Below are positions 1-64,000 of a DNA stretch of 64,000 bases, one piece after another; positions within the stretch are counted from its first letter, which is position 1; each line of letters starts with the position of its first letter. The notes beneath the pieces were generated by a model. The model made no database searches, was not told the origin of the DNA, and worked only from the letters and a program-made list of their open reading frames with translations. The position numbers and the translations under genes were made by a program. Origin of the DNA: Methanoregula sp. (GTDB lineage Archaea; Halobacteriota; Methanomicrobia; Methanomicrobiales; Methanospirillaceae); assembly GCA_026625165.1 (NCBI GenBank), contig CP112999.1, positions 434,001 to 498,000 of the forward strand, given 5' to 3'.

Positions 1-225
1 CATGAGAAAAATTAATTTTATACGATCGGTCAAATAACCTTCAAACTTCCTATCGAACCATGAAATCTTCCTGCGTTCATCTCCGATACAACGATCGAAT
101 TAAAAAATCCGACAAGAAAATCAGGCCTTTTTGTCTGATTTGACCATAATCAAGCGCCACATACAAAATTAAATGATAATTTATTTAAGTGCGTGTACGG
201 TAATACTCCATGAGGTGAACTAGCC
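1..225. other. Upstream region of mer
   Basis: AT-rich stretch with no gene seen. It holds a 7-bp perfect hairpin (AAATCAG at 118-124 with CTGATTT at 135-141) that could end an upstream transcript. A TATA-like TTTATTTAAG at about 180-189 is placed to start a short mer leader, and a ribosome binding site TGAGGTGA lies at 211-218. Confidence 0.4.
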
Positions 226-1212
226 TTGTCATATGGAATTGAATTTGTCCCAGGAAATGTCAATGTGAAGCAAGTTGTCAACTTCTGCAAACTTGCAGAG
301 TCTAAGGACATCGACTTCGCATGGATCACAAACCACTACAACAACCGCCACTGCTACCCCACCCTCGCCGCAATCGCGCAGGCAACATCGACCCTGAAGA
401 TGGGTCCGGGTATCATGAACTCATTTACCGACACTCCCGCCGCAATGGCATCCTTCTTCTGCACACTCAACGAAATCTCTGACGGGCGTGCAGTCCTCGG
501 TATCGGCCCCGGTGACCTCTCGACGCTCCCGAAGCTTGCGATCAACGCTGAAAAGCCGGTTGCCCGCCTCGAGGAGGCAGTCATACAGATCCGGAAGCTC
601 TGTGCCGGTGAGGAAGTTAAAAAGTCCGGTATGAAGTTCTTCGATTACGATGGTGCCAAGCTTACCGGTGTCAACCTGCCAGGCAAGAAAGGAGTGCCAA
701 TTTACATTGGTGCACAGGGACCTAAGGTTCTTGAACTCGCCGGAAAAGTCGGTGACGGTGCACTGATCAACGCATCCAACCCCAAGGACTTCCAGATCGC
801 CATCCCGATCATCAAGAAGGCAAGCGATGCAGCAGGCAAGAAGACCTTTGATGTCGGTGCATACACTGCGATGTCGATCGACCAGAGCGAGAAGAAGGCA
901 CGCAATGCTGCAAAGATTGTTGCAGCATTCATCGCAGCCGGCTCCCCGCCGGAACTGCTCACCCGTCATGGTCTTGACCTCAACAATGTCGCAAAGATCA
1001 AGGCGGCACTCGGAAAGTTCGACTTCAAGACGGTCGGAGAACTTGTCGGAGACAAGGAGATTGATGCATTCACCATTGCAGGAACTCCTGAAATGGTCAA
1101 GGCAAAGTGCGCAGACCTCACCAAGGCCGGCGTCACCCAGATCATCTTCGGTTCACCACTCGGTCCCGACATGACCAACTCCATCCGCCTCCTCGGCAAG
1201 TACGTTGTATAA
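226..1212 (+). CDS. mer: 5,10-methylene-H4MPT reductase (F420-dependent)
   Basis: Mer reduces methylene-tetrahydromethanopterin to methyl-tetrahydromethanopterin with reduced F420 in the cytoplasm; it belongs to the bacterial-luciferase-like flavin/F420 superfamily. The 328-residue length and the start MSYGIEFVP, the segment NHYNNRHCYPT and the IGPGD loop are typical of Mer. The start is a TTG at 226, chosen because GAGGTGA sits 7 bases upstream and the protein begins at the family's usual first residue. A T-run at 1280-1285 follows the gene. It lies close to mtd, the preceding enzyme of the pathway, but on the opposite strand. Confidence 0.96.
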   Translation: MSYGIEFVPGNVNVKQVVNFCKLAESKDIDFAWITNHYNNRHCYPTLAAIAQATSTLKMGPGIMNSFTDTPAAMASFFCTLNEISDGRAVLGIGPGDLSTLPKLAINAEKPVARLEEAVIQIRKLCAGEEVKKSGMKFFDYDGAKLTGVNLPGKKGVPIYIGAQGPKVLELAGKVGDGALINASNPKDFQIAIPIIKKASDAAGKKTFDVGAYTAMSIDQSEKKARNAAKIVAAFIAAGSPPELLTRHGLDLNNVAKIKAALGKFDFKTVGELVGDKEIDAFTIAGTPEMVKAKCADLTKAGVTQIIFGSPLGPDMTNSIRLLGKYVV

Positions 1213-1279
1213 TCTTATTGTACAACCTGCCGGATCGGCTGCAGGGCGATACTGCCAATCATGGTAATATCCCCCAATC

Positions 1280-1285
1280 TTTTTT
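1280..1285 (+). terminator. T-run after mer
   Basis: Six T bases in a pyrimidine-rich context about 70 bases after the mer stop and before the GalT-like gene; oligo-T tracts are the usual archaeal termination signal. Confidence 0.4.
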
Positions 1286-1362
1286 ATTTCTTTGAAAAAT
1301 TCCAAGGCAATTACATGAAAAATGCTATCTTGATATCGGACGATAACAGAAGATGAGAGGAC

Positions 1363-2289
1363 ATGTTTACGGTTCGGGAGATTCCCGTCATGGGAGGGGG
1401 AATACTGCAGGAACGAAAAGAACTGTATACCGGGCTCCGGTGCAAAATAAGCCCTGAACGATTAAAACGCCATATCAACCTGTCTGTTCACGTGCCTGCT
1501 GATTCTGCCGGTTGCCCGTTCTGCCCCGATCAAGTCCTGGCCGTTACACCTACATTCTCTGATAAAAAACGTGTAATTAAAGGTGAGAGTGTCACCTTCC
1601 CCAATCTCTTCCCGTTTGCCCAGTGGCATACCGTTACGGTGATAACTAAGGCCCACACTGTCCTTGAATTCTCGCATCGCCAGATTGCCGATGCTCTCTC
1701 AGCACAGATCGAGACCCTCCGGCGTTTCGATGGATACCCAAGCATCAACTGGAATTTTTTACCATCAGCCGGAGCCAGTCTCGTACACCCCCATATGCAG
1801 GCACTCTCTGACAGGCGCCCGTCAGCGATTGCAGAACGGTACCTCAGTGCAAGCAAGCGCTACCGCAGCACCCATGGCGAATCGTACTGGGAGGCTGTCA
1901 GAAGACAGGAACGAGGTTCGGAAAGGTACCTTTTTGGGGATGAGATCCTCTGGCACGCCCACGCGGTCCCGTTGGGCGAAAAAGAGGTGCGTGGGATCCT
2001 CACGTTATCCGAAATCGGCGAACTTGAGAATTATGTCGAAGAGCTGTCAAATGATATTCTCACAGTGATCTCACTTTACGAAAAACTCGGAACACATGCG
2101 TTCAACATGGCACTCTTTTTGGATAAAGCGGGTGGGGATCACGGATTTTGTGCATTTTGCTCGTTTATCTCCCGCATCAACCCGAATCCCCTGTCAACAA
2201 GCGATTCGGCGTTTATGGAGCGCCTGCACCTGGAGCCGGTGATCCTGACCCTCCCGGAGGATCTTGGCAGGTACTACAGGAATAAATAA
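1363..2289 (+). CDS. GalT-like nucleotidylyltransferase (HIT superfamily)
   Basis: A 308-residue protein resembling galactose-1-phosphate uridylyltransferase. It has the N-terminal zinc pair CPFC (residues 51-54), the catalytic-type HPHMQ (about 142-146, usually HPHAQ or HPHGQ in GalT), and a second HAH pair near residue 210 with a CAFC near the C-terminus. The family transfers a nucleotide monophosphate between sugar 1-phosphates through a uridylyl-histidine. The Met in place of the usual small residue in H-P-H-x-Q leaves the exact substrate open; an ADP-glucose or UDP-sugar phosphorylase role is also possible. It is followed convergently by mtd. Confidence 0.75.
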   Translation: MFTVREIPVMGGGILQERKELYTGLRCKISPERLKRHINLSVHVPADSAGCPFCPDQVLAVTPTFSDKKRVIKGESVTFPNLFPFAQWHTVTVITKAHTVLEFSHRQIADALSAQIETLRRFDGYPSINWNFLPSAGASLVHPHMQALSDRRPSAIAERYLSASKRYRSTHGESYWEAVRRQERGSERYLFGDEILWHAHAVPLGEKEVRGILTLSEIGELENYVEELSNDILTVISLYEKLGTHAFNMALFLDKAGGDHGFCAFCSFISRINPNPLSTSDSAFMERLHLEPVILTLPEDLGRYYRNK

Positions 2290-2295
2290 AAAAAA
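2288..2295 (-). terminator. Oligo-T terminator of mtd
   Basis: An A8 tract on the plus strand, read as T8 on the minus strand, lies about 15 bases after the mtd stop and at the end of the convergent GalT-like gene. Confidence 0.5.
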
Positions 2296-2309
2296 GGGTT
2301 CGGATTAAT

Positions 2310-3149
2310 TTACTCGAATTTTGCGACGAGTTTGTTCTTGGATACGATCACGCCGTCTTTCTTGTGCGGCTTGCGGATTACGCCATCGCATCCCTTCTCA
2401 ATCTCGCGGGCTTCATCACAGAGTACTGCTGCAACTTTCATCATCTCGTGCGCACTGGCAACGATCGGGATGTACTTCTCCCATTCCTTGGTCATGAAGC
2501 ATCCCTTTACATTGACCATTGCGACTGCTGTTGCAATCTCATAGGCAGCGCGTGCTTTTGCAAGTGCGTAAGGGTTGGTGAACTCGCCGTCGACTGCCTT
2601 GTCTGTGGTCATGATAATCTTGGGGAGCTCAAGGGCATCGCCCTTCTTACCTGCCTTGACCTGATCGATGACTTTGTCAATTCCCTGCTGAAGCTTGCGG
2701 AAGGCACCGGTGAGGGCGAGAACCTTCACAAGGTTGCCGTTGTAGTCTGCCATCTCGACGGGATCGAGGAACTCTCTGCGGGCACCGATCATGGCGTCGG
2801 CTTTCATGATGATGTAGCCGAACTTGCTTGCCTTGATGCCCTCCCATTCCTTCTTGGTGGTCACATCATCGGTGATGACGATGCAGGGAATACCTGCTGC
2901 GGCAAGCGCCTCGCGTGCACCGGTTGGGCCGGGAAGCACACCATTTGGGGAAACAACAATACAGAAGTCCGGTTTCCATGCCTTCATGTTGGATACGACA
3001 CGGTCAATATCCTCCGGCTGGAGCTTTGTACCGCTCGTTGCCATGAATGTCTGCATATCTTCACGGTCTGCTCTCTCATCAAGGAGCAGTTCGGCCATTA
3101 CACCGCTTGCAATATTGCCTAATTTGGCAACTCCGACTTTAACAACCAT
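2310..3149 (-). CDS. mtd: F420-dependent methylene-H4MPT dehydrogenase
   Basis: Mtd oxidises or reduces methenyl/methylene-tetrahydromethanopterin with coenzyme F420, the step before Mer. The start [16 protein letters not shown], the segment [11 protein letters not shown] and the 279-residue length are diagnostic of this cytoplasmic family, which has no other close relatives. GAGGTG lies just upstream of the ATG. It is transcribed away from a Tfx-family regulator, with a 206-base shared promoter region. Confidence 0.97.
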
Positions 3150-3192
3150 CGTTTACACCTCGTTTTGTAACACGATATTATGACCGAGTTTC

Positions 3193-3201
3193 GATATAAA
3201 G
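3193..3201 (-). promoter_or_regulatory. TATA box of mtd
   Basis: CTTTATATC on the minus strand, about 45 bases upstream of the mtd ATG, predicts a leader of roughly 20 bases that includes the GAGGTG ribosome binding site (3157-3162). Confidence 0.55.
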
Positions 3202-3288
3202 ATTTTGAATTGACCTTTCCTCGTGACGCTTTCGTGAAAAATTAATATTTTTTTGATTTTTAAAAAAAAATTGCACGGATTTTTTGCG

Positions 3289-3302
3289 GCTTATAAAAAA
3301 AC
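3289..3302 (+). promoter_or_regulatory. TATA-like element of tfx
   Basis: GCTTATAAAAAAAC on the plus strand about 55 bases before the tfx ATG. Together with the mtd TATA box it makes this a compact divergent promoter. Confidence 0.4.
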
Positions 3303-3355
3303 TGCATTTTAAAGTTAACAAAAAGTGTTTAAATTTTGCGTGTTGATCAGATAGT

Positions 3356-3760
3356 ATGAAAGACGGGTTACTCACCGAACGGCAGATGGAGGTGTTGAGG
3401 TACCGCAAACAGGGATTGACCCAGCAGCAGATCGCCGACATCATTGCTACCTCAAAGGCAAATGTCTGTACAATCGAAAAATCTGCAATGGAAAATATCC
3501 GCCGGGCAAAGGAAACACTTGATTTCCTGTACACACTCGACTCGACTCATCTCTGTACAATTCCTTCCGGCACCGATCTCTTTGATGTGCCCATATTGAT
3601 CTTCTCAGAAGCGGAGAAGATAAATATCAAGGTAAAATACGATACGATATCACTCATCAACCATATGAGGGAGTCCCGCCCGAAAAGCTACAAAGGACGG
3701 TCACTTTCGGAAAATATCGATGTGTACATTACCAATACCGGGGATATTTATTTCGGATAA
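3356..3760 (+). CDS. Tfx-family DNA-binding transcriptional regulator
   Basis: 134 residues. The first ~50 form a helix-turn-helix of LuxR/sigma-4 type (LTERQMEVLRYRKQGLTQQQ, then IADIIATSKANVCTIEKSAM), followed by a Tfx C-terminal domain of about 80 residues. Tfx of Methanothermobacter binds the promoter of the molybdenum formylmethanofuran dehydrogenase operon; that is family knowledge and not shown for this protein. Its placement divergent from mtd suggests it may act on mtd or on itself. Confidence 0.85.
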   Translation: MKDGLLTERQMEVLRYRKQGLTQQQIADIIATSKANVCTIEKSAMENIRRAKETLDFLYTLDSTHLCTIPSGTDLFDVPILIFSEAEKINIKVKYDTISLINHMRESRPKSYKGRSLSENIDVYITNTGDIYFG

Positions 3761-4440
3761 GCAACCCGCAGATATCCGGAAATCAGGGTTGAAGAGATGG
3801 GATTATACCCGTTGTTCAACAAGGGGGATTCAACACCTTCCGGTCTGGGTTGCACCATGAGGATATCTTTATAATGTTTTTTATACAATAATTAAGGAAG
3901 CCGATATGAAGAAGTCCTATGGGCTGGTGCAGGGGATCTCCTCCTGCATCAGATCCTGACGGCGGGCTTTGGGATCAGGATATCAGATCCCGCACTGCCG
4001 GAGGATTTCTTTGATTGGTGAACTCCGTGCATATAATATGGGCGGAAAAGCCGAGAAGGAGTTGTGATCCGTCACAACGGGCTGACAAGGTAGGTCTGAC
4101 AACAGCGCATGGGTGGACGTCAATAAGACGAGCCTGTTCCTCTGGGTGCCGGCGTGCAAACCCAAAAAGGATGCGTTATCGTCAGGATCTCTTTCGCGAG
4201 ACAGGAATGCCGGTTTGTCCGGCAGTTCCAGAACCGGGCGAGGTTTAAACATCGTCAGGCATTGGTGGAAGCGCACCATTAGAATGGCTGTGCCACCTGT
4301 CTGACAAAAGATCAGGGATCGCCCCGGTTCCGCGTGTTGGCGTCTGTAATGAGCGTAAAAAAATACACTCATTCTCGGAATATTAACAGTTCGTAACGAA
4401 TTGAGAAAAACCTACACGCATTATAAGGATTGATAAATTC
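3761..4440. other. 680-base gap between tfx and the ribosomal operon
   Basis: No believable protein gene. A minus-strand open frame over 3983-4372 has no protein-like composition. The gap contains a TATA-like element (CTTTATAAT, 3867-3875) and a dense series of perfect hairpins described under the candidate RNA, and just before rpl3 an AAGGA ribosome binding site (4425-4429). Confidence 0.6.
3900..4375 (+). ncRNA. Candidate structured non-coding RNA
   Basis: Seen directly: 10-bp hairpin 3924-3933/3943-3952 (one G-U); 7-bp 3953-3959/3975-3981; 6-bp AACTCC/GGAGTT (4021-4026/4058-4063) or, competing with it, a perfect 7-bp GTTGTGA-tccg-TCACAAC (4061-4078); perfect 6-bp TGCCGG/CCGGCA (4208-4224); and a nested long-range structure in which 4231-4240 pairs with 4320-4330 (one bulge) around 4254-4261/4298-4305, 4264-4267/4294-4297 and 4273-4276/4290-4293. 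A TATA-like element 25-30 bases before 3900 favours the plus strand, and a last hairpin 4348-4353/4368-4373 has an A-rich loop. I could not find the conserved RNase P RNA blocks or the SRP helix 8 loop. A 17-codon frame with a possible ribosome binding site (3906-3959) lies at its 5' end. The strand, ends and function are inference. Confidence 0.4.
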
Positions 4441-5454
4441 ATGCCAAAGATTAACAGACCACGCAGGGGTTCGCTTGCATACAGCCCGAGAACACGTGCA
4501 AAGAGCCCGATCCCCAGATACCAGTCATGGCCTGCCTACGATGGTGCGCCTATTCTGCAGGGGTTTGCCGGCTATAAAGTAGGTATGACGCATGTGATCA
4601 TGGTGGACGACCATAAGGACAGTCCTACTGAGGGCAAAGAGATCATGGTGCCTGTTACCGTGATCGAGGTCCCTGCCATGAAGATCGCAGCAATCCGTGC
4701 CTATTCACGGGATACGTATGGAAAGCATGCGCTGACCGAAGTCTGGTCGGAGCAGCTCGACGACGTGCTCGGCCGCCGAATCACCTTGCCAAAGGACTAT
4801 AACCCCGAAAATGCCAGAAAGGCGCTCACCGATGCAATCGCGGCAGGAAAAGTCGCGGAACTCCATGCTGTCATGTACACCCAGCCGGTCACCCTCACAG
4901 GAGTGCCCAAAAAAGTGCCCGACCTCATGGAGATCAAGGTTGCCGGGGGGGCGATCGACAAGCAGTTCGAATTTGTCATGGGCCTGCTCGGAAAAGAGGT
5001 GAACCTGACAAATGTTATCCAGATCGGAACATATGCAGATATCACCGCGATCACAACCGGAAAGGGGACGCAGGGTGCAGTAAAGCGCTGGGGCATCATG
5101 CTGCGCAAGCGCAAACACTCCCGCGGGAAAAAGGAGCGGCACATCGGCACACTCGGCCCGTGGAACCCGCACCACGTCCGCTGGGAAGTCCCGCAGATGG
5201 GGCAGATGGGGTTCCAGCAGCGCACCGAATTCAACAAGCGCATCCTGAAAATCGGGGAGAACGGAAGCGAGATTACACCAGCCGGAGGTTTCCTCCACTA
5301 TGGTGTGCTCAACAGCCCGTATGTCCTGATCAAGGGGTCCATCCCGGGCCCCGCCAAGAGACTGGTGCGTATCCGTCCCGCAATCCGGCAGGGCGAACAT
5401 ATTGTCCGAATGCCTACGGTCCAGCACGTGAGCGTCCAGAGCAAACAGGGGTGA
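4441..5454 (+). CDS. rpl3: Large ribosomal subunit protein uL3
   Basis: First gene of the ribosomal operon, 337 residues, usual for archaeal uL3. It starts [20 protein letters not shown] and carries the conserved central KGKG/KRWG-type segment ([13 protein letters not shown]), which lies near the peptidyl transferase centre and organises 23S rRNA assembly. AAGGA is 11 bases upstream of the ATG. It is followed after 4 bases by rpl4. Confidence 0.97.
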
Positions 5455-5458
5455 TCAC

Positions 5459-6205
5459 ATGAAAGCACAGGTTAAAACCATTGAAGGCGGAGTTTCACGG
5501 GATATTGATCTCCCTGTCATGTTCACAGAGGAGTTCCGTCCAGATCTGATTAAAAAAGCGGTCATGGCACTCCAGAGTACCCGCAGACAGCCTCACGGGA
5601 CATATCCCTATGCAGGTATATGTTCCTCTGCAGTCGGCTGGGGAAGCGGGCGTGGTTCATCGCACGTACCCCGAATCAAGAACGGTTCGCGCGCTGCCAA
5701 AGTCCCGCAGGCAAAGGGTGGGCGGGAAGCACACCCGCCGGTTGTTGCAAAAGTGCTCATCAAGCAGATCAACCAGAAGGAAAAACAGAAGGCGTTCCGG
5801 TCAGCAATTGCAGCGAGTGTGCAGGAAGAACTCGTCCGCAAACGGGGGCACCTCTTTGAAGGGGCAGTGCCGGTTGTTTTTGAGGACAAGTTCGAGACCC
5901 TCAGCCGCACACAGGACGTCATCTCAGCGCTCACCGCAGCCGGTGTGTTCCAGGATGTCGAGCGGGCAAAGGAGAGCAAAAAAGTCCGTGCAGGCAGGGG
6001 CAAGATGCGCGGTCGCCGGTACAAGCAGCGCAAGAGCCTGCTCATCGTAACTTCCGGCTCACCCCTGCGTTCCGCACGCAACCTTGCCGGTGTCGATGTC
6101 GTAACAATCGACCAACTCAACGTCGAACACCTTGCACCGGGTATGCAGGCAGGAAGGCTCACAGTCTGGACGGAAAGTGCGCTCACAAGGCTGGAGGGGA
6201 GATAA
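5459..6205 (+). CDS. rpl4: Large ribosomal subunit protein uL4
   Basis: 248 residues. It has the archaeal/eukaryal uL4 signature: a globular start, the long exit-tunnel loop with TRRQPHGTYPYAG and GWGSGRGSSHVPR (around 40-70), and the C-terminal RAARNLAGVDV-like segment (SARNLAGVDVVTIDQLNVEH). The protein lines the nascent-chain tunnel. It directly abuts rpl23. Confidence 0.96.
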   Translation: MKAQVKTIEGGVSRDIDLPVMFTEEFRPDLIKKAVMALQSTRRQPHGTYPYAGICSSAVGWGSGRGSSHVPRIKNGSRAAKVPQAKGGREAHPPVVAKVLIKQINQKEKQKAFRSAIAASVQEELVRKRGHLFEGAVPVVFEDKFETLSRTQDVISALTAAGVFQDVERAKESKKVRAGRGKMRGRRYKQRKSLLIVTSGSPLRSARNLAGVDVVTIDQLNVEHLAPGMQAGRLTVWTESALTRLEGR

Positions 6206-6454
6206 ATGATCCTCAAGTATCCATTTGTCACGGAAAAGGCAATGGTCCTGCTCGAGAACCAGAGTAAACTCCAGTTCCTTGTCCGCAGGGAAGCGACCAA
6301 GACCCAGATCAAGCGCGAGATCGAGAAAGCGTTCGACCAGAAAGTGACCAGCATCCGCACCCTCATGAATACCCATGGGGAGAAAAAAGCGATCGTGAGT
6401 TTCGAGAACGAAAAAGCCGCAGAGGAGATCCTCAGCCGGCTCGGTATTATGTAG
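6206..6454 (+). CDS. rpl23: Large ribosomal subunit protein uL23
   Basis: 82 residues, the standard short archaeal uL23. It starts MILKYPFVTEKAM, the conserved (Y/P)-x-TEK motif, and has the basic KTQIKREIEKAF helix. It sits at the tunnel exit and docks SRP and other nascent-chain factors. It starts immediately after the rpl4 stop. Confidence 0.96.
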   Translation: MILKYPFVTEKAMVLLENQSKLQFLVRREATKTQIKREIEKAFDQKVTSIRTLMNTHGEKKAIVSFENEKAAEEILSRLGIM

Positions 6455-6463
6455 GTGGGAACC

Positions 6464-7180
6464 ATGGGACATCGTATTACAACTCAGAGCAGAGGCAAAG
6501 GAGGGCCGACATACCGTGCACCATCCCACCGGTATAAGGCAGAACTCCGGCATATCGGGGATGGCTCTGCCACGGTGAACGGCTCGGTGATCGATATCGA
6601 GCACGATCCGGCGCGCAATGCGCCGATAGCACTCGTCAGGCTCGAAGACGGAAAAAAGACATACATGCTTATCACAGAAGGCATTGGTGTCGGGGCAGCC
6701 GTCGCATGGGGTGCGGATGTTGAAGTAAAGAATGGCAACACCCTGCCCCTTGAGAATATCCCGACAGGCTCGTATATCTGCAACATCGAATCCCGGCCAA
6801 ACGATGGCGGCAAGTTCGTCCGCTCCTCCGGAGTGCAGGCAATCGTTGTCGACAAGACCTCCGACCGTGTCGGCGTCCGGATGCCGAGCGGCAAGACAAA
6901 ATGGTTCAGTTCCCAGTGCCGGGCGACCATAGGCATTGTTGCAGGCGGGGGACGCGTTGAGAAACCGTTCGTAAAAGCCGGCAACAAGCACCATAAGATG
7001 AAAAATACCGCGTCCAACTGGCCCCGCGTTCGCGGGGTTGCAATGAACGTGATCGACCACCCGTTCGGTGGTGGCGGTCACCAGCACACCGGTCGCCCCA
7101 AGACGATCGCACGCGGCACATCTCCCGGAAGGACGGTAGGACACGTGGCTGCACGCAGGACAGGTAAGAGCAGGAAGTGA
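6464..7180 (+). CDS. rpl2: Large ribosomal subunit protein uL2
   Basis: 238 residues from the ATG at 6464. A GTG nine bases earlier is also in frame, but MGHRITTQSRGKG matches the family start and TAGGTGGGA precedes the ATG. Conserved uL2 features are PTYRAPSHRYKA, the RGVAMN(V)ID-HP(F)GGG-H segment with the His of the peptidyl transferase region, and the basic tail. It is essential for subunit joining. Confidence 0.97.
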   Translation: MGHRITTQSRGKGGPTYRAPSHRYKAELRHIGDGSATVNGSVIDIEHDPARNAPIALVRLEDGKKTYMLITEGIGVGAAVAWGADVEVKNGNTLPLENIPTGSYICNIESRPNDGGKFVRSSGVQAIVVDKTSDRVGVRMPSGKTKWFSSQCRATIGIVAGGGRVEKPFVKAGNKHHKMKNTASNWPRVRGVAMNVIDHPFGGGGHQHTGRPKTIARGTSPGRTVGHVAARRTGKSRK

Positions 7181-7185
7181 TTGGT

Positions 7186-7605
7186 ATGGCAGCACCCAGA
7201 AAGACACAGAAAAGGATGCCCCGGCGGCGTGAAGAGTTCACCTACCGCGGGTACAAGATTGACGAGCTGAAAGCGATGGGGTTGACTGAACTCCTTCCTA
7301 TCATGCCAGCACGTGCACGCCGCAAGGTGGTACGAGGCCTTTCCCGCGGCGAAGAGACGCTCCTTGGAAAGATCCGCGATGGTGACCAGAAGATCCGGAC
7401 CCACCTCCGCGACATGATCGTCCTGCCGGAGATGGTGGGAAGGACAATCGAGATTTATACCGGCAAGGAATTTGTAAAAGTTGAGTTCCAGCCGGAGTCG
7501 GTTTTCCACTACCTTGGTGAGTTTGCACTGACACGAAAGAGGGTTACCCACGGTTCCGCAGGTATCGGAGCAACGAGGGGCAGCAAGTACGTTCCGCTGA
7601 AGTGA
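7186..7605 (+). CDS. rps19: Small ribosomal subunit protein uS19
   Basis: 139 residues from the ATG at 7186 (a GTG at 7177 overlapping the rpl2 stop is possible but less like the family). It is of the archaeal type, with an N-terminal basic extension ([15 protein letters not shown]) and the core IGHKLGEF-equivalent [12 protein letters not shown], then [18 protein letters not shown]. It is a head protein contacting 16S rRNA near the A site. Confidence 0.95.
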
Positions 7606-7610
7606 TGGAC

Positions 7611-8075
7611 ATGGCACGAATTGCATATTCACAAAAACTGGAGGGCGAAAACTTCGCCCGTGGAAAGGCAAACGAGCTTTCCATATCGCCCAAACATTCG
7701 ATAGAGATTGCCAGTTACATCAGGCACAAGCGGATAAACGACGCGATCGCGTATCTATCCGATGTCATCGCGCTGAAAAAAGCAATCCCGTTCCGGCGGT
7801 TCAACCGGAATGTAGCGCACAAACGCGGACTTCCCGACAAATGGGATGCAGGCAGATACCCGGTCAAGGCATCAAAAGCGTACATCCGGCTGCTTGAATC
7901 GGTCAAGAAAAATGCAGAATACCTCGGTCTCGATGCAGAGAAACTCGAGATCGTCCTTGTTACTGCAAACCGCGGGAGGGCTCAGAAAGCCTTCTTCCCC
8001 CGTGCCATGGGTCGTGCTACCCCTAAGGTTCGTGAAACCGTCAACATCGAGATTGTGGCAAAAGAGGTGGCGTAA
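7611..8075 (+). CDS. rpl22: Large ribosomal subunit protein uL22
   Basis: 154 residues from the ATG at 7611 ([10 protein letters not shown]); in-frame GTG 7602 and ATG 7605 would add two or three residues. It shows the uL22 signature [20 protein letters not shown] and the long tunnel-lining beta hairpin ending [19 protein letters not shown]. The stop overlaps the rps3 start by one base. Confidence 0.95.
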
Positions 8076-8773
8076 TGGCCGTGGAAAGGAAATTTATCGC
8101 AGAAGGTGTCCGGAAAGCCCGCGTGGAGAAGTACCTGACCAAGGAACTGAAGCGTGCGGGATACGGCGGCATGGATATTGCCAGGACTCCGCTTGGAACT
8201 CAGGTCACGATCTTTGCGGAAAAACCCGGAATCGTGATTGGGAAGGGCGGAAAGCTGGTCCACCAGCTGACCCAGGACCTTGCCCAGAAGTACAATGTCG
8301 AATCCCCCCAGATCGAGGTCCAGCAGGTGGCAAACCCATCTTTTAACGCCCAGATCATGGCGGAAAGGCTCGCAAACGCTCTTGAGCGGGGCTGGTACTT
8401 CCGCAAAGCGGGAACCAGCATCCTGCGCCGGGTCATGGACTCCGGTGCACTGGGATGCCAGGTCATTATCGCCGGTAAACTTACCGGTGCACGTGCGAGG
8501 ACCCAGAAGTTCACCGAGGGGTACATCAAGCACTGCGGTGAACCCAGCAACACAATTGTCGAAAAGGGCTACGCGGTTGCGATCAAGAAACTCGGTGTCA
8601 TCGGCGTGCAGGTCAAGATCGTCCCCGCCGGTGCAAAACTTCCGGACCACTTCGAGGTCATCGAGCAGGAGAAGGCAAAACCGGCACAGAAGGGCGTTGT
8701 CCCTAAAGCCGGTAATGATGCAGACGATGAACCTGCTCTCCCCGATGATATCGATCACGTGGAGGGACGGTAA
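8075..8773 (+). CDS. rps3: Small ribosomal subunit protein uS3
   Basis: 232 residues. It has a KH domain with GIVIGKGGKLVHQL (the GxxG loop near residue 51) and the C-terminal uS3 domain (AGKLTGARARTQKF). The last ~40 residues form an acidic/basic disordered tail. It lines the mRNA entry channel. Its TAA overlaps the ATG of rpl29. Confidence 0.96.
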   Translation: MAVERKFIAEGVRKARVEKYLTKELKRAGYGGMDIARTPLGTQVTIFAEKPGIVIGKGGKLVHQLTQDLAQKYNVESPQIEVQQVANPSFNAQIMAERLANALERGWYFRKAGTSILRRVMDSGALGCQVIIAGKLTGARARTQKFTEGYIKHCGEPSNTIVEKGYAVAIKKLGVIGVQVKIVPAGAKLPDHFEVIEQEKAKPAQKGVVPKAGNDADDEPALPDDIDHVEGR

Positions 8774-8976
8774 TGGCGATATTCAGGGCAAAGGATGTCC
8801 AGCAGCTTTCTGATGTCGAACTGCAGGAACAGATGGGAAAGCTCCGCATGGAGCTCGTCCAGCATTACGGCAAGGTGAGCGCCGGGGGAGCAACGGAAAA
8901 CCCCGGGCATATCCGTGAATTACGCAGGACGATTGCCCGCATGATGACCGAGCAGAACCGCAGGAGAACTGCATGA
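8773..8976 (+). CDS. rpl29: Large ribosomal subunit protein uL29
   Basis: 67 residues. It is the two-helix uL29 fold, MAIFRAKDVQQLSDVELQEQ and then the conserved RELRRTIARMMTEQNRR. It sits beside uL23 near the tunnel exit. Its end overlaps the start of the RNase P protein gene by four bases. Confidence 0.94.
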   Translation: MAIFRAKDVQQLSDVELQEQMGKLRMELVQHYGKVSAGGATENPGHIRELRRTIARMMTEQNRRRTA

Positions 8977-9314
8977 TCTCTGTCCAGAACATCCTGTCCC
9001 ACGAATTGATCGGGCTTGATGTTCTGGTAGTTGCCGCGAGCAACCCCACTCATATCGGGGTGAACGGAACCATCATCGATGAGACAAAAAATATGCTTGC
9101 CATCAGGACAGTGCGGGGGTTCAAACAGATCCCCAAACGGCACAGCATATTCCGCATACACCTTCCCGAAGGCCGGATTGTTGAGATCGATGGATCAGTA
9201 ATCTCGCTGGCTCCTGAAAAGAGGATCAACCTGCAAATCAAAAGAGGATACCATAATGGCACTAAACATAGGATTGAACGTCCCGGCTCCAAAACAGGAA
9301 TGCAAGGACGTTAA
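8973..9314 (+). CDS. rnp1: Ribonuclease P protein component 1 (Rpp29/Pop4)
   Basis: 113 residues. It has the Sm-like beta barrel of archaeal Rpp29: [35 protein letters not shown], and the final [12 protein letters not shown] strand. With Rpp21 it helps the RNase P RNA mature tRNA 5' ends. Its usual place is in this operon after rpl29. The reading frame runs 59 bases into rps17, giving a C-terminal tail (about [14 protein letters not shown] onward) not expected for the family. Confidence 0.93.
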
Positions 9315-9582
9315 TTGTCCGTTTCACGGCAGTTTACCGGTGCGCGGCCAGGTGATCACCGGTAAAGTCGTGAGCGATCGTATGATGGGAACGGTCGTAG
9401 TTGCACGTAACTACCTGCACTACGTCCGGAAATACAAGCGGTACGAAAAACGCAGCTCAAAGATCCATGCGCACAATCCCCCCTGCATTCAGGCAAAGGT
9501 TGGCGACATGGTAAAGATTGCTGAATGCCGTCCGCTCTCGAAAAGCACGACCTTTGTCGTTGTGGAGGTCGGGCAGCAATGA
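9256..9582 (+). CDS. rps17: Small ribosomal subunit protein uS17
   Basis: 108 residues, archaeal type. It has an N-terminal extension with [17 protein letters not shown] and the OB-fold core ([34 protein letters not shown]). The start ATG at 9256 is supported by AGAGGA at 9243-9248. It overlaps rnp1 by 59 bases and rpl14 by four bases (ATGA). Confidence 0.96.
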
Positions 9583-9977
9583 AGGCAAAGCAGTCCAAGA
9601 CTCCCCGCGCACTTGCCACAGGGACGAGACTTGCCTGCGCCGATAATACCGGTGCCAGAACAGTGCAGATCATCTCTGTCTTTGGATACCATGGTGTCCG
9701 GCGCCGCCAGCCCAAGATGGGGCTGGGCGATCTCGCGACAGTGAGCGTGCAGAAAGGCACACCCGACATGCGCCGCAAGCTCGTGCGGGCCGTGGTCATA
9801 CGGCAGAAAAAAGAGATGCGCAGACCAAACGGGCTCCGGGTCTCTTTCGAGGACAACGCTGTCGTAGTAGTCGATGAAAAGAACGAACCAAAGGGAACCG
9901 AGATCAAAGGACCAGTCGCACGCGAAGTGGCAGAGCGGTTCCCGAAACTTGGCTCCATGGCCACCATCATCGTATGA
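9579..9977 (+). CDS. rpl14: Large ribosomal subunit protein uL14
   Basis: 132 residues from the ATG at 9579, which overlaps the rps17 stop. A longer in-frame extension upstream is out of register with the family and is not used. It has the uL14 motifs [33 protein letters not shown] and [20 protein letters not shown]. It contacts the small subunit at an inter-subunit bridge. Confidence 0.96.
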
Positions 9978-9987
9978 GGTAAAAAGC

Positions 9988-10353
9988 ATGGTACGAATTG
10001 AAAGCCACCAGCCAAGAAAACAGAGAAAGGCGAGGTACACGGCGGCATCACACGAAAAGACAAAATTTTTAAACGCACCGCTCTCGCCTTCCTTAAAAGA
10101 GAGATACGGAAAAAAGACCCTGCGTGTGGTCAAGGGCGATACGGTCAAACTGACCCGTGGGGATTTTACCGGGGACGAGGGGGTTGTTGATCTGGTCGAT
10201 ACCGGAAAAGCAAAACTTGTTGTCCACGGCGTATCTTCAACCAAAGCCGACGGTACTGAAGTGCCCCGGGTAGTCGATGCATCCAAGGTCCAGATCACGA
10301 AGCTGAACCTGAATGACAAACGCCGCGAAGAGAAACTGGGGGAGGGAAAATAG
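9988..10353 (+). CDS. rpl24: Large ribosomal subunit protein uL24
   Basis: 121 residues from the ATG at 9988, which follows TGAGGT. A basic archaeal N-terminus (VRIESHQPRKQRKARYTAAS) is followed by the KOW domain (VVKGDTVKLTRGDFTGDEGV). It is an early assembly protein at the tunnel side. It is followed immediately by rps4e. Confidence 0.95.
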   Translation: MVRIESHQPRKQRKARYTAASHEKTKFLNAPLSPSLKERYGKKTLRVVKGDTVKLTRGDFTGDEGVVDLVDTGKAKLVVHGVSSTKADGTEVPRVVDASKVQITKLNLNDKRREEKLGEGK

Positions 10354-11079
10354 ATGTCTGACCACCTGAAGCGACTCAATGCCCCGGACTCGTGGCATAT
10401 TGCAAAAAAGACCAACACGTTCATCACAAAGACGTCCGCGGGTCCGCACAATGCGAACGCGCTGCCGGTAGCGGTCTGGCTCCGGGACCGGATGGGTTTT
10501 GCCCGGACGATGAAAGAAGTCAAACAAATACTTGCCCAAAAAGATCTCATTATTAATGGCAAACCATGCAGGGACCCGAAGATGGGAATCGGGATCTTTG
10601 ACGTAATCGCGTTCCCGAAGATCCAGAAATATTACCGGATCCAGAGGGATGACCACGGACGGCATGCTTCTGTGGAGATCAGCCCTGAAGAGGCAAAAAT
10701 CCGGCTGAGCAAGATCCGGAACAAGACAATTATTTCCGGGGGGCGTGTCCAGCTCAACCTCAGGTTCGGTGCCAATATCATTGCCGATAACACCTATAAA
10801 CCCGAAGACACGGTGGTCCTGTCGCTTGAACCCGAAACAAGGTTTAAAATTATTGATCATTTCCCGTTCGCAAAAGGCAACATGGCAATGATCATCGGCG
10901 GAAGGCACTCCGGTAAAGTTGCACGGATTGTTGAAATTGTCAAGACTTCGGGCAGCGTCCCGAATAAGGTCATCCTTGAGGACGAAGCGACCAAGAGCCG
11001 GTTCGACACCATTCTCCCGTATATCTATATGGTAGGAAGGGAAAAACCCGCAATCACAAACCAGGGTGGTGAACAGTGA
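10354..11079 (+). CDS. rps4e: Small ribosomal subunit protein eS4
   Basis: 241 residues, found only in archaea and eukaryotes. It starts [19 protein letters not shown], and an S4-type RNA-binding domain ([20 protein letters not shown]) and a KOW-like segment ([19 protein letters not shown]) are visible. Its TGA overlaps the GTG start of rpl5. Confidence 0.96.
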
Positions 11080-11582
11080 CCGCAATGCGTGATATCTATG
11101 TCGATAAGGTTGTTGTCCACATGGGAGTCGGCGAAAGCGGCGAAAAGCTCGTCAAGGCCGAGGAGATCATGAAGACGATCACCAAACAGACCCCGGTAAG
11201 AACCATTGCAAAGAAGACCCAGCCGGCGTTTTCCGTAAGGAAGGGGGCACCGATCGGGTGCAAGGTGACACTGCGCGGAAAGCACGCACAGGAGTTTGTC
11301 AGGACGTCGTTGGGTATCATCGAGAGGATCCTGTTTGAGAACCAGTTCGACAAAAGCGGTAACTTCTCGTTTGGTATCGAGGAGCACACGGATTTCCCCG
11401 GCATGTCATATGATCCGCAGATCGGCATCTATGGCATGGACATCAACGTTGTCCTTGAGCGGAGGGGCATCCGGATCACCCGCCGGCGCACTGAGCAGAA
11501 GAAGCTCCCGGAAAAGCAGCGCGTGAAAAAAGCGGATGCGATTGAATTCCTCAAACATAACTTTCTGGTGGAGGTGCGCTGA
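11076..11582 (+). CDS. rpl5: Large ribosomal subunit protein uL5
   Basis: 168 residues from GTG 11076, chosen because GGTGGTGA lies 4 bases upstream; ATG 11085 is the alternative. It shows the uL5 hallmarks [20 protein letters not shown], the KAQEFVRT-like helix and the C-terminal [20 protein letters not shown]. It binds 5S rRNA in the central protuberance. Confidence 0.96.
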
Positions 11583-11737
11583 TGGCAGGAGAGAGAAAAA
11601 AGAAATACGGGCGTGGTGCGAGCGAATGCAAGATGTGCGGGCGCAAACAGGGACTTGTGCGCAGGTACCACATCATGTTCTGCAGGCAGTGCTTCCGCGA
11701 ATGGGCCCCGAAAATGGGCTTTAAGAAAATGAGCTGA
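11582..11737 (+). CDS. rps14: Small ribosomal subunit protein uS14 (zinc type)
   Basis: A 51-residue gene filling the space between rpl5 and rps8. It starts [20 protein letters not shown] and has two CxxC pairs (CKMC near residue 16 and CRQC near residue 34) that bind zinc, then the typical end [14 protein letters not shown]. Its ATG overlaps the rpl5 stop (TGATG). It is a head protein near the A site. Confidence 0.96.
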
Positions 11738-11749
11738 GGGTGAAACAAC

Positions 11750-12142
11750 ATGACACGTTCAAATCCAACAGCAGACGGGATGTGCACCCTCAAGAACGCC
11801 GGGGATACCGGAAAGTCTGAATGCACCATCGAGCCCGCAAGCAAACTTCTGGGCGCCATGCTGCGCATAATGCAGGAATCCGGCTATATAAAAGGTTTCG
11901 AATTTGTTGAAGATGGCAGGGGCGGGCAGCTAATCGTGCACCTGACCGGAAAGATCAACAACTGCGGTGCGATCTCACCGCGGTTCTCGGTTCAGCTTGA
12001 GGAAATGGAATACTGGGAGAAACAGTACCTGCCGGGTAAAAACTTCGGTATTCTCATGCTCTCCACATCTCGCGGCGTCTTGTCACACGAACAGGCGAGA
12101 AAAGAGGGCATCGGCGGGGAACTCCTCGGGTATGTCTATTGA
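11750..12142 (+). CDS. rps8: Small ribosomal subunit protein uS8
   Basis: 130 residues. It has the archaeal uS8 end [20 protein letters not shown] and the core [20 protein letters not shown]. It binds helix 21 of 16S rRNA early in assembly. GAGGGTGA precedes the start. Confidence 0.95.
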
Positions 12143-12151
12143 GGTGGGGAC

Positions 12152-12676
12152 ATGACAACAGTACGGAAAATCAAGATCCCCGAGGGGGTCAAAGTTCATC
12201 TGGACGGCCCCATGCTCAAAGTAACAGGGCCCAAAGGACAACTCGAGCGTAATGTCCGGTTCCCGCAGGTGACCGTAACAAGCGACGGAAAAGAAGTTAT
12301 TATTGCCACGGAATCAGGGAAGAAGGCGATCATCGCCATGGTCGGCACCTTTGAGGCGCACACCAAGAATATGTGCAAAGGGGTCCTGAACGGATTCGAA
12401 TACCACATGAAAGTTGTGTACAGCCACTTCCCCATCCAGCTCAAACTGCAGGGCAGCAGACTTGAGATCAACAATTTCCTCGGTGAGAAAAAGGCGCGGT
12501 ATGCAAAGATCGAGCCCGGAGTTACAGCAAAGGTTGCAAGCGACGAGGTCATCCTGACCGGCATCAACCGTGAGCTGGTCGGCACGACAGCGGCAAACAT
12601 TGAACATGCCACACACATCCGGGACCGCGACCCGCGTGTGTTCCAGGATGGCATATTTATCGTTCAGAGGGGCTGA
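12152..12676 (+). CDS. rpl6: Large ribosomal subunit protein uL6
   Basis: 174 residues with two repeated alpha/beta domains. The first starts IKIPEGVKVHLDGPMLKVTG, and the second ends with the archaeal consensus TGINRELVGTTAANIEHATH and RDPRVFQDGIFIV. It lies near the sarcin-ricin loop and the elongation factor site. Confidence 0.96.
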   Translation: MTTVRKIKIPEGVKVHLDGPMLKVTGPKGQLERNVRFPQVTVTSDGKEVIIATESGKKAIIAMVGTFEAHTKNMCKGVLNGFEYHMKVVYSHFPIQLKLQGSRLEINNFLGEKKARYAKIEPGVTAKVASDEVILTGINRELVGTTAANIEHATHIRDRDPRVFQDGIFIVQRG

Positions 12677-12681
12677 ATCCA

Positions 12682-13443
12682 ATGGCAGACGAAATTAGGC
12701 GACTGATTCAGGTCAGAACCCAAAAAGGTGCGAGGTTCAAGCGCGATGGTTTTGGCAAGAAATCGCAGCTCTCCGATTCGTGGAGAAAGCCCCGCGGGCA
12801 GCACAACAAGCAAAGGGAGCAGAAAAAGGCAAAAGGCAACCTCCCTAAGCCCGGATTTGGCAGTCCGGTTGCAGTCCGCGGCATGCACCCGAGCGGTTTC
12901 TACGAGGTGCTGGTACATTCCACCGACGACCTTGAAGGACTGGATGCAAAGACACAGGCTGTCCGGATTGCTGCAAAGGTTGGAAACCGCAAACGTGCAG
13001 GAATTCAGGAAAAAGCCCTGTCAGCAGGTCTGAAGATCCTCAATGCACGGGAGACCACTTCCTCTTTAAAGAAAACACCGGCCGCACCAGTAAAGGCAAA
13101 GGAAGAGAAACCCTCAAAGAAAGAACACGAGAAAACGGCAAAGCCAAAACCCGCCAAAAAAGCAAAAGAGGCTCCCAGGGCAAAGGAAGAGAAGAAAGCA
13201 CCGGCAAAACCTGATTCAAAAAAGACCGTAAAATCCGGGACGGCAGAAGAGAAGCCAAAGAAGGCAAAAACACCAAAAATCCAGAAAGCAAAGGCTGAAG
13301 CCGCGCCAGAGGAAAAACCCAAAAAATCCTCAAAACCAAAGTCTGAGTCTGCAAAAGGGACGAAGACAAAACCCAAGGCTGCGTCAAAACCGGCCACGAA
13401 ACCTAAGAGAAAGGCCGGCACAGAGGTGAAGGACAATGAGTGA
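12682..13443 (+). CDS. rpl32e: Large ribosomal subunit protein eL32 with long Lys/Ala/Pro tail
   Basis: 253 residues. Residues 1 to about 123 are a complete eL32 (MADEIRRLIQVR, SDSWRKPRGQHNKQREQKKA, GSPVAVRGMHPSGFYEVLVH). Residues ~124-253 are a low-complexity tail almost entirely of Lys, Ala, Pro, Glu, Ser and Thr (repeats such as KPKPAKKAKEAP), as long as the ribosomal domain itself. The tail keeps the operon's codon style and reading frame to the stop, which overlaps rpl19e by eight bases, so it is not a frame error. It resembles histone-H1-like tails and is probably disordered and RNA-binding; that role is inference. Confidence 0.94.
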   Translation: MADEIRRLIQVRTQKGARFKRDGFGKKSQLSDSWRKPRGQHNKQREQKKAKGNLPKPGFGSPVAVRGMHPSGFYEVLVHSTDDLEGLDAKTQAVRIAAKVGNRKRAGIQEKALSAGLKILNARETTSSLKKTPAAPVKAKEEKPSKKEHEKTAKPKPAKKAKEAPRAKEEKKAPAKPDSKKTVKSGTAEEKPKKAKTPKIQKAKAEAAPEEKPKKSSKPKSESAKGTKTKPKAASKPATKPKRKAGTEVKDNE

Positions 13444-13888
13444 TCTTGCCAGTCAGAAGCGTATCGTCGCAGCAGTCCTCAAATGCGGTGTGAACCGGGT
13501 CTGGTTTGACCCCGAACGACTCTCCGATATTGAAAACGCCATATCACGCGAAGACCTGCGGGTGCTTGTTAAGGAAGGCGCAATCAAAGCGCGCCAGAAA
13601 ACAGGTGTGAGCCGCGGCAGGGCACGGGCAAAGATTGCAAAGCGATCTTACGGGCACTGCAAGGGGCCCGGTCGGCGGAAGGGCGCAGCAGGCGCCCGCC
13701 ATCCCGGCAAGCGGTCATGGATCCAGAAGATCCGCGCAATCAGAAAAGCACTGGTTGCGCTCCGCGAAGCCGGGACCATCGACCCGCACATGTACCGGAT
13801 TCTCTACCGGAAAGCAGCCGGCGGACAGTACAGGAGTGTCGCACACATGAAAGCGCAAATGGAGATTCTCTCCGGGAGGATGAAGTAA
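13436..13888 (+). CDS. rpl19e: Large ribosomal subunit protein eL19
   Basis: 150 residues. It has the eL19 start (SDLASQKRIVAAVLKCGVNR VWFDPE) and the basic RGRARAKIAKRSYGHCKGPG plus GARHPGKRSWIQKIRAIRKA segments that wind through 23S rRNA. It is present only in archaea and eukaryotes. It overlaps the end of rpl32e. Confidence 0.95.
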   Translation: MSDLASQKRIVAAVLKCGVNRVWFDPERLSDIENAISREDLRVLVKEGAIKARQKTGVSRGRARAKIAKRSYGHCKGPGRRKGAAGARHPGKRSWIQKIRAIRKALVALREAGTIDPHMYRILYRKAAGGQYRSVAHMKAQMEILSGRMK

Positions 13889-13889
13889 C

Positions 13890-14414
13890 ATGGCGACAGG
13901 AGCAAGGTATTTTGTCCCCTTCCGCAGGCGGAGGGAGGGCAAGACCGATTACTATCAGCGGACAAAGCTGGTCGTCGCTGATGTGCCCCGGATGGTCGTA
14001 CGAAAGACCAACCGGCATATCATCATCCAGCTGGTCACTGCCGAGATGGCCGGTGACCGCACGCTGGTCGCGGCAAATTCATCGGAACTTGCAGAATTCG
14101 GTTACAGGGGTTCGACATCCAGCACACCGGCAGCATACCTGACCGGGCTGCTCTTCGCGGCAAAGGCACGCAAAGCAAACTATGGAGCAGCGGTGCTGGA
14201 TATCGGGCTCAACCGCGCAACTCCCGGTGCACGTGTCTTTGCGGCACTCAAAGGGGCGGTTCAGGGCGGGCTGGCAATCCCTCACGGCGAGAAGATCCTG
14301 CCCGATGAAGCACGGGTCAAGGGTGCGCATATTGCTGCATACAACAAGAATGCAGGAGATCTCGTAAAGAATGTCGAACAGGTGGCAGACGCCATAAAAA
14401 AGGAGCTGGTGTAA
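13890..14414 (+). CDS. rpl18: Large ribosomal subunit protein uL18
   Basis: 174 residues, archaeal type. It starts MATGARYFVPFRRRREGKTD and has the conserved YYQRTKLV, VRKTNRHIIIQLV and YLTGLLFAAKARK segments. It binds 5S rRNA with uL5. It abuts rps5. Confidence 0.95.
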   Translation: MATGARYFVPFRRRREGKTDYYQRTKLVVADVPRMVVRKTNRHIIIQLVTAEMAGDRTLVAANSSELAEFGYRGSTSSTPAAYLTGLLFAAKARKANYGAAVLDIGLNRATPGARVFAALKGAVQGGLAIPHGEKILPDEARVKGAHIAAYNKNAGDLVKNVEQVADAIKKELV

Positions 14415-15032
14415 ATGGCATATGAAAAGGAAGAGTGGCGCCCGGTCACCGGTCTTGGCAAACTCGTAGCCTCGGGGGATATCAAGAGCATCGACTCGGT
14501 GCTTGAGAGCGGAAGGCCGATCAAGGAACCCCAGATCGTGGATAAGTTCCTTCCCGATCTCGAGGACGAAGTTCTCGACATCGCTATGATGCAGCGGATG
14601 ACCGACTCAGGCCGCCGTGTACAGTTCCGTGCGGTTGTCATAGTCGGCAACCGGAACGGGTACATCGGTTTTGGCCAGGGAAAGGATGTCCAAGTCGGCG
14701 ATGCAATCAAGAAGGCAATCATAAAAGCGAAGATGAATATCGTCAAGGTCAGGCGTGGTTGCGGCAGCTGGGAATGCGGGTGCGATATCACACATTCGAT
14801 CCCGATGCAGGTTAAAGGGACAGCCGGCAGTGTCCGTGTCACTCTCAAACCGGCACCGCAGGGCATCGGGCTTGTCACCGGTGACGTGAGCAAGAAAGTT
14901 CTCGAACTTGCAGGCATCAAGGATGCATGGACATTTGCCCGCGGGCAGACCCGCACAACGATCAACTTTGCAAAAGCAACATTCAACGCACTGAAGCAGA
15001 CGAATATGACAAGAATCGGGGGGTCCCCGTAA
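14415..15032 (+). CDS. rps5: Small ribosomal subunit protein uS5
   Basis: 205 residues. It has a double-stranded RNA-binding domain ([20 protein letters not shown]) and a C-terminal S5 domain ([16 protein letters not shown]-type, ending [20 protein letters not shown]). It acts in decoding accuracy. Its stop overlaps the rpl30 start by one base. Confidence 0.96.
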
Positions 15033-15493
15033 TGTACGCGGTCGTACAGGTCCGCGGCGTTGTGAATACCCGCCGTGACATCAAGGATACGCTCAAGATG
15101 CTCCGCCTGCACCACATCAACCACTGCGTGCTCGTCTCCGACACTCCTGAAAACCTCGGGATGATCCGGAAGGTCAAGGACTATGTGGCTTATGGCGAAG
15201 TTGATGCAGCCACCATCGAGACGCTGCTGCGCACACGCGGGCGCGTGATCGGCGATGCAGCACTGACCGATGATTATATCAAAGCGAATTCAACTTTCAG
15301 CGGCATCGGGGAGTTTGCACTGGCGCTCTCGAGCGCCGAGGTACGACTCCGGGACATTCCCGGGCTAAAGCCGGTACTGCGTCTCCATCCCCCGCGAAAA
15401 GGCTACAAGACAACGAAGCGCACATTTGTTCAGGGTGGAGCGCTTGGCTATTATGGTCAGGAGATCAACACTCTCCTCTATAAAATGAGGTGA
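15032..15493 (+). CDS. rpl30: Large ribosomal subunit protein uL30
   Basis: 153 residues from the ATG at 15032 ([17 protein letters not shown]), the long archaeal/eukaryal form. Conserved features are TLKMLRLHHINHCVLV and the C-terminal RLHPPRKGYKTTKRTFVQGG. A longer frame upstream overlaps rps5 and is not used. Confidence 0.95.
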   Translation: MYAVVQVRGVVNTRRDIKDTLKMLRLHHINHCVLVSDTPENLGMIRKVKDYVAYGEVDAATIETLLRTRGRVIGDAALTDDYIKANSTFSGIGEFALALSSAEVRLRDIPGLKPVLRLHPPRKGYKTTKRTFVQGGALGYYGQEINTLLYKMR

Positions 15494-15497
15494 AGGG

Positions 15498-15926
15498 ATG
15501 CCAACCAACAAACGTTCAAAATACCGCGGATCGCGGACATGCGGGGGCGGGACACACAAGAACCGCCGCGGTGCGGGCAACCGTGGCGGGCGGGGGCGCG
15601 CCGGCATCAACGCCCACCACTTTGTGAAATGGTATCTGGAATTCGATGGCCCGGTATTTGGGAAAGATGGTTTTGTGAACCAGACACAGGTAACCGTTTC
15701 CACAATTGATGTCGGGATAATCGACCAGATCGTGCCTTCGCTGCTTGCACAGGGTATTGCCAAAAAGGAAGGGGATGCAGTTGTGATCAATACCGCAGAA
15801 ATGGGCATCGACAAGGTGCTCGGCAGCGGCAGGGTGACAAAAAAACTCAACATCTCTGCACCGGCATTTTCAGAGCAGGCAAAGGTTAAAATCGAAAAGA
15901 TGGGCGGCAAGGCGCAGGTAGTCTGA
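15498..15926 (+). CDS. rpl15: Large ribosomal subunit protein uL15
   Basis: 142 residues. The Gly/Arg-rich N-terminus (SKYRGSRTCGGGTHKNRRGA, GNRGGRGRAG) is followed by the compact C-terminal domain with VLGSGRVTKKLNISAPAFSE. It is the last ribosomal gene before secY, as in most archaea. Confidence 0.95.
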   Translation: MPTNKRSKYRGSRTCGGGTHKNRRGAGNRGGRGRAGINAHHFVKWYLEFDGPVFGKDGFVNQTQVTVSTIDVGIIDQIVPSLLAQGIAKKEGDAVVINTAEMGIDKVLGSGRVTKKLNISAPAFSEQAKVKIEKMGGKAQVV

Positions 15927-15948
15927 CCCCCACATTTTTGGTGAAACA

Positions 15949-17382
15949 ATGGGAGAATTGCTGGATCGATTGGAACCCCTGCTCGCTGCGATGCCCGCAG
16001 TCAAGAGCCCGGAGGGGCATGTTCACTTCAAGAACAAGCTGGTGTGGACTCTTGCAGTCCTGATTCTGTATTTTGCGCTCACGAATATCCCGGTGTTCGG
16101 TCTCAGTCCCAGTTCGCAGGATGTATTCCTCTACTGGCGGGCGCTGCTTGCCGGTGCGAGTGGTTCGATCGTCCACCTCGGCATCGGACCAATCGTCACG
16201 GCATCCATCGTACTCCAGCTCCTGAAAGGTGCAGATATCCTGCATATCGATACGAGCGAGACCCGCGGGCAGGTCATGTATATGGGCCTCCAGAAGATCC
16301 TGATCATGGTCATGATCGTGATCGAGGCAGCCCCAAATCTTGTCGGCGGCTTCATGCGCCCTGATCCGACGATCGCACAGACCCTTTTTGGTGGCAACCT
16401 GTTTGCGGTCTCACTCCTGATATTTATCCAGATCTGTATCGGCGGTTTCCTTGTTTTTATGCTGGACGAAGTGGTGACGAAATGGGGTATCGGGTCCGGG
16501 GTCGGCCTCTTCATCATCGCAGGCATCTCCCAGGCCATCGTGAATGGTTTTATCAACTGGGTGCCGGTGAGTGACCCGTACCCGGTCGGGTTCTTCCCCC
16601 GGTTGATCGCGATCGGCATCGACGGGGCTAGCTATCTCCAGTATTTCGGAAAAGATCTCCTTGCCTTTGTCACTACGATTGCCATATTCTTAATCATCGT
16701 CTATGTTGAATCGACACGTATCGAGATCCCGCTCGCCCACGCACAGGTGCGCGGTGCGCGTGCCCGGTTCCCGGTGAAACTGATCTATGCCAGCGTTCTG
16801 CCGATGATCCTTGTCCGCGTCCTGCAGGCAAACATCCAGATGCTGGGCATGTTCCTTTCCAATATCGGCATCACGGTTCTGGGAAAGTTCAGCGACCAGC
16901 AGCCACAAAACGGGATCATGTATTTTCTTGCCCCGGTGAACGGGCCGCAGGACTGGATGTGGTGGATAACCGATCTCGGCCATCCTGCATGGGAGGTCAT
17001 ATTACGTCTTGGCATAGATATCACTTTCATGGTAGTGGGTGGTGCCATCTTTGCACTGTTCTGGATCAAGACTGCCGGGCTTGACTCAAAAGATGTCGCC
17101 CGGCAGATCCAGCTTTCAGGGATGTCAATTCCTGGCTACCGCCGCAACACGCAGGTGCTTGAAAAGTATCTCGACCGGTACATCCCCAAGGTTACGATCA
17201 TCGGCGGAGTATTCATCGGTATCCTCAGTGTGGTTGCAAACCTGTTCGGTGTGATCGGTGCCGTGAGCGGCACCGGGCTGCTGCTTACGGTGAGCATCAC
17301 GTACCGGCTGTATGAAGAGATCGCCAGCCAGCAGATCATGGAGATGTACCCGTTCATGCGGACATTCTTTGGCAAGGAATAA
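15949..17382 (+). CDS. secY: Protein translocase subunit SecY
   Basis: 477 residues, about ten membrane helices. It is the pore of the Sec translocon in the cytoplasmic membrane. Recognisable are the plug region after the first helix (NIPVFGLSPSSQDVFLYWRA), LGIGPIVTASIVLQLLKGAD, the ESTRIEIPLAHAQVRGARAR loop and the C-terminal loop with GIKTAGLDSKDVARQIQ-type sequence. Co-transcription with uL15 and the kinases is the normal archaeal arrangement. Confidence 0.97.
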   Translation: MGELLDRLEPLLAAMPAVKSPEGHVHFKNKLVWTLAVLILYFALTNIPVFGLSPSSQDVFLYWRALLAGASGSIVHLGIGPIVTASIVLQLLKGADILHIDTSETRGQVMYMGLQKILIMVMIVIEAAPNLVGGFMRPDPTIAQTLFGGNLFAVSLLIFIQICIGGFLVFMLDEVVTKWGIGSGVGLFIIAGISQAIVNGFINWVPVSDPYPVGFFPRLIAIGIDGASYLQYFGKDLLAFVTTIAIFLIIVYVESTRIEIPLAHAQVRGARARFPVKLIYASVLPMILVRVLQANIQMLGMFLSNIGITVLGKFSDQQPQNGIMYFLAPVNGPQDWMWWITDLGHPAWEVILRLGIDITFMVVGGAIFALFWIKTAGLDSKDVARQIQLSGMSIPGYRRNTQVLEKYLDRYIPKVTIIGGVFIGILSVVANLFGVIGAVSGTGLLLTVSITYRLYEEIASQQIMEMYPFMRTFFGKE

Positions 17383-17398
17383 TTGCAGGAAAAAGAGT

Positions 17399-17971
17399 AT
17401 GGTCGGAAAAAAGGTCATCATCACCGGAGTACCGGGCGTCGGGAAGACGACGGTTGTCAACGAAGCATTAAAAAAGCTCAAGGGAGAAGGCATCGAATAC
17501 CAGTCTCTCAATTTCGGGACGTTCATGTTCGAAGTGGCAATGGCAGACGGGACGGTCAAAGACCGTGACCAGATGCGCTCCCTTGACAAAACGGAGCAGA
17601 AGCGCCTGCAGCAGAACGCGGCTCAGGCAATCGCAAAAATAAAGGGCAACGTGCTGGTCGATACCCATGCATCGGTCAAGACTCCGAAGGGATATCTTGC
17701 CGGGCTCCCAGAATGGGTGCTGCGCGAGATCATGCCCGATCTCATCGTCCTTGTTGAAACCGATGATGACCAGATCCTGATGCGCCGTCTGAATGATGAA
17801 ACAAGGAGCCGTGACAAAGAAGGCTCAAAAGCGATTGCCGAACACCAGCAGTTCAACCGCGCAATCGCCGCATCCTATGCAATGCTCACCGGCTGTACGA
17901 TCAAAATAATCACCAACGCGGATTTCCTGCTCGACCATGCCGCCGATGACATGGCAGCTGTTCTCAGGTGA
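17399..17971 (+). CDS. adkA: Archaeal-type adenylate kinase (AdkA)
   Basis: 190 residues from the ATG at 17399. It has the P-loop GVPGVGKTTV (about 9-18) and the archaeal adenylate kinase segments FGTFMFEVAMADG and DLIVLVETDDDQILMRRL with NDETRSRDKEGSKAI. It interconverts ATP + AMP and 2 ADP. It lacks the LID organisation of the bacterial enzyme. It follows secY by 16 bases. Confidence 0.95.
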   Translation: MVGKKVIITGVPGVGKTTVVNEALKKLKGEGIEYQSLNFGTFMFEVAMADGTVKDRDQMRSLDKTEQKRLQQNAAQAIAKIKGNVLVDTHASVKTPKGYLAGLPEWVLREIMPDLIVLVETDDDQILMRRLNDETRSRDKEGSKAIAEHQQFNRAIAASYAMLTGCTIKIITNADFLLDHAADDMAAVLR

Positions 17972-17975
17972 ATGG

Positions 17976-18587
17976 ATGGATTTTACAAAGATCTGGGAAA
18001 AATACGGTCTCTATATCGCGCTCGGCTTCATGATGCTGATGATGTTCTCATACAGCATACCCGGGCTCCGTGATTACGTCGGGCAGAGCATCGATGTCGT
18101 GTTTGCCCCGCTGGTCACGCAGTTCAAGATCCCATTCTTCATCCTAATCGTAATCCTTTCCGCAATTACGGGACTGTACTCCTCGATCATCCAGAAATAC
18201 ACCATTGATTATGAAAAAATGGCAACCTCGCAGGAGCGGATGAAGGAGTTCCAGACGGAATACCGTGAGGCGCAGCTCTCGCAGGACGAAAAACGGATCA
18301 AGAAGCTGGAGGCAAAGAAGGACCGGGTCATGAAGGAGCAGCTCGAGTTATCCCAGCAGCAGTTCAAGCCGATGGCATACATCCTCGTCCTGACCGTCCC
18401 GATCTTTTTCTGGCTCCTGTACCGTCTGGGCCAGATCCACAGCACCATCATCATGCCCTATGCAGGGCTCCATAACCTCACCGATCCGGCGCTCTGGATC
18501 ATTCCCGCATGGATCCTGTGGTACATGATCTGTTCCCTGACAGTCAGCCAAGTGATCAGGAAGACCCTCAACATCGGGGGCATCTGA
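17976..18587 (+). CDS. DUF106/EMC3-like membrane insertase (Oxa1 superfamily)
   Basis: 203 residues from the ATG at 17976; AGGTGA is 4 bases upstream and overlaps the adkA stop. About four membrane helices are visible: two N-terminal, then a long charged cytoplasmic coiled coil (~75-125, rich in Lys/Glu/Gln), then two at the end. The archaeal DUF106 family is homologous to EMC3, GET1 and YidC, which insert membrane proteins; a place directly after secY fits that role. The function here is by family. Confidence 0.85.
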   Translation: MDFTKIWEKYGLYIALGFMMLMMFSYSIPGLRDYVGQSIDVVFAPLVTQFKIPFFILIVILSAITGLYSSIIQKYTIDYEKMATSQERMKEFQTEYREAQLSQDEKRIKKLEAKKDRVMKEQLELSQQQFKPMAYILVLTVPIFFWLLYRLGQIHSTIIMPYAGLHNLTDPALWIIPAWILWYMICSLTVSQVIRKTLNIGGI

Positions 18588-19132
18588 TGAGGATCACCGT
18601 GAGCGGGCTGCCCGGCAGCGGCACTACCTCGCTCTCACGGTACCTGGCAGAACACCATGGCTTTTCCATGATCTCCGCCGGCGAGGTATTCCGCCAGCTC
18701 GCCGTGGAACACAACCTTGAGCTTGCGGAGTTCGGGCGCCTTGCTGAAAAGAATGAATCGTACGACAAGATGATCGATGCCCGCCAGAAAGAGATTGCAG
18801 CCCAGAGGGACAACATCATTGTTGAGGGCAGGCTCTCCGGCTGGATGGTCAGCAATGCCGACTTAAAAGTCTGGCTCTTTGCGCCAATCGGGTGCCGGAT
18901 TAAGAGGATTATTTCCCGCGACCATGTTGCAGATGAAAAGACCGCGGCTGCGATCACCATTGAACGGGAACGGTGCGAGGCAGGGAGGTACCGTTCGTAT
19001 TATGACATCGACATCAGCGACCTTTCCATCTACCATCTGGTGCTCAATTCCGAACACTGGGGTGTTGAGGAACTCGGGGCAATTGTTGATACAGCGATTT
19101 CCGGGCTTTTCAAAAAACCGGCAGAAAAATAA
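18587..19132 (+). CDS. cmk: Cytidylate kinase
   Basis: 181 residues from ATG 18587, which overlaps the preceding stop (TGATG). It has the P-loop SGLPGSGTTSLSRYLA, the conserved SAGEVFRQLA substrate loop and the IVEGRLSGWM segment of archaeal Cmk. It phosphorylates CMP/dCMP. It is the last gene of the ribosomal run; truB and the eL14/eL34 genes that follow in some relatives are absent here. Confidence 0.93.
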   Translation: MRITVSGLPGSGTTSLSRYLAEHHGFSMISAGEVFRQLAVEHNLELAEFGRLAEKNESYDKMIDARQKEIAAQRDNIIVEGRLSGWMVSNADLKVWLFAPIGCRIKRIISRDHVADEKTAAAITIERERCEAGRYRSYYDIDISDLSIYHLVLNSEHWGVEELGAIVDTAISGLFKKPAEK

Positions 19133-19187
19133 TGCCGGTTGACACCCTTGTCATCTGGTTGAAGGTGTGAAAACGGTTGGAATACCT

Positions 19188-19199
19188 GGTATAATACCG
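19188..19199 (+). promoter_or_regulatory. TATA-like palindrome before the GNAT gene
   Basis: GGTATAATACC is a perfect 11-base palindrome about 30-40 bases before the ATG at 19228. It probably serves as the TATA box of the two-gene GNAT-DUF2156 unit. Confidence 0.4.
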
Positions 19200-19227
19200 C
19201 TCCTGTGTCTATCAGGTTTGTGATACA

Positions 19228-19650
19228 ATGGCACCTACCATTGAAGTAAGGCTGGTGGAGGTATGGGATGCCGGTCAGATCGTTGAGCTGTACCGCGCCG
19301 GAGGCTGGTGGAAGGAGGGATACGATCCCAACGGTATTCCCACCCTTATATCCGGGAGTTTCCTGTTTGCTGTTGCAGTGGTTCCGGCAACCGGGTCAGC
19401 AGTCGGGATGGGCCGGGTGCTTTCCGACGGGGTTTCGGATGGTTATATCCAGGACGTCATCGTTCTTCCAGCGTACCGGCGGCTCGGTATAGGAAAAAGG
19501 ATTGTCTCCCTCCTGCTCAGGGAATGCCGGGTACGCGGACTCGGGTGGATCGGGCTTGTAGCAGAACCCGGATCAGAACAGTTTTATCTCCCGCTGGGGT
19601 TCAGGCAGATGAAGGGGTATATCCCCCTTCTTTATGACACGGAGACATAG
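19228..19650 (+). CDS. GNAT-family N-acetyltransferase
   Basis: 140 residues. It has the acetyl-CoA-binding motif A of GNAT enzymes (VIVLPAYRRLGIGKRIVSLL; here YIQDVIVLPAYRRLGIGKRI) and a C-terminal YLPLGFRQM strand. The substrate cannot be told. It ends one base before the ATG of the DUF2156 gene; the pair probably form an operon. DUF2156 domains also have a GNAT fold, so the two may act on related substrates. Confidence 0.85.
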   Translation: MAPTIEVRLVEVWDAGQIVELYRAGGWWKEGYDPNGIPTLISGSFLFAVAVVPATGSAVGMGRVLSDGVSDGYIQDVIVLPAYRRLGIGKRIVSLLLRECRVRGLGWIGLVAEPGSEQFYLPLGFRQMKGYIPLLYDTET

Positions 19651-20544
19651 ATGCTTGCTCTTGAAGATTTCAAGCCGGTCACGCTCAAAGACCGCACCTT
19701 CTTTTCTGACCATTATGCCCGGTACCCCCAGACACACAGCGATAACACGTTCACCAACATGGTATGCTGGAGCCATTATGCCGGGTACAAGTACGCGGTT
19801 GTCAACGGCTCCGTAATTTTATCGAGCACGATTGACGGGACAACCCGGTTCCGCCCACCAATCGGCTCCCGTGATCCTGACCTTTTAAAAGATGTGATCA
19901 GGCTTGCCTGCAAAGAGGGCGACGATGAACCAATGGTGCTTATCGATCCCGACACATCTGTATGGATACAGGCCCTCTGTCCGGATCTCACCCTCGTTCC
20001 TGACCGGAACCATTTCGAGTATGTGTACCATGCCCGGGACTTATCGGAACTCTCCGGTGGCACCTACCTCAGTATCCGGCGGCAGCTCAACAGGTTTAAG
20101 AAAAACTGCGCCTATGCGGTTGAAGAGATCACGGCAGAGAACCGGGATGAAGTGAAGGATTTTTTAGAAAAATGGTGCGAATGGAAGGGATGCGAGGACG
20201 ATCCAGTTCTCGCCCATGAGAAAGAAGCGATCTTTTTTGCAGTTGACTTTTTTTTCGAACTGGGACTTTCCGGTCTGATTATACGGGTCGATAAAAACAT
20301 CGGGGCGATGTCGTTGTTTGAACCGCTCAATACCGATACGGCACTGGTGCATTTTGAAAAAGGACTGCCCGACTGTGAAGGGATCTACAAGGCAATCAAT
20401 GCCGAAACCGCAGAAGTGGTCTCAAAAGATTTTACATATATTAACCGGGAAAGCGACCTCGGCGTCCCCGGGCTCCGCGAGGCAAAGATGCGGTATCACC
20501 CCCACCACATGGTTGAAGTATTCTCCTTAAAAAAGAGCAGATGA
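19651..20544 (+). CDS. DUF2156 domain protein (aminoacyl/phosphatidylglycerol transferase fold)
   Basis: 297 residues. The whole length matches DUF2156, a double-GNAT fold seen at the C-terminus of MprF: FTNMVCWSHYAGYKYAV near the start, LRKRFKKNCAY-type helix (RQLNRFKKNCAYAVEEI), FEKGLPDCEGIYKAIN, and the closing RESDLGVPGLREAKMRYHPH. In MprF this fold transfers amino acids from tRNA to lipids; the soluble archaeal versions are uncharacterised. It is followed by a C8-T6 tract. Confidence 0.8.
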   Translation: MLALEDFKPVTLKDRTFFSDHYARYPQTHSDNTFTNMVCWSHYAGYKYAVVNGSVILSSTIDGTTRFRPPIGSRDPDLLKDVIRLACKEGDDEPMVLIDPDTSVWIQALCPDLTLVPDRNHFEYVYHARDLSELSGGTYLSIRRQLNRFKKNCAYAVEEITAENRDEVKDFLEKWCEWKGCEDDPVLAHEKEAIFFAVDFFFELGLSGLIIRVDKNIGAMSLFEPLNTDTALVHFEKGLPDCEGIYKAINAETAEVVSKDFTYINRESDLGVPGLREAKMRYHPHHMVEVFSLKKSR

Positions 20545-20581
20545 TCCAGTCACCGTTATCTGAATAAAATCCTCCCCCCCC

Positions 20582-20587
20582 TTTTTT
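20582..20587 (+). terminator. T6 terminator after DUF2156
   Basis: Six T bases after a run of eight C bases, about 40 bases after the DUF2156 stop. Confidence 0.5.
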
Positions 20588-20697
20588 AGGTTATTCCATT
20601 ATTCCCGGGATATTCCGTTTACTGCATGACGGTTTAATCAGGACCCGGGCGGGAAAAAGAATTGTGCCTCCTTCTGCCGGCATATCACCCTATCCGT

Positions 20698-21288
20698 CTA
20701 CAACATGAGGGCTTTGATCCCTGCAAAGATGATCTTGACGGCGATCGCAGCAACAAGCATCCCGAGAACCTTGCCCATGATATCGGTTACGACATTCCCA
20801 AGGACACGCTGGATATAATCGGCATAGTACAGGATCAGCCATGTTGCAAGGAGCGAAAGGGTGATTGCGATAAAAGGGATGAGAATACCGTAGTCCTTTG
20901 AAAGCAGCATCACGGTCGTTATGGCGCCCGGCCCGCAGAGAAGCGGGGTGCCGATCACAACCCCGGCTGCGGTCGTTGAATGGTCCTTGCTCCGCCCGAT
21001 ATCGACCCCAAGCGTCTCCTGCACGCCGAGGATAAAGAGCAGGATGCCCCCTGCGATCTGGAAACTCGGGAGGTTCAACCCAAGGATCTCAAAGATCAGG
21101 GTGTTAAAGAGGAGGAACAAGTACATCAGCGCTCCTGCAACAGCAATGGCAATGAATGCCTGCTTATGGATCTCCGCCGGTGTCTGCCCCTTGGTCATTG
21201 CCGCAAAGATGGGAACGCTCAAAAGGGGGTCAAGGATGATGAAAAGCGCGGCGAACGCATAGACGATCCCGGCAACAAAATCCGACAT
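20698..21288 (-). CDS. MarC family membrane protein
   Basis: 196 residues with six predicted membrane helices. It has the UPF0056/MarC signatures AALFIILDPLLSVPIFAAMT near the start and the conserved GTPLLCGPGAITTVMLL in the second half, two inverted halves. Once linked to multiple antibiotic resistance in E. coli, the family has no proven substrate. It stands 100 bases from the APC permease gene and on the same strand. Confidence 0.88.
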   Translation of the reverse strand: MSDFVAGIVYAFAALFIILDPLLSVPIFAAMTKGQTPAEIHKQAFIAIAVAGALMYLFLLFNTLIFEILGLNLPSFQIAGGILLFILGVQETLGVDIGRSKDHSTTAAGVVIGTPLLCGPGAITTVMLLSKDYGILIPFIAITLSLLATWLILYYADYIQRVLGNVVTDIMGKVLGMLVAAIAVKIIFAGIKALML

Positions 21289-21387
21289 TGCACAACCGGA
21301 ATCAGTATTCGTGGTCTTCGGATAAATGGCTTTTTTCCCGGAAGGGGATATTACAATCCTTCTTTCCTCCCCCGCCAGCCGCTTTTT

Positions 21388-22563
21388 TTACTTCACAAGG
21401 AAAAAGAGGATAAGAATTCCGGCGGTGGAGGCCGCCCCGGCCAATGAAATGATACGGGACGAAAGTTTTGGCACAAGCACCCATGAACAGAAGCAGAAGA
21501 AGATATACGGAATAAGCGTTGTGATCACTGAAATGCTTGCCAGTTCATTAAAATGGTTTGAAAAGAGGAGGAGCGTCGCGCTTACCGTACAACCGGTGAC
21601 GAGTGCCGCAACCGGGGTGCCGCGACGCGAGAGGTCCATTAACAGAGGCACCGAGAACCGTGCTGAAATATTCTGCAGCACCCGCGAAGTCCCGATGATG
21701 TATGCATTGAGCGCCGAGAGCATAGCGACGATGCCGATAAACGCGACAAGGGGGCCGGCATATGCAAACAGCACCGATGCGGCCGTGGCAATGGGCGCAG
21801 GGGATGCAGCAAGGGTAGCGGAACCGGCACTGCCGATCAGCGCAATGTTAAGGAGCAGGTACACAACGACAACGATGATCATCACCAGCACCAGCGAGCG
21901 TGCGATCAGGCGATGGTCTTTGGTCTCCTCGACAGGTATTGCACTGATCTCAAATCCCGTAAACGGCCAGTACACAATGATCACGGCTGAAAAGAATGCC
22001 GCAGTGGTCAGCGGGGAGGTCTGGATAAAATTATCAGCCCGCACAAACGGCAGCAGCAGGAGGGCGATGATGACGAGCGGGATGATCTTCATGGTCGTGA
22101 GGATATTTTCCGCAAGCGTGGACTGGGAGATCCCGACACTGTTTAAGGTGCAGAAAGCGGCGATGATCCCCATCTCGATCACCAGCACACAGGGTATTCC
22201 GAAATAGGTGATGTACTGCCCGATTCCTGCGGCGATCGTGGACACCCCGAATATTGAAGATATGAGATAGAGGATTATGAGCGGTACGGCAATGCGGGAA
22301 CCAGAAACCGAGGAAAATAAATTGTAAAAACTCCCGGATGTAGTGAAACCGGACGCAACATAAGAAAGGGAGAGCAGCACGCAGGAAGCAGAGACTGCGA
22401 CAATCAGCCATGCGATCAGGGATGCAGGGCCGGCGATCCCCGCAGCGATTCCCGGCACAACAAAGATTCCGGATCCTATTGTGCCACCGACGCCGAGACT
22501 GACAAGCTCAAAGAGGCCGAGGGAACGTTTGTATGCCGGGTGTTTCCCGTTATCGGCTCCCAT
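21388..22563 (-). CDS. APC superfamily amino acid permease
   Basis: 391 residues with about eleven membrane helices, slightly short for the family. The N-terminal LGVGGTIGSGIFVVPGIAAG is the substrate-binding unwound helix 1 of the amino acid-polyamine-organocation superfamily; PFTGFEISAIPVEETKDHR marks helix 6 to 7. It transports an amino acid or polyamine that cannot be specified. It lies downstream of the two-helix membrane gene at 22589. Confidence 0.87.
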   Translation of the reverse strand: MGADNGKHPAYKRSLGLFELVSLGVGGTIGSGIFVVPGIAAGIAGPASLIAWLIVAVSASCVLLSLSYVASGFTTSGSFYNLFSSVSGSRIAVPLIILYLISSIFGVSTIAAGIGQYITYFGIPCVLVIEMGIIAAFCTLNSVGISQSTLAENILTTMKIIPLVIIALLLLPFVRADNFIQTSPLTTAAFFSAVIIVYWPFTGFEISAIPVEETKDHRLIARSLVLVMIIVVVVYLLLNIALIGSAGSATLAASPAPIATAASVLFAYAGPLVAFIGIVAMLSALNAYIIGTSRVLQNISARFSVPLLMDLSRRGTPVAALVTGCTVSATLLLFSNHFNELASISVITTLIPYIFFCFCSWVLVPKLSSRIISLAGAASTAGILILFFLVK

Positions 22564-22588
22564 GAATGTTCCGGTCCCATAAAATTTT

Positions 22589-22837
22589 TCAGGCTCTTTC
22601 CTTTGATGATGTATTCAGGTACACGTGGAGCATGACCATGATAAGGAACGGTCCCCATAACAGCACATGGATTTTGTACGATACTGCCTTATCGAGCAGT
22701 CCCAGCGTGAGCGGGGTGATAACCTCATACCGGGTAATCCCCAGCCCGGTCAGGACCAGCAGGATGGAAATTCCGCATAACAGCCATGCGATGACACTAC
22801 GGTTTCTGACCGAACCGATCACAAGATCCCCCTCCAC
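22589..22837 (-). CDS. Small two-helix membrane protein, possible heme b partner
   Basis: 82 residues from a GTG (22837). The frame stays open upstream to about 22936 without a better start. Two membrane helices are visible (~16-38 and ~55-76), the second with two His residues 14 apart (IHVLLWGPFLIMVMLHVYL). That pattern is seen in small cytochrome b-type halves, so it could anchor a heme and serve the adjacent molybdopterin-type protein; I do not recognise the family with certainty. Confidence 0.55.
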   Translation of the reverse strand: MEGDLVIGSVRNRSVIAWLLCGISILLVLTGLGITRYEVITPLTLGLLDKAVSYKIHVLLWGPFLIMVMLHVYLNTSSKERA

Positions 22838-22945
22838 GGTGTCCTGCCATGTCCCTGCCCGTTCAGGAAATCCCCGCAGGAGGTCACCCTTGCATTTAAG
22901 GCGGTTTGCCCGGAGTTCACATGCACCTGTCCCACCTCATATCTT

Positions 22946-23629
22946 TCATGAAAAAAAACTCCGGTTCAGGTCGCCAGAGTTTGAGTAACCCCGCTGTTCC
23001 CAGTATCCCCTGTACCCTGCCTGGTCCGACAATTCGATACGCTCAATCCACCTGATCCATTTGTAACCCCATTTATCTTCTGCAACAAGCTGGAAAGGAA
23101 AACCCCGTTCTGCAGGAAGGGTGACATTGTTCATCCGGTATGCCATGATGATGTCGTGAGCCATGAAATAATCGACCGGAAACGAGGTCGTGTATCCATC
23201 ATGCGCATGGAAGATAACCGTTGTTGCACCGTCACGGACCCCGGCTTCTGTAAGCAGGTCCCGGACAAGGACGCCTTCCCAGAGGATTGTTGCATCCCAT
23301 CCCTCAACGCAATGGAGGGTTACACGCTTGGTGTAACGGATATGATGATCGATAACGTCCCGGTAGGGAAACGACAGTGGTGTGGTTACCAGCCCGTCCA
23401 CCGTCAGTACGTACCGGTCTTCGCTGATATACTGGGGGCCTTTAATTGAGTTCTCACGGAAATCATTGATTGAGGATAGTCGCTCCCCCTCGTATGACCT
23501 GATCTCGACGGGTATGAGTGCGGTCGCCTGCAAACCCTGATCTGCGGCAGGAAAACCGGAAATATCGATGAGGTAAAGGAGGCCGATGACCATGATTATT
23601 GCAACAACAAGTAAGGCTTTCACCGACAT
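22946..23629 (-). CDS. Sulfite oxidase-fold molybdopterin-binding protein
   Basis: 227 residues. One N-terminal membrane helix (~5-24) anchors an outward-facing domain of the oxidoreductase molybdopterin-binding (SUOX/MsrP) fold. It has the cofactor-ligating Cys in TLHCVEGWDATILWEGV, the conserved GYTTSFPVDYF and the KWGYKWIRWIERIEL end. The substrate is unknown; MsrP relatives reduce protein methionine sulfoxide with electrons from a membrane heme protein, a role the gene at 22589 could fill. Confidence 0.85.
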   Translation of the reverse strand: MSVKALLVVAIIMVIGLLYLIDISGFPAADQGLQATALIPVEIRSYEGERLSSINDFRENSIKGPQYISEDRYVLTVDGLVTTPLSFPYRDVIDHHIRYTKRVTLHCVEGWDATILWEGVLVRDLLTEAGVRDGATTVIFHAHDGYTTSFPVDYFMAHDIIMAYRMNNVTLPAERGFPFQLVAEDKWGYKWIRWIERIELSDQAGYRGYWEQRGYSNSGDLNRSFFS

Positions 23630-23805
23630 TTTAATGCCTTTGTATTCTCATGGAGCAGGGGTGGTTATTAATTATCGGATGATACCGGCCTTTTGATTGT
23701 TTTATCCAATCACAATCTCTATTACTGGGGACTCGCCATGTTTCGTACAGGGCCCTTACCCGTAGAAAATCGTGGTTTGATAAGGGCTGATCATGGAGAT
23801 ATGCA

Positions 23806-24339
23806 ATGGTAAAAGTTCAGGCAAAAAAGGCAAAAACCTCGGGGAAAAAGACGGTCCGGCCCAGAGCAAAACCTGTGGCAAAACCGGCAAAACGTGTGCC
23901 TGTCCGGGCGGCAGCAAAAAAACCGTCGGCACAAAAGAAAGCCAAATCCGGTGCAGTGAAGGCATCCCGCCGGTATAAATGCAGGGTGTGCGGGTACGTG
24001 TACTCCGAGTTGCGGGGCGAACCCCATAACGGGATCCCTGCCGGCACGGCGTTTGAAGACCTTCCTGACACGTACGTCTGTCCTGTCTGCGGTTTTCAGG
24101 GAAAAGGCAGGATCGGCACGTGGGGCTTTGAAGAGTGGCGCCCGACGAAATATCTCTGCTCGTTGTGCAATTACATCTATGACGAGGCGCGGGGAGAACC
24201 GCACCGCGGGATCAGACCCGGAACAAAATTCGAGGACCTGCCGGATGATTACAGGTGCCCTGTCTGCGCTCTTGATCTAACGATCAGCAAAGGTTTCGGA
24301 GATGTTCTCAAGCAGGGTTTTTCACCACTCGATATTTAA
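23806..24339 (+). CDS. Tandem rubredoxin with basic Lys/Ala/Pro N-terminus
   Basis: 177 residues. Residues ~1-55 are almost purely Lys, Ala, Pro, Arg, Val and Ser. Two rubredoxin domains follow, each with the paired motif CxxCGY-type and [16 protein letters not shown]...YVCPVCGF and [20 protein letters not shown]...[10 protein letters not shown]. Each should bind one Fe(Cys)4 centre and carry one electron. GGAG at 23795 supports the ATG at 23806. The second domain has CNY where CGY is usual. The partner enzymes are unknown; the basic tail may dock nucleic acid or an acidic partner. Confidence 0.9.
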
Positions 24340-24561
24340 AAATCAATAAGAACAGCCTGCATTTCCCTTTTTTATCGGTTAATGTCACTGCCCGTCATCC
24401 TCTGCCTCCTTTTTAGGGTTTTATAGAGAGATTCGCTCCTTGAAAAGTCCCACAGGGCGTTCATACCCTGCCAGTATCTAATGGTTCTGGAATGCGTGCA
24501 ACTTCCAGTCTGGTATATCTATAAACCTGCCGGCAGTTTAATCTGTATCAGGAGTATGAAA

Positions 24562-25251
24562 ATGGCTCTCCGGTACATGCATCCTTCCAGCGGCGGCAGA
24601 ATGGCGGTCATCATCCTTGTGGCATGCGTGGGATTATGGATGGCAGCACCCCTGTCCGCTGCTTCTGATACAATCGAAGCCTCGATGGGGGAGACGATAA
24701 ATCTTCATGGTGTCTCTTACAGCAGTGACCATATCTACCTGTTCCTTACCGGCCCAAACCTTCCGGCAAACGGTGTGCCACTCAATGATGTGACCCAGCG
24801 TGCCGACCAGGGGGCATTCACCATCGTTGATGTGGACAGCGACCAGACATGGTCTTACCACTGGGACACCTCGCGGCTGAACAGCCGGCTTGATTACGGT
24901 ACCTACACGGTCTATGTTGTAGCCGACCCGGTGGACAGATCAAGACTGGGCGGGCACCCGTTTTCCACCCTCTCGGTTTACCTGACGAACCCGGGCTTAT
25001 CCGGCGTCTCGATATCAGGCGGGACATCATACACGCTGCGCCCCACAGAACATATGCAGGTACCGGTTATTACTTCGGTACCATCGACGGCGCTGCCATC
25101 ACCGGCATCAACTCCTCCCGCCACAAAAGAACCCTCGGGCACCCCTGCACCGTCCCCCACAAAAAAGAGCGGTGCCGGTTCCGGTCTCATGATCATGGAA
25201 ACCGGGGCACTATTTGCAGTTCTGGCAACATTCTGGCGTATTCGGAGGTGA
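24562..25251 (+). CDS. Secreted, C-terminally anchored surface protein
   Basis: 229 residues from the ATG at 24562. A TATA box (TATATCTATAAA, about 24512-24523) lies inside a longer in-frame extension, and GGAG at 24551 is spaced for this start. A signal peptide is visible (AVIILVACVGLWMAAPLSAA), then a beta-rich domain of ~140 residues (MGETINLHGVSYSSDHIYLF), a Pro/Ser/Thr stalk, and a C-terminal hydrophobic helix ending in WRIRR. This layout is common for methanogen S-layer-associated proteins. Its binding role is unknown. Confidence 0.75.
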   Translation: MALRYMHPSSGGRMAVIILVACVGLWMAAPLSAASDTIEASMGETINLHGVSYSSDHIYLFLTGPNLPANGVPLNDVTQRADQGAFTIVDVDSDQTWSYHWDTSRLNSRLDYGTYTVYVVADPVDRSRLGGHPFSTLSVYLTNPGLSGVSISGGTSYTLRPTEHMQVPVITSVPSTALPSPASTPPATKEPSGTPAPSPTKKSGAGSGLMIMETGALFAVLATFWRIRR

Positions 25252-25318
25252 TTATACGTTGTCCCGGAGCTCATCGGGGAAGTATGCAGTATGATAATCT
25301 GAAATAGGTAAGTATCGT

Positions 25319-25951
25319 ATGACCGTTAAGGATATTCCCAAACTTCTGGAAAAAGCGTTTCAGGAAATGAAGGTCGGTCGGTATGAGCAGGCCCTGGAAT
25401 TCTATGACCTCGTGCTTGCCACCGACCCTTTAAACCTGACAGCCCTTGCAAACAAGGGGAAGGCGTACTATTACCTAGGAAGGCACGAGGATGCAATCGC
25501 ATGGTTTGACCGGGCGCTCGCAGTCAGCCCGGCCAACGCTGCTATCCTGTACGAGAAAGGATATACGCTTCGCAAGATTGAGCGGTATGACGATGCAATC
25601 CGGAGTTTTGACCGTGCGCTTGCAATCTTCCCGGACTTTCTGTTTGCCTTAAGCAACAAGGGGTACGCGCTGAACGCGATTGGGATGTACGATGACGCAA
25701 TCGCCTGTTTTGATCGTGTCCTTGAAATAAGCCCGAACAATATCCGTGCAATGACAGCAAAAGCCATCGCCCTGCGAGGGGTGGGAAAGAACGAAGAAGC
25801 CATCGCTTATTTTGACAAGGCACTGGAATTTAACCCCATTAATGCATTCATCTGGCACAATAAGGCGATCGCCCTGCGCAACCTTGGCAGGACAAGGGAA
25901 GCGGACGACTGTATCCGTATGGCGGATTACCAGACCGGGACTACGCGCTGA
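25319..25951 (+). CDS. TPR repeat protein
   Basis: 210 residues, made of about six tetratricopeptide repeats of 34 residues (recurring pattern such as ALEFYDLVLATDPLNLTALA, then NKGKAYYYLGRHEDAIAWFD). Such repeats form a superhelix that binds peptides or proteins. No signal or membrane segment was seen, so it is cytoplasmic; its partner is unknown. Confidence 0.9.
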   Translation: MTVKDIPKLLEKAFQEMKVGRYEQALEFYDLVLATDPLNLTALANKGKAYYYLGRHEDAIAWFDRALAVSPANAAILYEKGYTLRKIERYDDAIRSFDRALAIFPDFLFALSNKGYALNAIGMYDDAIACFDRVLEISPNNIRAMTAKAIALRGVGKNEEAIAYFDKALEFNPINAFIWHNKAIALRNLGRTREADDCIRMADYQTGTTR

Positions 25952-26031
25952 ACAATCTGGTATATACTTCCCTTTTGTGATGCATCAGGAAAAACACAGG
26001 AACAATATTTTTATCGGGATTGCCCGTTTAT

Positions 26032-26046
26032 AAAAAACCAAAAAAA
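26032..26046 (-). terminator. Oligo-T terminator of the mtr operon
   Basis: Read on the minus strand, two T-runs (about T7 and T6 separated by GG) begin directly after the mtrH stop codon. Confidence 0.6.
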
Positions 26047-27084
26047 TTAGATGAGTTTAAAGATGGGGTGGCTCTCTGCCTTGCACTCGATACCGAGCTG
26101 GCGTGTCGCTTCGAGGATCGTGATATCCGTGTAGGCCTGTGCGGTCATCATCGCCTCGACGTTCTCGATCGGGCCGTACATGATCAGGTCAGCACCGAGA
26201 GTGCTTGCGATCATGTTGCAGCCGATATCGGGTGCGGACCATGCAGCCTGGCGGATACCCTCCATGCCGCCCAGGTAGTGGTGCGACATCTGCTGGAGGA
26301 GGAGGTCTTTGCCTTTGTAACCCTCTGCGAGTACCGAGGGGGTCTTGCTGGTACCTTTCCAGCGCTTGAGCCAGGTCCACGCAACTGTCATGTTGTGGTA
26401 TGCACCACCGGTCGGGTAGCCGTGGATTGCCTTGCAGGCAAGGATCTCACGGTATGCACCGCCGGACCCGAGACCGAGCGGGGTTGCCGCGGTGTCAAGG
26501 ATCGGGCGGGTGATACCGCACTCTTCAGCGATCTGCAGCATTCCCTTTGTCTGGCCGGCTACGCCGCCCTCTACAAGCACTTTCTCCCTGCCTGCGACTG
26601 ACGGGTCTGCAGGGTTGAATGCAAGAACGATTGCGGAGTTGACATCGCTGTTCTTCAGGGCTTCGACGTTCTCGGGGAGCATCGAACCGTTGATCGAGTT
26701 GTAGATCGCACGGTTCGCAAGGCCAACCTCGGTCACGTACTTGCAGGCATGTGCCAGCGCCTTTGGAACGGATGAGTCCATCAGGAACGCGGTCTTGTTG
26801 TCGATACTGTCAAACCATGTGAAGTAGCTCTCGAATGCTTCGGGGAATTCCGCAAGGATCTGGATGAAGTGCGGGATCCCGGTCATGTCAGAGAGTTCCT
26901 GACAACGGTTCCAGAGTGCCTCGGCTTTTGGTTTGTCGATAACACCCTTATGGTCGTCCTTTACGATCTCATGCTTGTTATAGAAGATCGAGGCGCCCAG
27001 TACGGTCGGGTACTCGCCCGGCTGTCCACCAATCTTTGTGCCGTTGAAGTCCCAGACGCTCTGTTCTTTTTCAAATCTGAACAT
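26047..27084 (-). CDS. mtrH: Methyl-H4MPT:CoM methyltransferase subunit MtrH
   Basis: 345 residues. MtrH is the peripheral subunit that moves the methyl group from methyl-tetrahydromethanopterin to the cobamide on MtrA; its TIM-barrel resembles other corrinoid methyltransferases. Recognisable are MFRFEKEQSVWDFNGTKIGG, PGEYPTVLGASIFY and the glycine-rich AATPLGLGSGGAYREI loop. GGAGGTG is placed before the ATG. It is the last gene of the mtr operon. Confidence 0.97.
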   Translation of the reverse strand: MFRFEKEQSVWDFNGTKIGGQPGEYPTVLGASIFYNKHEIVKDDHKGVIDKPKAEALWNRCQELSDMTGIPHFIQILAEFPEAFESYFTWFDSIDNKTAFLMDSSVPKALAHACKYVTEVGLANRAIYNSINGSMLPENVEALKNSDVNSAIVLAFNPADPSVAGREKVLVEGGVAGQTKGMLQIAEECGITRPILDTAATPLGLGSGGAYREILACKAIHGYPTGGAYHNMTVAWTWLKRWKGTSKTPSVLAEGYKGKDLLLQQMSHHYLGGMEGIRQAAWSAPDIGCNMIASTLGADLIMYGPIENVEAMMTAQAYTDITILEATRQLGIECKAESHPIFKLI

Positions 27085-27101
27085 GTTGATTTACACCTCC
27101 A

Positions 27102-27836
27102 TTACACCAATACCATCAGTTTCTGCAACAGGAACAGCAGCATCACAAATACGACAAGTCCTGCGACCAGTCCGTACAGTATACCGATATCCCGTCCAAT
27201 CTTTCTGCCAACACGCTGTGCAATCTCTGCATCCACAAACTCGATTCTCTTCTCGATCTTGTCGAGCCGTTTCTCGATCTCGAGGAACTGCGGGTTTGCA
27301 CCTGCAGCAGCGACTTCAACACCACCGGCAGCCTCTTTGACCTCGACGACCATCGGTTCGCCGAACGCGCCGGGGTCCCTGGTCTTGAGTTCGTTGATCT
27401 TGGCCTTGATAGCGTTGAGGTCTTCAGATTCCATGATGTTGACGACTTCGACCTGCTGCTGGAAGCGCTTGATAGCGTCGTCTTTGAGGTTCTCGATGAA
27501 GGGAATAGCACCTTCAGCACCGACGACCCTGCCCTCTTTGACTCCGTTTTTGTGGAGTGCGATCATGGTCTGGCCGGCGAGGTGACCTTTCACCTCAGTA
27601 CCGCAACAGAGCATGAACCGGATGTTGGGGTTGGCGACGATATTGGCGATGACCTTTTCGAGCCCGAGGTTCTCTGTCTTACAGGAACCGCACATTGCGG
27701 CGCCCCCGTCACAGATCCCCTTCTCATCGAGGTGAGATCCCATGGTCACTACGGCGACGGGGCTGTTAGCGTCACCGGAGACAAAGTCTCCCTTGACGAG
27801 TGGCCATCCGCTTGCGGGTGATTTCTTGTCTGCCAT
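27102..27836 (-). CDS. mtrG: MtrA(cobamide domain)-MtrG fusion protein
   Basis: 244 residues in the operon position of mtrG. Residues 1 to about 169 equal the soluble domain of the mtrA gene upstream at the protein level, including the GHLAG His (residue 85) that ligates the cobamide cobalt. After a short Ala/Gly linker, residues ~184-244 are a normal Mtr[40 protein letters not shown] and one C-terminal membrane helix. MtrG is normally a stand-alone ~70-residue subunit, and no such gene exists here. The start is ATG 27836; an upstream TTG-type extension is not used. A second cobamide-bearing subunit in the Mtr complex is the inferred result. Confidence 0.93.
27328..27836. repeat. Direct repeat copy 2 (MtrA domain of the fusion gene)
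   Basis: 509 bases equal to 28264-28772 at an offset of 936 bases, with one mismatch seen (27369 G against 28305 A). The repeat ends exactly at the ATG of both genes; upstream and downstream sequences differ at once. Confidence 0.97.
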
Positions 27837-27846
27837 TTTTTTCACC

Positions 27847-28047
27847 TCACACAAGTAATGCCGGCACAAGGATCAGGAGCACGGCGACCAGCATTCCAGC
27901 TGTGAACCCGACAATTCCGGAAGCGGAAATGCCCGAGTCAAGCTTGTTGGTCCGTGCAAGGATCTGTGCCTTGTAGCGGATGTTCTCAGTCATATTCTCG
28001 ATTGCGACCATCCTGATGGGTCCTGTAGGTTTTGCTTCTTCTGCCAT
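27847..28047 (-). CDS. mtrF: Methyl-H4MPT:CoM methyltransferase subunit MtrF
   Basis: 66 residues from the ATG at 28047, preceded by GAGGTGAGAG. It has a short soluble start ([20 protein letters not shown]) and one C-terminal membrane helix ([20 protein letters not shown]), as in MtrF, a small membrane subunit of the Mtr stalk. It lies between mtrA and the MtrA-MtrG fusion. Confidence 0.9.
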
Positions 28048-28052
28048 TTCTC

Positions 28053-28772
28053 TCACCTCAACCACAGGAATCCGAGCAGGGCGAACGACACGATCAGACC
28101 GATCATAAGGCCTTCGATCTTGCCTGCATAGACACCGGCGGCAAACTTGTCGCGGTAGCCGATGTTGGTCACCATCTTCTCGATTATCTTCATACGGGCG
28201 GTGATAAGTGCAACCTCACCGGACAGGGCCTGAACTGCCCCGCCTGTCTCCTCTCCCCCTGCAGCAGCCTCTTTGACCTCGACGACCATCGGTTCGCCGA
28301 ACGCACCGGGGTCCCTGGTCTTGAGTTCGTTGATCTTGGCCTTGATAGCGTTGAGGTCTTCAGATTCCATGATGTTGACGACTTCGACCTGCTGCTGGAA
28401 GCGCTTGATAGCGTCGTCTTTGAGGTTCTCGATGAAGGGAATAGCACCTTCAGCACCGACGACCCTGCCCTCTTTGACTCCGTTTTTGTGGAGTGCGATC
28501 ATGGTCTGGCCGGCGAGGTGACCTTTCACCTCAGTACCGCAACAGAGCATGAACCGGATGTTGGGGTTGGCGACGATATTGGCGATGACCTTTTCGAGCC
28601 CGAGGTTCTCTGTCTTACAGGAACCGCACATTGCGGCGCCCCCGTCACAGATCCCCTTCTCATCGAGGTGAGATCCCATGGTCACTACGGCGACGGGGCT
28701 GTTAGCGTCACCGGAGACAAAGTCTCCCTTGACGAGTGGCCATCCGCTTGCGGGTGATTTCTTGTCTGCCAT
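28053..28772 (-). CDS. mtrA: Methyl-H4MPT:CoM methyltransferase subunit MtrA
   Basis: 239 residues, the normal length. The soluble cobamide-binding domain (~1-170) carries [12 protein letters not shown] with the cobalt-ligating His at residue 85; a linker and a C-terminal membrane helix (~215-238, [18 protein letters not shown]) follow. MtrA carries the methyl group between MtrH and coenzyme M. Its first 509 bases recur in the fusion gene downstream. Confidence 0.97.
28264..28772. repeat. Direct repeat copy 1 (mtrA)
   Basis: Partner of 27328-27836. One mismatch in 509 bases (28305). Such identity over third codon positions means recent duplication or ongoing gene conversion. Confidence 0.97.
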
Positions 28773-28773
28773 A

Positions 28774-29067
28774 TTAACCCACCTTGATCATCTGGAATGC
28801 AATGACTCCTGCAATGAGTAGTCCGACCGCAAGACCGTACCAGAACGAGTTCATTGTGCCCGCGATAGGAAGTGCCTGCTCGCGGTTCGGGAACGATGCA
28901 AGGTAGTTACCCTCGCCCGAGAGCATGTTGACCAGATCGTCGGTCACGCTCTCAAGCACCGTGACTTTTTCCATGATGGGCGTGAACGATTCGCCTGCGG
29001 TGGTGATGATGCCGACAACAGGGTCAGCGACAAGCCCGAATTCCGGAAGTACCAGAATGTATGCCAT
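28774..29067 (-). CDS. mtrB: Methyl-H4MPT:CoM methyltransferase subunit MtrB
   Basis: 97 residues from the ATG at 29067 ([19 protein letters not shown]); a longer frame into mtrC is not used. One C-terminal membrane helix ([19 protein letters not shown]) follows a short cytoplasmic part. It starts two bases after the mtrC stop. Confidence 0.95.
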
Positions 29068-29068
29068 G

Positions 29069-29917
29069 TCAGTGTGCCTCCACTTCAGGAATCGGTTTTG
29101 CATCAAGCCATGCGGCTGCGTCGCGCTTGGAGAGCTCAATGTACTGCATGTATGTGTATGCCCACCCGACCAGTGCGATAACAAGCGAGATCAGTGCTGA
29201 TCCGGTAGTTATCAACGCAAAGGACATGATGGCTGCAACGATCATGCTTAAAAATCCGCATTCAGCGGCACACATGAGCATGCGGTCCTGCGTCCAGCCA
29301 GGTCCGAGACATGCATTGAACGGGTGCTGGATTGCCAGTGCACCGAGCATGAACGCCACGGCAATCAGGCACCCTCCGATAAAGGTTGCCTGGAAGCTGG
29401 GAAGACTGAGGCCAAAGACCATGACCGAACCGGTTGTCAGCGCTGCAAAGGTGAACCCGCCGGTCATTAAGACTGCAAATCCCATAAGGGTGAATGCGCC
29501 TACAACTGCAAGCTCTGTCAGCGACTGGACCATCGCCGGAATCTTCATGTTCAGCACGTCGTTTGAGAGGTAGCCGAGGATCAGGCCGATGACTGCTGCG
29601 AGCACGAGTGCAACGATTGGGGCTGCGACACCGAACTTGGTCGCAAGCAGCATCGCAATGACACCGGACCCGAACGAGATCATACCCGCCGAGGGAACAC
29701 CGGTACCGATACCATAGCTGCACAGCACCTTGATCGTGTTGCTGCCCCAGACGAGTGCTGCAATCACGGCAAGTCCGCCGAAGAACGAGAACATCTCGGT
29801 ATTTGTCACTACGTTTAAGTAGGACAGGTAGAGACAGACAAGGCTGGCAATGATACCTGCCACCATGATCTTGGTGTGCGGGATGCCCCCTGCAATAACT
29901 TCAATTTTTACTGTCAT
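29069..29917 (-). CDS. mtrC: Methyl-H4MPT:CoM methyltransferase subunit MtrC
   Basis: 282 residues, about seven membrane helices. It is one of the three large subunits (C, D, E) thought to form the sodium-ion path of the Mtr pump. Recognised by GGIPHTKIMVAGIIASLVCL, YGIGTGVPSAGMISFGSG and IQHPFNACLGPGWTQDRMLM. It lies nine bases after mtrD. Confidence 0.96.
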   Translation of the reverse strand: MTVKIEVIAGGIPHTKIMVAGIIASLVCLYLSYLNVVTNTEMFSFFGGLAVIAALVWGSNTIKVLCSYGIGTGVPSAGMISFGSGVIAMLLATKFGVAAPIVALVLAAVIGLILGYLSNDVLNMKIPAMVQSLTELAVVGAFTLMGFAVLMTGGFTFAALTTGSVMVFGLSLPSFQATFIGGCLIAVAFMLGALAIQHPFNACLGPGWTQDRMLMCAAECGFLSMIVAAIMSFALITTGSALISLVIALVGWAYTYMQYIELSKRDAAAWLDAKPIPEVEAH

Positions 29918-29926
29918 TTCTCCACC

Positions 29927-30760
29927 TCACACCGTAACAATCAGGATCGCGACGAACCCGCAGAGTGCGGTTGCGACAGCAGATGCGACGACTGATCGCG
30001 GCCAGCGCTTGAACTTCGGGTCGTGAGGGCCTTCGATTGTTCCGGTGATATTGTAAGCGGTCAGCACCGCGTTCACGAGGAACATACCGACAGCGAATAT
30101 TCCTGCTGCCGAAATTGCGATCGGCAGGATCTGGGCTTCGGTTGCCCTCATCATCGCGGGCAGTGTTGCCTTGTACAGGTCAAGGAGCATCAGGTAGATG
30201 AGCGTACCGCCTGCTCCTCCGAGAATACCGCCGATGACTCCACCGACGAACGAGACGAACGGCAGTCCATGTCCTTCAGTACCCTGTGACTTGAATTCAG
30301 GCTGTGTGTCACCGGTGATCGGGTCTACCTTGATCTTGCCAGATGCTGAAGGGATACCCATACCAAAGACGTAGATGAAGTTCACCATCATGCAGGTGAT
30401 TGCCATCATCAGACCGCCACCGACGCCGCCGGTGATAACTGCAACGGTCGTTCCCAGTTCAGCTGCCCATGCCCCGCCAAAGAGCCCGGCGAGACCTGCA
30501 CCGGCAGCGAGCATTGCAACACCGGTTGCGATACCGGGAGCCTGCCCCATCGCAGCCGGCGCACCGCCGACCGGGACGAAGTGGGTGCCAAATCCGATCA
30601 GGACACCGCCGATCACCATACCGATAAGGGCCATGAGGCCGAGGCCTGGAGCGATCTTCCAGCAGATTCCGAGAATTACGAGCAGCATGACGACACCCAC
30701 CGCCATTGCGGTCGGGTTCATTGCGCCGCCAGCTGCCGGTTTTGCTGCAACTGCGCTCAT
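29927..30760 (-). CDS. mtrD: Methyl-H4MPT:CoM methyltransferase subunit MtrD
   Basis: 277 residues with about six membrane helices. Typical are VGGAPAAMGQAPGIATGVAM and FVYVFGMGIPSASGKI-type sequence (NFIYVFGMGIPSASGKIKVD), where acidic and polar residues in the membrane are implicated in Na+ transport by the family. The start overlaps the mtrE stop by four bases. Confidence 0.96.
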   Translation of the reverse strand: MSAVAAKPAAGGAMNPTAMAVGVVMLLVILGICWKIAPGLGLMALIGMVIGGVLIGFGTHFVPVGGAPAAMGQAPGIATGVAMLAAGAGLAGLFGGAWAAELGTTVAVITGGVGGGLMMAITCMMVNFIYVFGMGIPSASGKIKVDPITGDTQPEFKSQGTEGHGLPFVSFVGGVIGGILGGAGGTLIYLMLLDLYKATLPAMMRATEAQILPIAISAAGIFAVGMFLVNAVLTAYNITGTIEGPHDPKFKRWPRSVVASAVATALCGFVAILIVTV

Positions 30761-31659
30761 GAGGACGCCTCCTTTACCGGTTCTGTGTATGGCCCGTAGG
30801 TCTTGCGTGCCCAGACTTCAATGTACCGGTCGATGATCGTAAAGACCAGGATCATCAGGACACCGACAATGATCGCACCCCATCCTCCACCGATCTTCTC
30901 AAAGAGGATCGTGCGCCAGAGTTCGAGGAATACGATCAGGCCAAAGCAGACTCCTGATGCGGGTCCGCCCAGTTTTGCCGTGAAGAACCCGTTGTCAATT
31001 GAGTTGCGCTCGCCGGCTTCGGCATAGCGGACGATGTTGCCTGATGCTGAGATCGGGACGCCTGCACCAAACTTCTGGTTCTGGTACTGGCGTTCCTTGC
31101 CATAGTACGGGTTGCCTGTCGCAGATCCTGCTGCACCGAGTGCAATACCCCATAACAGGCCGAGCAGCGGCAGCGGGAACGGGTGTCCCAGTGCGGCGTT
31201 CATCAGGTAACAGAGGGTGACGGTACAGAAGATAGCGATAAATGCATGCGCCATCGTGACCGTGGTCATCGACTTCAAAATGTCAACGTAGACCGGCTGC
31301 CCGAATTTCTTCAGGCTTGCCGTCCTGCCGAGATACGCGGTGGTTGCGTACACGCCCTGGACAAAGACTGCGAGGACACAGCCAAGGACGATCGCGAGGA
31401 CCGCGTTGATCTGCATCGCCATAAATGCCCATGCGAGTCCGGCGCCCAGAGCGCACCAGAGACCGTATGCCGGGGGTTCACCTGCGACCGCCTTATTGAA
31501 GATGCGGTGCAGGAAACCCATCTGCGGAGCGAGCTGAACCTGTGAGTTCGGGTCACCTTGTGATCCGATGTTGGATTCAGTATCTTCCGCAGCTCCGGCT
31601 ACGGTGGCAAGAGCTCCTGTCAATGCAGTAATTCCAATGCCAAATACAATATTCTCCAT
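30757..31659 (-). CDS. mtrE: Methyl-H4MPT:CoM methyltransferase subunit MtrE
   Basis: 300 residues with about six membrane helices. It opens the operon, as in other methanogens. Recognised by GAAEDTESNIGSQGDPNSQV, LAPQMGFLHRIFNKAVAGEP and KFGAGVPISASGNIVRYAEA. A strong purine-rich GGGAGGAGG ribosome binding site lies at 31664-31672. Confidence 0.97.
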   Translation of the reverse strand: MENIVFGIGITALTGALATVAGAAEDTESNIGSQGDPNSQVQLAPQMGFLHRIFNKAVAGEPPAYGLWCALGAGLAWAFMAMQINAVLAIVLGCVLAVFVQGVYATTAYLGRTASLKKFGQPVYVDILKSMTTVTMAHAFIAIFCTVTLCYLMNAALGHPFPLPLLGLLWGIALGAAGSATGNPYYGKERQYQNQKFGAGVPISASGNIVRYAEAGERNSIDNGFFTAKLGGPASGVCFGLIVFLELWRTILFEKIGGGWGAIIVGVLMILVFTIIDRYIEVWARKTYGPYTEPVKEASS

Positions 31660-32011
31660 TTAGCCTCCTCCCTGCGTGCTGAAGAGTGCACGAGAGTATT
31701 CAAAATGCAATGCCACGCACATCGAGTTAAAACTCTTTGTGGTCATTCTAAAATTAGTTTGTACTTAATTAAAAGGTTTCGAAACAGAATTCGTCAAATC
31801 GCAATTAAATTTGCCCGATTTATAAAAGAAGCAAAAATTGCGGGATTTTAAACAGGTAAATTTACTTTAACTCAAAAAAAGTTGAGTTGATGTTGGACGA
31901 TCGGGTCCGGGGTGATACCGGTTGCGGTATCGTCGATTTCTGTATATGCAGGGTCAAAAAATACAGGTATCATGGAGATGAAAAAACGGGCCGGATCTCT
32001 TCTCTTTTTTA
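31660..32011. other. mtr promoter region, no gene
   Basis: 352 bases without a believable gene. Read on the minus strand it contains a TATA box CTTTTATAAATC (31817-31828), predicting an mtr leader of about 135 bases, and a second weaker TTTTAATTAAG near 31765-31775. Confidence 0.5.
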
Positions 32012-32335
32012 TTATTTCCATTCCATCGTATGGCGCCTGCTCCCCTCGCTCTCCTGCAGCTCAACCCGGTTTTTCAATGTGCCCAGCATACATGGTGTTA
32101 TCAGTTTTCCCGTTAGCACATGGATCTCCTCTCTCTCCCCATCTTCGATGTTTATTTCATAGGTTATGATAAAATCCTCCTGGTTTTTAAGGGCATATGA
32201 GAGGATCTGTGAAATTGTTTCAGTTACCTGAGGGTCGATCCCCCTCTTTTTTTGTTTTTTCCGGGCTGGTTTATTTGGTGGTTTTTTCCGGGGAGGTATA
32301 AGGAAAATTGTGATTGCTGATGATATTAATCTCAT
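32012..32335 (-). CDS. Small hypothetical protein
   Basis: 107 residues. The first ~30 residues are hydrophobic and then Lys/Pro-rich (PPRKKPPNKPARKKQKKRG), followed by a protein-like stretch with helix and strands (VTETISQILSYALKNQEDFI, ITYEINIEDGEREEIHVLTG). I do not recognise it. The true start may be internal, since the basic head looks like leader sequence. It lies downstream of the radical SAM gene on the same strand. Confidence 0.4.
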   Translation of the reverse strand: MRLISSAITIFLIPPRKKPPNKPARKKQKKRGIDPQVTETISQILSYALKNQEDFIITYEINIEDGEREEIHVLTGKLITPCMLGTLKNRVELQESEGSRRHTMEWK

Positions 32336-32436
32336 CTCTTTTATTAGCCCGAAGTCAGCGGTTCATCCCAGACACTATTCAGTTGATGGGATTCGGGTGG
32401 AATAACCTGCAGCTTATAAAAAAAAGCATCGAAGTT

Positions 32437-33591
32437 TTATCCCGACACCATCTTGTGCATCAGCGCCGCGACTCCGGGTTTTTTCCCCTTCTTGGTCCGT
32501 GACGAAAATGCCATGTCCATCATCGAGGATTCCGACATCTCCCGATCGAGACGGGCAGCAATCTCGTCAAAGATCCTCCGGTAGGCAACACAGTGGGGGT
32601 CGACACCTTTGATGATGCCGTCCGTCGGTGCAATGGCATTGTAGGGGCAGCCGCCCCGGCAATATTTTATATGTCGGCATCCCCCGCATGCCGTATCTAC
32701 GTAATCCTTATAGGAAAACATCAGCTTCCATGCATCGGATCCGGCAAGGTCTTCAGGAGTGGGACGGTCACGGACGTTACCCATGACATATTCCGTCATG
32801 CCGACAAACCGGTAACAGGGATAGATGCTGCCATCCGGTCCGACTGCAAAGGTGTTTCCCATGCAGTCTGCAAACGTGCAGACATTGCCCCTCCGGGTGA
32901 ACACGCACCGGAACAGGTCGTTGATATTCATCACGTCAATCTCCTGCAGGTGTTCCAACGACTTGTCAAGAAGGTATACCAGCAGGTCGCCGTATTCCTC
33001 CGGTTCAAGTGCCCACTGGTTTGGATTTTCAGACCGCAGCGACGGCAGAGCGGGGTGCAGTTTCATGGTAAACCCATTTTTTAAAAAAAAGTCAAAGATC
33101 GCTTCCCGGGACTTGACCGATGTGGAGGTGAATGTGCAGATGAACCGCACATCAAGGCCGTTTGCCTTTGCAATCTCATAGCCCCGCATGGTCTTCTCGA
33201 AATACCCGTTACCTCTCTGGAGGTCATTGATCTCCTTGGGGCCGTCAATGCTGGAGCCGATCGGCACATGGTATTCCGCGAGGACTTTGGCGATCTCAGG
33301 AGTCATCTTCCAGAGATTGGACTGCAGCGCAAATTCCGGCTTTAAGTGGGGGAGGCCGTCTGCGAGCAGCGGCAGCGCCTGCCGGTAAAAATCCGCACCG
33401 GCAAGGAGCGGTTCACCCCCGTGGAAGGTGAAGGTGACCCGGTCGGTCCGGAAATCCCTGAGCCATGCGACCACTTCCCTGACGGTCTCGATGGTCATGA
33501 GGGGCGATCCTTCCTCCGAGCTCCAGCAATAACTGCATCTGGAAGGACAGCCTAACGTCGGGATGAGCATCACATGAAAAGGATTTTTCAT
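32437..33591 (-). CDS. SPASM radical SAM enzyme, peptide-modifying type
   Basis: 384 residues. The radical SAM motif CxxxCxxC is CPSRCSYC near residues 15-22, with GGEPLL as the SAM-binding strand. The C-terminal SPASM region has the Cys set for two auxiliary 4Fe-4S clusters (CTFADC, YPCYRF, CGGCRHIKYCRGGCPYN). Relatives are anaerobic sulfatase maturases and peptide-modifying enzymes, including a methanogen group found next to small Cys-rich peptides. No sulfatase was seen nearby, so a peptide substrate is more likely; that is inference. A TATA-like AAATATACGG just upstream suggests a very short leader. Confidence 0.85.
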   Translation of the reverse strand: MKNPFHVMLIPTLGCPSRCSYCWSSEEGSPLMTIETVREVVAWLRDFRTDRVTFTFHGGEPLLAGADFYRQALPLLADGLPHLKPEFALQSNLWKMTPEIAKVLAEYHVPIGSSIDGPKEINDLQRGNGYFEKTMRGYEIAKANGLDVRFICTFTSTSVKSREAIFDFFLKNGFTMKLHPALPSLRSENPNQWALEPEEYGDLLVYLLDKSLEHLQEIDVMNINDLFRCVFTRRGNVCTFADCMGNTFAVGPDGSIYPCYRFVGMTEYVMGNVRDRPTPEDLAGSDAWKLMFSYKDYVDTACGGCRHIKYCRGGCPYNAIAPTDGIIKGVDPHCVAYRRIFDEIAARLDREMSESSMMDMAFSSRTKKGKKPGVAALMHKMVSG

Positions 33592-33600
33592 TACACAAAT

Positions 33601-33714
33601 CTACCCTTCGTATCCGTATATTTGTTTTCTTTTCTTACCCGTTCTGGGGCAGAAGGCGTAAAAAAAGAGTTTCATGCACCCAAAAATGCACCCGGTATCA
33701 GCCAGCACTCCCAT
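33601..33714 (-). CDS. Possible short Cys-containing peptide before the radical SAM gene
   Basis: A 37-residue frame starting at ATG 33714 and stopping ten bases before the radical SAM start. It has Cys at 9, 13 and 22 (GCIFGCMKLFFYAFCP) and a Lys/Arg-rich end. There is no good ribosome binding site, and the TATA-like element of the next gene lies inside it, so it may be chance. It is listed because a peptide substrate is expected near this enzyme. Confidence 0.2.
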   Translation of the reverse strand: MGVLADTGCIFGCMKLFFYAFCPRTGKKRKQIYGYEG

Positions 33715-33720
33715 ATTAAG

Positions 33721-33727
33721 AAAAAAA
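33721..33727 (-). terminator. T7 terminator after the cupin
   Basis: A7 on the plus strand, T7 on the minus strand, about 17 bases after the cupin stop and before the radical SAM transcription unit. Confidence 0.45.
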
Positions 33728-33743
33728 GGGACAGGGATACCGG

Positions 33744-34081
33744 TCAGAGCAGTCTGGTCTCCTCCGTTGGTCCGGGCACCTTGACCACGAGCACCCGGAA
33801 TACCGCGGCACTCTCGTTGATCCAGCAGTGGGGAATCCGTGCGGGGCTCTCCACAAACATGTCCCTGCCGACGGTCTGCTTCTCATTGCCGATCTCAATG
33901 ACGCCGGTTCCTTCCAGTACATAGAAGAAGACGTCGACCGGCATGATATGCTTATTTAACGATTCCCCGGGCAAAAGCGTGATGACGACTGCCGTCGCTG
34001 CGGTGATTCGTAGATCTTGCGTGCGTCGACATTGTTCGGGTTTGTGCCAGACACAACTTTTAAAACATCCGCAATTTTCAT
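33744..34081 (-). pseudogene. Cupin-domain protein, apparently frameshifted
   Basis: The cupin core is intact (AVVITLLPGESLNKHIMPVD, FFYVLEGTGVIEIG, PARIPHCWIN), but no good start exists in its frame. A natural start with family-like sequence (MKIADVLKVVSGTNPNNVDA RKIYE) begins at ATG 34081 in another frame and meets the core near 33990-34010, where one missing base would join them. Cupins of this size bind a metal through two His motifs. It may be a pseudogene, a sequencing error, or a programmed shift. It follows atwA on the same strand. Confidence 0.65.
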
Positions 34082-34155
34082 ACCGTGACCTCTTTGTGGG
34101 ATACCTTTGCATACCACAGTATAAAAAAGGATTTCAGGGAGTCTTTTCCCTCGGG

Positions 34156-35805
34156 TTATACCGTGCTGCCCCGTTCCTCCGGGGTAAGGCTTGCAATGAC
34201 CTCAGCAGTCTTTCCGATCTGGATAATCTTCCCCCCCCGCATCAGTGCAACCCTGTCACAGATGTCTTCTACAAATTCCATGTCATGCGACACTACGATA
34301 AATGTCTCGTCCATCTCGTCGCGGGCGTTCCGGATCGAGTATTTCACGTCCTGTTTGGTGATCGGGTCCATCGTTCCTGTCGGCTCATCGAGTATCACGA
34401 GGCGGGGCTCATGGATAAGTACCTGCGCAAGGGCGACCCGGTGCCGCTCGCCGTCAGAGAGTTCACCGGGGAGGCGGTTGAGGATCTCGTGCGCCTTCTC
34501 CTGGGTAAACCCCGCCATGCCCAGCGTGACCATGGCTTTTCGCATTGCGAGCTCTTTGGGGAACTCCAGCCCGATCGCATCGGTCAGGTTGTCGAGCACG
34601 GTGCGGTGGGGATAGAGGTCATATTCCTGGTGCAGGAGACCGATATACTCCTTTGCCCTGCCGCGCTCATCGACACCGGGCTTTGTCATGTCCACCCAGT
34701 CGTCCCCGATAAGGATGTTCATCTCCCCGCTTGTCGGTTCGATGATACCGGCGATCATCCGCGAGAGCGTTGTCTTGCCCGCGCCGCTCTTCCCGATGAT
34801 GCCGAAGATCTCCTTCTTTGCCACATCGAATGTAACGAGGTTGACTGCCCTGACCACGCCCCGGTCGACCGAGAAGTATCGTTTGCTCACATCGCGGGCG
34901 GCAAGTACCTTCTCGCCGAATTGCTGCGGGATCTCGTAATCTTCCTCGTTATGGTTCCTTGTAAATGACCGGATCACGTCCCTTGGAAAACCGATCTTTG
35001 CAATCTTCCCGTTCTCCAAGAGAATGGCACGGTGGGTCATGTCCTCGATGACCTGCGAGAAATGGGAAGTCACGACCATCCCCATGCTGTTCTTCTTTGC
35101 AGCTTCCGTGAGCATCGCATGCACAAGCCGTGCCGTCTGCGGGTCGAGTGTTCCAGTTGGTTCATCGGCAAACAGCATCGCCGGGTCCTTGGCCAGCTGG
35201 CGGGCGAGCACGACCCGCTGTTTCTCGCCGCCGGAGAGGTCGCGGGCGATATGCATCATCCGGTGAGACAGCTTTACCTGGTCGATCAGGTCGGCAGCCC
35301 GGGTGATCGCCTTGTCCTGGGGGTAATTGATGTCATCCAGTGCATGGAGCACGTTCTCGATGACCCGGTCGTCGCCGTACAGGGCGAACGTGCGCTGGAA
35401 CATGATTGCGGTCCGGCGCATCACCCGGGATTTCATCCCGTCGCTGTTCTTGTCCCAGAGGTCAATATCTTCTGCAACAAGCCGGCCGCTGCACCGGGGG
35501 CAGGTGCTGCCGGCCCTGCTCTGCACGTCCATATGCCCGCAGGTGTCGCAGGCAGCCATATGGTATACGATCGAACCGGATGTCGGGGGGTCTTCAATGC
35601 CCCGGAGCAGGTGCATGAGCACACTCTTGCCCGCGCCGCTCCTGCCGATAATACCGACAATCTCCCCTTCCGGGATCTCAAACGAGATATTGTCAAGGAC
35701 GGTTGTGCTGCCAAACTTCATGGAGAGGTCTTTTACACTGATGAATGGCGCTGGCAAGAGGATTCCCCGAAACTCACTCACTCGAAGGTTTATTGTGTCT
35801 CTCAT
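34156..35805 (-). CDS. atwA: MCR activation component A2 (AtwA), double ABC ATPase
   Basis: 549 residues from the ATG at 35805 (GTG 35781 and TTG 35757 are in-frame alternatives). It has two ABC ATPase domains: Walker A GIIGRSGAGKSV and GIIGKSGAGKTT, signatures LSGGEKQRV and LSDGERHRV, Walker B MLFADEPTG and LVILDEPTG. No membrane segments are present. Component A2 helps the ATP-dependent reductive activation of methyl-coenzyme M reductase. Between Walker A and signature of the first domain is a Cys4 motif (CDTCGHMDVQ...CPRC, CxxC-14-CxxC) likely to bind zinc. The start overlaps the small gene at 35774-35920. Confidence 0.9.
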   Translation of the reverse strand: MRDTINLRVSEFRGILLPAPFISVKDLSMKFGSTTVLDNISFEIPEGEIVGIIGRSGAGKSVLMHLLRGIEDPPTSGSIVYHMAACDTCGHMDVQSRAGSTCPRCSGRLVAEDIDLWDKNSDGMKSRVMRRTAIMFQRTFALYGDDRVIENVLHALDDINYPQDKAITRAADLIDQVKLSHRMMHIARDLSGGEKQRVVLARQLAKDPAMLFADEPTGTLDPQTARLVHAMLTEAAKKNSMGMVVTSHFSQVIEDMTHRAILLENGKIAKIGFPRDVIRSFTRNHNEEDYEIPQQFGEKVLAARDVSKRYFSVDRGVVRAVNLVTFDVAKKEIFGIIGKSGAGKTTLSRMIAGIIEPTSGEMNILIGDDWVDMTKPGVDERGRAKEYIGLLHQEYDLYPHRTVLDNLTDAIGLEFPKELAMRKAMVTLGMAGFTQEKAHEILNRLPGELSDGERHRVALAQVLIHEPRLVILDEPTGTMDPITKQDVKYSIRNARDEMDETFIVVSHDMEFVEDICDRVALMRGGKIIQIGKTAEVIASLTPEERGSTV

Positions 35806-35920
35806 TCGTTTCCGCGTTCCGGCTGCAGATCTTGCAGACCCCACTTTCCCTGCAGTGGCCAAGATCCCTGCCGATGATCCGCCCCCGTTTCAGAGATCCC
35901 GTCCCGTCAAAATTCAGCAT
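35774..35920 (-). CDS. Small DUF5320-like Cys protein
   Basis: A 48-residue gene starting at ATG 35920 with GAGGA about eight bases upstream, ending 32 bases inside atwA. The sequence MLNFDGTGSLKRGRIIGRDL GHC echoes the DUF5320 start (GxGP...GRGxGxC) of the gene at 39543, and ends with CRESGVC and CKIC-type Cys residues (Cys 23, 29, 32). It sits 35-45 bases after operator site A, at the same distance as the other genes with this operator. The family call is my reading of a short motif. Confidence 0.5.
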   Translation of the reverse strand: MLNFDGTGSLKRGRIIGRDLGHCRESGVCKICSRNAETNERHNKPSSE

Positions 35921-35954
35921 GATTTATGTCCTCACCATTCTTGTTATGAATATT

Positions 35955-35972
35955 TACACATATGCGCATAAA
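35955..35972 (-). promoter_or_regulatory. Palindromic operator site A
   Basis: TTTACACATATGCGCATAAA region with the perfect palindrome TATGCGCATA at 35961-35970. Upstream on the minus strand is a TATA-like TTAAATC. It serves the small DUF5320-like gene and probably atwA. Confidence 0.6.
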
Positions 35973-36105
35973 GATTTAATCATTGTGAACCAAAAAGAAG
36001 AAGTGAGCGGGGGAGCCTGCTGCATGTGCATCTCCTGGTTGCGATACAGGCACCGGCACTTCAGGCAGTGACCTTCCGCTTTTTGCTTGTATTTCAGGGA
36101 AATTT

Positions 36106-36822
36106 TTATTTTGAGCCCGGGGCACCGATCACGATTTTGAGGGCTGTTGTCATCTCCGGGAGAAGTTCTGCGGGAAGCCCCATCAACATCTCGTCGTCAG
36201 CGATCCCGGAGAATTTTCTTGACCCGTCACAACCAAGGGAAAAGTTCGGCCGTCCGGTCAGGTATGTCTGGGTAGTCGCGTCCGAGCATACTGACTGGAT
36301 ACCTGAGAATTCTGCATAGATACGCCCGCCAAGCCGGAAGAGCGAGCTTTGGGCGAGTTTGAGCATGTTCCTCGGGTTTGTCACCATCATCACAACATGG
36401 GGTGTGAACGGTGTCTTCTCGAGCGGGGCATACAGGGTTGCATAGGTGTCGCCTGAATTCAGATGGGGGACTTTGTCGATTGTGCGCTTGCAGGCTGCCG
36501 CACTGTCAAACTTGCCCAGTTTGAAATAAAATTCGCCGGTCTTTAACGTCGGTGTTATCTCCCGGAGGCCAAGAGACCACGCACCGCCGTTGCACTCGTG
36601 TTTTGTGGATGTCGCGTAGAAAATTTTGCCTTCTGTCCTGGCAAGGTTCACCATCGAACAGTGACGGATGGTCTTCTCGAGTTCCTCCATTCCTGCCGGG
36701 ACCTCTTCTTTTGATGTTGCAAATTTTATTGCAACGGGAGAACCCTTCAGGCCCAGCACTTTTTTAAGCGTCTCGGCTGCGTCTGCATAATTTATCTGTA
36801 TCTTCATCGGTTCGTTGCTCAT
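36106..36822 (-). CDS. DUF169 family protein
   Basis: 238 residues, soluble. It matches DUF169: KKVLGLKGSPVAIKFATSKE near the start, AACKRTIDKVP in the middle and the C-terminal SLGCDGSRKFSGIADDEMLM. Conserved Cys residues (HCSMVNLAR, HECNGGAWSLG, SVCSD, GCDGSR) suggest a metal or cluster role, but none is proven. It is widespread in methanogens and other anaerobes. Its promoter carries operator site B. Confidence 0.85.
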   Translation of the reverse strand: MSNEPMKIQINYADAAETLKKVLGLKGSPVAIKFATSKEEVPAGMEELEKTIRHCSMVNLARTEGKIFYATSTKHECNGGAWSLGLREITPTLKTGEFYFKLGKFDSAAACKRTIDKVPHLNSGDTYATLYAPLEKTPFTPHVVMMVTNPRNMLKLAQSSLFRLGGRIYAEFSGIQSVCSDATTQTYLTGRPNFSLGCDGSRKFSGIADDEMLMGLPAELLPEMTTALKIVIGAPGSK

Positions 36823-36861
36823 ATTGCTGCCTCATGGCACCTCATGTTTGGGGAGCCGTAT

Positions 36862-36879
36862 TTACTCATATGAGCAGAA
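36862..36879 (-). promoter_or_regulatory. Palindromic operator site B
   Basis: TTACTCATATGAGCAGAA; the core CTCATATGAG (36865-36874) is a perfect palindrome, a variant of sites A, C and D. It is 43 bases before the DUF169 ATG, with CACTTAAACG (TATA-like on the minus strand) next to it. Confidence 0.55.
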
Positions 36880-36993
36880 CCACTTAAACGTATAGTGTTG
36901 GACGCAACAATTTTGAACAGGGGGGCAATATCGATCGCCACGATACCCTGCGACAGCAGCATGAAAAAAATTAAGCTTTTTTCCATGTCTCAG

Positions 36994-37362
36994 TTATTCT
37001 ACCGGATGCAGGCACTTCGGGCACCGGCCTTCCGCCGCTTTCTGACAGCCCTCCATCTGGATGCCCTTGCCAAATACGAGCGCTTCGGTTATCTTGCGCC
37101 TCGCCTGGTGCAGGTCGCGCCATGCGGTCTTTCGCGAGACCCCGAGTTTTTCGGCTGCCTCTTCCTGTTCCAGTCCTTCAAGGTCGACGAGCCGTAACAG
37201 TTCCAGTTCGTCGGGACGCAGCGTGATGCCCCCACTATCCTCCTCCGGACAGCAGCAGGGCTTGTAGCACCGCGATTGTGAACCATTGTTTATGATGCGC
37301 CGGATGCGGGGCCTGCCCCGTCGCGGGCACCGGGGAATTTCTAACTCTTCGCTGTCCGTCAT
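36994..37362 (-). CDS. DUF134 predicted DNA-binding protein (copy 1)
   Basis: 122 residues. The start RCPRRGRPRIRRII, a Cys cluster (CYKPCCCPEE), then a sigma-4-like helix-turn-helix (LRLVDLEGLEQEEAAEKLGV, SRKTAWRDLHQARRKITEAL) and a C-terminal CPKC are DUF134 hallmarks. The Cys residues could sense or bind a metal or Fe-S cluster. A second DUF134 gene lies at 47199; both stand with a NifX-like gene and Fe-S P-loop ATPases. It is a candidate regulator of the TATGCGCATA sites. Confidence 0.88.
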   Translation of the reverse strand: MTDSEELEIPRCPRRGRPRIRRIINNGSQSRCYKPCCCPEEDSGGITLRPDELELLRLVDLEGLEQEEAAEKLGVSRKTAWRDLHQARRKITEALVFGKGIQMEGCQKAAEGRCPKCLHPVE

Positions 37363-37412
37363 GCATCATTCTCCTGTGATCAATCATTCTCTTATCAGTG
37401 GAAATAATCTTC

Positions 37413-37736
37413 TTACTGCCGGATGAATGATTGTGTACGATCAGATCGAGTGGCCTGTTTTTTCCTCGGTTCAGGTCTTCGTGTTATAAGATAGCGCTTG
37501 ATCATCCGTCTCTGCGGTTTGGTCATGATCAGTTTTTCGATTCTTGCCACGCGGTACGGGCATTTGAGAAACGACCCTTGGGAGAGCCTGCAGAAAAATC
37601 CTGATATTATCGGTGCAAAAATTTCATCAAGCTGAAAATAGGTGCGGAACTCCTTCACCGTAATCCATTGTTCCGACCCTCCATGGTGCTCCATGTACTG
37701 TTCAAGGAGTACAGGAATCTCACTTTTACGCGACAT
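37413..37736 (-). CDS. Small protein of unrecognised family (paralogue 1)
   Basis: 107 residues. Its first ~65 residues align with the gene at 37892 in the pattern IPxLLExYM...WITVxExR..F.L...ISxFxxRLxxGxF, followed by a basic region (KPQRRMIKRYLITRRPEPRK). The size and helix pattern would suit a winged-helix DNA-binding domain, but I do not recognise a named family. It lies between DUF134 and the Mrp/NBP35 gene on the same strand. Confidence 0.65.
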   Translation of the reverse strand: MSRKSEIPVLLEQYMEHHGGSEQWITVKEFRTYFQLDEIFAPIISGFFCRLSQGSFLKCPYRVARIEKLIMTKPQRRMIKRYLITRRPEPRKKQATRSDRTQSFIRQ

Positions 37737-37891
37737 AATTTCTATCTCCTGATGTTTTTGTTAATTGGGCCGTCGTGAAGCGGATAGTTCCGGGTGATAA
37801 TCAAAATAATTGCCGATACTGCTGCGTCTCTTTCTTAACGTTCCCCGTCGCGGATCCCCCGGCTTTTTATTCGCCGTTGCTGTGTAATAGT

Positions 37892-38158
37892 TCACACCCG
37901 CAGTTTCAGGAGGTATCGGTACTTTTTCGGATCGGATGGATTTTCACCCTCTTCTCGCGCGATCTTTGCCACGATGAAGGGAAACCTGCCGAACGGCCCG
38001 ACATTCAGCCGCCGAAGGAATGCAGATATCGTGTTGCTCTGGTAGCGCGTCAGTCCGAACCGGTCGCGAAGTTCGTGCACGGTAATCCACCGTTCATCGG
38101 CTGCATTCTCCGCCATGTATGCTTCGAGCAGTTCCGGGATACCGGGATATTTTCTCAT
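37892..38158 (-). CDS. Small protein of unrecognised family (paralogue 2)
   Basis: 88 residues, paralogue of 37413-37736: IPELLEAYMAENAADERWIT, VHELRDRFGLTRYQSNTISA, FLRRLNVGPFGRFPFIVAKI. It ends in a short basic tail. It starts 24 bases after the NBP35-like gene stop, so it is probably in the same operon. The function is unknown. Confidence 0.65.
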   Translation of the reverse strand: MRKYPGIPELLEAYMAENAADERWITVHELRDRFGLTRYQSNTISAFLRRLNVGPFGRFPFIVAKIAREEGENPSDPKKYRYLLKLRV

Positions 38159-38182
38159 GAGGGCAGGTTGTGTGTTTTTTCA

Positions 38183-39025
38183 TCAGGACTCGACTCGTTT
38201 GACCAGATTTTCCATTACCGCATCCACAGCTTTCCATGTTGGGGTATCGGCATGGCGGAGGACATATGGGCGTCCCTCGTCACCGGCTTTCACCATTTCC
38301 GGATCGAGCGGAATGGAGCCAAGATAGGGTACGCCCAGTTCCTGTGCTGCCTTCTCCCCTCCACCCCTGCCGAAAAGGTCTAAGGTCTCCCCGCAGTGGG
38401 GACAGGTCATCCCGCTCATATTCTCGATGATCCCGATTACCGGCAGCTCCAGTTTTTCAATGAATTTCACTGCTTTAACCGCGTCGAGAACTGATACATC
38501 CTGTGGAGTGGTAACGATAACAGCGCCCTGGACATTGGGTGCGAGCTGGATAATGGAGAGTGCCTCATCCCCGGTACCAGGAGGGAGATCGACCACGAGA
38601 TAATCCAGTGATCCCCAGTTCACTTCGTTTAAGAACTGCTGGATTGCAGCCATCTTCATTGGCCCGCGCCAGACAACCGGCGTACTCGTATCCGGAAGAA
38701 GAAACGCCATCGACATGACTGCAAGTGTCCCGGTTACGTGGACCGGTTCCATGGTATTTTCCAGGACAGCAGGCCGCTGACCTTCGATACCCAGCATCTT
38801 TGGAATGTTGGGGCCATGAATGTCAAGATCGAGAAGTCCGACCTTCCTGCCGTGAGCCGACAAGGCAGAAGCGAGGTTGATAGAAACAGTTGATTTTCCG
38901 ACGCCTCCTTTACCGCTCAATACAAGGATTACATGTTTTACATCGATCGTTGCTTTCGGGGGAAGCCCTTTTTGCGCATGGGATTCACCCTTCGGGCTGG
39001 TGTGTTCATGAGTATTTGTTATCAT
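38183..39025 (-). CDS. Mrp/NBP35-type Fe-S cluster carrier ATPase
   Basis: 280 residues from the ATG at 39025 (a TTG five codons upstream is also in frame). It has the deviant Walker A GKGGVGKS (about 38-45), DLDIHGPNIPKMLG switch region, DYLVVDLPPGTGDE, and the cluster-binding CPHC near residue 217. The family binds and transfers a bridging 4Fe-4S cluster in the cytoplasm. Neighbours (NifX-like, DUF5320, DUF134) are its usual companions in anaerobes. Confidence 0.92.
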   Translation of the reverse strand: MITNTHEHTSPKGESHAQKGLPPKATIDVKHVILVLSGKGGVGKSTVSINLASALSAHGRKVGLLDLDIHGPNIPKMLGIEGQRPAVLENTMEPVHVTGTLAVMSMAFLLPDTSTPVVWRGPMKMAAIQQFLNEVNWGSLDYLVVDLPPGTGDEALSIIQLAPNVQGAVIVTTPQDVSVLDAVKAVKFIEKLELPVIGIIENMSGMTCPHCGETLDLFGRGGGEKAAQELGVPYLGSIPLDPEMVKAGDEGRPYVLRHADTPTWKAVDAVMENLVKRVES

Positions 39026-39157
39026 AATATCCAGTGTCAAAAACGTTTACCGGTGTGAGGCACTCTTTAGACTGTTGCACGAATTTTCAGCCTTGCCCCT
39101 CCGTCAAACGGGTAGTGATCATCATCTCTTCAGGAAGATACCTCTGCTATACAGGAG

Positions 39158-39514
39158 TTATTCCCCACACCCCTGATGATCAGGGCCATGGGTACAACTG
39201 CTCTGTCCCTGTGCAATTTTTCCTGCGATAAAATCTTTTATTACGCTCTCGATTAGACCTCGTACTCCAAGGAATACCTTAATATTATTTGTGCAGAACA
39301 GGTCCACTGCCTTTGGCCCCATGCCGCCTGCAAGGACGTGCGTGACTTTATGCTCGGCAAGCAGGGCAGGCAGTCTTCCCGGTTCATGCCCGGGGCTTAC
39401 AAGATTCTCCCGTGAGGTAATCTTTGAATTCTCCACAACGAACAGTGCATATTCTTTACAGTGCCCGAAATGCTCTGACACGAAATCTCCGTCTTTTGCA
39501 ATTGCAACTTTCAT
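39158..39514 (-). CDS. NifX/NifB-C-terminal-like metal cofactor binding protein (copy 1)
   Basis: 118 residues from the ATG at 39514 (MKVAIAKDGDFVSEHFGHCK); an upstream in-frame extension is not used. The fold is that of dinitrogenase iron-molybdenum cofactor biosynthesis proteins, which bind small Fe-S or heterometal clusters; HFGHC and VTHVLAGGMGPKAVDLF are typical. The tail has Cys and His (SSCTHGPDHQGCGE). No nitrogenase genes are in the window. Confidence 0.88.
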   Translation of the reverse strand: MKVAIAKDGDFVSEHFGHCKEYALFVVENSKITSRENLVSPGHEPGRLPALLAEHKVTHVLAGGMGPKAVDLFCTNNIKVFLGVRGLIESVIKDFIAGKIAQGQSSCTHGPDHQGCGE

Positions 39515-39542
39515 TAAAAAAACCTCGAAAAATATTAAATTC

Positions 39543-39797
39543 TTATCCTTGGAAACGCCTGCCGCCACCGAATCCAAAGCCACGTCCGCACCTGCAGGGG
39601 ACTCCCCCGCGCCCGCGACCGTAGACCGGAATATTCTGTATAGAACCCTGCGTTATCGCCGATTCGTTCCCCTCATACGCTTGCTGTAATGGGGCAGCAG
39701 GCTCCTGTTCAGGTGCAGTCATTGTCCGGCACCTGCCAAAGCCCCTGCCACTCATCGGACCAGTTCCTTGTGGTCCTTTTCCGTTAAATCCTGGCAT
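39543..39797 (-). CDS. DUF5320 family protein
   Basis: 84 residues. The start MPGFNGKGPQGTGPMSGRGF GRC is the DUF5320 signature, and the Gly/Arg-rich end has CRCGRGFGFGGG. Such proteins accompany NifX-like and MinD-type ATPases in many anaerobes; their function is unknown. It is preceded by operator site C, and heads the run NifX-NBP35-paralogues-DUF134. Confidence 0.8.
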   Translation of the reverse strand: MPGFNGKGPQGTGPMSGRGFGRCRTMTAPEQEPAAPLQQAYEGNESAITQGSIQNIPVYGRGRGGVPCRCGRGFGFGGGRRFQG

Positions 39798-39831
39798 TGA
39801 TATTCTCCTGGCACCTGTTTTGGTACCTTAA

Positions 39832-39849
39832 TTACTCATATGCGCATAA
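39832..39849 (-). promoter_or_regulatory. Palindromic operator site C
   Basis: TTACTCATATGCGCATAA with the perfect palindrome TATGCGCATA at 39839-39848, 42 bases before the DUF5320 ATG. A TATA-like TTTTTAAGC is adjacent on the upstream side. Confidence 0.65.
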
Positions 39850-40038
39850 ATGCTTAAAAACTTTGGTCAGGGCAATCTCCTGATGACCGGGAGTGCTTTG
39901 GAACCTGATGTGATGTTCATGTCTTGAAGGCGAGGAAGCGGAACACCGGTACATGGAGTGACAGGATATACATTACCTCAAACTGAGTGGGGGGGGCGCG
40001 ACATGGCGCAGGTAACCGGAAATAGTTATAGGGATCAT

Positions 40039-40353
40039 TTATCCTTTGATCGGGTCATCACCAAAATGAGTCGTCCAGAATTCCCTTGAGTCATATTCAG
40101 TGCCTTTCCTGATATCTTCTGCACGGAACGACAATTCATAGTTCATGCCGCACTCCACGAGAATATCATAGGCTTCTTTTATGCGGATGAAGGTAACATG
40201 GGAAAGATCCGGATCATAATGCGACACATCCGGGTGCCACTCTTTGACCAGTTCATGGAACCGGGCATATATCCCGTTCAGGCTCCTCCTGCCGTTAATG
40301 CCAAGCACTTCGGCAGCTTCGGGAATGGTCATTGAGGATCGGACGGTCATCAT
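40039..40353 (-). CDS. Stand-alone J-domain protein
   Basis: 104 residues. A DnaJ-type J-domain spans most of the protein: helix II-like YARFHELVKEWHPDVSHYDP with the HPD motif, then HVTFIRIKEAYDILVECG. No Gly/Phe, zinc-finger or C-terminal DnaJ domains are present. J-domains stimulate the ATPase of Hsp70 (DnaK); no dnaK lies in the window. An alternative role as an HscB-like helper of Fe-S proteins would suit the neighbourhood but is inference. Confidence 0.75.
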   Translation of the reverse strand: MMTVRSSMTIPEAAEVLGINGRRSLNGIYARFHELVKEWHPDVSHYDPDLSHVTFIRIKEAYDILVECGMNYELSFRAEDIRKGTEYDSREFWTTHFGDDPIKG

Positions 40354-40445
40354 GGGAGTTTATGCAGACAGGAATGATAAGATCATGGTAGCATCCCCTT
40401 TCTCAACTGCTCTCCAGAGAAATCCCCCAAATCCGGATGCACACC

Positions 40446-41060
40446 CTATGCCGGAAGGGTGACAGAACCGGTGCCGCAAACCAACGGCTTTTTCCCGGTA
40501 AGGACACAGAACCCGCGTTCCTGTGCAGCTTTTTTAATGGAGGAGAAGCCAGCCATCCGGAGCTCCCGGGTAACTTCGTCGATGGAATAGAACTGCGCGT
40601 GGCGTAAAAATCTCCCCTTTTCCGGCTCCGCATGGTAGTGCCTGAAAATTTCACCGTCCCTTTCGATGAACCCGATAATGATAGTGCCCGATGGGATTAG
40701 GACGCGGATGGCCTCCCGCAGGACTTTGGATGGATCATCAAGGAAGCAGATAACCGTCATCATCACGACTGCATCGAATGAGTCATGGCGGTACGGAAGG
40801 TGTTCCCCGATTCCGAGAGCACCATTAACCCCCCGGCCCTTTGCCATCCTTACGAGGGGGCGCGAGGGATCGATGCCGTTTTGAATCCCCAGCGGTGCAG
40901 CAAAGCGTCCTGATCCAACGCCAATCTCAAGCAGCTGTCCCTTTCGCGGGACTGCCCTTTTCAGCAGCCGTACCTGCGCCCGGTACACGTCTTTATGGGT
41001 ATCGAACCAACGGTCGTAGTATTCTGCGAAATCTTCAAAGACGCTGCGTTTTGTATTCAA
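40446..41060 (-). CDS. Class I SAM-dependent methyltransferase
   Basis: 204 residues. It has SAM-binding motif I LLEIGVGSGRFAAPLG, then DAVVMMTVICFLDDPSKVLR and a VLIPSGTIIIGFIERDG strand, typical of the Methyltransferase_11 group. The substrate is unknown. An in-frame region before the end includes FCVLTGKKPL. It lies 35 bases from another methyltransferase. Confidence 0.85.
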   Translation of the reverse strand: MNTKRSVFEDFAEYYDRWFDTHKDVYRAQVRLLKRAVPRKGQLLEIGVGSGRFAAPLGIQNGIDPSRPLVRMAKGRGVNGALGIGEHLPYRHDSFDAVVMMTVICFLDDPSKVLREAIRVLIPSGTIIIGFIERDGEIFRHYHAEPEKGRFLRHAQFYSIDEVTRELRMAGFSSIKKAAQERGFCVLTGKKPLVCGTGSVTLPA

Positions 41061-41095
41061 TTATACTCCTCCGTGAAGGCAACCGGCTGAATCAT

Positions 41096-41773
41096 TCATT
41101 TTGTATGCGGATTTTCCCGTTGTTCTTTATAATGGCCCGTCCCCTTCTTCTGTGCAAGGTATGCCCGTGCAAAAAAATTCTTCGACCGTTTTTCATCCAT
41201 CCAGATGGTGAATTCAACAGAATCCACGAGCACAAATCCGCTCTTCTCCAGCCAGCCGGTGACCTGCATGGGGGTATGGCAGTACATCATAATCGTCTCA
41301 TCCGTACCGGTTTGTTCCGGGCTGGCAATGATCTCGGCCGGTTCTTCCGGAGTGCGATCAATGGTAACAAATGCGAACCTGCCGCCCTCGGGTAGGATCC
41401 GGGCAACATCATCGAATACAATTTCAAGGTTGGGGAAGAACTGGAAGACGCCGGTGGAAATGACAATATCAATCGATCCGTCACCGAATGGGTACGGGAC
41501 GACCGTGAGGTCATGGCGGACAAGGCGTTCGGCAAACCCTTTCTTCCGGCAGGCATCCAGCATTCCGTCACTTGAGTCCATCCCGGTGACTCGTAGTCCT
41601 GCTCTGAACAGGGGCTCCGATCCAAGGCCGGTACCAATGCCGATATCGAGGACTGTCTGGCCTTGCTGTATATACCTTGACAGAAGGTCAAAGACCAGTG
41701 ACGGGCCCTGCCAATCGGTTGCGCGGGCAGCTTCATCATAGCCTTCAGCCTGCTCTTGGCCTTTTTTTCCCAT
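41096..41773 (-). CDS. Class I SAM-dependent methyltransferase
   Basis: 225 residues from the ATG at 41773. It starts near GYDEAARATDWQGPSLVFDL and has motif I VLDIGIGTGLGSEPLF, DIVISTGVFQFFPNLEIVFD and LPEGGRFAFVTIDRTP. It belongs to the UbiE/Methyltransferase_11 type; the substrate is unknown. Confidence 0.85.
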   Translation of the reverse strand: MGKKGQEQAEGYDEAARATDWQGPSLVFDLLSRYIQQGQTVLDIGIGTGLGSEPLFRAGLRVTGMDSSDGMLDACRKKGFAERLVRHDLTVVPYPFGDGSIDIVISTGVFQFFPNLEIVFDDVARILPEGGRFAFVTIDRTPEEPAEIIASPEQTGTDETIMMYCHTPMQVTGWLEKSGFVLVDSVEFTIWMDEKRSKNFFARAYLAQKKGTGHYKEQRENPHTK

Positions 41774-41902
41774 ATTTATCACGTTTCGTTTCAATCCTGA
41801 TGTTTCTGCATGAGGATAAATTGTAAATGCCGGATATTAATTACGGGTCTCACCTTTTTATCGTACCGGCCGCTCCAATACCCAAAATGATGAACAGTCT
41901 GC

Positions 41903-42349
41903 TTAATCGTACGCAAGCCGGGTCTTCTCATCGGTGAGCGTTGGTGCAATCAGTTCTTTCCACACTGCCGAATCCCACGAGCCGAGCTTCTGGTGGGTTG
42001 TGTAATATTTCTGGGGGATCGGGTGCGTGCCAACAACCACGTCCATCCCGTACTTTTCCTTAATGAACCGGGAAAAATAGGAAATCCGGGGGCACGGAGG
42101 GTACCCGACAATAAGGCCGGTGGCAAGGTGGATGACCTCCGCACCATTGTTCTTCATCTCCTGCGGCACGTACTCAACATTCCCCCCGGGGCACCCGTTG
42201 CAGGTAGCAAAGCCAACAAGCTCCACATCATTGTCTTTGTATCGCATAAAAGCGCCCTCACGGTTGTACAGAGCCCGCATGCATTTGCCTCCGGCACAGG
42301 TCCGGTACCGGTCACAGATGATAATTCCCAGTTTTATGACATTTCCCAT
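41903..42349 (-). CDS. CGGC domain protein
   Basis: 148 residues. It has the domain's Cys motifs: [12 protein letters not shown] near the start, [19 protein letters not shown] and [10 protein letters not shown]. The family is predicted to bind metal or an Fe-S cluster in anaerobes and has no proven function. Its ATG (42349) overlaps the end of the transposase frame, and its promoter appears to have been cut off by the IS element. Confidence 0.85.
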
Positions 42350-43332
42350 GATTCACTGTCCTTAATTGAGATATCCGGATGAACAATCTGGTATTTTACA
42401 AGAGAAATATCCTGTGCCAGGTATGGTATTCTGGCTCTGTAGAATTCCTCAATACGAATAAGAACTGAAATTGTTAACATCATTCTTGAGAGGTTATAGA
42501 GGATCACTTTAATTTTGATCTCCTTGATCTGGAGTCTGTATTTTCGAGCCTTGAGGGCTTCTCCGAACTTTCTTTTCAGGACGGAGAATACCGTTTCGAC
42601 CTTATTTCTCTGATGATACTTATCTTCATCGAATGACTGAGCGATTCGTCTTCGGTAATACCCGGAGATTCGTTTCCGTTTTCTGTTTCTGACCGGGATA
42701 AGGGAACAGGAGTTGAGGGAGTCCCGGATCAATTCATGGATCTCTTCAGAGTCGTATCCTTTGTCCATGACATAGAGGTCGGATTGTCTGGTTCTGTGAG
42801 TTTGTTTCAGGAGTTTTTCAGCGTGAGGGATATCATGGACCGGGTGCTGGGAGATCTTCAGACCGGTGATAATCTGACGATCAGTATCAACGGAGATCGA
42901 GGTTTTCAGGAACCGTTTTCTGGTCTTACCGGTTCTCCACGAATAATAATGGCTGGCATAGGAGCTGGTGAACCCGGATGAATCGATAGCAGTACAAGGG
43001 ATCCTCTCGCCCCAGTCGTAGAACATTTTCATGAGCCGGTTAAGTAACCGGGTGAAAGTGAATGATCGGATCCGTTGACAGAACTTCTGGATAGTCGTGA
43101 AATGAGGTACTTCATCGAGGTGAATCTTCTCTCTGAGAGAATCCATGATCTCAGTTAGTTCGATCGTGTCCCGGTAATCTTCAGACAGATATTCTTTCAG
43201 GAGAAGGAGAATGAGTAACTGGTGTTGGGTATAGGTTTTTCTTGAGAACTTGGAAGAGAAAAGAGGAATTCTTGAATCTTTGATCAATCCGGATGATATT
43301 TCAACAAACCTGATATACCGGTTTGCTGACAC
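42334..43332 (-). CDS. IS5-like DDE transposase, running past the IS end
   Basis: 332 residues from a GTG at 43332 (AAGGAGA just upstream). DDE residues appear as D117 (CTAIDSSGF), D190 ([11 protein letters not shown]) and E246 ([18 protein letters not shown]), typical of IS4/IS5-type transposases. Residues 297-300 (FYRA) are encoded by the left inverted repeat and the last 32 residues by host DNA; there is no stop codon within the element. The frame ends 16 bases inside the CGGC gene. Confidence 0.9.
42425..42432. repeat. Target site duplication, left copy
   Basis: GGTATTCT directly before the left inverted repeat, identical to 43442-43449. Confidence 0.93.
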
Positions 43333-43441
43333 TATATCGTCTCCTTACAGGTTGATTGCATAACAAGGTAAGGAGACACCGTACCTTAGCTCTTTCGGTC
43401 GTCGGTACAACTCTGTTTTAGATCAGGTTTTCTACAGAGCC
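42433..43441 (-). mobile_element. Complete insertion sequence, IS5-like, 1009 bases
   Basis: Ends are inverted repeats: GGCTCTGTAGAATTCCT from 42433 and, reading inward from 43441 on the other strand, GGCTCTGTAGAAAACCT (15 of 17 match). Flanked by the 8-bp duplication GGTATTCT. An 8-bp duplication fits the ISH1 subgroup of the IS5 family. It carries one transposase and looks intact and recent. Confidence 0.92.
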
Positions 43442-43449
43442 GGTATTCT
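43442..43449. repeat. Target site duplication, right copy
   Basis: GGTATTCT directly after the right inverted repeat, identical to 42425-42432. Confidence 0.93.
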
Positions 43450-43570
43450 CAACCTTATTAAATTGTGAATTAATTTGGGACTTTGCAGAAATCATCGTTT
43501 TTCATATTGTTCCTGTGATAATTTTCAAAAACCTGTTCATCAGGGATCTTTGGTAAGGATCTAAGATCAG

Positions 43571-43580
43571 GGATATATCC
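43571..43580 (+). promoter_or_regulatory. TATA-like element of feoA
   Basis: GGATATATCC, itself a palindrome, about 60 bases before the feoA ATG. It would place the transcription start near 43600, inside the operator region. Confidence 0.45.
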
Positions 43581-43588
43581 AGACCAAT

Positions 43589-43623
43589 TTAGGAAAATCT
43601 AATATAGATTTAGGTTAACCTAA
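43589..43623 (+). promoter_or_regulatory. Two DtxR/IdeR-like operators before feoA
   Basis: A perfect 14-base palindrome TTAGGTTAACCTAA at 43610-43623 and an imperfect TTAGGAAAATCTAA at 43589-43602, centres 21 bases apart (two helical turns). TTAGG/CCTAA halves are those of DtxR/IdeR boxes. They overlap the predicted feoA transcription start, so iron-dependent repression by the DtxR-like protein of the same operon is the natural reading. Confidence 0.7.
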
Positions 43624-43637
43624 TATTTGTTTTCCAA

Positions 43638-43871
43638 ATGCCGATACCAATATGTGATCTTCAGGAAGGTGTCACCGCAACAGTCCGGGAGCTGCAGGGG
43701 GGCCTCGTGTTCCAGAGACAAATGCGCACCATGGGAATACGGGAGGAAAAAACTATCCGCATTGTGACGCGGCACCCGTTCGGGGGCCCGGTTGTGGTCG
43801 AAATTGACGGCAAGATGACAACGCTCGGTCATGGAATTGCCTCCCGCATTCTGGTGGAGCCGACGCAATGA
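43638..43871 (+). CDS. feoA: FeoA family protein
   Basis: 77 residues with the SH3-like FeoA fold: MPIPICDLQEGVTATVRELQ, RTMGIREEKTIRIV and the C-terminal GHGIASRILVEP. It assists FeoB in ferrous iron uptake. It overlaps feoB by four bases. Confidence 0.93.
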   Translation: MPIPICDLQEGVTATVRELQGGLVFQRQMRTMGIREEKTIRIVTRHPFGGPVVVEIDGKMTTLGHGIASRILVEPTQ

Positions 43872-45583
43872 GAAAGATTGTCCTGATGGGAAACCCCAAC
43901 GTGGGGAAGAGTGTCGTCTTCACCCGCCTCACCGGTGCTCACGTCATAACCTCAAACTATCCCGGAACAACCGTGGACTTTTCCCAGGCGACGACCTGCA
44001 TTGACAAAGAACCCGCGTATATCATCGATGCTCCCGGCACTTACTCTCTAGAACCGTCGAACCGGGCAGAAGAGGTGGCATCAGCGATCATGAACGAGGC
44101 TGACCTTGTTATCAACGTCGTCGATGCGACCAATCTCGAAAGAAATCTCTCCCTGACACTTGAACTCCTTTCCCGGGGAAAACCTCTCGTTATTGCACTG
44201 AACATGTGGGATGAAGCCCACCATACGGGGATTGAGATCGACACGGCTAAACTTCAGGAAATCCTGCACGTGCCGGTGATACCAACTGTTGCGGTAACGG
44301 GTGAAGGGATCCATAACCTCGCCGCGCAGTGCACAAAGGCGATCATCCCGCAATCAGCCGTAACCCTCGGAGAAGAAGAACGTTGGGCACGGATAGGGCA
44401 GATAACGCATGAGGTGCAGAAGGTTACCCACCGGCACCATACCCTGTCTGACCATATCTCCAACGCGACCATCAGGCCGGTCACGGGAATTCCCATCGCG
44501 TGTGCGGTAATCATTTTCTCGTTCTGGTTTGTCGTGCTTTTCGGCGAGATCTGGATCAGCCATGTGACAAATCCCCTTTTTGAATTGTATCGCCCGCTGG
44601 TTACCTCGCTTTCCGGCTGGATTGGTACGGGGGTTCTCGGATCAGTCCTTATTGGTGTGCCTGTAGGGGGCCAGATCAATTTTGAACAATCGATGGGAAT
44701 GCTGACAACCGGTCTTTATATCCCGTTTGGGGTCGTGCTCCCGTTTATCATTGCGTTTTATATCATGGCCGCGTTGCTTGAAGACTCGGGATACCTGCCC
44801 CGGCTTGCGACACTGACTGACACGGTCTTTCACAGGCTCGGCATGCACGGATACGGGATTGTCCCGGTCTTTCTCGGGCTCGGGTGCAATGTTCCTGGTG
44901 TCCTTGCAACACGAGTCCTCGAGACGAAAAAGCAGCGGTTCATCGCAGCCACGCTCCTTGCAATCGCCGTTCCCTGCATGGCAAAGACTTCGATGATCTT
45001 CGGGGTTCTCGGCCAGTTCGGCATCCGGTATGTGCTGATTGTTTTTGCAGCGCTCTTCATTGTGTATGCTATAGTTGGCATAATCCTCAACAGGATGATA
45101 AAAGGCGAATGTCCGGAGATATTTCTTGAAATTCCCCCATACCGCTGGCCGCAGTTCGCTATGGTTGCAAAGAAGACCTGGATGCGTCTCGTTGCATTTG
45201 TTTTAGAGGCGGTACCGTTCCTCTTCCTTGGTATCCTGTTTGTAAATATCCTGTACTCAACCGGCTTCCTTGTCTGGCTGGGGGACCTCCTTTCCCCGCT
45301 CATTGAAGGATGGCTGGGGCTCCCGGGCACCGCTTCCGCTGCGCTTCTGATTGGATTTCTGCGAAAAGACCTTGCAATCGGGATGCTGCTCCCCCTTAAC
45401 ATGACCCCGCAACAGCTTGTGGTTGCGGTCACAACGCTCACAATGTATTTTCCCTGCGCCGGAACGTTTGCGGTTTTATTCCGGGAACTCGGGACAGCCG
45501 ATTTGGTAAAAGCAATCGGGGTCATGTCAGTTACCGCGTTTCTGGTGGGGGGAATCATGCGGTTCATTCTGATGGGGATATGA
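43868..45583 (+). CDS. feoB: Ferrous iron transporter FeoB
   Basis: 571 residues. The N-terminal G domain has G1 GNPNVGKS (8-15), G3 DAPGTYSL and G4 NMWD; after a helical spacer come about eight membrane helices with the two inverted gate segments (FGVVLPFIIAFYIMAALLED and later AASALLIGFLRKDLAIGMLL). GLGCNVPGV is the conserved Cys segment. It is shorter than the ~650-770 residues common in bacteria but complete in organisation. It imports Fe(II). Confidence 0.95.
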   Translation: MRKIVLMGNPNVGKSVVFTRLTGAHVITSNYPGTTVDFSQATTCIDKEPAYIIDAPGTYSLEPSNRAEEVASAIMNEADLVINVVDATNLERNLSLTLELLSRGKPLVIALNMWDEAHHTGIEIDTAKLQEILHVPVIPTVAVTGEGIHNLAAQCTKAIIPQSAVTLGEEERWARIGQITHEVQKVTHRHHTLSDHISNATIRPVTGIPIACAVIIFSFWFVVLFGEIWISHVTNPLFELYRPLVTSLSGWIGTGVLGSVLIGVPVGGQINFEQSMGMLTTGLYIPFGVVLPFIIAFYIMAALLEDSGYLPRLATLTDTVFHRLGMHGYGIVPVFLGLGCNVPGVLATRVLETKKQRFIAATLLAIAVPCMAKTSMIFGVLGQFGIRYVLIVFAALFIVYAIVGIILNRMIKGECPEIFLEIPPYRWPQFAMVAKKTWMRLVAFVLEAVPFLFLGILFVNILYSTGFLVWLGDLLSPLIEGWLGLPGTASAALLIGFLRKDLAIGMLLPLNMTPQQLVVAVTTLTMYFPCAGTFAVLFRELGTADLVKAIGVMSVTAFLVGGIMRFILMGI

Positions 45584-45593
45584 GGTGAAGAAC

Positions 45594-46040
45594 ATGAGAC
45601 CAAAAACAATCGAAGAGTACGTGGAGAATATCGACATACTTGAAAAAACAGATGGAACAGCATCTACCGGTGCGCTGGCATCGCGAATGGGGGTCAGACC
45701 TCCTTCAGTCACAGAAATGCTGCAAAAACTAAAAAGAGAGGGTTTTATCCATTATGAATCCTATGCCGGGGCAACCCTCACCGGCTCCGGGAAAAAAATT
45801 GCACGCGAGTTGATGCAGAAACACCGTATTATTGCGGACCTTCTGGAGATCTTCGGTGTTGAACGGGAAATGGCAGAGGTCGACGCCTGCCAGATCGAGC
45901 ATCATGTCAGCCCCGAAACATTAAAAACACTGGAAAAATTTGTGGAATTTGTCAGGAATGATCCGGTAACAACCGAATCGATCCGCTGTTTCATGTCATC
46001 CTGCCAGCGCAGGAGACCAAAAAATAAGGACCGGAAATAA
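45594..46040 (+). CDS. DtxR-family metal-dependent regulator
   Basis: 148 residues from ATG 45594 (GAGGTGA upstream; GTG 45585 is an alternative). The N-terminal winged helix (RPKTIEEYVENIDILEKTDG, SRMGVRPPSVTEMLQKLKRE) and metal-binding/dimer domain (KHRIIADLLEIFGVE, VDACQIEHHVSPETLKTLEK) are those of DtxR/MntR without an SH3 domain. The Cys and His residues of CQIEHH are metal ligands in the family. It is the third gene of the feo operon and the likely reader of the palindromes before feoA. Confidence 0.92.
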   Translation: MRPKTIEEYVENIDILEKTDGTASTGALASRMGVRPPSVTEMLQKLKREGFIHYESYAGATLTGSGKKIARELMQKHRIIADLLEIFGVEREMAEVDACQIEHHVSPETLKTLEKFVEFVRNDPVTTESIRCFMSSCQRRRPKNKDRK

Positions 46041-46145
46041 TCCCGGTCTGTACCTTCCGTCATCACTATACACAGAATACTTGTGTCATGCGGTGAAGAA
46101 CCGGTCGAAGAGTGCGGTGTTGTTCCCGGGGATGGTAACATTCAT

Positions 46146-47108
46146 TCAGGTATGTCCCCTGCCATCAGGTTTCTGGCAAATCGTATAAAAAACCCCACGC
46201 GTTCCCCGCTGCGAGGTTACTACTCCCTCCCTTTCAAGCACGACGAGGATTTTTGCCACCTCCCCGCCGCTCAGGCCTGTCGTGCGGACAAGATCCTCAA
46301 TGGTAGAAGGTCTCCGGCAGATGGTTGAATGGATGAGGTCACCTGCTTCTGTGTTCACCTTCGTTGCTTGAGAAACGGGAAGTATTCTGCTGACAATCCT
46401 GATATCCTGGACCCCGAGTAACCCACGGACTCGTTCCAGTTCAGCATCCGGTGCCGCTTGTACCCAACCTTCCGCGGGAGGCCGGTCAACGGTGTTTAAC
46501 TGGACGCGATCCGGATTGATTCGTTCAATTGCCCTTTTAAGTCCGGCCAGTTCCTCTGCCGTGGTATTCAGGCCGGGGATGACGAACACTTCGAGCCAGA
46601 GAGCACCGGAATACGTCTTTTGGAACTCCACAATCCCTGTAATGATCTCCTCTATCCTGAGCGAGGGGTGGGGGCGATGGATTCGCTCAAAGGTCTTCTG
46701 GGATACCGATGTCAGGGTCGGGATTACCCGGTCTGCAGAGGCCAGCTCCTCCTGCACATCCCTGTCGGTCAGAAGGCTTCCATTGGTCAGGACGCTCATG
46801 GTATATTCCGGGTACTCGTTTTTCACAAAGGTGATGACTCTCCCCAACGACAGGGAGAGTGTAGGTTCACCGGAACCAGCAAGCGTGATCGAATCGAGAT
46901 ACGGACGGGAGGCGAGCACGTTGTGGAGTTCGGTGATTACATCTTCCGCGGGAAAAAAGTCCTGCCGCGTGACGGTATGCAGGGTGGTCGGTCCGCATTC
47001 GCAATAGGCACAATTGTACGAACAGGTCTTGAAAGGGATCAGGTCGACACCGAGTGAAAGCCCGAGCCTGCGGGAGAGGACCGGTCCGAAGATATGTCGC
47101 GTGGTCAT
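46146..47108 (-). CDS. Radical SAM protein (COG0731-like) with C-terminal winged helix
   Basis: 320 residues. The radical SAM motif is CSYNCAYC (near residues 29-36), followed by AGSGEPTLSLSLG. The C-terminal ~70 residues look like a winged helix (ICRRPSTIEDLVRTTGLSGG, EVAKILVVLEREGVV). The group is related to wyosine-type and other Fe-S oxidoreductases; the substrate is unknown. It is convergent with the feo operon. Confidence 0.82.
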   Translation of the reverse strand: MTTRHIFGPVLSRRLGLSLGVDLIPFKTCSYNCAYCECGPTTLHTVTRQDFFPAEDVITELHNVLASRPYLDSITLAGSGEPTLSLSLGRVITFVKNEYPEYTMSVLTNGSLLTDRDVQEELASADRVIPTLTSVSQKTFERIHRPHPSLRIEEIITGIVEFQKTYSGALWLEVFVIPGLNTTAEELAGLKRAIERINPDRVQLNTVDRPPAEGWVQAAPDAELERVRGLLGVQDIRIVSRILPVSQATKVNTEAGDLIHSTICRRPSTIEDLVRTTGLSGGEVAKILVVLEREGVVTSQRGTRGVFYTICQKPDGRGHT

Positions 47109-47198
47109 CTGAAGTTCTCCGATGTACTGCCATTCAGATATGTAAAAACAATACCAGATACAGCATTTCTCCTATCATTTACTGTGATCGTTCTTTTC

Positions 47199-47618
47199 TC
47201 AATCCACTGGGCTATCTGGCCAGGTGTTGCTGTCACTGCCATTCGCTTTTATGCAGGCCCCCGCATTCCGACGCGGGCAGATTCCCGATTGCCTGCGCAG
47301 GCACCCCCCGATCTCAAGGGATTTGCCATGTATCAGTGCATCCGCGATCTTGCGATGCGCCTCGTGGATGTCCCGCCAGATAGTCTTTCTGGATACTCTG
47401 AGAACTGCTGCTGCCTGCTCCTGCTCCATGTCCTGCAGATCGATCAGATCCAGCACCGCTATTTCTTCAGGAAGCAGCAAAACCACTTCTTCCTTTTCGT
47501 TTGGATTACACTGTGGCGCATAGCACCGTGGTGATGCATCCCGTTTAAAAGAGCGGTTCATGCGCGGCCGTCCCCGCCGCCGGCAGTATCCTTCTTTATC
47601 CCCGGCGGTTTCCATCAT
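47199..47618 (-). CDS. DUF134 predicted DNA-binding protein (copy 2)
   Basis: 139 residues. CRRRGRPRMNRSFKRD and Cys pair CYAPQC, then a helix-turn-helix (LDLIDLQDMEQEQAAAVLRV, SRKTIWRDIHEAHRKIADAL) and a Cys-containing tail. Parallel to the copy at 36994. It overlaps the end of the ATPase gene before it by 23 bases, so it is translated from the same operon. Confidence 0.88.
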   Translation of the reverse strand: MMETAGDKEGYCRRRGRPRMNRSFKRDASPRCYAPQCNPNEKEEVVLLLPEEIAVLDLIDLQDMEQEQAAAVLRVSRKTIWRDIHEAHRKIADALIHGKSLEIGGCLRRQSGICPRRNAGACIKANGSDSNTWPDSPVD

Positions 47619-48483
47619 GCATAAGTTCCTTCTCTAGGTTAGCTGCCAGTATTTGAATGGCTTGTGCTGCAGGGGATGTACCTGTATGAATCACGGAAAC
47701 TCCATTTCTCACCGAGTCTATGACTGCGGGATCGAAGGGGATCTTCCCTATCAGGGGAATGCCCTCTTCACGGCACCAGAGTTGTATTGCTTCCGTGAGG
47801 GACTGCTCCAGATCGAACCGGTTGATTGCAACAAGGATCTGTGGCCGGAACTGGCGGCAGACTGCCACCACCCGTTTGAGATCATGGAGCCCCGAGACAC
47901 TTGGCTCAGTGACAATCAGCACAACGTCAACACCACTGATTGTGGAGATCAGCGGACAACCGGTTCCGGGTGGACCATCGATCAGGAAGAGATCAGAATT
48001 TTGATTTTGCTCTATTGCAGTCTTTTTCACTGCGTGGACAAGCAGCCCGGAGTTGCCCGCACCCGGTACAAGCTGTGCATGAACGAGATGTCCCCGTTCA
48101 GTATCCGAATACTTGATCTCACCTGTCTGTCGGGGCTGCATGGTGACTGCGGCAGCATGGCAGACATAGGTGCAGACAGCACATCCTTCACAGCGAACCA
48201 GGTTCACACGGTATGCATCTCCGTTACGTTCAATTGCACTGAACCGGCAGTGCTCCATGCATTCCCCGCACTGCGTGCAGAGGTCGGGATCGATGACCGC
48301 GGTTTTCATCCCCATGAACGGTTTCGTGCGGATCAGCTTCGGGCTAAGAAGGAGCTCAAGGTTCGCAGCATCCACGTCACAGTCTGCAAGCACGAGGTTT
48401 CCGGGGAGGAGCTCGGCAAGCGCAGCGGTGATCATCGTCTTTCCCGTTCCCCCCTTTCCGCTGATAACTGCAATCCGGATCAT
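47596..48483 (-). CDS. MinD-superfamily P-loop ATPase with ferredoxin insert (copy B)
   Basis: 295 residues. P-loop SGKGGTGKTMIT at the start, then an inserted two-cluster ferredoxin domain (CTQCGECMEHC and CEGCAVCTYVCHAAA), then LFLIDGPPGTGCPLISTISG and the nucleotide-base region. The family occurs with NifX-like proteins and probably loads or moves Fe-S clusters. Its start overlaps the stop of copy A. Confidence 0.9.
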   Translation of the reverse strand: MIRIAVISGKGGTGKTMITAALAELLPGNLVLADCDVDAANLELLLSPKLIRTKPFMGMKTAVIDPDLCTQCGECMEHCRFSAIERNGDAYRVNLVRCEGCAVCTYVCHAAAVTMQPRQTGEIKYSDTERGHLVHAQLVPGAGNSGLLVHAVKKTAIEQNQNSDLFLIDGPPGTGCPLISTISGVDVVLIVTEPSVSGLHDLKRVVAVCRQFRPQILVAINRFDLEQSLTEAIQLWCREEGIPLIGKIPFDPAVIDSVRNGVSVIHTGTSPAAQAIQILAANLEKELMHDGNRRG

Positions 48484-49334
48484 CAGTTCTCACCGGCAAG
48501 CGTGCTGCATTTGACAAAGAGGGCGAAAAATTCTTTCTGCCACTCCGGTTGTACCCGGCAGAGAAGATCTCCCCTGCTCTGGATGGCGGCGATCTCGCGG
48601 TCAAAAGGAATGGTCATCATCACCTCAAGGTCATTATCCGTGCAGAACTCAAGAGTTTCCTCATCCTTTCCATCGCTCCGGTTGATGACGATGCCTGCGG
48701 GGACTCCCAGGCGGGCGGCAACATCTACGGCAAGATGAAGGTCATGCAGGCCAAAAGGGGTGGATTCCGTAACAAGGATGCAGGCATCACACCCGTCCAG
48801 CGTCTCAACAACCGGGCAGGAAGTGCCCGGAGCAGTATCGCAGATCACAAGGGGATCGCCCGCTGCCAGTTTTTTTGCTGCCCTGATGACCGGAACTGCA
48901 TGGGGATTTCCTGTGTCCAGCATTCCTGAAATCAGCTTCAGGTTGGCCAGCGGCGTGGTGATTGTTGTGGTTCCAATCCGTTTTGGCTCTTCGTGGATGG
49001 CATCGTTCGGGCAGACCAGCGTGCATCCCCCGCAGGAATGGCAAAGCTCGGGAAAGAAGAGGACCCGGCTGCGAAGCACGGTCATCGCGCCATACTGGCA
49101 GAACTCCCCGCACAGCCCGCAGTATTGGCAGGTCTTTTGATCGACAACCGGTACCGGCACGGTAATTTCGGTTGTAGTAAAAGGAGCCGGAAAGAAGAGA
49201 TGGAGGTTGGGCTCCTCAACATCGCAGTCGATGAGCGTAACCTGTCTGGACTGGGAGAGCGTGAAGGCAAGGTTTGCGGCTACCATACTCTTGCCGGTAC
49301 CGCCTTTACCGCTTGCAACTGCAAGTCTCATCAT
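48483..49334 (-). CDS. MinD-superfamily P-loop ATPase with ferredoxin insert (copy A)
   Basis: 283 residues, paralogue of the gene after it. P-loop SGKGGTGKSMVA, ferredoxin insert CQYCGLCGEFC and CHSCGGCTLVCPNDA, then LVICDTAPGTSCPVVETLDG. Tandem pairs of this kind may act as a heterodimer, since MinD/NifH-type ATPases dimerise over ATP. It is in one operon with NifX copy 2 and DUF134 copy 2. Confidence 0.9.
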   Translation of the reverse strand: MMRLAVASGKGGTGKSMVAANLAFTLSQSRQVTLIDCDVEEPNLHLFFPAPFTTTEITVPVPVVDQKTCQYCGLCGEFCQYGAMTVLRSRVLFFPELCHSCGGCTLVCPNDAIHEEPKRIGTTTITTPLANLKLISGMLDTGNPHAVPVIRAAKKLAAGDPLVICDTAPGTSCPVVETLDGCDACILVTESTPFGLHDLHLAVDVAARLGVPAGIVINRSDGKDEETLEFCTDNDLEVMMTIPFDREIAAIQSRGDLLCRVQPEWQKEFFALFVKCSTLAGEN

Positions 49335-49394
49335 GTGTCCCGCTGTTTATTCACAGGCAGGATTTCCCGTCCGTGGATTCCTGCCCGCATCTCC

Positions 49395-49730
49395 CTACCC
49401 TGAGCGTACAAGGGAATTTTTCAAAAACTGGTTGAATGCGTCCTTTACCGATCCGCCGGACTGGTATGAGTACATCACAATCCCTGCAGCTGTGAGGACT
49501 TCCCGTGTGTTCCCGCCAACCTGCCCGCTGATCAAGGCCTTTACGTCATGCGCGATAAGTATTTGGGCGGCTTTGGGACCAACACCTCCCGCACCATCAG
49601 CATACGGGTTCCGGATCACTTCAAAGGATCCGGTCTCGCTTTCAAGAATGATAAAATAAGGTGCACGCCCAAACCTCTCCTCTGAGGGGGAGTCGAGGGT
49701 TTCACCTTTTGCTGTAAAACATACTTTCAT
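49395..49730 (-). CDS. NifX-like metal cofactor binding protein (copy 2)
   Basis: 111 residues. DSPSEERFGRAPYFIILESE and GVGPKAAQILIAHDVKALIS are hallmarks of the dinitrogenase iron-molybdenum cofactor family, here without nitrogenase. It heads the operon NifX-ATPase A-ATPase B-DUF134, 26 bases after operator site D. Confidence 0.9.
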   Translation of the reverse strand: MKVCFTAKGETLDSPSEERFGRAPYFIILESETGSFEVIRNPYADGAGGVGPKAAQILIAHDVKALISGQVGGNTREVLTAAGIVMYSYQSGGSVKDAFNQFLKNSLVRSG

Positions 49731-49748
49731 GCTCTCTGCCTCTGATTA

Positions 49749-49766
49749 TTACTCATATGCGCATAA
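49749..49766 (-). promoter_or_regulatory. Palindromic operator site D
   Basis: TTACTCATATGCGCATAA, identical over 18 bases to site C; the palindrome TATGCGCATA is 49756-49765. CATTTAAATG next to it is the TATA-like element of the NifX operon. Confidence 0.65.
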
Positions 49767-49890
49767 CTCATTTAAATGATCGTATCATTCCCCGATGAAT
49801 GATGGAAAGGAGTGAAACGAAATTTCCGTTAGTATGCCCCCTGTCACAGGAAAGAGAAATCTCATCTCATCGTATGTGTGATACTTCTCC

Positions 49891-50745
49891 ATGACTCCGC
49901 AGCTTTCCCTTACGGTTCTTGCTGATAATACAACATTGACTGACCGGTATTTCATCGGTGAACCCGGTCTTTCGTTCTTCCTTACAACAATGGGAAAAAG
50001 GATCCTGTTCGATACCGGGTACTCGGATGCATTCCTTGTCAATGCGGAGAAGATGGGAATCAATCTCCTTGACCTTGATATGGTCGTGCTCTCCCACGGG
50101 CACTCTGACCATACCGGGGGGATGTTCCCTCTTATCCGGTATATGGCCCGGGCCGGTAAAAGAAGAGAACGACTAAAAATCCCGTCACTTATCGCTCACC
50201 CGCATTGTTTCTGTCCCCGCCAGAAAACCCCTGACCCGGATACCTGGTACGTCCTGCCTGAGCACGAGCTGGCCGGGCATTTTACGGTCATTACATCGAC
50301 CGGCCCCCTCTGGCTCACCGAGAATCTTGTCTTTTTGGGAGAGATTGAACGCAAACCCGGCTTTGAACAGTTTAACCCCGGGAAACGAAAAATTGTAATG
50401 CCGGACGGGAGGAAGAGGACTGACCTGATCCGGGACGATTCCGCGCTGGCGTTTTGCGCGGATGATGGGATCCGTGTCATCACCGGCTGCTCTCATTCGG
50501 GGATCGGTAACATTGTTGAGCATGCCCGGTCGGTATGCAACAAGAAAAAGGTTATTGATATCATCGGGGGTCTTCACCTCCTGTCCCCCGGTCGGACCCG
50601 GCTCAGAAAGACCGGAGAATACCTGCAGGGCCTTCACCTGAAGTCCCTGCATGCCTGCCATTGCACTTCGCTTGCGTCAAAAATCGCACTTGCGGGATAT
50701 TGCCCGGTAAAAGAGACAGGGGTGGGAACAAAGATCGAGTGGTAG
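49891..50745 (+). CDS. MBL-fold metallohydrolase (COG1237 type)
   Basis: 284 residues. The metallo-beta-lactamase metal site is VVLSHGHSDHTGG (HxHxDH) with later GCSHSGIGNIV and a GGLHLL/HACHCTS region near the end. Relatives are annotated as 7,8-dihydropterin-6-methyl-4-(beta-D-ribofuranosyl)aminobenzene 5'-phosphate synthase, a methanopterin pathway enzyme, but the COG often stands with NifX/MinD genes and its activity there is unproven. It is divergent from the NifX operon. Confidence 0.8.
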   Translation: MTPQLSLTVLADNTTLTDRYFIGEPGLSFFLTTMGKRILFDTGYSDAFLVNAEKMGINLLDLDMVVLSHGHSDHTGGMFPLIRYMARAGKRRERLKIPSLIAHPHCFCPRQKTPDPDTWYVLPEHELAGHFTVITSTGPLWLTENLVFLGEIERKPGFEQFNPGKRKIVMPDGRKRTDLIRDDSALAFCADDGIRVITGCSHSGIGNIVEHARSVCNKKKVIDIIGGLHLLSPGRTRLRKTGEYLQGLHLKSLHACHCTSLASKIALAGYCPVKETGVGTKIEW

Positions 50746-50986
50746 ATCTCCGCTCCGTACCGGGCAATCCCCCTATACCCCGTTTTGTTTTTTTATGCAC
50801 CCCCCTCCTGCCCCCCTCCGGTTCCCGGGCCCGGCTGGTTCCCGTGTCACTGGGATGAATGCGGGCGCTTGGCAGAAGTAAAGGAATATTCTGACAGAGG
50901 CTGGGAACTGGTGACGATGTCTGTTACCGGGAAAAAGAGGTCATCAGTTATCGGGTGTGGCTCCTAAAGGCTGCCGGTCAGCTAAT

Positions 50987-50994
50987 AAAAAAAA
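50987..50994 (-). terminator. T8 terminator of the mcr operon
   Basis: A8 on the plus strand, T8 on the minus strand, 23-30 bases after the mcrA stop. Confidence 0.6.
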
Positions 50995-51016
50995 GAGATT
51001 GGTTGTTGTACTGAAC

Positions 51017-52705
51017 TTACCTTGCGGGTATGATCAGTGAGCGCTCTCCAGCGGGCATGAACTCGCGGATTGCACCCTTTGCGAACTCGCGGCGGATTTC
51101 GGAGAAGTCGAACTTCAGCGACGGGTCGGCGAATGTGATCTTCATTAAGGGGGACAGGGTCCATGCATCGCCACGTGCAATGTGGGCTGAGCCCGCGATT
51201 GCGGCGTATTCTCCCTGGTGACCGACGTTCATTGCATAGTTCGGGTAGTTCGGTCCACGGAGCTCTCCGAGTAATCCCTCGTCGGGACGGATCGACATCG
51301 AGTTTGCGGAACCGCACTGGTCCTGCAGGTCGTAGCCGAAGAAGCCGAGACGTGACCAGCCTTCCTTGTGCATGAGCATGGACAGGTACCAGCCGTTCAG
51401 GCCCGCGTTGGAGTTGGCGGTTGCCAGTGCAGTGGAGATACCTGATGCTGCGGCAAGGACGGATGCACGCTGTGAGCCACCGAAGTGGGACTCGAGTGCA
51501 GTCGGGAACTCCTCGTACTGTTCCATACCGTAGAGGTTGACCTCGGTTGCAATGTCGTTGACGACTTCCTGTGTCGCCTTTGCCTTGCCGATGCCACCGT
51601 GTTTCTTCTTGACGTAGTCCACACCGTAGGAGGTGTAGTCATCAAGGATGTTGTCGGTGTATGCTGCGGTTGCATACTGGGTGAACCCGACACCGCCGGA
51701 CATGTACGATCCGAGCCAGATCTGGTCGAAGAGCATCGTGCCTGCGGCAACGATCTCAAGGGATGACCTTATCGGGTCGTTGGGGTACTTGCGGTCTGAC
51801 TGGACCATGTCGGCGAAGTGTCCGAACTTGATGCCACCGGGCTCGTTCGGGCCACGTGCACGGCGTGCGGGCAGGATGTCTGCCATCTGGATAACACCGG
51901 CGTGCTTTGCGGCGAATGCAAGGTCAGCGACTGCGGCCTCACCGGCGCACATCTTGTACGCGCCGATAAAGGACATACCGATCTGCATTGCAGACCAGCG
52001 TGAGGTGGTCCCACCGTCACAGGTCCTGCTGACAGTTGTCGGGATGTGAATGGCTTGCCACATCGACTTGCCGACTGCTGCCTTCAGCTGTGCGGCCATC
52101 TTGGCCGGGAAGAGCTTATCGAGGTTTAAGACAAACTGGGGCTCGATGTCGTCTGCCATCTCGTCATCGCCCGTGAAGACCTTGACGTAACAGTCGTCCA
52201 CGAGTGACGGGTGAGTCTCGACCATGTGTTCCTGAACGACGGCTGCACCAGGCATCGCGTGGTTCAGAACGTGGAGGTACTCGTTGATGGTCTCAGGGGT
52301 GACTTCCTTGCCCAGTCTCTTCTGTAAGGTGCCGTGGGCGAGGTCGAGGCCGACGATGATTGTCCTGCGGATGTCGTCCCACATCTGCTGCATTGCAGCG
52401 TTGTTGACGAAGTGCAGGTCATCGCCCTCCACAAAGACTCCCGTGGTGCTGACTTCGTAGGTTGTCAGCTGGCGCTGTCCGAGCGGGATACCGCCGCAGT
52501 GGCAGCGCTTGGGGTCGTACGCGGAAATGCCGCGGTCCATCGCGACTTTCTGCCCTGCCTTGACGAACTCCATCTTACGCGGGGACTGCTCAAGACCCTT
52601 GCGCTCGTAGACCGTGGACATTGCCTGGGGGTCTGCCGCAAACTTTGTCTTCATTGCCTTGAGGAAGAGCTTCTGGGTCCTCTCGATTTTTGCTGCTTTT
52701 GCCAT
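51017..52705 (-). CDS. mcrA: Methyl-coenzyme M reductase alpha subunit
   Basis: 562 residues. The alpha subunit holds coenzyme F430 and makes methane from methyl-CoM and CoB. Seen are the family signature [20 protein letters not shown], the segment [14 protein letters not shown] that contains the thioglycine and S-methylcysteine sites in studied enzymes, and [14 protein letters not shown] with the methylarginine site. It is the last gene of mcrBDCGA, two bases after mcrG. Confidence 0.98.
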
Positions 52706-52707
52706 GT

Positions 52708-53475
52708 TCAGGCCTCCTTTGGCATGAAGCCGTATTTCACCCTTAGCGAGTGGATTCGCTGGATGTACTCAACGTATTCTGGGTCGTCGCGGAATCCCGT
52801 GCCTGAGACCGAGTGGTACATGGTCGTGTGCGCCTTGAGCCACTTGTTGTCCATCGGCTTGCCGACCTTGACTTCGGTGTCCAATGGTACGCCGACCTGG
52901 TCCTTGATGATCTTCACGGTCCCGGTCTTCTTGTCCATGACAAAGCGCTGGAGCATGTCGAACATCATGCCGTTCTCATCGAGACGGAGAGAGTGTCCGT
53001 GCACCGTGCATCCGCGGACGCCGGTAAGTGCCGCATCGTAGAGCTCGGTGTTGACGAGTTCCTTTGCGTACTTCTCGAGGTCGCGCTCACGGCACTCGAC
53101 AATCTGACGGCCTGAGAGAGTACCCGGGTCAATGCCGCGGAAGCGGTATGACTCGACATAGCTTCTCTGGTAGGGCTGGCAGGGTGCGTTGTACATCGAG
53201 TCGGTGAACTGGATGTAGCGGACGCGGTCTCCGGCCTTTGCGCCATCAGTCGGGGTCACAAGCTTGCGGATCGGGCAGTTGGGCTCCCCCTGCTCGGCGA
53301 GCGGCGGGTGGCAGGATGGATATGCTGCACCGGGTGCCTTGTGTCCCATGATAAGGACAATGTCCTTGTCAGTGACGTCGCGAATCTTTTCCAGCTTGCG
53401 GGCCGGGTCCATCTGCTTTCGCCTGTTCTCGGCGATATGAGTCTGGCCTGGTCCATACTGGGGTTTGTATGCCAT
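52708..53475 (-). CDS. mcrG: Methyl-coenzyme M reductase gamma subunit
   Basis: 255 residues. It starts [36 protein letters not shown] and [18 protein letters not shown] are typical gamma segments. It forms part of the (alpha beta gamma)2 hexamer around each F430. Confidence 0.97.
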
Positions 53476-53481
53476 ATTTTC

Positions 53482-54117
53482 TCACTCCATTATTTCCTTT
53501 TTTTTCAAAAGTCTCATGACAGACGAAATGACTTCCGCCATCTTCTCACGTGTAGGGGTCTGGCCGCGGGTAACGCCGCTTACAATCGCCATCACCATAC
53601 CTTTCGTACGGATCCGGTCTGCGGGCGGCATCACCACGGCGGTCTTCACTCCCTCCTTTGCGAGGTCCTCGTAATCGATCGGGGCCTGGGAAACGACAAC
53701 TGCCTTCACATCACAGGCCTGGAGAATAAACCTGACCTTGTGCACCACATGGGAACGAACATTCCCGTGGTGGAGGATGGCGATCTTGTGTTTTTCGATC
53801 TGGACGATCTCCTTGTCGGTAAGCCCAAAGTAAGCGCCGATGACGCCACCTGCTATTTTCGGTGCGTCCGGCGGCACGCCACTACCGGCGTTCAGCACCA
53901 GCGTACTGATGCTGTATTCGACGCCCTGCTGTCGCAGTCCCGAGGTAATATCGCACACCGGCTTGGTCACGTGGCGGCGTCCGGGAGACATCCCGACCAC
54001 AATGACATCCGGGTACCGGCACTCGGAGATGGTGCCCCTCTGGGCAATGCCGCCTCCTTTACCCATGCCCATCGCCTCGCGGCAGTCAACAACCTGGGTT
54101 ACTCGTCCAATCGGCAT
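53482..54117 (-). CDS. mcrC: Methyl-coenzyme M reductase operon protein C
   Basis: 211 residues. It starts MPIGRVTQVVDCREAMGMGK. McrC is associated with the MCR activation complex together with component A2 (AtwA). Conserved ECRYPDVIVVGMSPGRRHVT and GMVMAIVSGVTRGQTP are visible. Not part of the mature enzyme. Confidence 0.95.
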   Translation of the reverse strand: MPIGRVTQVVDCREAMGMGKGGGIAQRGTISECRYPDVIVVGMSPGRRHVTKPVCDITSGLRQQGVEYSISTLVLNAGSGVPPDAPKIAGGVIGAYFGLTDKEIVQIEKHKIAILHHGNVRSHVVHKVRFILQACDVKAVVVSQAPIDYEDLAKEGVKTAVVMPPADRIRTKGMVMAIVSGVTRGQTPTREKMAEVISSVMRLLKKKEIME

Positions 54118-54119
54118 GA

Positions 54120-54590
54120 TTATTTTATTCCCTGGATGATTACGGGGCTGGAACGGCTTTTTGGATCAGCCATTCCGATGATCATTTTGTCCGCGTCCGG
54201 GCCGTACTTGCAGTAATCCGTAAGTGAAGGCTCGGTCTTCATGTACTTCCCTTCCTGGATGCGGAAGGAAAAGTCCGTAAAGACCTCCTCGCACGCGGCA
54301 CGCAGTGCAGGGATAACCTCGCGGTTCTCAAGTTCGAGTATGATGGTGCCTACATGTACCTGCAGTTCCATCTCCTGGTCCCCGACATGGATCGTCTTTC
54401 TCATGGAATGAGCATTAGCGAGTCCTTTGGCGGGGCCATAGGTAACGGTTGCGGGAAGGCGTGGTCCATTGAGGACCATGCGCCGGATCCCGGGATGAGC
54501 TACAAGTTTGTTCAGCAGGCGTTCCGTTGTCTCGGGGTTAAGGAACCGCTCAGGAGCAATCCTGCACTGGGGGAACGTGGCTTCGGTCAT
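54120..54590 (-). CDS. mcrD: Methyl-coenzyme M reductase operon protein D
   Basis: 156 residues from the ATG at 54590 (MTEATFPQCRIAPERFLNPE); an upstream extension into mcrB is not used. McrD has been proposed to help MCR assembly or F430 delivery. It ends two bases before mcrC. Confidence 0.95.
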   Translation of the reverse strand: MTEATFPQCRIAPERFLNPETTERLLNKLVAHPGIRRMVLNGPRLPATVTYGPAKGLANAHSMRKTIHVGDQEMELQVHVGTIILELENREVIPALRAACEEVFTDFSFRIQEGKYMKTEPSLTDYCKYGPDADKMIIGMADPKSRSSPVIIQGIK

Positions 54591-54606
54591 TCGTATCGGG
54601 GAGGGT

Positions 54607-55920
54607 TTATACACCCTTCGCAATTGTCTGGATCGGTCTCTTGAATGAATCAAGCTGGCCGAAGGTGTCCTGGTAGATCTTCGACGTCTGTTCGGGGCCG
54701 AACATCTGGGTACCTGCATCAAGACAGCATGCTGCTACGATACAGGGCATACCGACACCGGCTGCGTGACGGGTAACGACGTGGTTACCATTGAAACCAC
54801 CGGGGCCGCCGCCACCGTAGATCGAGTGGCTGAAGAACGAGAACCCGACTGCGACACCCATGGTACGACCGAAGTCGGAGCCTGGGAGGCCGGTCTCGTG
54901 CTCGAGCAGGTCGTTGAAGTAGAGCAGTGTTGCAGAGACTGCCTGTGCGAACCGCCCGGCACCACAGTTGACCATGGTTGCTGCGAGGGTTCCGGCAGAT
55001 GCGTATGCGTTCCACATCATCGGGTCCTTGGTCTCGTAGAAGATGTAGCCGCTCTTGCCCTTCTTGCCTGCCTTGATGACCTTGTCCTCAATGGCCTGCT
55101 CGACAAGGCTCTGCACGACAGTACCGATGGTACCGGTCTTGCCGTTCTTCTTGACGAGGTCGTAGACGAGGTTATTTGCGTTCAATCCTTGGTATGCGTA
55201 GAGCAGGAGCTGGGCACGCTCGAACGGGCCGATTGCCATACCCATCTCGAACTCCCCTGCCTGCTCGAAGGTTGCACAGAGTGCTGCACCCTGCATTGCA
55301 TTCCGGTGGGTCATCATCGCCGCATGGTTTGCGGGGATGTTCCTCAGTGCATAGCCGAGGCCTTCGTTGTTCTGCGGGATGTTTAAGATCGAGACAACGT
55401 TGCCGCCGTCCATGTGCATGGTCTGCGGGTAGGTACCCCAGACTGCGCCCTTGACGTAAGCTCCGTCGAACATGCCGACCTTGTACTGGTCAATCAGTGC
55501 ATAGGTGGTGGCTGCCGCAACTGCGGTTGATGCCGCATCGTAGGTTGCTGCTGCATCCATACGTGCCGTCGGGACCTCGACCAGGATCATCTTGCCGCCG
55601 CCGACCTTGGTGATCTTGGTGTTGTCGCCGTCGGTGACCTGGACCATGTCCTTGATCTTGGCTGAAAGTGCGTCACAGTCTTTGACACAGCTGCAGTTCA
55701 TGCTGCGGCCGAGAATCTGGTTGGACTTCCCGCCCATCTTTCCGGTCTTTAATGCCTCTTCGATACCGGCGAAGTTAACCGCGACGGTCCTCTTGGTGAG
55801 GTCGATGATACCTGCTGTTCCCTTGTTGACCAGCGGGCTGACCTTGTCAAGAGTGACATTGCTCTTTAAGAGCTTACCCTCATCGTCGTAGAGGTCGATT
55901 GTGTCTTTATATTTTGCCAT
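54607..55920 (-). CDS. mcrB: Methyl-coenzyme M reductase beta subunit
   Basis: 437 residues from the ATG at 55920 (MAKYKDTIDLYDDEGKLLKS); GGAGG precedes it, and a longer frame is not used. Seen are SRNHAAMMTHRNAMQGAAL-type sequence (NIPANHAAMMTHRNAMQGAA) and the glycine-rich SIYGGGGPGGFNGNHVVTRH near the CoB channel. It is the first gene of the operon. Confidence 0.97.
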   Translation of the reverse strand: MAKYKDTIDLYDDEGKLLKSNVTLDKVSPLVNKGTAGIIDLTKRTVAVNFAGIEEALKTGKMGGKSNQILGRSMNCSCVKDCDALSAKIKDMVQVTDGDNTKITKVGGGKMILVEVPTARMDAAATYDAASTAVAAATTYALIDQYKVGMFDGAYVKGAVWGTYPQTMHMDGGNVVSILNIPQNNEGLGYALRNIPANHAAMMTHRNAMQGAALCATFEQAGEFEMGMAIGPFERAQLLLYAYQGLNANNLVYDLVKKNGKTGTIGTVVQSLVEQAIEDKVIKAGKKGKSGYIFYETKDPMMWNAYASAGTLAATMVNCGAGRFAQAVSATLLYFNDLLEHETGLPGSDFGRTMGVAVGFSFFSHSIYGGGGPGGFNGNHVVTRHAAGVGMPCIVAACCLDAGTQMFGPEQTSKIYQDTFGQLDSFKRPIQTIAKGV

Positions 55921-56387
55921 ATAATTTCCTCCATTTTGTGTTTGACATCGATACAATACTGTCACTGAACGATGGCCTGCACTAACAGGTTCACTGATGA
56001 TGAATGAAAGTCGCTATTGCACGTCCCCTAAGGTGGGACATGATAAGATACCGTACTACGCCATATAAGCGTTGCTATTTTTATCGAGGTTTTTATAGTA
56101 TATAAGATAAAAAATAATTACATAAAATGGCGGAATGTTCAAATATAGCATATTGGAAAGAATCTTTTTTTTTACTCGGTATTAACAATACAAAAAAACG
56201 TGTTACTTGATGATATATTAACAGATAACATTTCCGAATTTTCGGTGCGCTCTTATTAAAAGTTTGTTTCTGGGGCAGTGTGGGGCCCGGCAGGTTTCCG
56301 CTGCCGGGCATAACGGAGATGCCCCGTCCGATAATAATATTGTGGTATTGACAGTTTTGCTGGTTTGCGTGAATTTTTTTTGCTTTT
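55921..56387. other. mcr promoter and leader, fwdC downstream region
   Basis: 467 bases with no gene seen. On the minus strand a TATA box ACTATAAAAACC lies at 56089-56100, giving a leader of about 150 bases before mcrB. The leader holds a hairpin GTCCC/GGGAC (56023-56027 with 56035-56039). The part from 56110 to 56387 is AT-rich and unassigned. Confidence 0.5.
56089..56100 (-). promoter_or_regulatory. TATA box of the mcr operon
   Basis: ACTATAAAAACC on the minus strand, preceded by AT-rich sequence, roughly 170 bases before the mcrB ATG. Confidence 0.5.
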
Positions 56388-57188
56388 TTAAACCTTCTGG
56401 TACAGGTTCCCGTACACAATCTGGCCTTTCCGCTTCTTCTTGCGCTCACCGGTGTCACCGATGAAGTGCGCAAACTTTGCCTTTACGCCATCAACTTCGA
56501 GATCCACAATGCCTGCGGGCTTGTAGCCCGGCATCATCACGTCAATAGAGCCCAAGACAATGATCGTCCCGTCGACCAGCTGTCCGCCAAGTTTGCTCTT
56601 TGCGTTGCCTTTGATGATTACTTTCCCGCCTTCGGCATGGGTCATGACATGGACATCCACATTCCCGCCAATGACAATCTCACCGCCGAGCATGTACATG
56701 CCCACGTCGGCCCCAGCATTGCCCTTGACAATAATTTTGCCGCCTGACATCCCGCGCCAGTCGCCCCGGTAGGCAGCGCCAAGATAGTTGCCGGCATTGC
56801 CTTCGATGACGAGCTCGCCGCCCTTCATGGCGGTTCCGGCAAACGCATCGACATTGCCCTTGGCAAGGAGCTTGCCCCCGGTCATCCAGGCGCCGGTGTA
56901 CTGGTCCGTACTGCCTTCGATGACAAGTTCTCCGGCGCTCATCTTCATGCCGAGATACTTGACCTTTTTTACATCCCCCTTGACAAGGATCCGGGTGTCA
57001 GTTGCAGTTGCGCCAGCAGTCCCGCTCACCTCGAAATACTTGCCCAGCGTGGATGTCGTGTTCCCTTCATGCACGTGGAGGTCGGTGATCTGTGCCGCGC
57101 TCTTTCCTGCGAATTTGTCCGGTGCAACATTGTCTGCCTCTAAATACAGGGCAGGTTGGTTTTTCATGGTAATGGTAACGGTTTCCAT
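56388..57188 (-). CDS. fwdC: Formylmethanofuran dehydrogenase subunit C
   Basis: 266 residues from the ATG at 57188 (METVTITMKNQPALYLEADN). The beta-helix is built from repeats of the form GGxLxxxGNxxxxxGxxMxGG (such as MKGGELVIEGNAGNYLGAAY and GGKIIVKGNAGADVGMYM), related to the glutamate synthase C domain. It scaffolds the complex that reduces CO2 to formylmethanofuran. Whether the W or Mo isoenzyme cannot be told, so fmdC is equally possible. Confidence 0.95.
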   Translation of the reverse strand: METVTITMKNQPALYLEADNVAPDKFAGKSAAQITDLHVHEGNTTSTLGKYFEVSGTAGATATDTRILVKGDVKKVKYLGMKMSAGELVIEGSTDQYTGAWMTGGKLLAKGNVDAFAGTAMKGGELVIEGNAGNYLGAAYRGDWRGMSGGKIIVKGNAGADVGMYMLGGEIVIGGNVDVHVMTHAEGGKVIIKGNAKSKLGGQLVDGTIIVLGSIDVMMPGYKPAGIVDLEVDGVKAKFAHFIGDTGERKKKRKGQIVYGNLYQKV

Positions 57189-57204
57189 TTCTCCATACCT
57201 CCCT

Positions 57205-58911
57205 TTAAGTTGCATCAACCTCGAGTGCAAACGGGTTCGGGATAAAGTGGTGCCCGAGCGCTTCGTAGTTGGCCTGCGTCATGCTGTAGTACTTGATGAA
57301 CTTCTCGTTGATGTCGCGCATGACCTGCGGGTTCTCCTTGGACTTGACATTGACCCAGAGCGTGCGCTTGTGGCCGTTAGAGATGATCTCGCCGTTGTTC
57401 ACGACCTGCACACCGCTCTTGAAGACGGCTGCGCAGCGCGAGAAGGCTTTCTCTATGTCGTCTGGGTTTGCCACGGGTTTGTCCGGGTCGAAGTCGTATA
57501 CAGCAACGTCTGCATCCATACCGGGCTTTAAGCCACCGCACATGGCGGAGAGACCAAGAGATTTCGCCGGGCCTGCACGGGTCATCTGGGCAAGCTCATA
57601 AAGTGAGATCTCCTTGTCGAGGCTGCCGATGCTGGTCTGGGAAAGCACCTTGTCCTTGTGCTTGAAGGCGTTAATCTGTGCCTCACGGGCCTTGGTGGAC
57701 ATCAGCCACTTGATGACACGGGGGTAACGGGTGAACGGTCCTGCGTTCGGGTGGTCGGTGGTGATGTAGCAGCGCATCGGGTCTTTCATCATCAGCGCAA
57801 TCTCAAGACCTATTGCCCACTGGATCGCACAGACCGAAATGGATGGGCTGTAGATATAGGGCACGACACCGGCTGCGGTCTCGAGCTCCACATCACAGTT
57901 CGCCCACTTGAGGTGGTTGAGGCCGGTGAGGTGGTGCTCGAACGGGCCGTCGGCCGTCATCGTGGTGGTTTCGTCCAGCGTTACGTTCCCGGTATCGATG
58001 GTGATGTTCTTGTTCTTGTTCACGTAGTCCGTGATCTCCTTTGCCTTGGACTCAAAGTCACCCCAGTTCGTCCCGCCATAAGAGTGGAACTGGGAATGGG
58101 TTAGATGCATAACCTGCTCGCGGCCGAATTTGTTCTTTGCCTTAAAGCCAGATGCAAGTTTCAGCGTGTCAAGCGTTGTCTCGTAACAACCGGGATTCCC
58201 GAGGTTGTTGGGGTGGATGTGCATGGAGTGCGGTAGCCCGAGATACTCGTTTGCCTCGATCAGTCCCTTGATGATCTCTGCGGGAGTGATGTCGAAATAC
58301 GGCACCGGGTCGTTTACGGACAGGCAGTTCAGTCCCCATCCCCATGCTTCCGTACCTCCGGGGTTCACGACCTTGATCGCAAATCCTTTCGTTGCACGGA
58401 GGAGCCACGCACAGTACGCAGCCGTGTTCTCGACCTCGTGGTTCTTGAGGTACTCCATAACAAACCAGTTGTTGCCAAAGACCGGGAACGCCCCTTCATC
58501 GATGATCGGGGTGTCGCGGATCTCCTCGTGCACGTGCCGGGAGAAGAGCGGGGGCATTGCCGCTTCCATCGCGGTAGTATAGCCCATCTTGGCATACTCA
58601 TAGCCGGTCTTGAACGTCGTCGGGATCGAGGCCCCTCCACCCATCCGCTCCATGCCCTTTGTGGGTGTGCAGCTGAAGAGCTTGTCTTCAGGCCGGTAGA
58701 TCCTGCCAAGGTTGACCTTTGGCCCGGCAATGTGGGCGTGGATCTCCACGGCACCTGCCATGACGGTCTTGCCCTTGGCATCGATGACCTTTGCACCGGA
58801 ACCGGCTTTTGCGACAATCTTACCATCCTTGATGGCGACGTCAGCCTTGTCCCCCTTGATGCCCTGGACCGGGTCAAATACGTTTCCGTTCTTGATAATG
58901 TATTCTGACAT
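57205..58911 (-). CDS. fwdA: Formylmethanofuran dehydrogenase subunit A
   Basis: 568 residues, amidohydrolase fold. The metal site HxH is in VEIHAHIAGPKVNLGRIYRP, and TTDHPNAGPFTRYPRVIKWL is another conserved part. FwdA condenses formate, delivered by a tunnel from FwdB, with methanofuran. It lies between fwdB and fwdC. Confidence 0.96.
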   Translation of the reverse strand: MSEYIIKNGNVFDPVQGIKGDKADVAIKDGKIVAKAGSGAKVIDAKGKTVMAGAVEIHAHIAGPKVNLGRIYRPEDKLFSCTPTKGMERMGGGASIPTTFKTGYEYAKMGYTTAMEAAMPPLFSRHVHEEIRDTPIIDEGAFPVFGNNWFVMEYLKNHEVENTAAYCAWLLRATKGFAIKVVNPGGTEAWGWGLNCLSVNDPVPYFDITPAEIIKGLIEANEYLGLPHSMHIHPNNLGNPGCYETTLDTLKLASGFKAKNKFGREQVMHLTHSQFHSYGGTNWGDFESKAKEITDYVNKNKNITIDTGNVTLDETTTMTADGPFEHHLTGLNHLKWANCDVELETAAGVVPYIYSPSISVCAIQWAIGLEIALMMKDPMRCYITTDHPNAGPFTRYPRVIKWLMSTKAREAQINAFKHKDKVLSQTSIGSLDKEISLYELAQMTRAGPAKSLGLSAMCGGLKPGMDADVAVYDFDPDKPVANPDDIEKAFSRCAAVFKSGVQVVNNGEIISNGHKRTLWVNVKSKENPQVMRDINEKFIKYYSMTQANYEALGHHFIPNPFALEVDAT

Positions 58912-58913
58912 GA

Positions 58914-60230
58914 TTATGCTGCCCCCTTGAGCTGTTTGAGCCGGTCTCGGACCTTGATGAGGAACTGCTCATCGGAGAGCATGCCCTCGGGCGGCTCGAC
59001 AACCTTGCGGCAGTCGATGGGCACGTTGTCCATGCGATAGCAGTTGCCACCGGTTTCTACGCCATTGAATGACACCGGGACATGCAGTTTTGAAACACCG
59101 CTCGTGGGTGTTTGGTGCGGGTCAATACAGACCGAGGGCATGTTCGCGATTGGCTTCACGGCGCTGATTGGGAAGTGGGCGCCAGGATCGCTTCCGATGG
59201 TAAACATCGCGTCGATTTCGCCCCGTACCAGCAGGTCAATGGAGCTGGTGTCACCAGGGTTATAGCGTGCAAATCCTCTGGAGAGATCAATTGAGTACGG
59301 GAACCCGAACTGCCATGCAAACACTTCGCCGGAGCCGGTAACATTGTAATGCCCCCGCATCGGCATGATTGAGTATTTCGTAAACTCGTTAAGGTGTACT
59401 GTAAGGGCAATCGCCTCATCAATATTATGGTTTTTCGACAGCGACTGGGTCACACCCATGCCGAAGAAGATGATCCCGAACCGGCCGCTCTTCATCATTT
59501 CTGCAGCTTCACGGATCTTCTCCTTGGGGATCCCTGCGACAGAATCCGGGAGCCATTCGTTGTTGAGTGCAACACGAAGTGCATTAAGGAGTTCGTAGTC
59601 GCGTCCCTGCTCGATCTGCAGGTGGACATCTGCCATCTTTGCGGTGTCGGTGACACGTGGGTCTACGACAATCATCTTGCGGCTCATCTGTCCCTTGCCG
59701 GTGAAGAATCCGCGTGGGAAGATTGAGTACCGCGACATGTGCCGGGGGTGGGCGTGCGCCGGGTTGCAGCCCCAGAATATGATGCGGTCCGCACGGTTCT
59801 TGACTTCACCAAGGGTACATGTCGGAAGGCCGATATCCTGCACTGCGATCAGGGTTGTTCCGTGGCAGACTGCAGCGGTATTGTCACAGCATGCACGGGA
59901 TATTTCGGCAATCTCGTTGCCGACACTCTGGGCTTCACAGTTGGTGGAGCTCCAGCCGTACATGAGGGGCTTTTTCGCTTTGGCGAGCATCTGTGCGGTA
60001 TACTCTGCCGCCTCATCATAGCTGATTTCTTTCCATGTCCCGTCAGGCTGGTGAAGTCGCGGGCGGGTGACGCGGTCCTTGGACTGGGAGTGCAGGAACT
60101 TCTCGGTGCCGATAACGCACGCGTTGTAGACTTCGAGGAGTTTCTTACCATCATCGGACACAACGACTTCAAGATCATCACAGAGCGTCCCGCAGAAGGG
60201 ACAGATCACATCAGTTATGGTCTTGGTCAT
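58914..60230 (-). CDS. fwdB: Formylmethanofuran dehydrogenase subunit B
   Basis: 438 residues, formate-dehydrogenase-like. An N-terminal Cys set for a 4Fe-4S cluster (CPFCGTLCDDLEV and a later Cys near residue 38) is followed by the metal-binding Cys region AAVCHGTTLIAVQDIGLPTC. It binds W- or Mo-bispterin and reduces CO2 to formate. The active-site position is Cys, not selenocysteine. Confidence 0.95.
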   Translation of the reverse strand: MTKTITDVICPFCGTLCDDLEVVVSDDGKKLLEVYNACVIGTEKFLHSQSKDRVTRPRLHQPDGTWKEISYDEAAEYTAQMLAKAKKPLMYGWSSTNCEAQSVGNEIAEISRACCDNTAAVCHGTTLIAVQDIGLPTCTLGEVKNRADRIIFWGCNPAHAHPRHMSRYSIFPRGFFTGKGQMSRKMIVVDPRVTDTAKMADVHLQIEQGRDYELLNALRVALNNEWLPDSVAGIPKEKIREAAEMMKSGRFGIIFFGMGVTQSLSKNHNIDEAIALTVHLNEFTKYSIMPMRGHYNVTGSGEVFAWQFGFPYSIDLSRGFARYNPGDTSSIDLLVRGEIDAMFTIGSDPGAHFPISAVKPIANMPSVCIDPHQTPTSGVSKLHVPVSFNGVETGGNCYRMDNVPIDCRKVVEPPEGMLSDEQFLIKVRDRLKQLKGAA

Positions 60231-60231
60231 A

Positions 60232-60630
60232 TCATTTCACCCCGCATTGTTTCTGCACCAGTTCGATCCCGAGTAGCACGGGTTCGTTGATGGCGACTTC
60301 TACGGTGACCGGGGTACCCTTGAACGTGGGCATGCCGGTGGAGTAGGTGTTGGGGTCAACAATGGAATTCGCCCACGGTCCCATGGGGATGAACCCGATG
60401 CCCGGGTGCGGTCCCTGGGATGTTTCCATTGCCTTTACGATTACGCTGCCGTGAGGGCTGGTCACCTTGACATTGGTGTTTTTCCAGGCTCCGAGTCTCT
60501 TGAGGTCCGATGGATCGAGCTCGATAATCCCGGCAGCAGTGCGGTAGGCGGGTTTTTCCTTCCCGCCTTCAATTGCCACACCCTGCTGGATGCTGCGACC
60601 CGAGATCAGGTTCAGATTAATTGCAGCCAC
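60232..60630 (-). CDS. fwdD: Formylmethanofuran dehydrogenase subunit D
   Basis: 132 residues. It is the molybdopterin dinucleotide-binding beta-barrel domain that completes FwdB: GRSIQQGVAIEGGKEKPAYR, VKVTSPHGSVIVKAMETSQG and GIGFIPMGPWANSIV. It starts one base before fwdB in the operon order. Confidence 0.95.
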   Translation of the reverse strand: MAAINLNLISGRSIQQGVAIEGGKEKPAYRTAAGIIELDPSDLKRLGAWKNTNVKVTSPHGSVIVKAMETSQGPHPGIGFIPMGPWANSIVDPNTYSTGMPTFKGTPVTVEVAINEPVLLGIELVQKQCGVK

Positions 60631-60644
60631 TGTGAACTCCTCCG

Positions 60645-61070
60645 TTACTTACCAGACTCCGTAATCGGGCTCGGACCGAGCTCTTTTACGGTCTTGACGA
60701 CGTCAGTAATAACCGTCGCCCATTTTGCACCTTCAGATGCCGAGACAAAGGTCATCCGGAAGCGCCGGTCGTCAAGCCCGATGCTCTTCATCAGGCGCTT
60801 CACCATGAACATCCGCTTTGCTCCCTTATAGTTGCCCTCAAGGTAGTGGCAGTCGCCGAAGTGGCATCCTGATACGAGTACACCATCCGCCCCGTCAGCA
60901 AATGCCTTTAGCACAAAGAGCTGGTCCAGACGCCCGGTGCACATCACGCGAACGACCCTGACATCGGGCGGGTACTGGATACGGCCGCCTCCGGCAAGGT
61001 CAGCGCCGGCATAGGAACACCAGTTGCAGAGAAGACCGATGATCTTGGGTTTCCATTCTGCATCAGCCAT
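60645..61070 (-). CDS. mvhD: MvhD-type iron-sulfur protein (hydrogenase/Hdr delta subunit)
   Basis: 141 residues. Cys pattern LLCNWCSYAGADLAGGGR, VMCTGRLD and SGCHFGDCHYLEGN binds a 2Fe-2S cluster that passes electrons from the electron donor module to HdrA. Its stop/start overlaps hdrA by one base. The hydrogenase subunits MvhG and MvhA are not next to it, so the donor in this organism may be another hydrogenase or formate dehydrogenase. Confidence 0.94.
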   Translation of the reverse strand: MADAEWKPKIIGLLCNWCSYAGADLAGGGRIQYPPDVRVVRVMCTGRLDQLFVLKAFADGADGVLVSGCHFGDCHYLEGNYKGAKRMFMVKRLMKSIGLDDRRFRMTFVSASEGAKWATVITDVVKTVKELGPSPITESGK

Positions 61071-63208
61071 TACTGTTCACCTCCGAGGAGGAACGCATCG
61101 ATCTGAGCCACGATCTGCGGGGTGGCAAAGTGGTTCATCCATATGGCGCCACCGGGGCAGAATCCTCCGCAGGTACCGCAGCCTTTACACTTTGCTTCGG
61201 TGACTTCCATCACCGTGCGGCCGTCCTTCTCAACGAGAGCAAGGGCACTGTACGGGCAGAGGTTCACACACATGCCGCACCCGGCGCATTTCTCCTCGAT
61301 GCACATGGCGAAGTACGGCTCGAGCTCGACTTCTCCCTTGTGGATCGGGATGCTTGCGGCCGATGCAGCGCCTTCCGCGGAAGCCACCGCGTCAGGAATA
61401 TCCTTTGGTCCCTGGCAGGCACCGGCAAGGAACACACCGGCAGTTGTCGTACCGCAGGGGTTCAGCTTCGGGTGGGCTTCCAAGAGCCAGCCGTCCATCG
61501 AACACGAAACACCGAACAGTTTGCGTGTCCTGTTGGTATCTTCAGACGGCTGCACTGCAGCTGCAAGCACCACGAGGTCGACTTCCATGTCAACCGGGCG
61601 GTTGAGAAGGGTGTCGTCGGTATACACGTGGAGGTTCTTGGTGACCGGGTCTTCGAGAATGTTTGCCACGCGGCCGCGGATAAACTTCGCCCCCTCGTCC
61701 TGGATGCGGTAATAGAACTCTTCATACATCTTGCCGAATGAACGGATATCCATGTAGAAGAGATATGACTGCACACCAGGAATCTTTTCGTAGATCTGGT
61801 GGGCGTGCTTGAGTGAGTACATGCAGCAGAATCGTGAACAGTACGGTTTGCCGATGCCTGTGTTGTCACGCGAGCCGGCGCAGAGCACAAATGCCACGCG
61901 CTTGGGCGTCTCGCCATCGCTCGGGCGGACAAGGTGACCGGAAGTCGGGCCGGATGCACAGATCAGCCGCTCGAACTCAAGGCTCGTGACGACGTTCTCG
62001 AATTTCTTGTATCCCCACTCGGTCTTCTTCTCGATGGGGAAGAGGTCGTACCCGATAGCAAGGACTGCTGTCCCCACCTTGATCTTGACCAGTTCATCCT
62101 TCTGTTCGAGATCGATTGCCTTCTTTTCGCCGCATGCTGTTATACAGAGACCGCACTTGATACAGGAGTCAAAGTCAATGGTGTACAGGAGCGGCACTAC
62201 CTGCGGGTGACTGATATAGATCGCTTTGCGGGGCTTCATGCCCATCTCGAAATCGTTGGGCTTGATAACCGGGCACGGCGCTTCACAGTCACCGCAGCCA
62301 TTGCAGCCGCCGCCGACAATCCCTCGGGCGTCCGCCTCCGCCATGGTAAGGACACCATGGGCTTTCTTCCGGATGGTCACGTCAAAGTTGCCGATATATC
62401 CTTCAACGGCTTCGACCTCGCTGTAGGTCATCAGTTCGATATTGGGGCTTCTCCCGACATCCACCATCTTTGGTGTTAAAATACACTGTGAACAGTCCAG
62501 CGTCGGGAAGGTCTTGTCCAGCTGGGACATCTTTCCGCCGATGGTCGGTTTCGATTCAACGAGGTATGTCTTGATCCCTGCTGCGGATAGATCGAGTGCT
62601 GCCTGCATACCGGCAACTCCAGCACCGACGACCAATGCCGCGTGTTCAACAGGAACCGTCTTCGGGAACAGGTCCTGCAGGAGCGATGCCTTGGCAACGG
62701 CAATCCGCACGGCATCCTTTGCCTTTGCGGTCGCACCTTCGCGGTCGTGCATGTGCACCCACGAGTTCTGTTCGCGAATGTTTGCCATCTCGAACCGGAA
62801 CGGGTTGAGGCCGCCTTCCTTTGTGGCAGTCCTGAATGTCGGTTCATGGAGACGCGGGGAACATGCAGCAACAACGGTGCCGGTCAGCTTCTGCTCCCTG
62901 ATTGCCTTCATTATCACTTCCTGCCCGGGCATCGAGCACACGTACTTGTAGTTGTCAACATAGGCGACATTCGGGAGGGTTTTTGCATAGTCCTGCACGG
63001 CAGTGATATCCAATGAACCGGCGATGTTGGTACCGCAGTGGCAGATAAATACGCCGATGCGGGGCTGTTCCTTGCTGCCGGTGGTCGGTGCTGCCTTTGC
63101 GGGAGCCTGCTTGGGTGCTGGTGCTGCCTGCTTCTTTGCCTCCTGTTTTACCGGGGCTTCCTTCTTTACTTCCATCTTCTTGGACCCTGCTTTCTTCTTT
63201 TCAGCCAT
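61070..63208 (-). CDS. hdrA: Heterodisulfide reductase subunit A, with Lys/Ala/Pro N-terminal extension
   Basis: 712 residues from the ATG at 63208. Residues ~2-45 are a Lys/Ala/Pro/Gln-rich extension not part of the HdrA fold. Then come GVFICHCGTNIAGSLDI, the FAD domain (ALVVGAGVAGMQAALDLS), and four 4Fe-4S motifs (CNGCGDCEAPCP, CIKCGLCITACGEKK, CAGCGMCVNLCPYSA, CKGCGTCGGFCPGG). HdrA carries out flavin-based electron bifurcation between ferredoxin and the CoM-CoB heterodisulfide. The CCMYS segment has Cys where some methanogens use selenocysteine. Confidence 0.96.
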   Translation of the reverse strand: MAEKKKAGSKKMEVKKEAPVKQEAKKQAAPAPKQAPAKAAPTTGSKEQPRIGVFICHCGTNIAGSLDITAVQDYAKTLPNVAYVDNYKYVCSMPGQEVIMKAIREQKLTGTVVAACSPRLHEPTFRTATKEGGLNPFRFEMANIREQNSWVHMHDREGATAKAKDAVRIAVAKASLLQDLFPKTVPVEHAALVVGAGVAGMQAALDLSAAGIKTYLVESKPTIGGKMSQLDKTFPTLDCSQCILTPKMVDVGRSPNIELMTYSEVEAVEGYIGNFDVTIRKKAHGVLTMAEADARGIVGGGCNGCGDCEAPCPVIKPNDFEMGMKPRKAIYISHPQVVPLLYTIDFDSCIKCGLCITACGEKKAIDLEQKDELVKIKVGTAVLAIGYDLFPIEKKTEWGYKKFENVVTSLEFERLICASGPTSGHLVRPSDGETPKRVAFVLCAGSRDNTGIGKPYCSRFCCMYSLKHAHQIYEKIPGVQSYLFYMDIRSFGKMYEEFYYRIQDEGAKFIRGRVANILEDPVTKNLHVYTDDTLLNRPVDMEVDLVVLAAAVQPSEDTNRTRKLFGVSCSMDGWLLEAHPKLNPCGTTTAGVFLAGACQGPKDIPDAVASAEGAASAASIPIHKGEVELEPYFAMCIEEKCAGCGMCVNLCPYSALALVEKDGRTVMEVTEAKCKGCGTCGGFCPGGAIWMNHFATPQIVAQIDAFLLGGEQ

Positions 63209-63218
63209 CTTTCTCACC

Positions 63219-64000
63219 TCACAGGACCTTCTGCAGGAATGGTTCGCAGCTGATACCATGGAGGTCCAGCCCGAGATCCTGCGGGCTCATTCCCTGTGCC
63301 AGTCCCAGAAGCTCTGCATAGTGCAGTACGGGGAGACCATACTTGACACCGAATTTCTCCTCGATCTCGATCTGGCCGCGGTCGAATTGCAGCTGACAGA
63401 ACGGGCAGATATCGGTAAGGGCGTCCACTTTTACCTCTTTGAGGTTGATCAGCTTCTCATTTGTGATATCCAGCGAGTGCACGATATCGTACCCGCGGAC
63501 ACCGCCACCGGCCCCGCAGCACTGCATCTTGTTCCGGTACTCAACCGGGGTTGCTCCCAGTGCGGCAACCAGTTCTTCCATCCATGTCGGGCGTTCGGTG
63601 TTCAGCATGTCCTCTTTTTCAAACTCACGGTCCTTGTGGGGCTTGACAAGGTGGCAGCCGTAATGGACAGCGATACGTGCTCCCTTCAGGGGATTTGTCA
63701 CGCTGTCGCGTACCTTCTGGACACCGATGAACTTGTCATTATAGAGCAGTTCGGCAGTGTGGTACACATTGATGGTGCCCTTGTATTCCATGTCGATTTC
63801 TTTTAAGACCTCATTCACGCCATCCTTCAGGTCCGGGTTGTGCTTGAGCTTGTGGTTGACTTCCCAGATGGACTTGTAGCACCCGTTGCAGAGCAGGGCG
63901 ATATCAGTCTTCATCTGCTCGGCAAGCACGAGGTTGCGGGCAGCCATGGCATAGAATACATTGAGGTCAATCGAACCGAATGCACCTGGTGCCGGGCAGC
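63219..64000 (-). CDS. hdrB: Heterodisulfide reductase subunit B (5' end outside window)
   Basis: The frame is open to the window edge; upstream of an internal Met at 63947 it continues CPAPGAFGSIDLNVFYAMAA, a normal HdrB sequence, so the gene is cut by the window and not short. The C-terminal CCG domain (YGCHLVKP, MQCCGAGGGVRG, DICPFCQLQFD) binds one of the two non-cubane 4Fe-4S clusters that cleave CoM-S-S-CoB. The first CCG domain lies beyond base 64000. Confidence 0.95.
   Translation of the reverse strand, partial: CPAPGAFGSIDLNVFYAMAARNLVLAEQMKTDIALLCNGCYKSIWEVNHKLKHNPDLKDGVNEVLKEIDMEYKGTINVYHTAELLYNDKFIGVQKVRDSVTNPLKGARIAVHYGCHLVKPHKDREFEKEDMLNTERPTWMEELVAALGATPVEYRNKMQCCGAGGGVRGYDIVHSLDITNEKLINLKEVKVDALTDICPFCQLQFDRGQIEIEEKFGVKYGLPVLHYAELLGLAQGMSPQDLGLDLHGISCEPFLQKVL

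Follow-up and report, generated by a model that had tools for sequence, protein, structure and literature searches.

In most methanogenesis, energy is conserved at the step catalysed by the Mtr complex. Its operon in the Methanoregula sp. DNA analysed here (a stretch of 64,000 nucleotides, hereafter the window) raises the question of why the MtrA domain is encoded twice, nearly without differences, and once as a part of the MtrG protein. We hold it to be almost certain that this locus represents the mtrA-1/mtrA-2b pair known from the Mtr operon of Methanomicrobiales, in which an ancestral duplication was fused to mtrG and gene conversion followed. The fusion is real but already known. It was published in 2015 as mtrA-2b, so that the statement of the initial annotation, that no description of such a fusion was known to it, does not stand. 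Wang et al. (2015, G3, PMC4632066) reported mtrA-2b between mtrF and mtrH in every member of the Methanomicrobiales then available, and a survey of 2018 (PMC6053082) recovered mtrA independently, among the rare cases of long-lasting conversion.

The genes of the window are organized as mtrEDCB-A1-F-[A2-G]-H, with the fusion located between mtrF and mtrH and the canonical mtrA-1 upstream (Table 1). The repeat of 509 nt with one mismatch, starting at both ATG codons, had been noticed beforehand and was confirmed by base-by-base comparison. The two copies are offset by 936 nt, and the single mismatch, at 27369/28305, is synonymous; residues 1–170 are the same in both proteins, which diverge from residue 171. 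The boundary of the repeat coincides exactly with both ATG codons, and the sequences before them differ, including the ribosome-binding regions. A chance origin of the repeat is excluded, since these two copies account for all the repeated 60-mers found in the 64-kb window.

Table 1. Features of the Mtr operon and of its internal repeat, in positions of the window
Feature	Positions	Strand	Evidence
mtrA-1, canonical MtrA: soluble corrinoid domain and its own C-terminal stalk/membrane helix	28053..28772	-	MtrA only: PF04208 (E=4.7e-81); TIGR01111, 325.8 bits against a cut-off of 249
mtrA-2b, MtrA domain joined in frame to MtrG, 244 aa	27102..27836	-	MtrA, residues 4–171: PF04208 (E=6.8e-81); MtrG, residues 183–234: PF04210 (E=5.4e-24); sole MtrG of the genome
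Repeat copy 1, 509 nt, MtrA domain of mtrA-1	28264..28772	-	Base-by-base comparison
Repeat copy 2, 509 nt, MtrA domain of the fusion, mismatch at 27369	27328..27836	-	Base-by-base comparison
Linker and MtrG stalk/membrane helix part of the fusion	27102..27320	-	Copy comparison, domain matches
mtrF, between the two MtrA copies	27847..28047	-	PF09472 (E=3.9e-24)
mtrB	28774..29067	-	PF05440 (E=3.8e-30)
mtrH, methyl-H4MPT-binding methyltransferase, downstream of the fusion	26047..27084	-	PF02007 (E=1.3e-101)
mtrC, mtrD, mtrE, membrane subunits	29069-29917, 29927-30760, 30757-31659	-	Canonical mtrEDCBAFGH order and sequence

The occurrence of PF04208 in both ORFs agrees with the earlier proposal that two corrinoid domains are encoded per Mtr unit. 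The second copy had also been described as continuing in frame into a complete MtrG. The frame is indeed continuous and the helical part is whole, but the alignment begins at position 11 of the 64 positions of the model, and the MtrG is not literally present end to end. Because fused MtrG sequences align from about positions 5–11 and most free ones from positions 1–2, the MtrA linker has, in the fusion, taken the place of the short segment with which free MtrG begins. The closed single-contig genome (2.17 Mb, 98.8% complete) encodes exactly two MtrA domains and a single MtrG, which is the fused one; neither a third mtrA nor a free mtrG was found genome-wide, which bears out the absence of a free mtrG first noticed at this locus.

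Outside the operon, the forward strand of the window encodes a protein with two rubredoxin domains after a Lys/Ala/Pro-rich N-terminal tail (23806–24339) and a TPR protein convergent with mtrH (25319–25951). A relative (locus L151) has a TPR protein at the same place (4043–4831), and from this likeness the neighbourhood of mtrH and the TPR protein may be conserved.

Scanning public genomes gave 78 loci; the copy comparisons were made on 47 distinct loci in which the two copies are both intact. All the named loci belong to the Methanomicrobiales (Methanoregula, Methanolinea, Methanoculleus, Methanofollis, Methanomicrobium, Methanocorpusculum and Methanospirillaceae), and those closest to the locus of the window are from Methanoregula/Methanoregulaceae. 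Fusion loci that lack a name come from MAGs falling into this group as well. A search for MtrG homologues with an N-terminal MtrA domain, suggested in the initial annotation, was made with the MtrG model in 199 genomes of the order; it gave 163 matches, mostly in open frames of about 245–300 aa, that is, fused. One MtrG per genome, in the fused form, occurs through families f1–f6 of the order, and the junction is alike throughout, being composed of the domain, some 21–22 residues and, where the motif was found, the RLD motif of MtrG. In genomes from elsewhere in the phylum, the MtrG frames listed are 56–143 aa long; at the loci that were read, MtrG is free and MtrA has a helix of its own. Seemingly short or free frames of MtrG within the order (85–240 aa, for example in genomes G060, G093, G120, G103 and G198) were considered as real free MtrG and rejected: the regions fetched for them all run into a contig end after no more than a few hundred bases, or adjoin a run of N or a collapsed repeat. 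None of the genomes examined in the order retains a free mtrG. As judged from these genome sequences, the MtrA-MtrG fusion is an order-wide trait of the Methanomicrobiales.

Across the 47 loci, the two copies of one genome are far more alike than the copies of different genomes. The identity at the DNA level within genomes has a mean of 95.8% and a median of 97.8% (range 79.3–100%), against a mean of 76.2% for mtrA-1 between genomes. Homogenisation reaches the silent sites too, since third codon positions are 90.5% identical within and 53.6% between genomes, and purifying selection alone does not explain this identity. The copy of the same genome is nearer than the closest orthologue in 41 of the 47 genomes. 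In the maximum-likelihood DNA tree the copies are sisters in 42 genomes, including the pair of the window, and for 40 of these pairs the support is 95 or higher; in the other five the copies of close relatives interleave. The likeness is confined to the domain: the 30 nt upstream of the starts are 39% identical between copies (25 loci), and identity decays beyond the end of the MtrA domain, as conversion limited to the homologous stretch predicts. Taken together, these sequence patterns support the view that gene conversion keeps the copies alike. The earlier study reached the same explanation, with significant conversion tracts by GENECONV/RDP reported for all pairs, near-identity attributed to conversion, and identities of 92.4% within and 73.7% between species (PMC4632066). 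The copies are just 79–84% identical in Methanomicrobium, a Methanospirillaceae MAG and two genomes of family f2 (pairs labelled L065, L066, L073, L020 and L025). In these lineages homogenisation is weaker, slowed or stopped, which makes them suited to the question of a possible specialisation of the copies.

The initial annotation had left the choice between gene conversion and a very recent origin. The first part is upheld by the higher identity within than between genomes. A recent and independent tandem duplication in the Methanoregula lineage, instead of an old duplication kept alike by conversion, might be suggested by copies that are 99.8% identical and 936 bp apart; it is nevertheless very improbable, since the operon position is identical and the junction similar order-wide, no free mtrG occurs in the genomes examined, and the same duplication and fusion would be needed dozens of times. 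Order-wide synteny thus led to its rejection. Still less credible is an assembly artefact, in which the assembler would have duplicated a single mtrA or mis-joined it to mtrG, an alternative that had been raised beforehand. The repeat does disturb assembly, as at least 36 of the 78 public contigs have an end at or within the mtrA repeat and some MAGs carry collapsed or N-filled versions: in L038 and L091, the absence of mtrF and of the helix of MtrA looks more like the collapse of a repeat than like a true deletion, and the apparent frame breaks of L093 and L151 are N-filled scaffold gaps. However, the 47 distinct loci, single-contig genomes included, have both intact copies with different C-termini, copies up to 21% diverged cannot be an assembly duplicate, and the errors seen all remove or break a copy and none creates one. 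Replication in these loci decided against the artefact.

Under the preferred reading of an old duplication followed by conversion, the soluble cobamide domain of mtrA was duplicated downstream of mtrF in an ancestor of the order and joined to the N-terminus of mtrG. Gene conversion between copies spaced by 936 bp has afterwards kept the soluble domains near-identical, while linkers, stalk helices and upstream regions diverged. One practical consequence concerns metagenomic data. Many short-read assemblies of the operon break at the near-identical repeat, so that Methanomicrobiales MAGs seemingly without mtrA, mtrF or mtrG should be read as having assembly gaps. Many contig ends in the loci L033–L110 fall at the mtrA repeat.

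As for function, the whole order encodes two corrinoid domains per Mtr unit, near-identical over very long times, and the biochemical meaning of the doubled domain is a published puzzle. The histidine of the GHLAG motif, previously pointed out in both copies, is residue 85 (KGHLAG) and aligns with the KGH/QGH histidine of the solved MtrA structures, to which the domains here are closely related; the cobalt-ligating residue of M. marburgensis MtrA is HisA84 (PMC10998594). It is kept in 94 of 94 copies (47 loci), and 2 of the 246 residue differences between copies lie within residues 76–90 around it. In solved Mtr, a threefold stalk is built from the helices of MtrA, MtrB, MtrF and MtrG, whose N-termini lie in the cytoplasm; the soluble domain of MtrA is flexible and shuttles between MtrH and MtrCDE (PMC10998594, PMC12774963). 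Since the MtrA and MtrG helices adjoin in this stalk, a second soluble domain on MtrG would provide two tethered cobamide domains per protomer and up to six corrinoid arms per trimer. Both domains could then pick up the methyl group at MtrH and swing over to MtrCDE, where its transfer to CoM would drive the export of Na+.

We give an even chance to a two-armed pump, in which both MtrA domains of each protomer would carry cobamide and work, six per trimer, sharing MtrH and MtrCDE. If true, the Na+ pump would differ in stoichiometry or in turnover from the solved three-arm complexes. Both mtrA paralogues were stated to be essential in PMC4632066, which refers to other work. That the second domain does no more than extend the stalk structurally, or serves assembly or dosage without a part in catalysis, seems unlikely. 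One MtrA domain per protomer suffices in other methanogens (PMC10998594), but in both copies the cobalt-ligating histidine and the segment around it are strictly conserved, also in pairs that have diverged elsewhere; conversion could itself explain the kept segment in near-identical pairs, less so in those of 79–84% identity.

Compared with known systems, the locus presents no substantial difference from mtrA-2b (PMC4632066). It shares the MtrA domain joined to MtrG, the place between mtrF and mtrH, the canonical mtrA upstream, and copies that are closer within than between species and sister in trees; the identity of 99.8% is above the order average of that study. What is added here is a larger sample, the tie to the stalk structure and the contig breaks at the repeat. 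The parallel MtrA-MtrF fusion, mtrA-2a, of Methanococcales and Methanocella arvoryzae (PMC4632066) likewise puts a second MtrA domain, homogenised with mtrA-1, on a single-helix stalk subunit, but it is fused to MtrF, sits between mtrA-1 and mtrG and has an independent origin. Frequent fusion of mtrF and mtrG is cited in PMC9982363. In the [AF] fusion of TACK Mtr, with the operon EDCB[AF]FGH, MtrA is also joined to a small stalk subunit; in contrast, it is placed on a duplicated mtrF, and mtrA itself is not described as duplicated (PMC9982363). Finally, the canonical Mtr of Methanothermobacter and Methanosarcina (PDB 8Q3V, 9QTQ; PMC10998594, PMC12774963) has the same eight functions and stalk helices, and differs in its free MtrG and in its one corrinoid domain per protomer.
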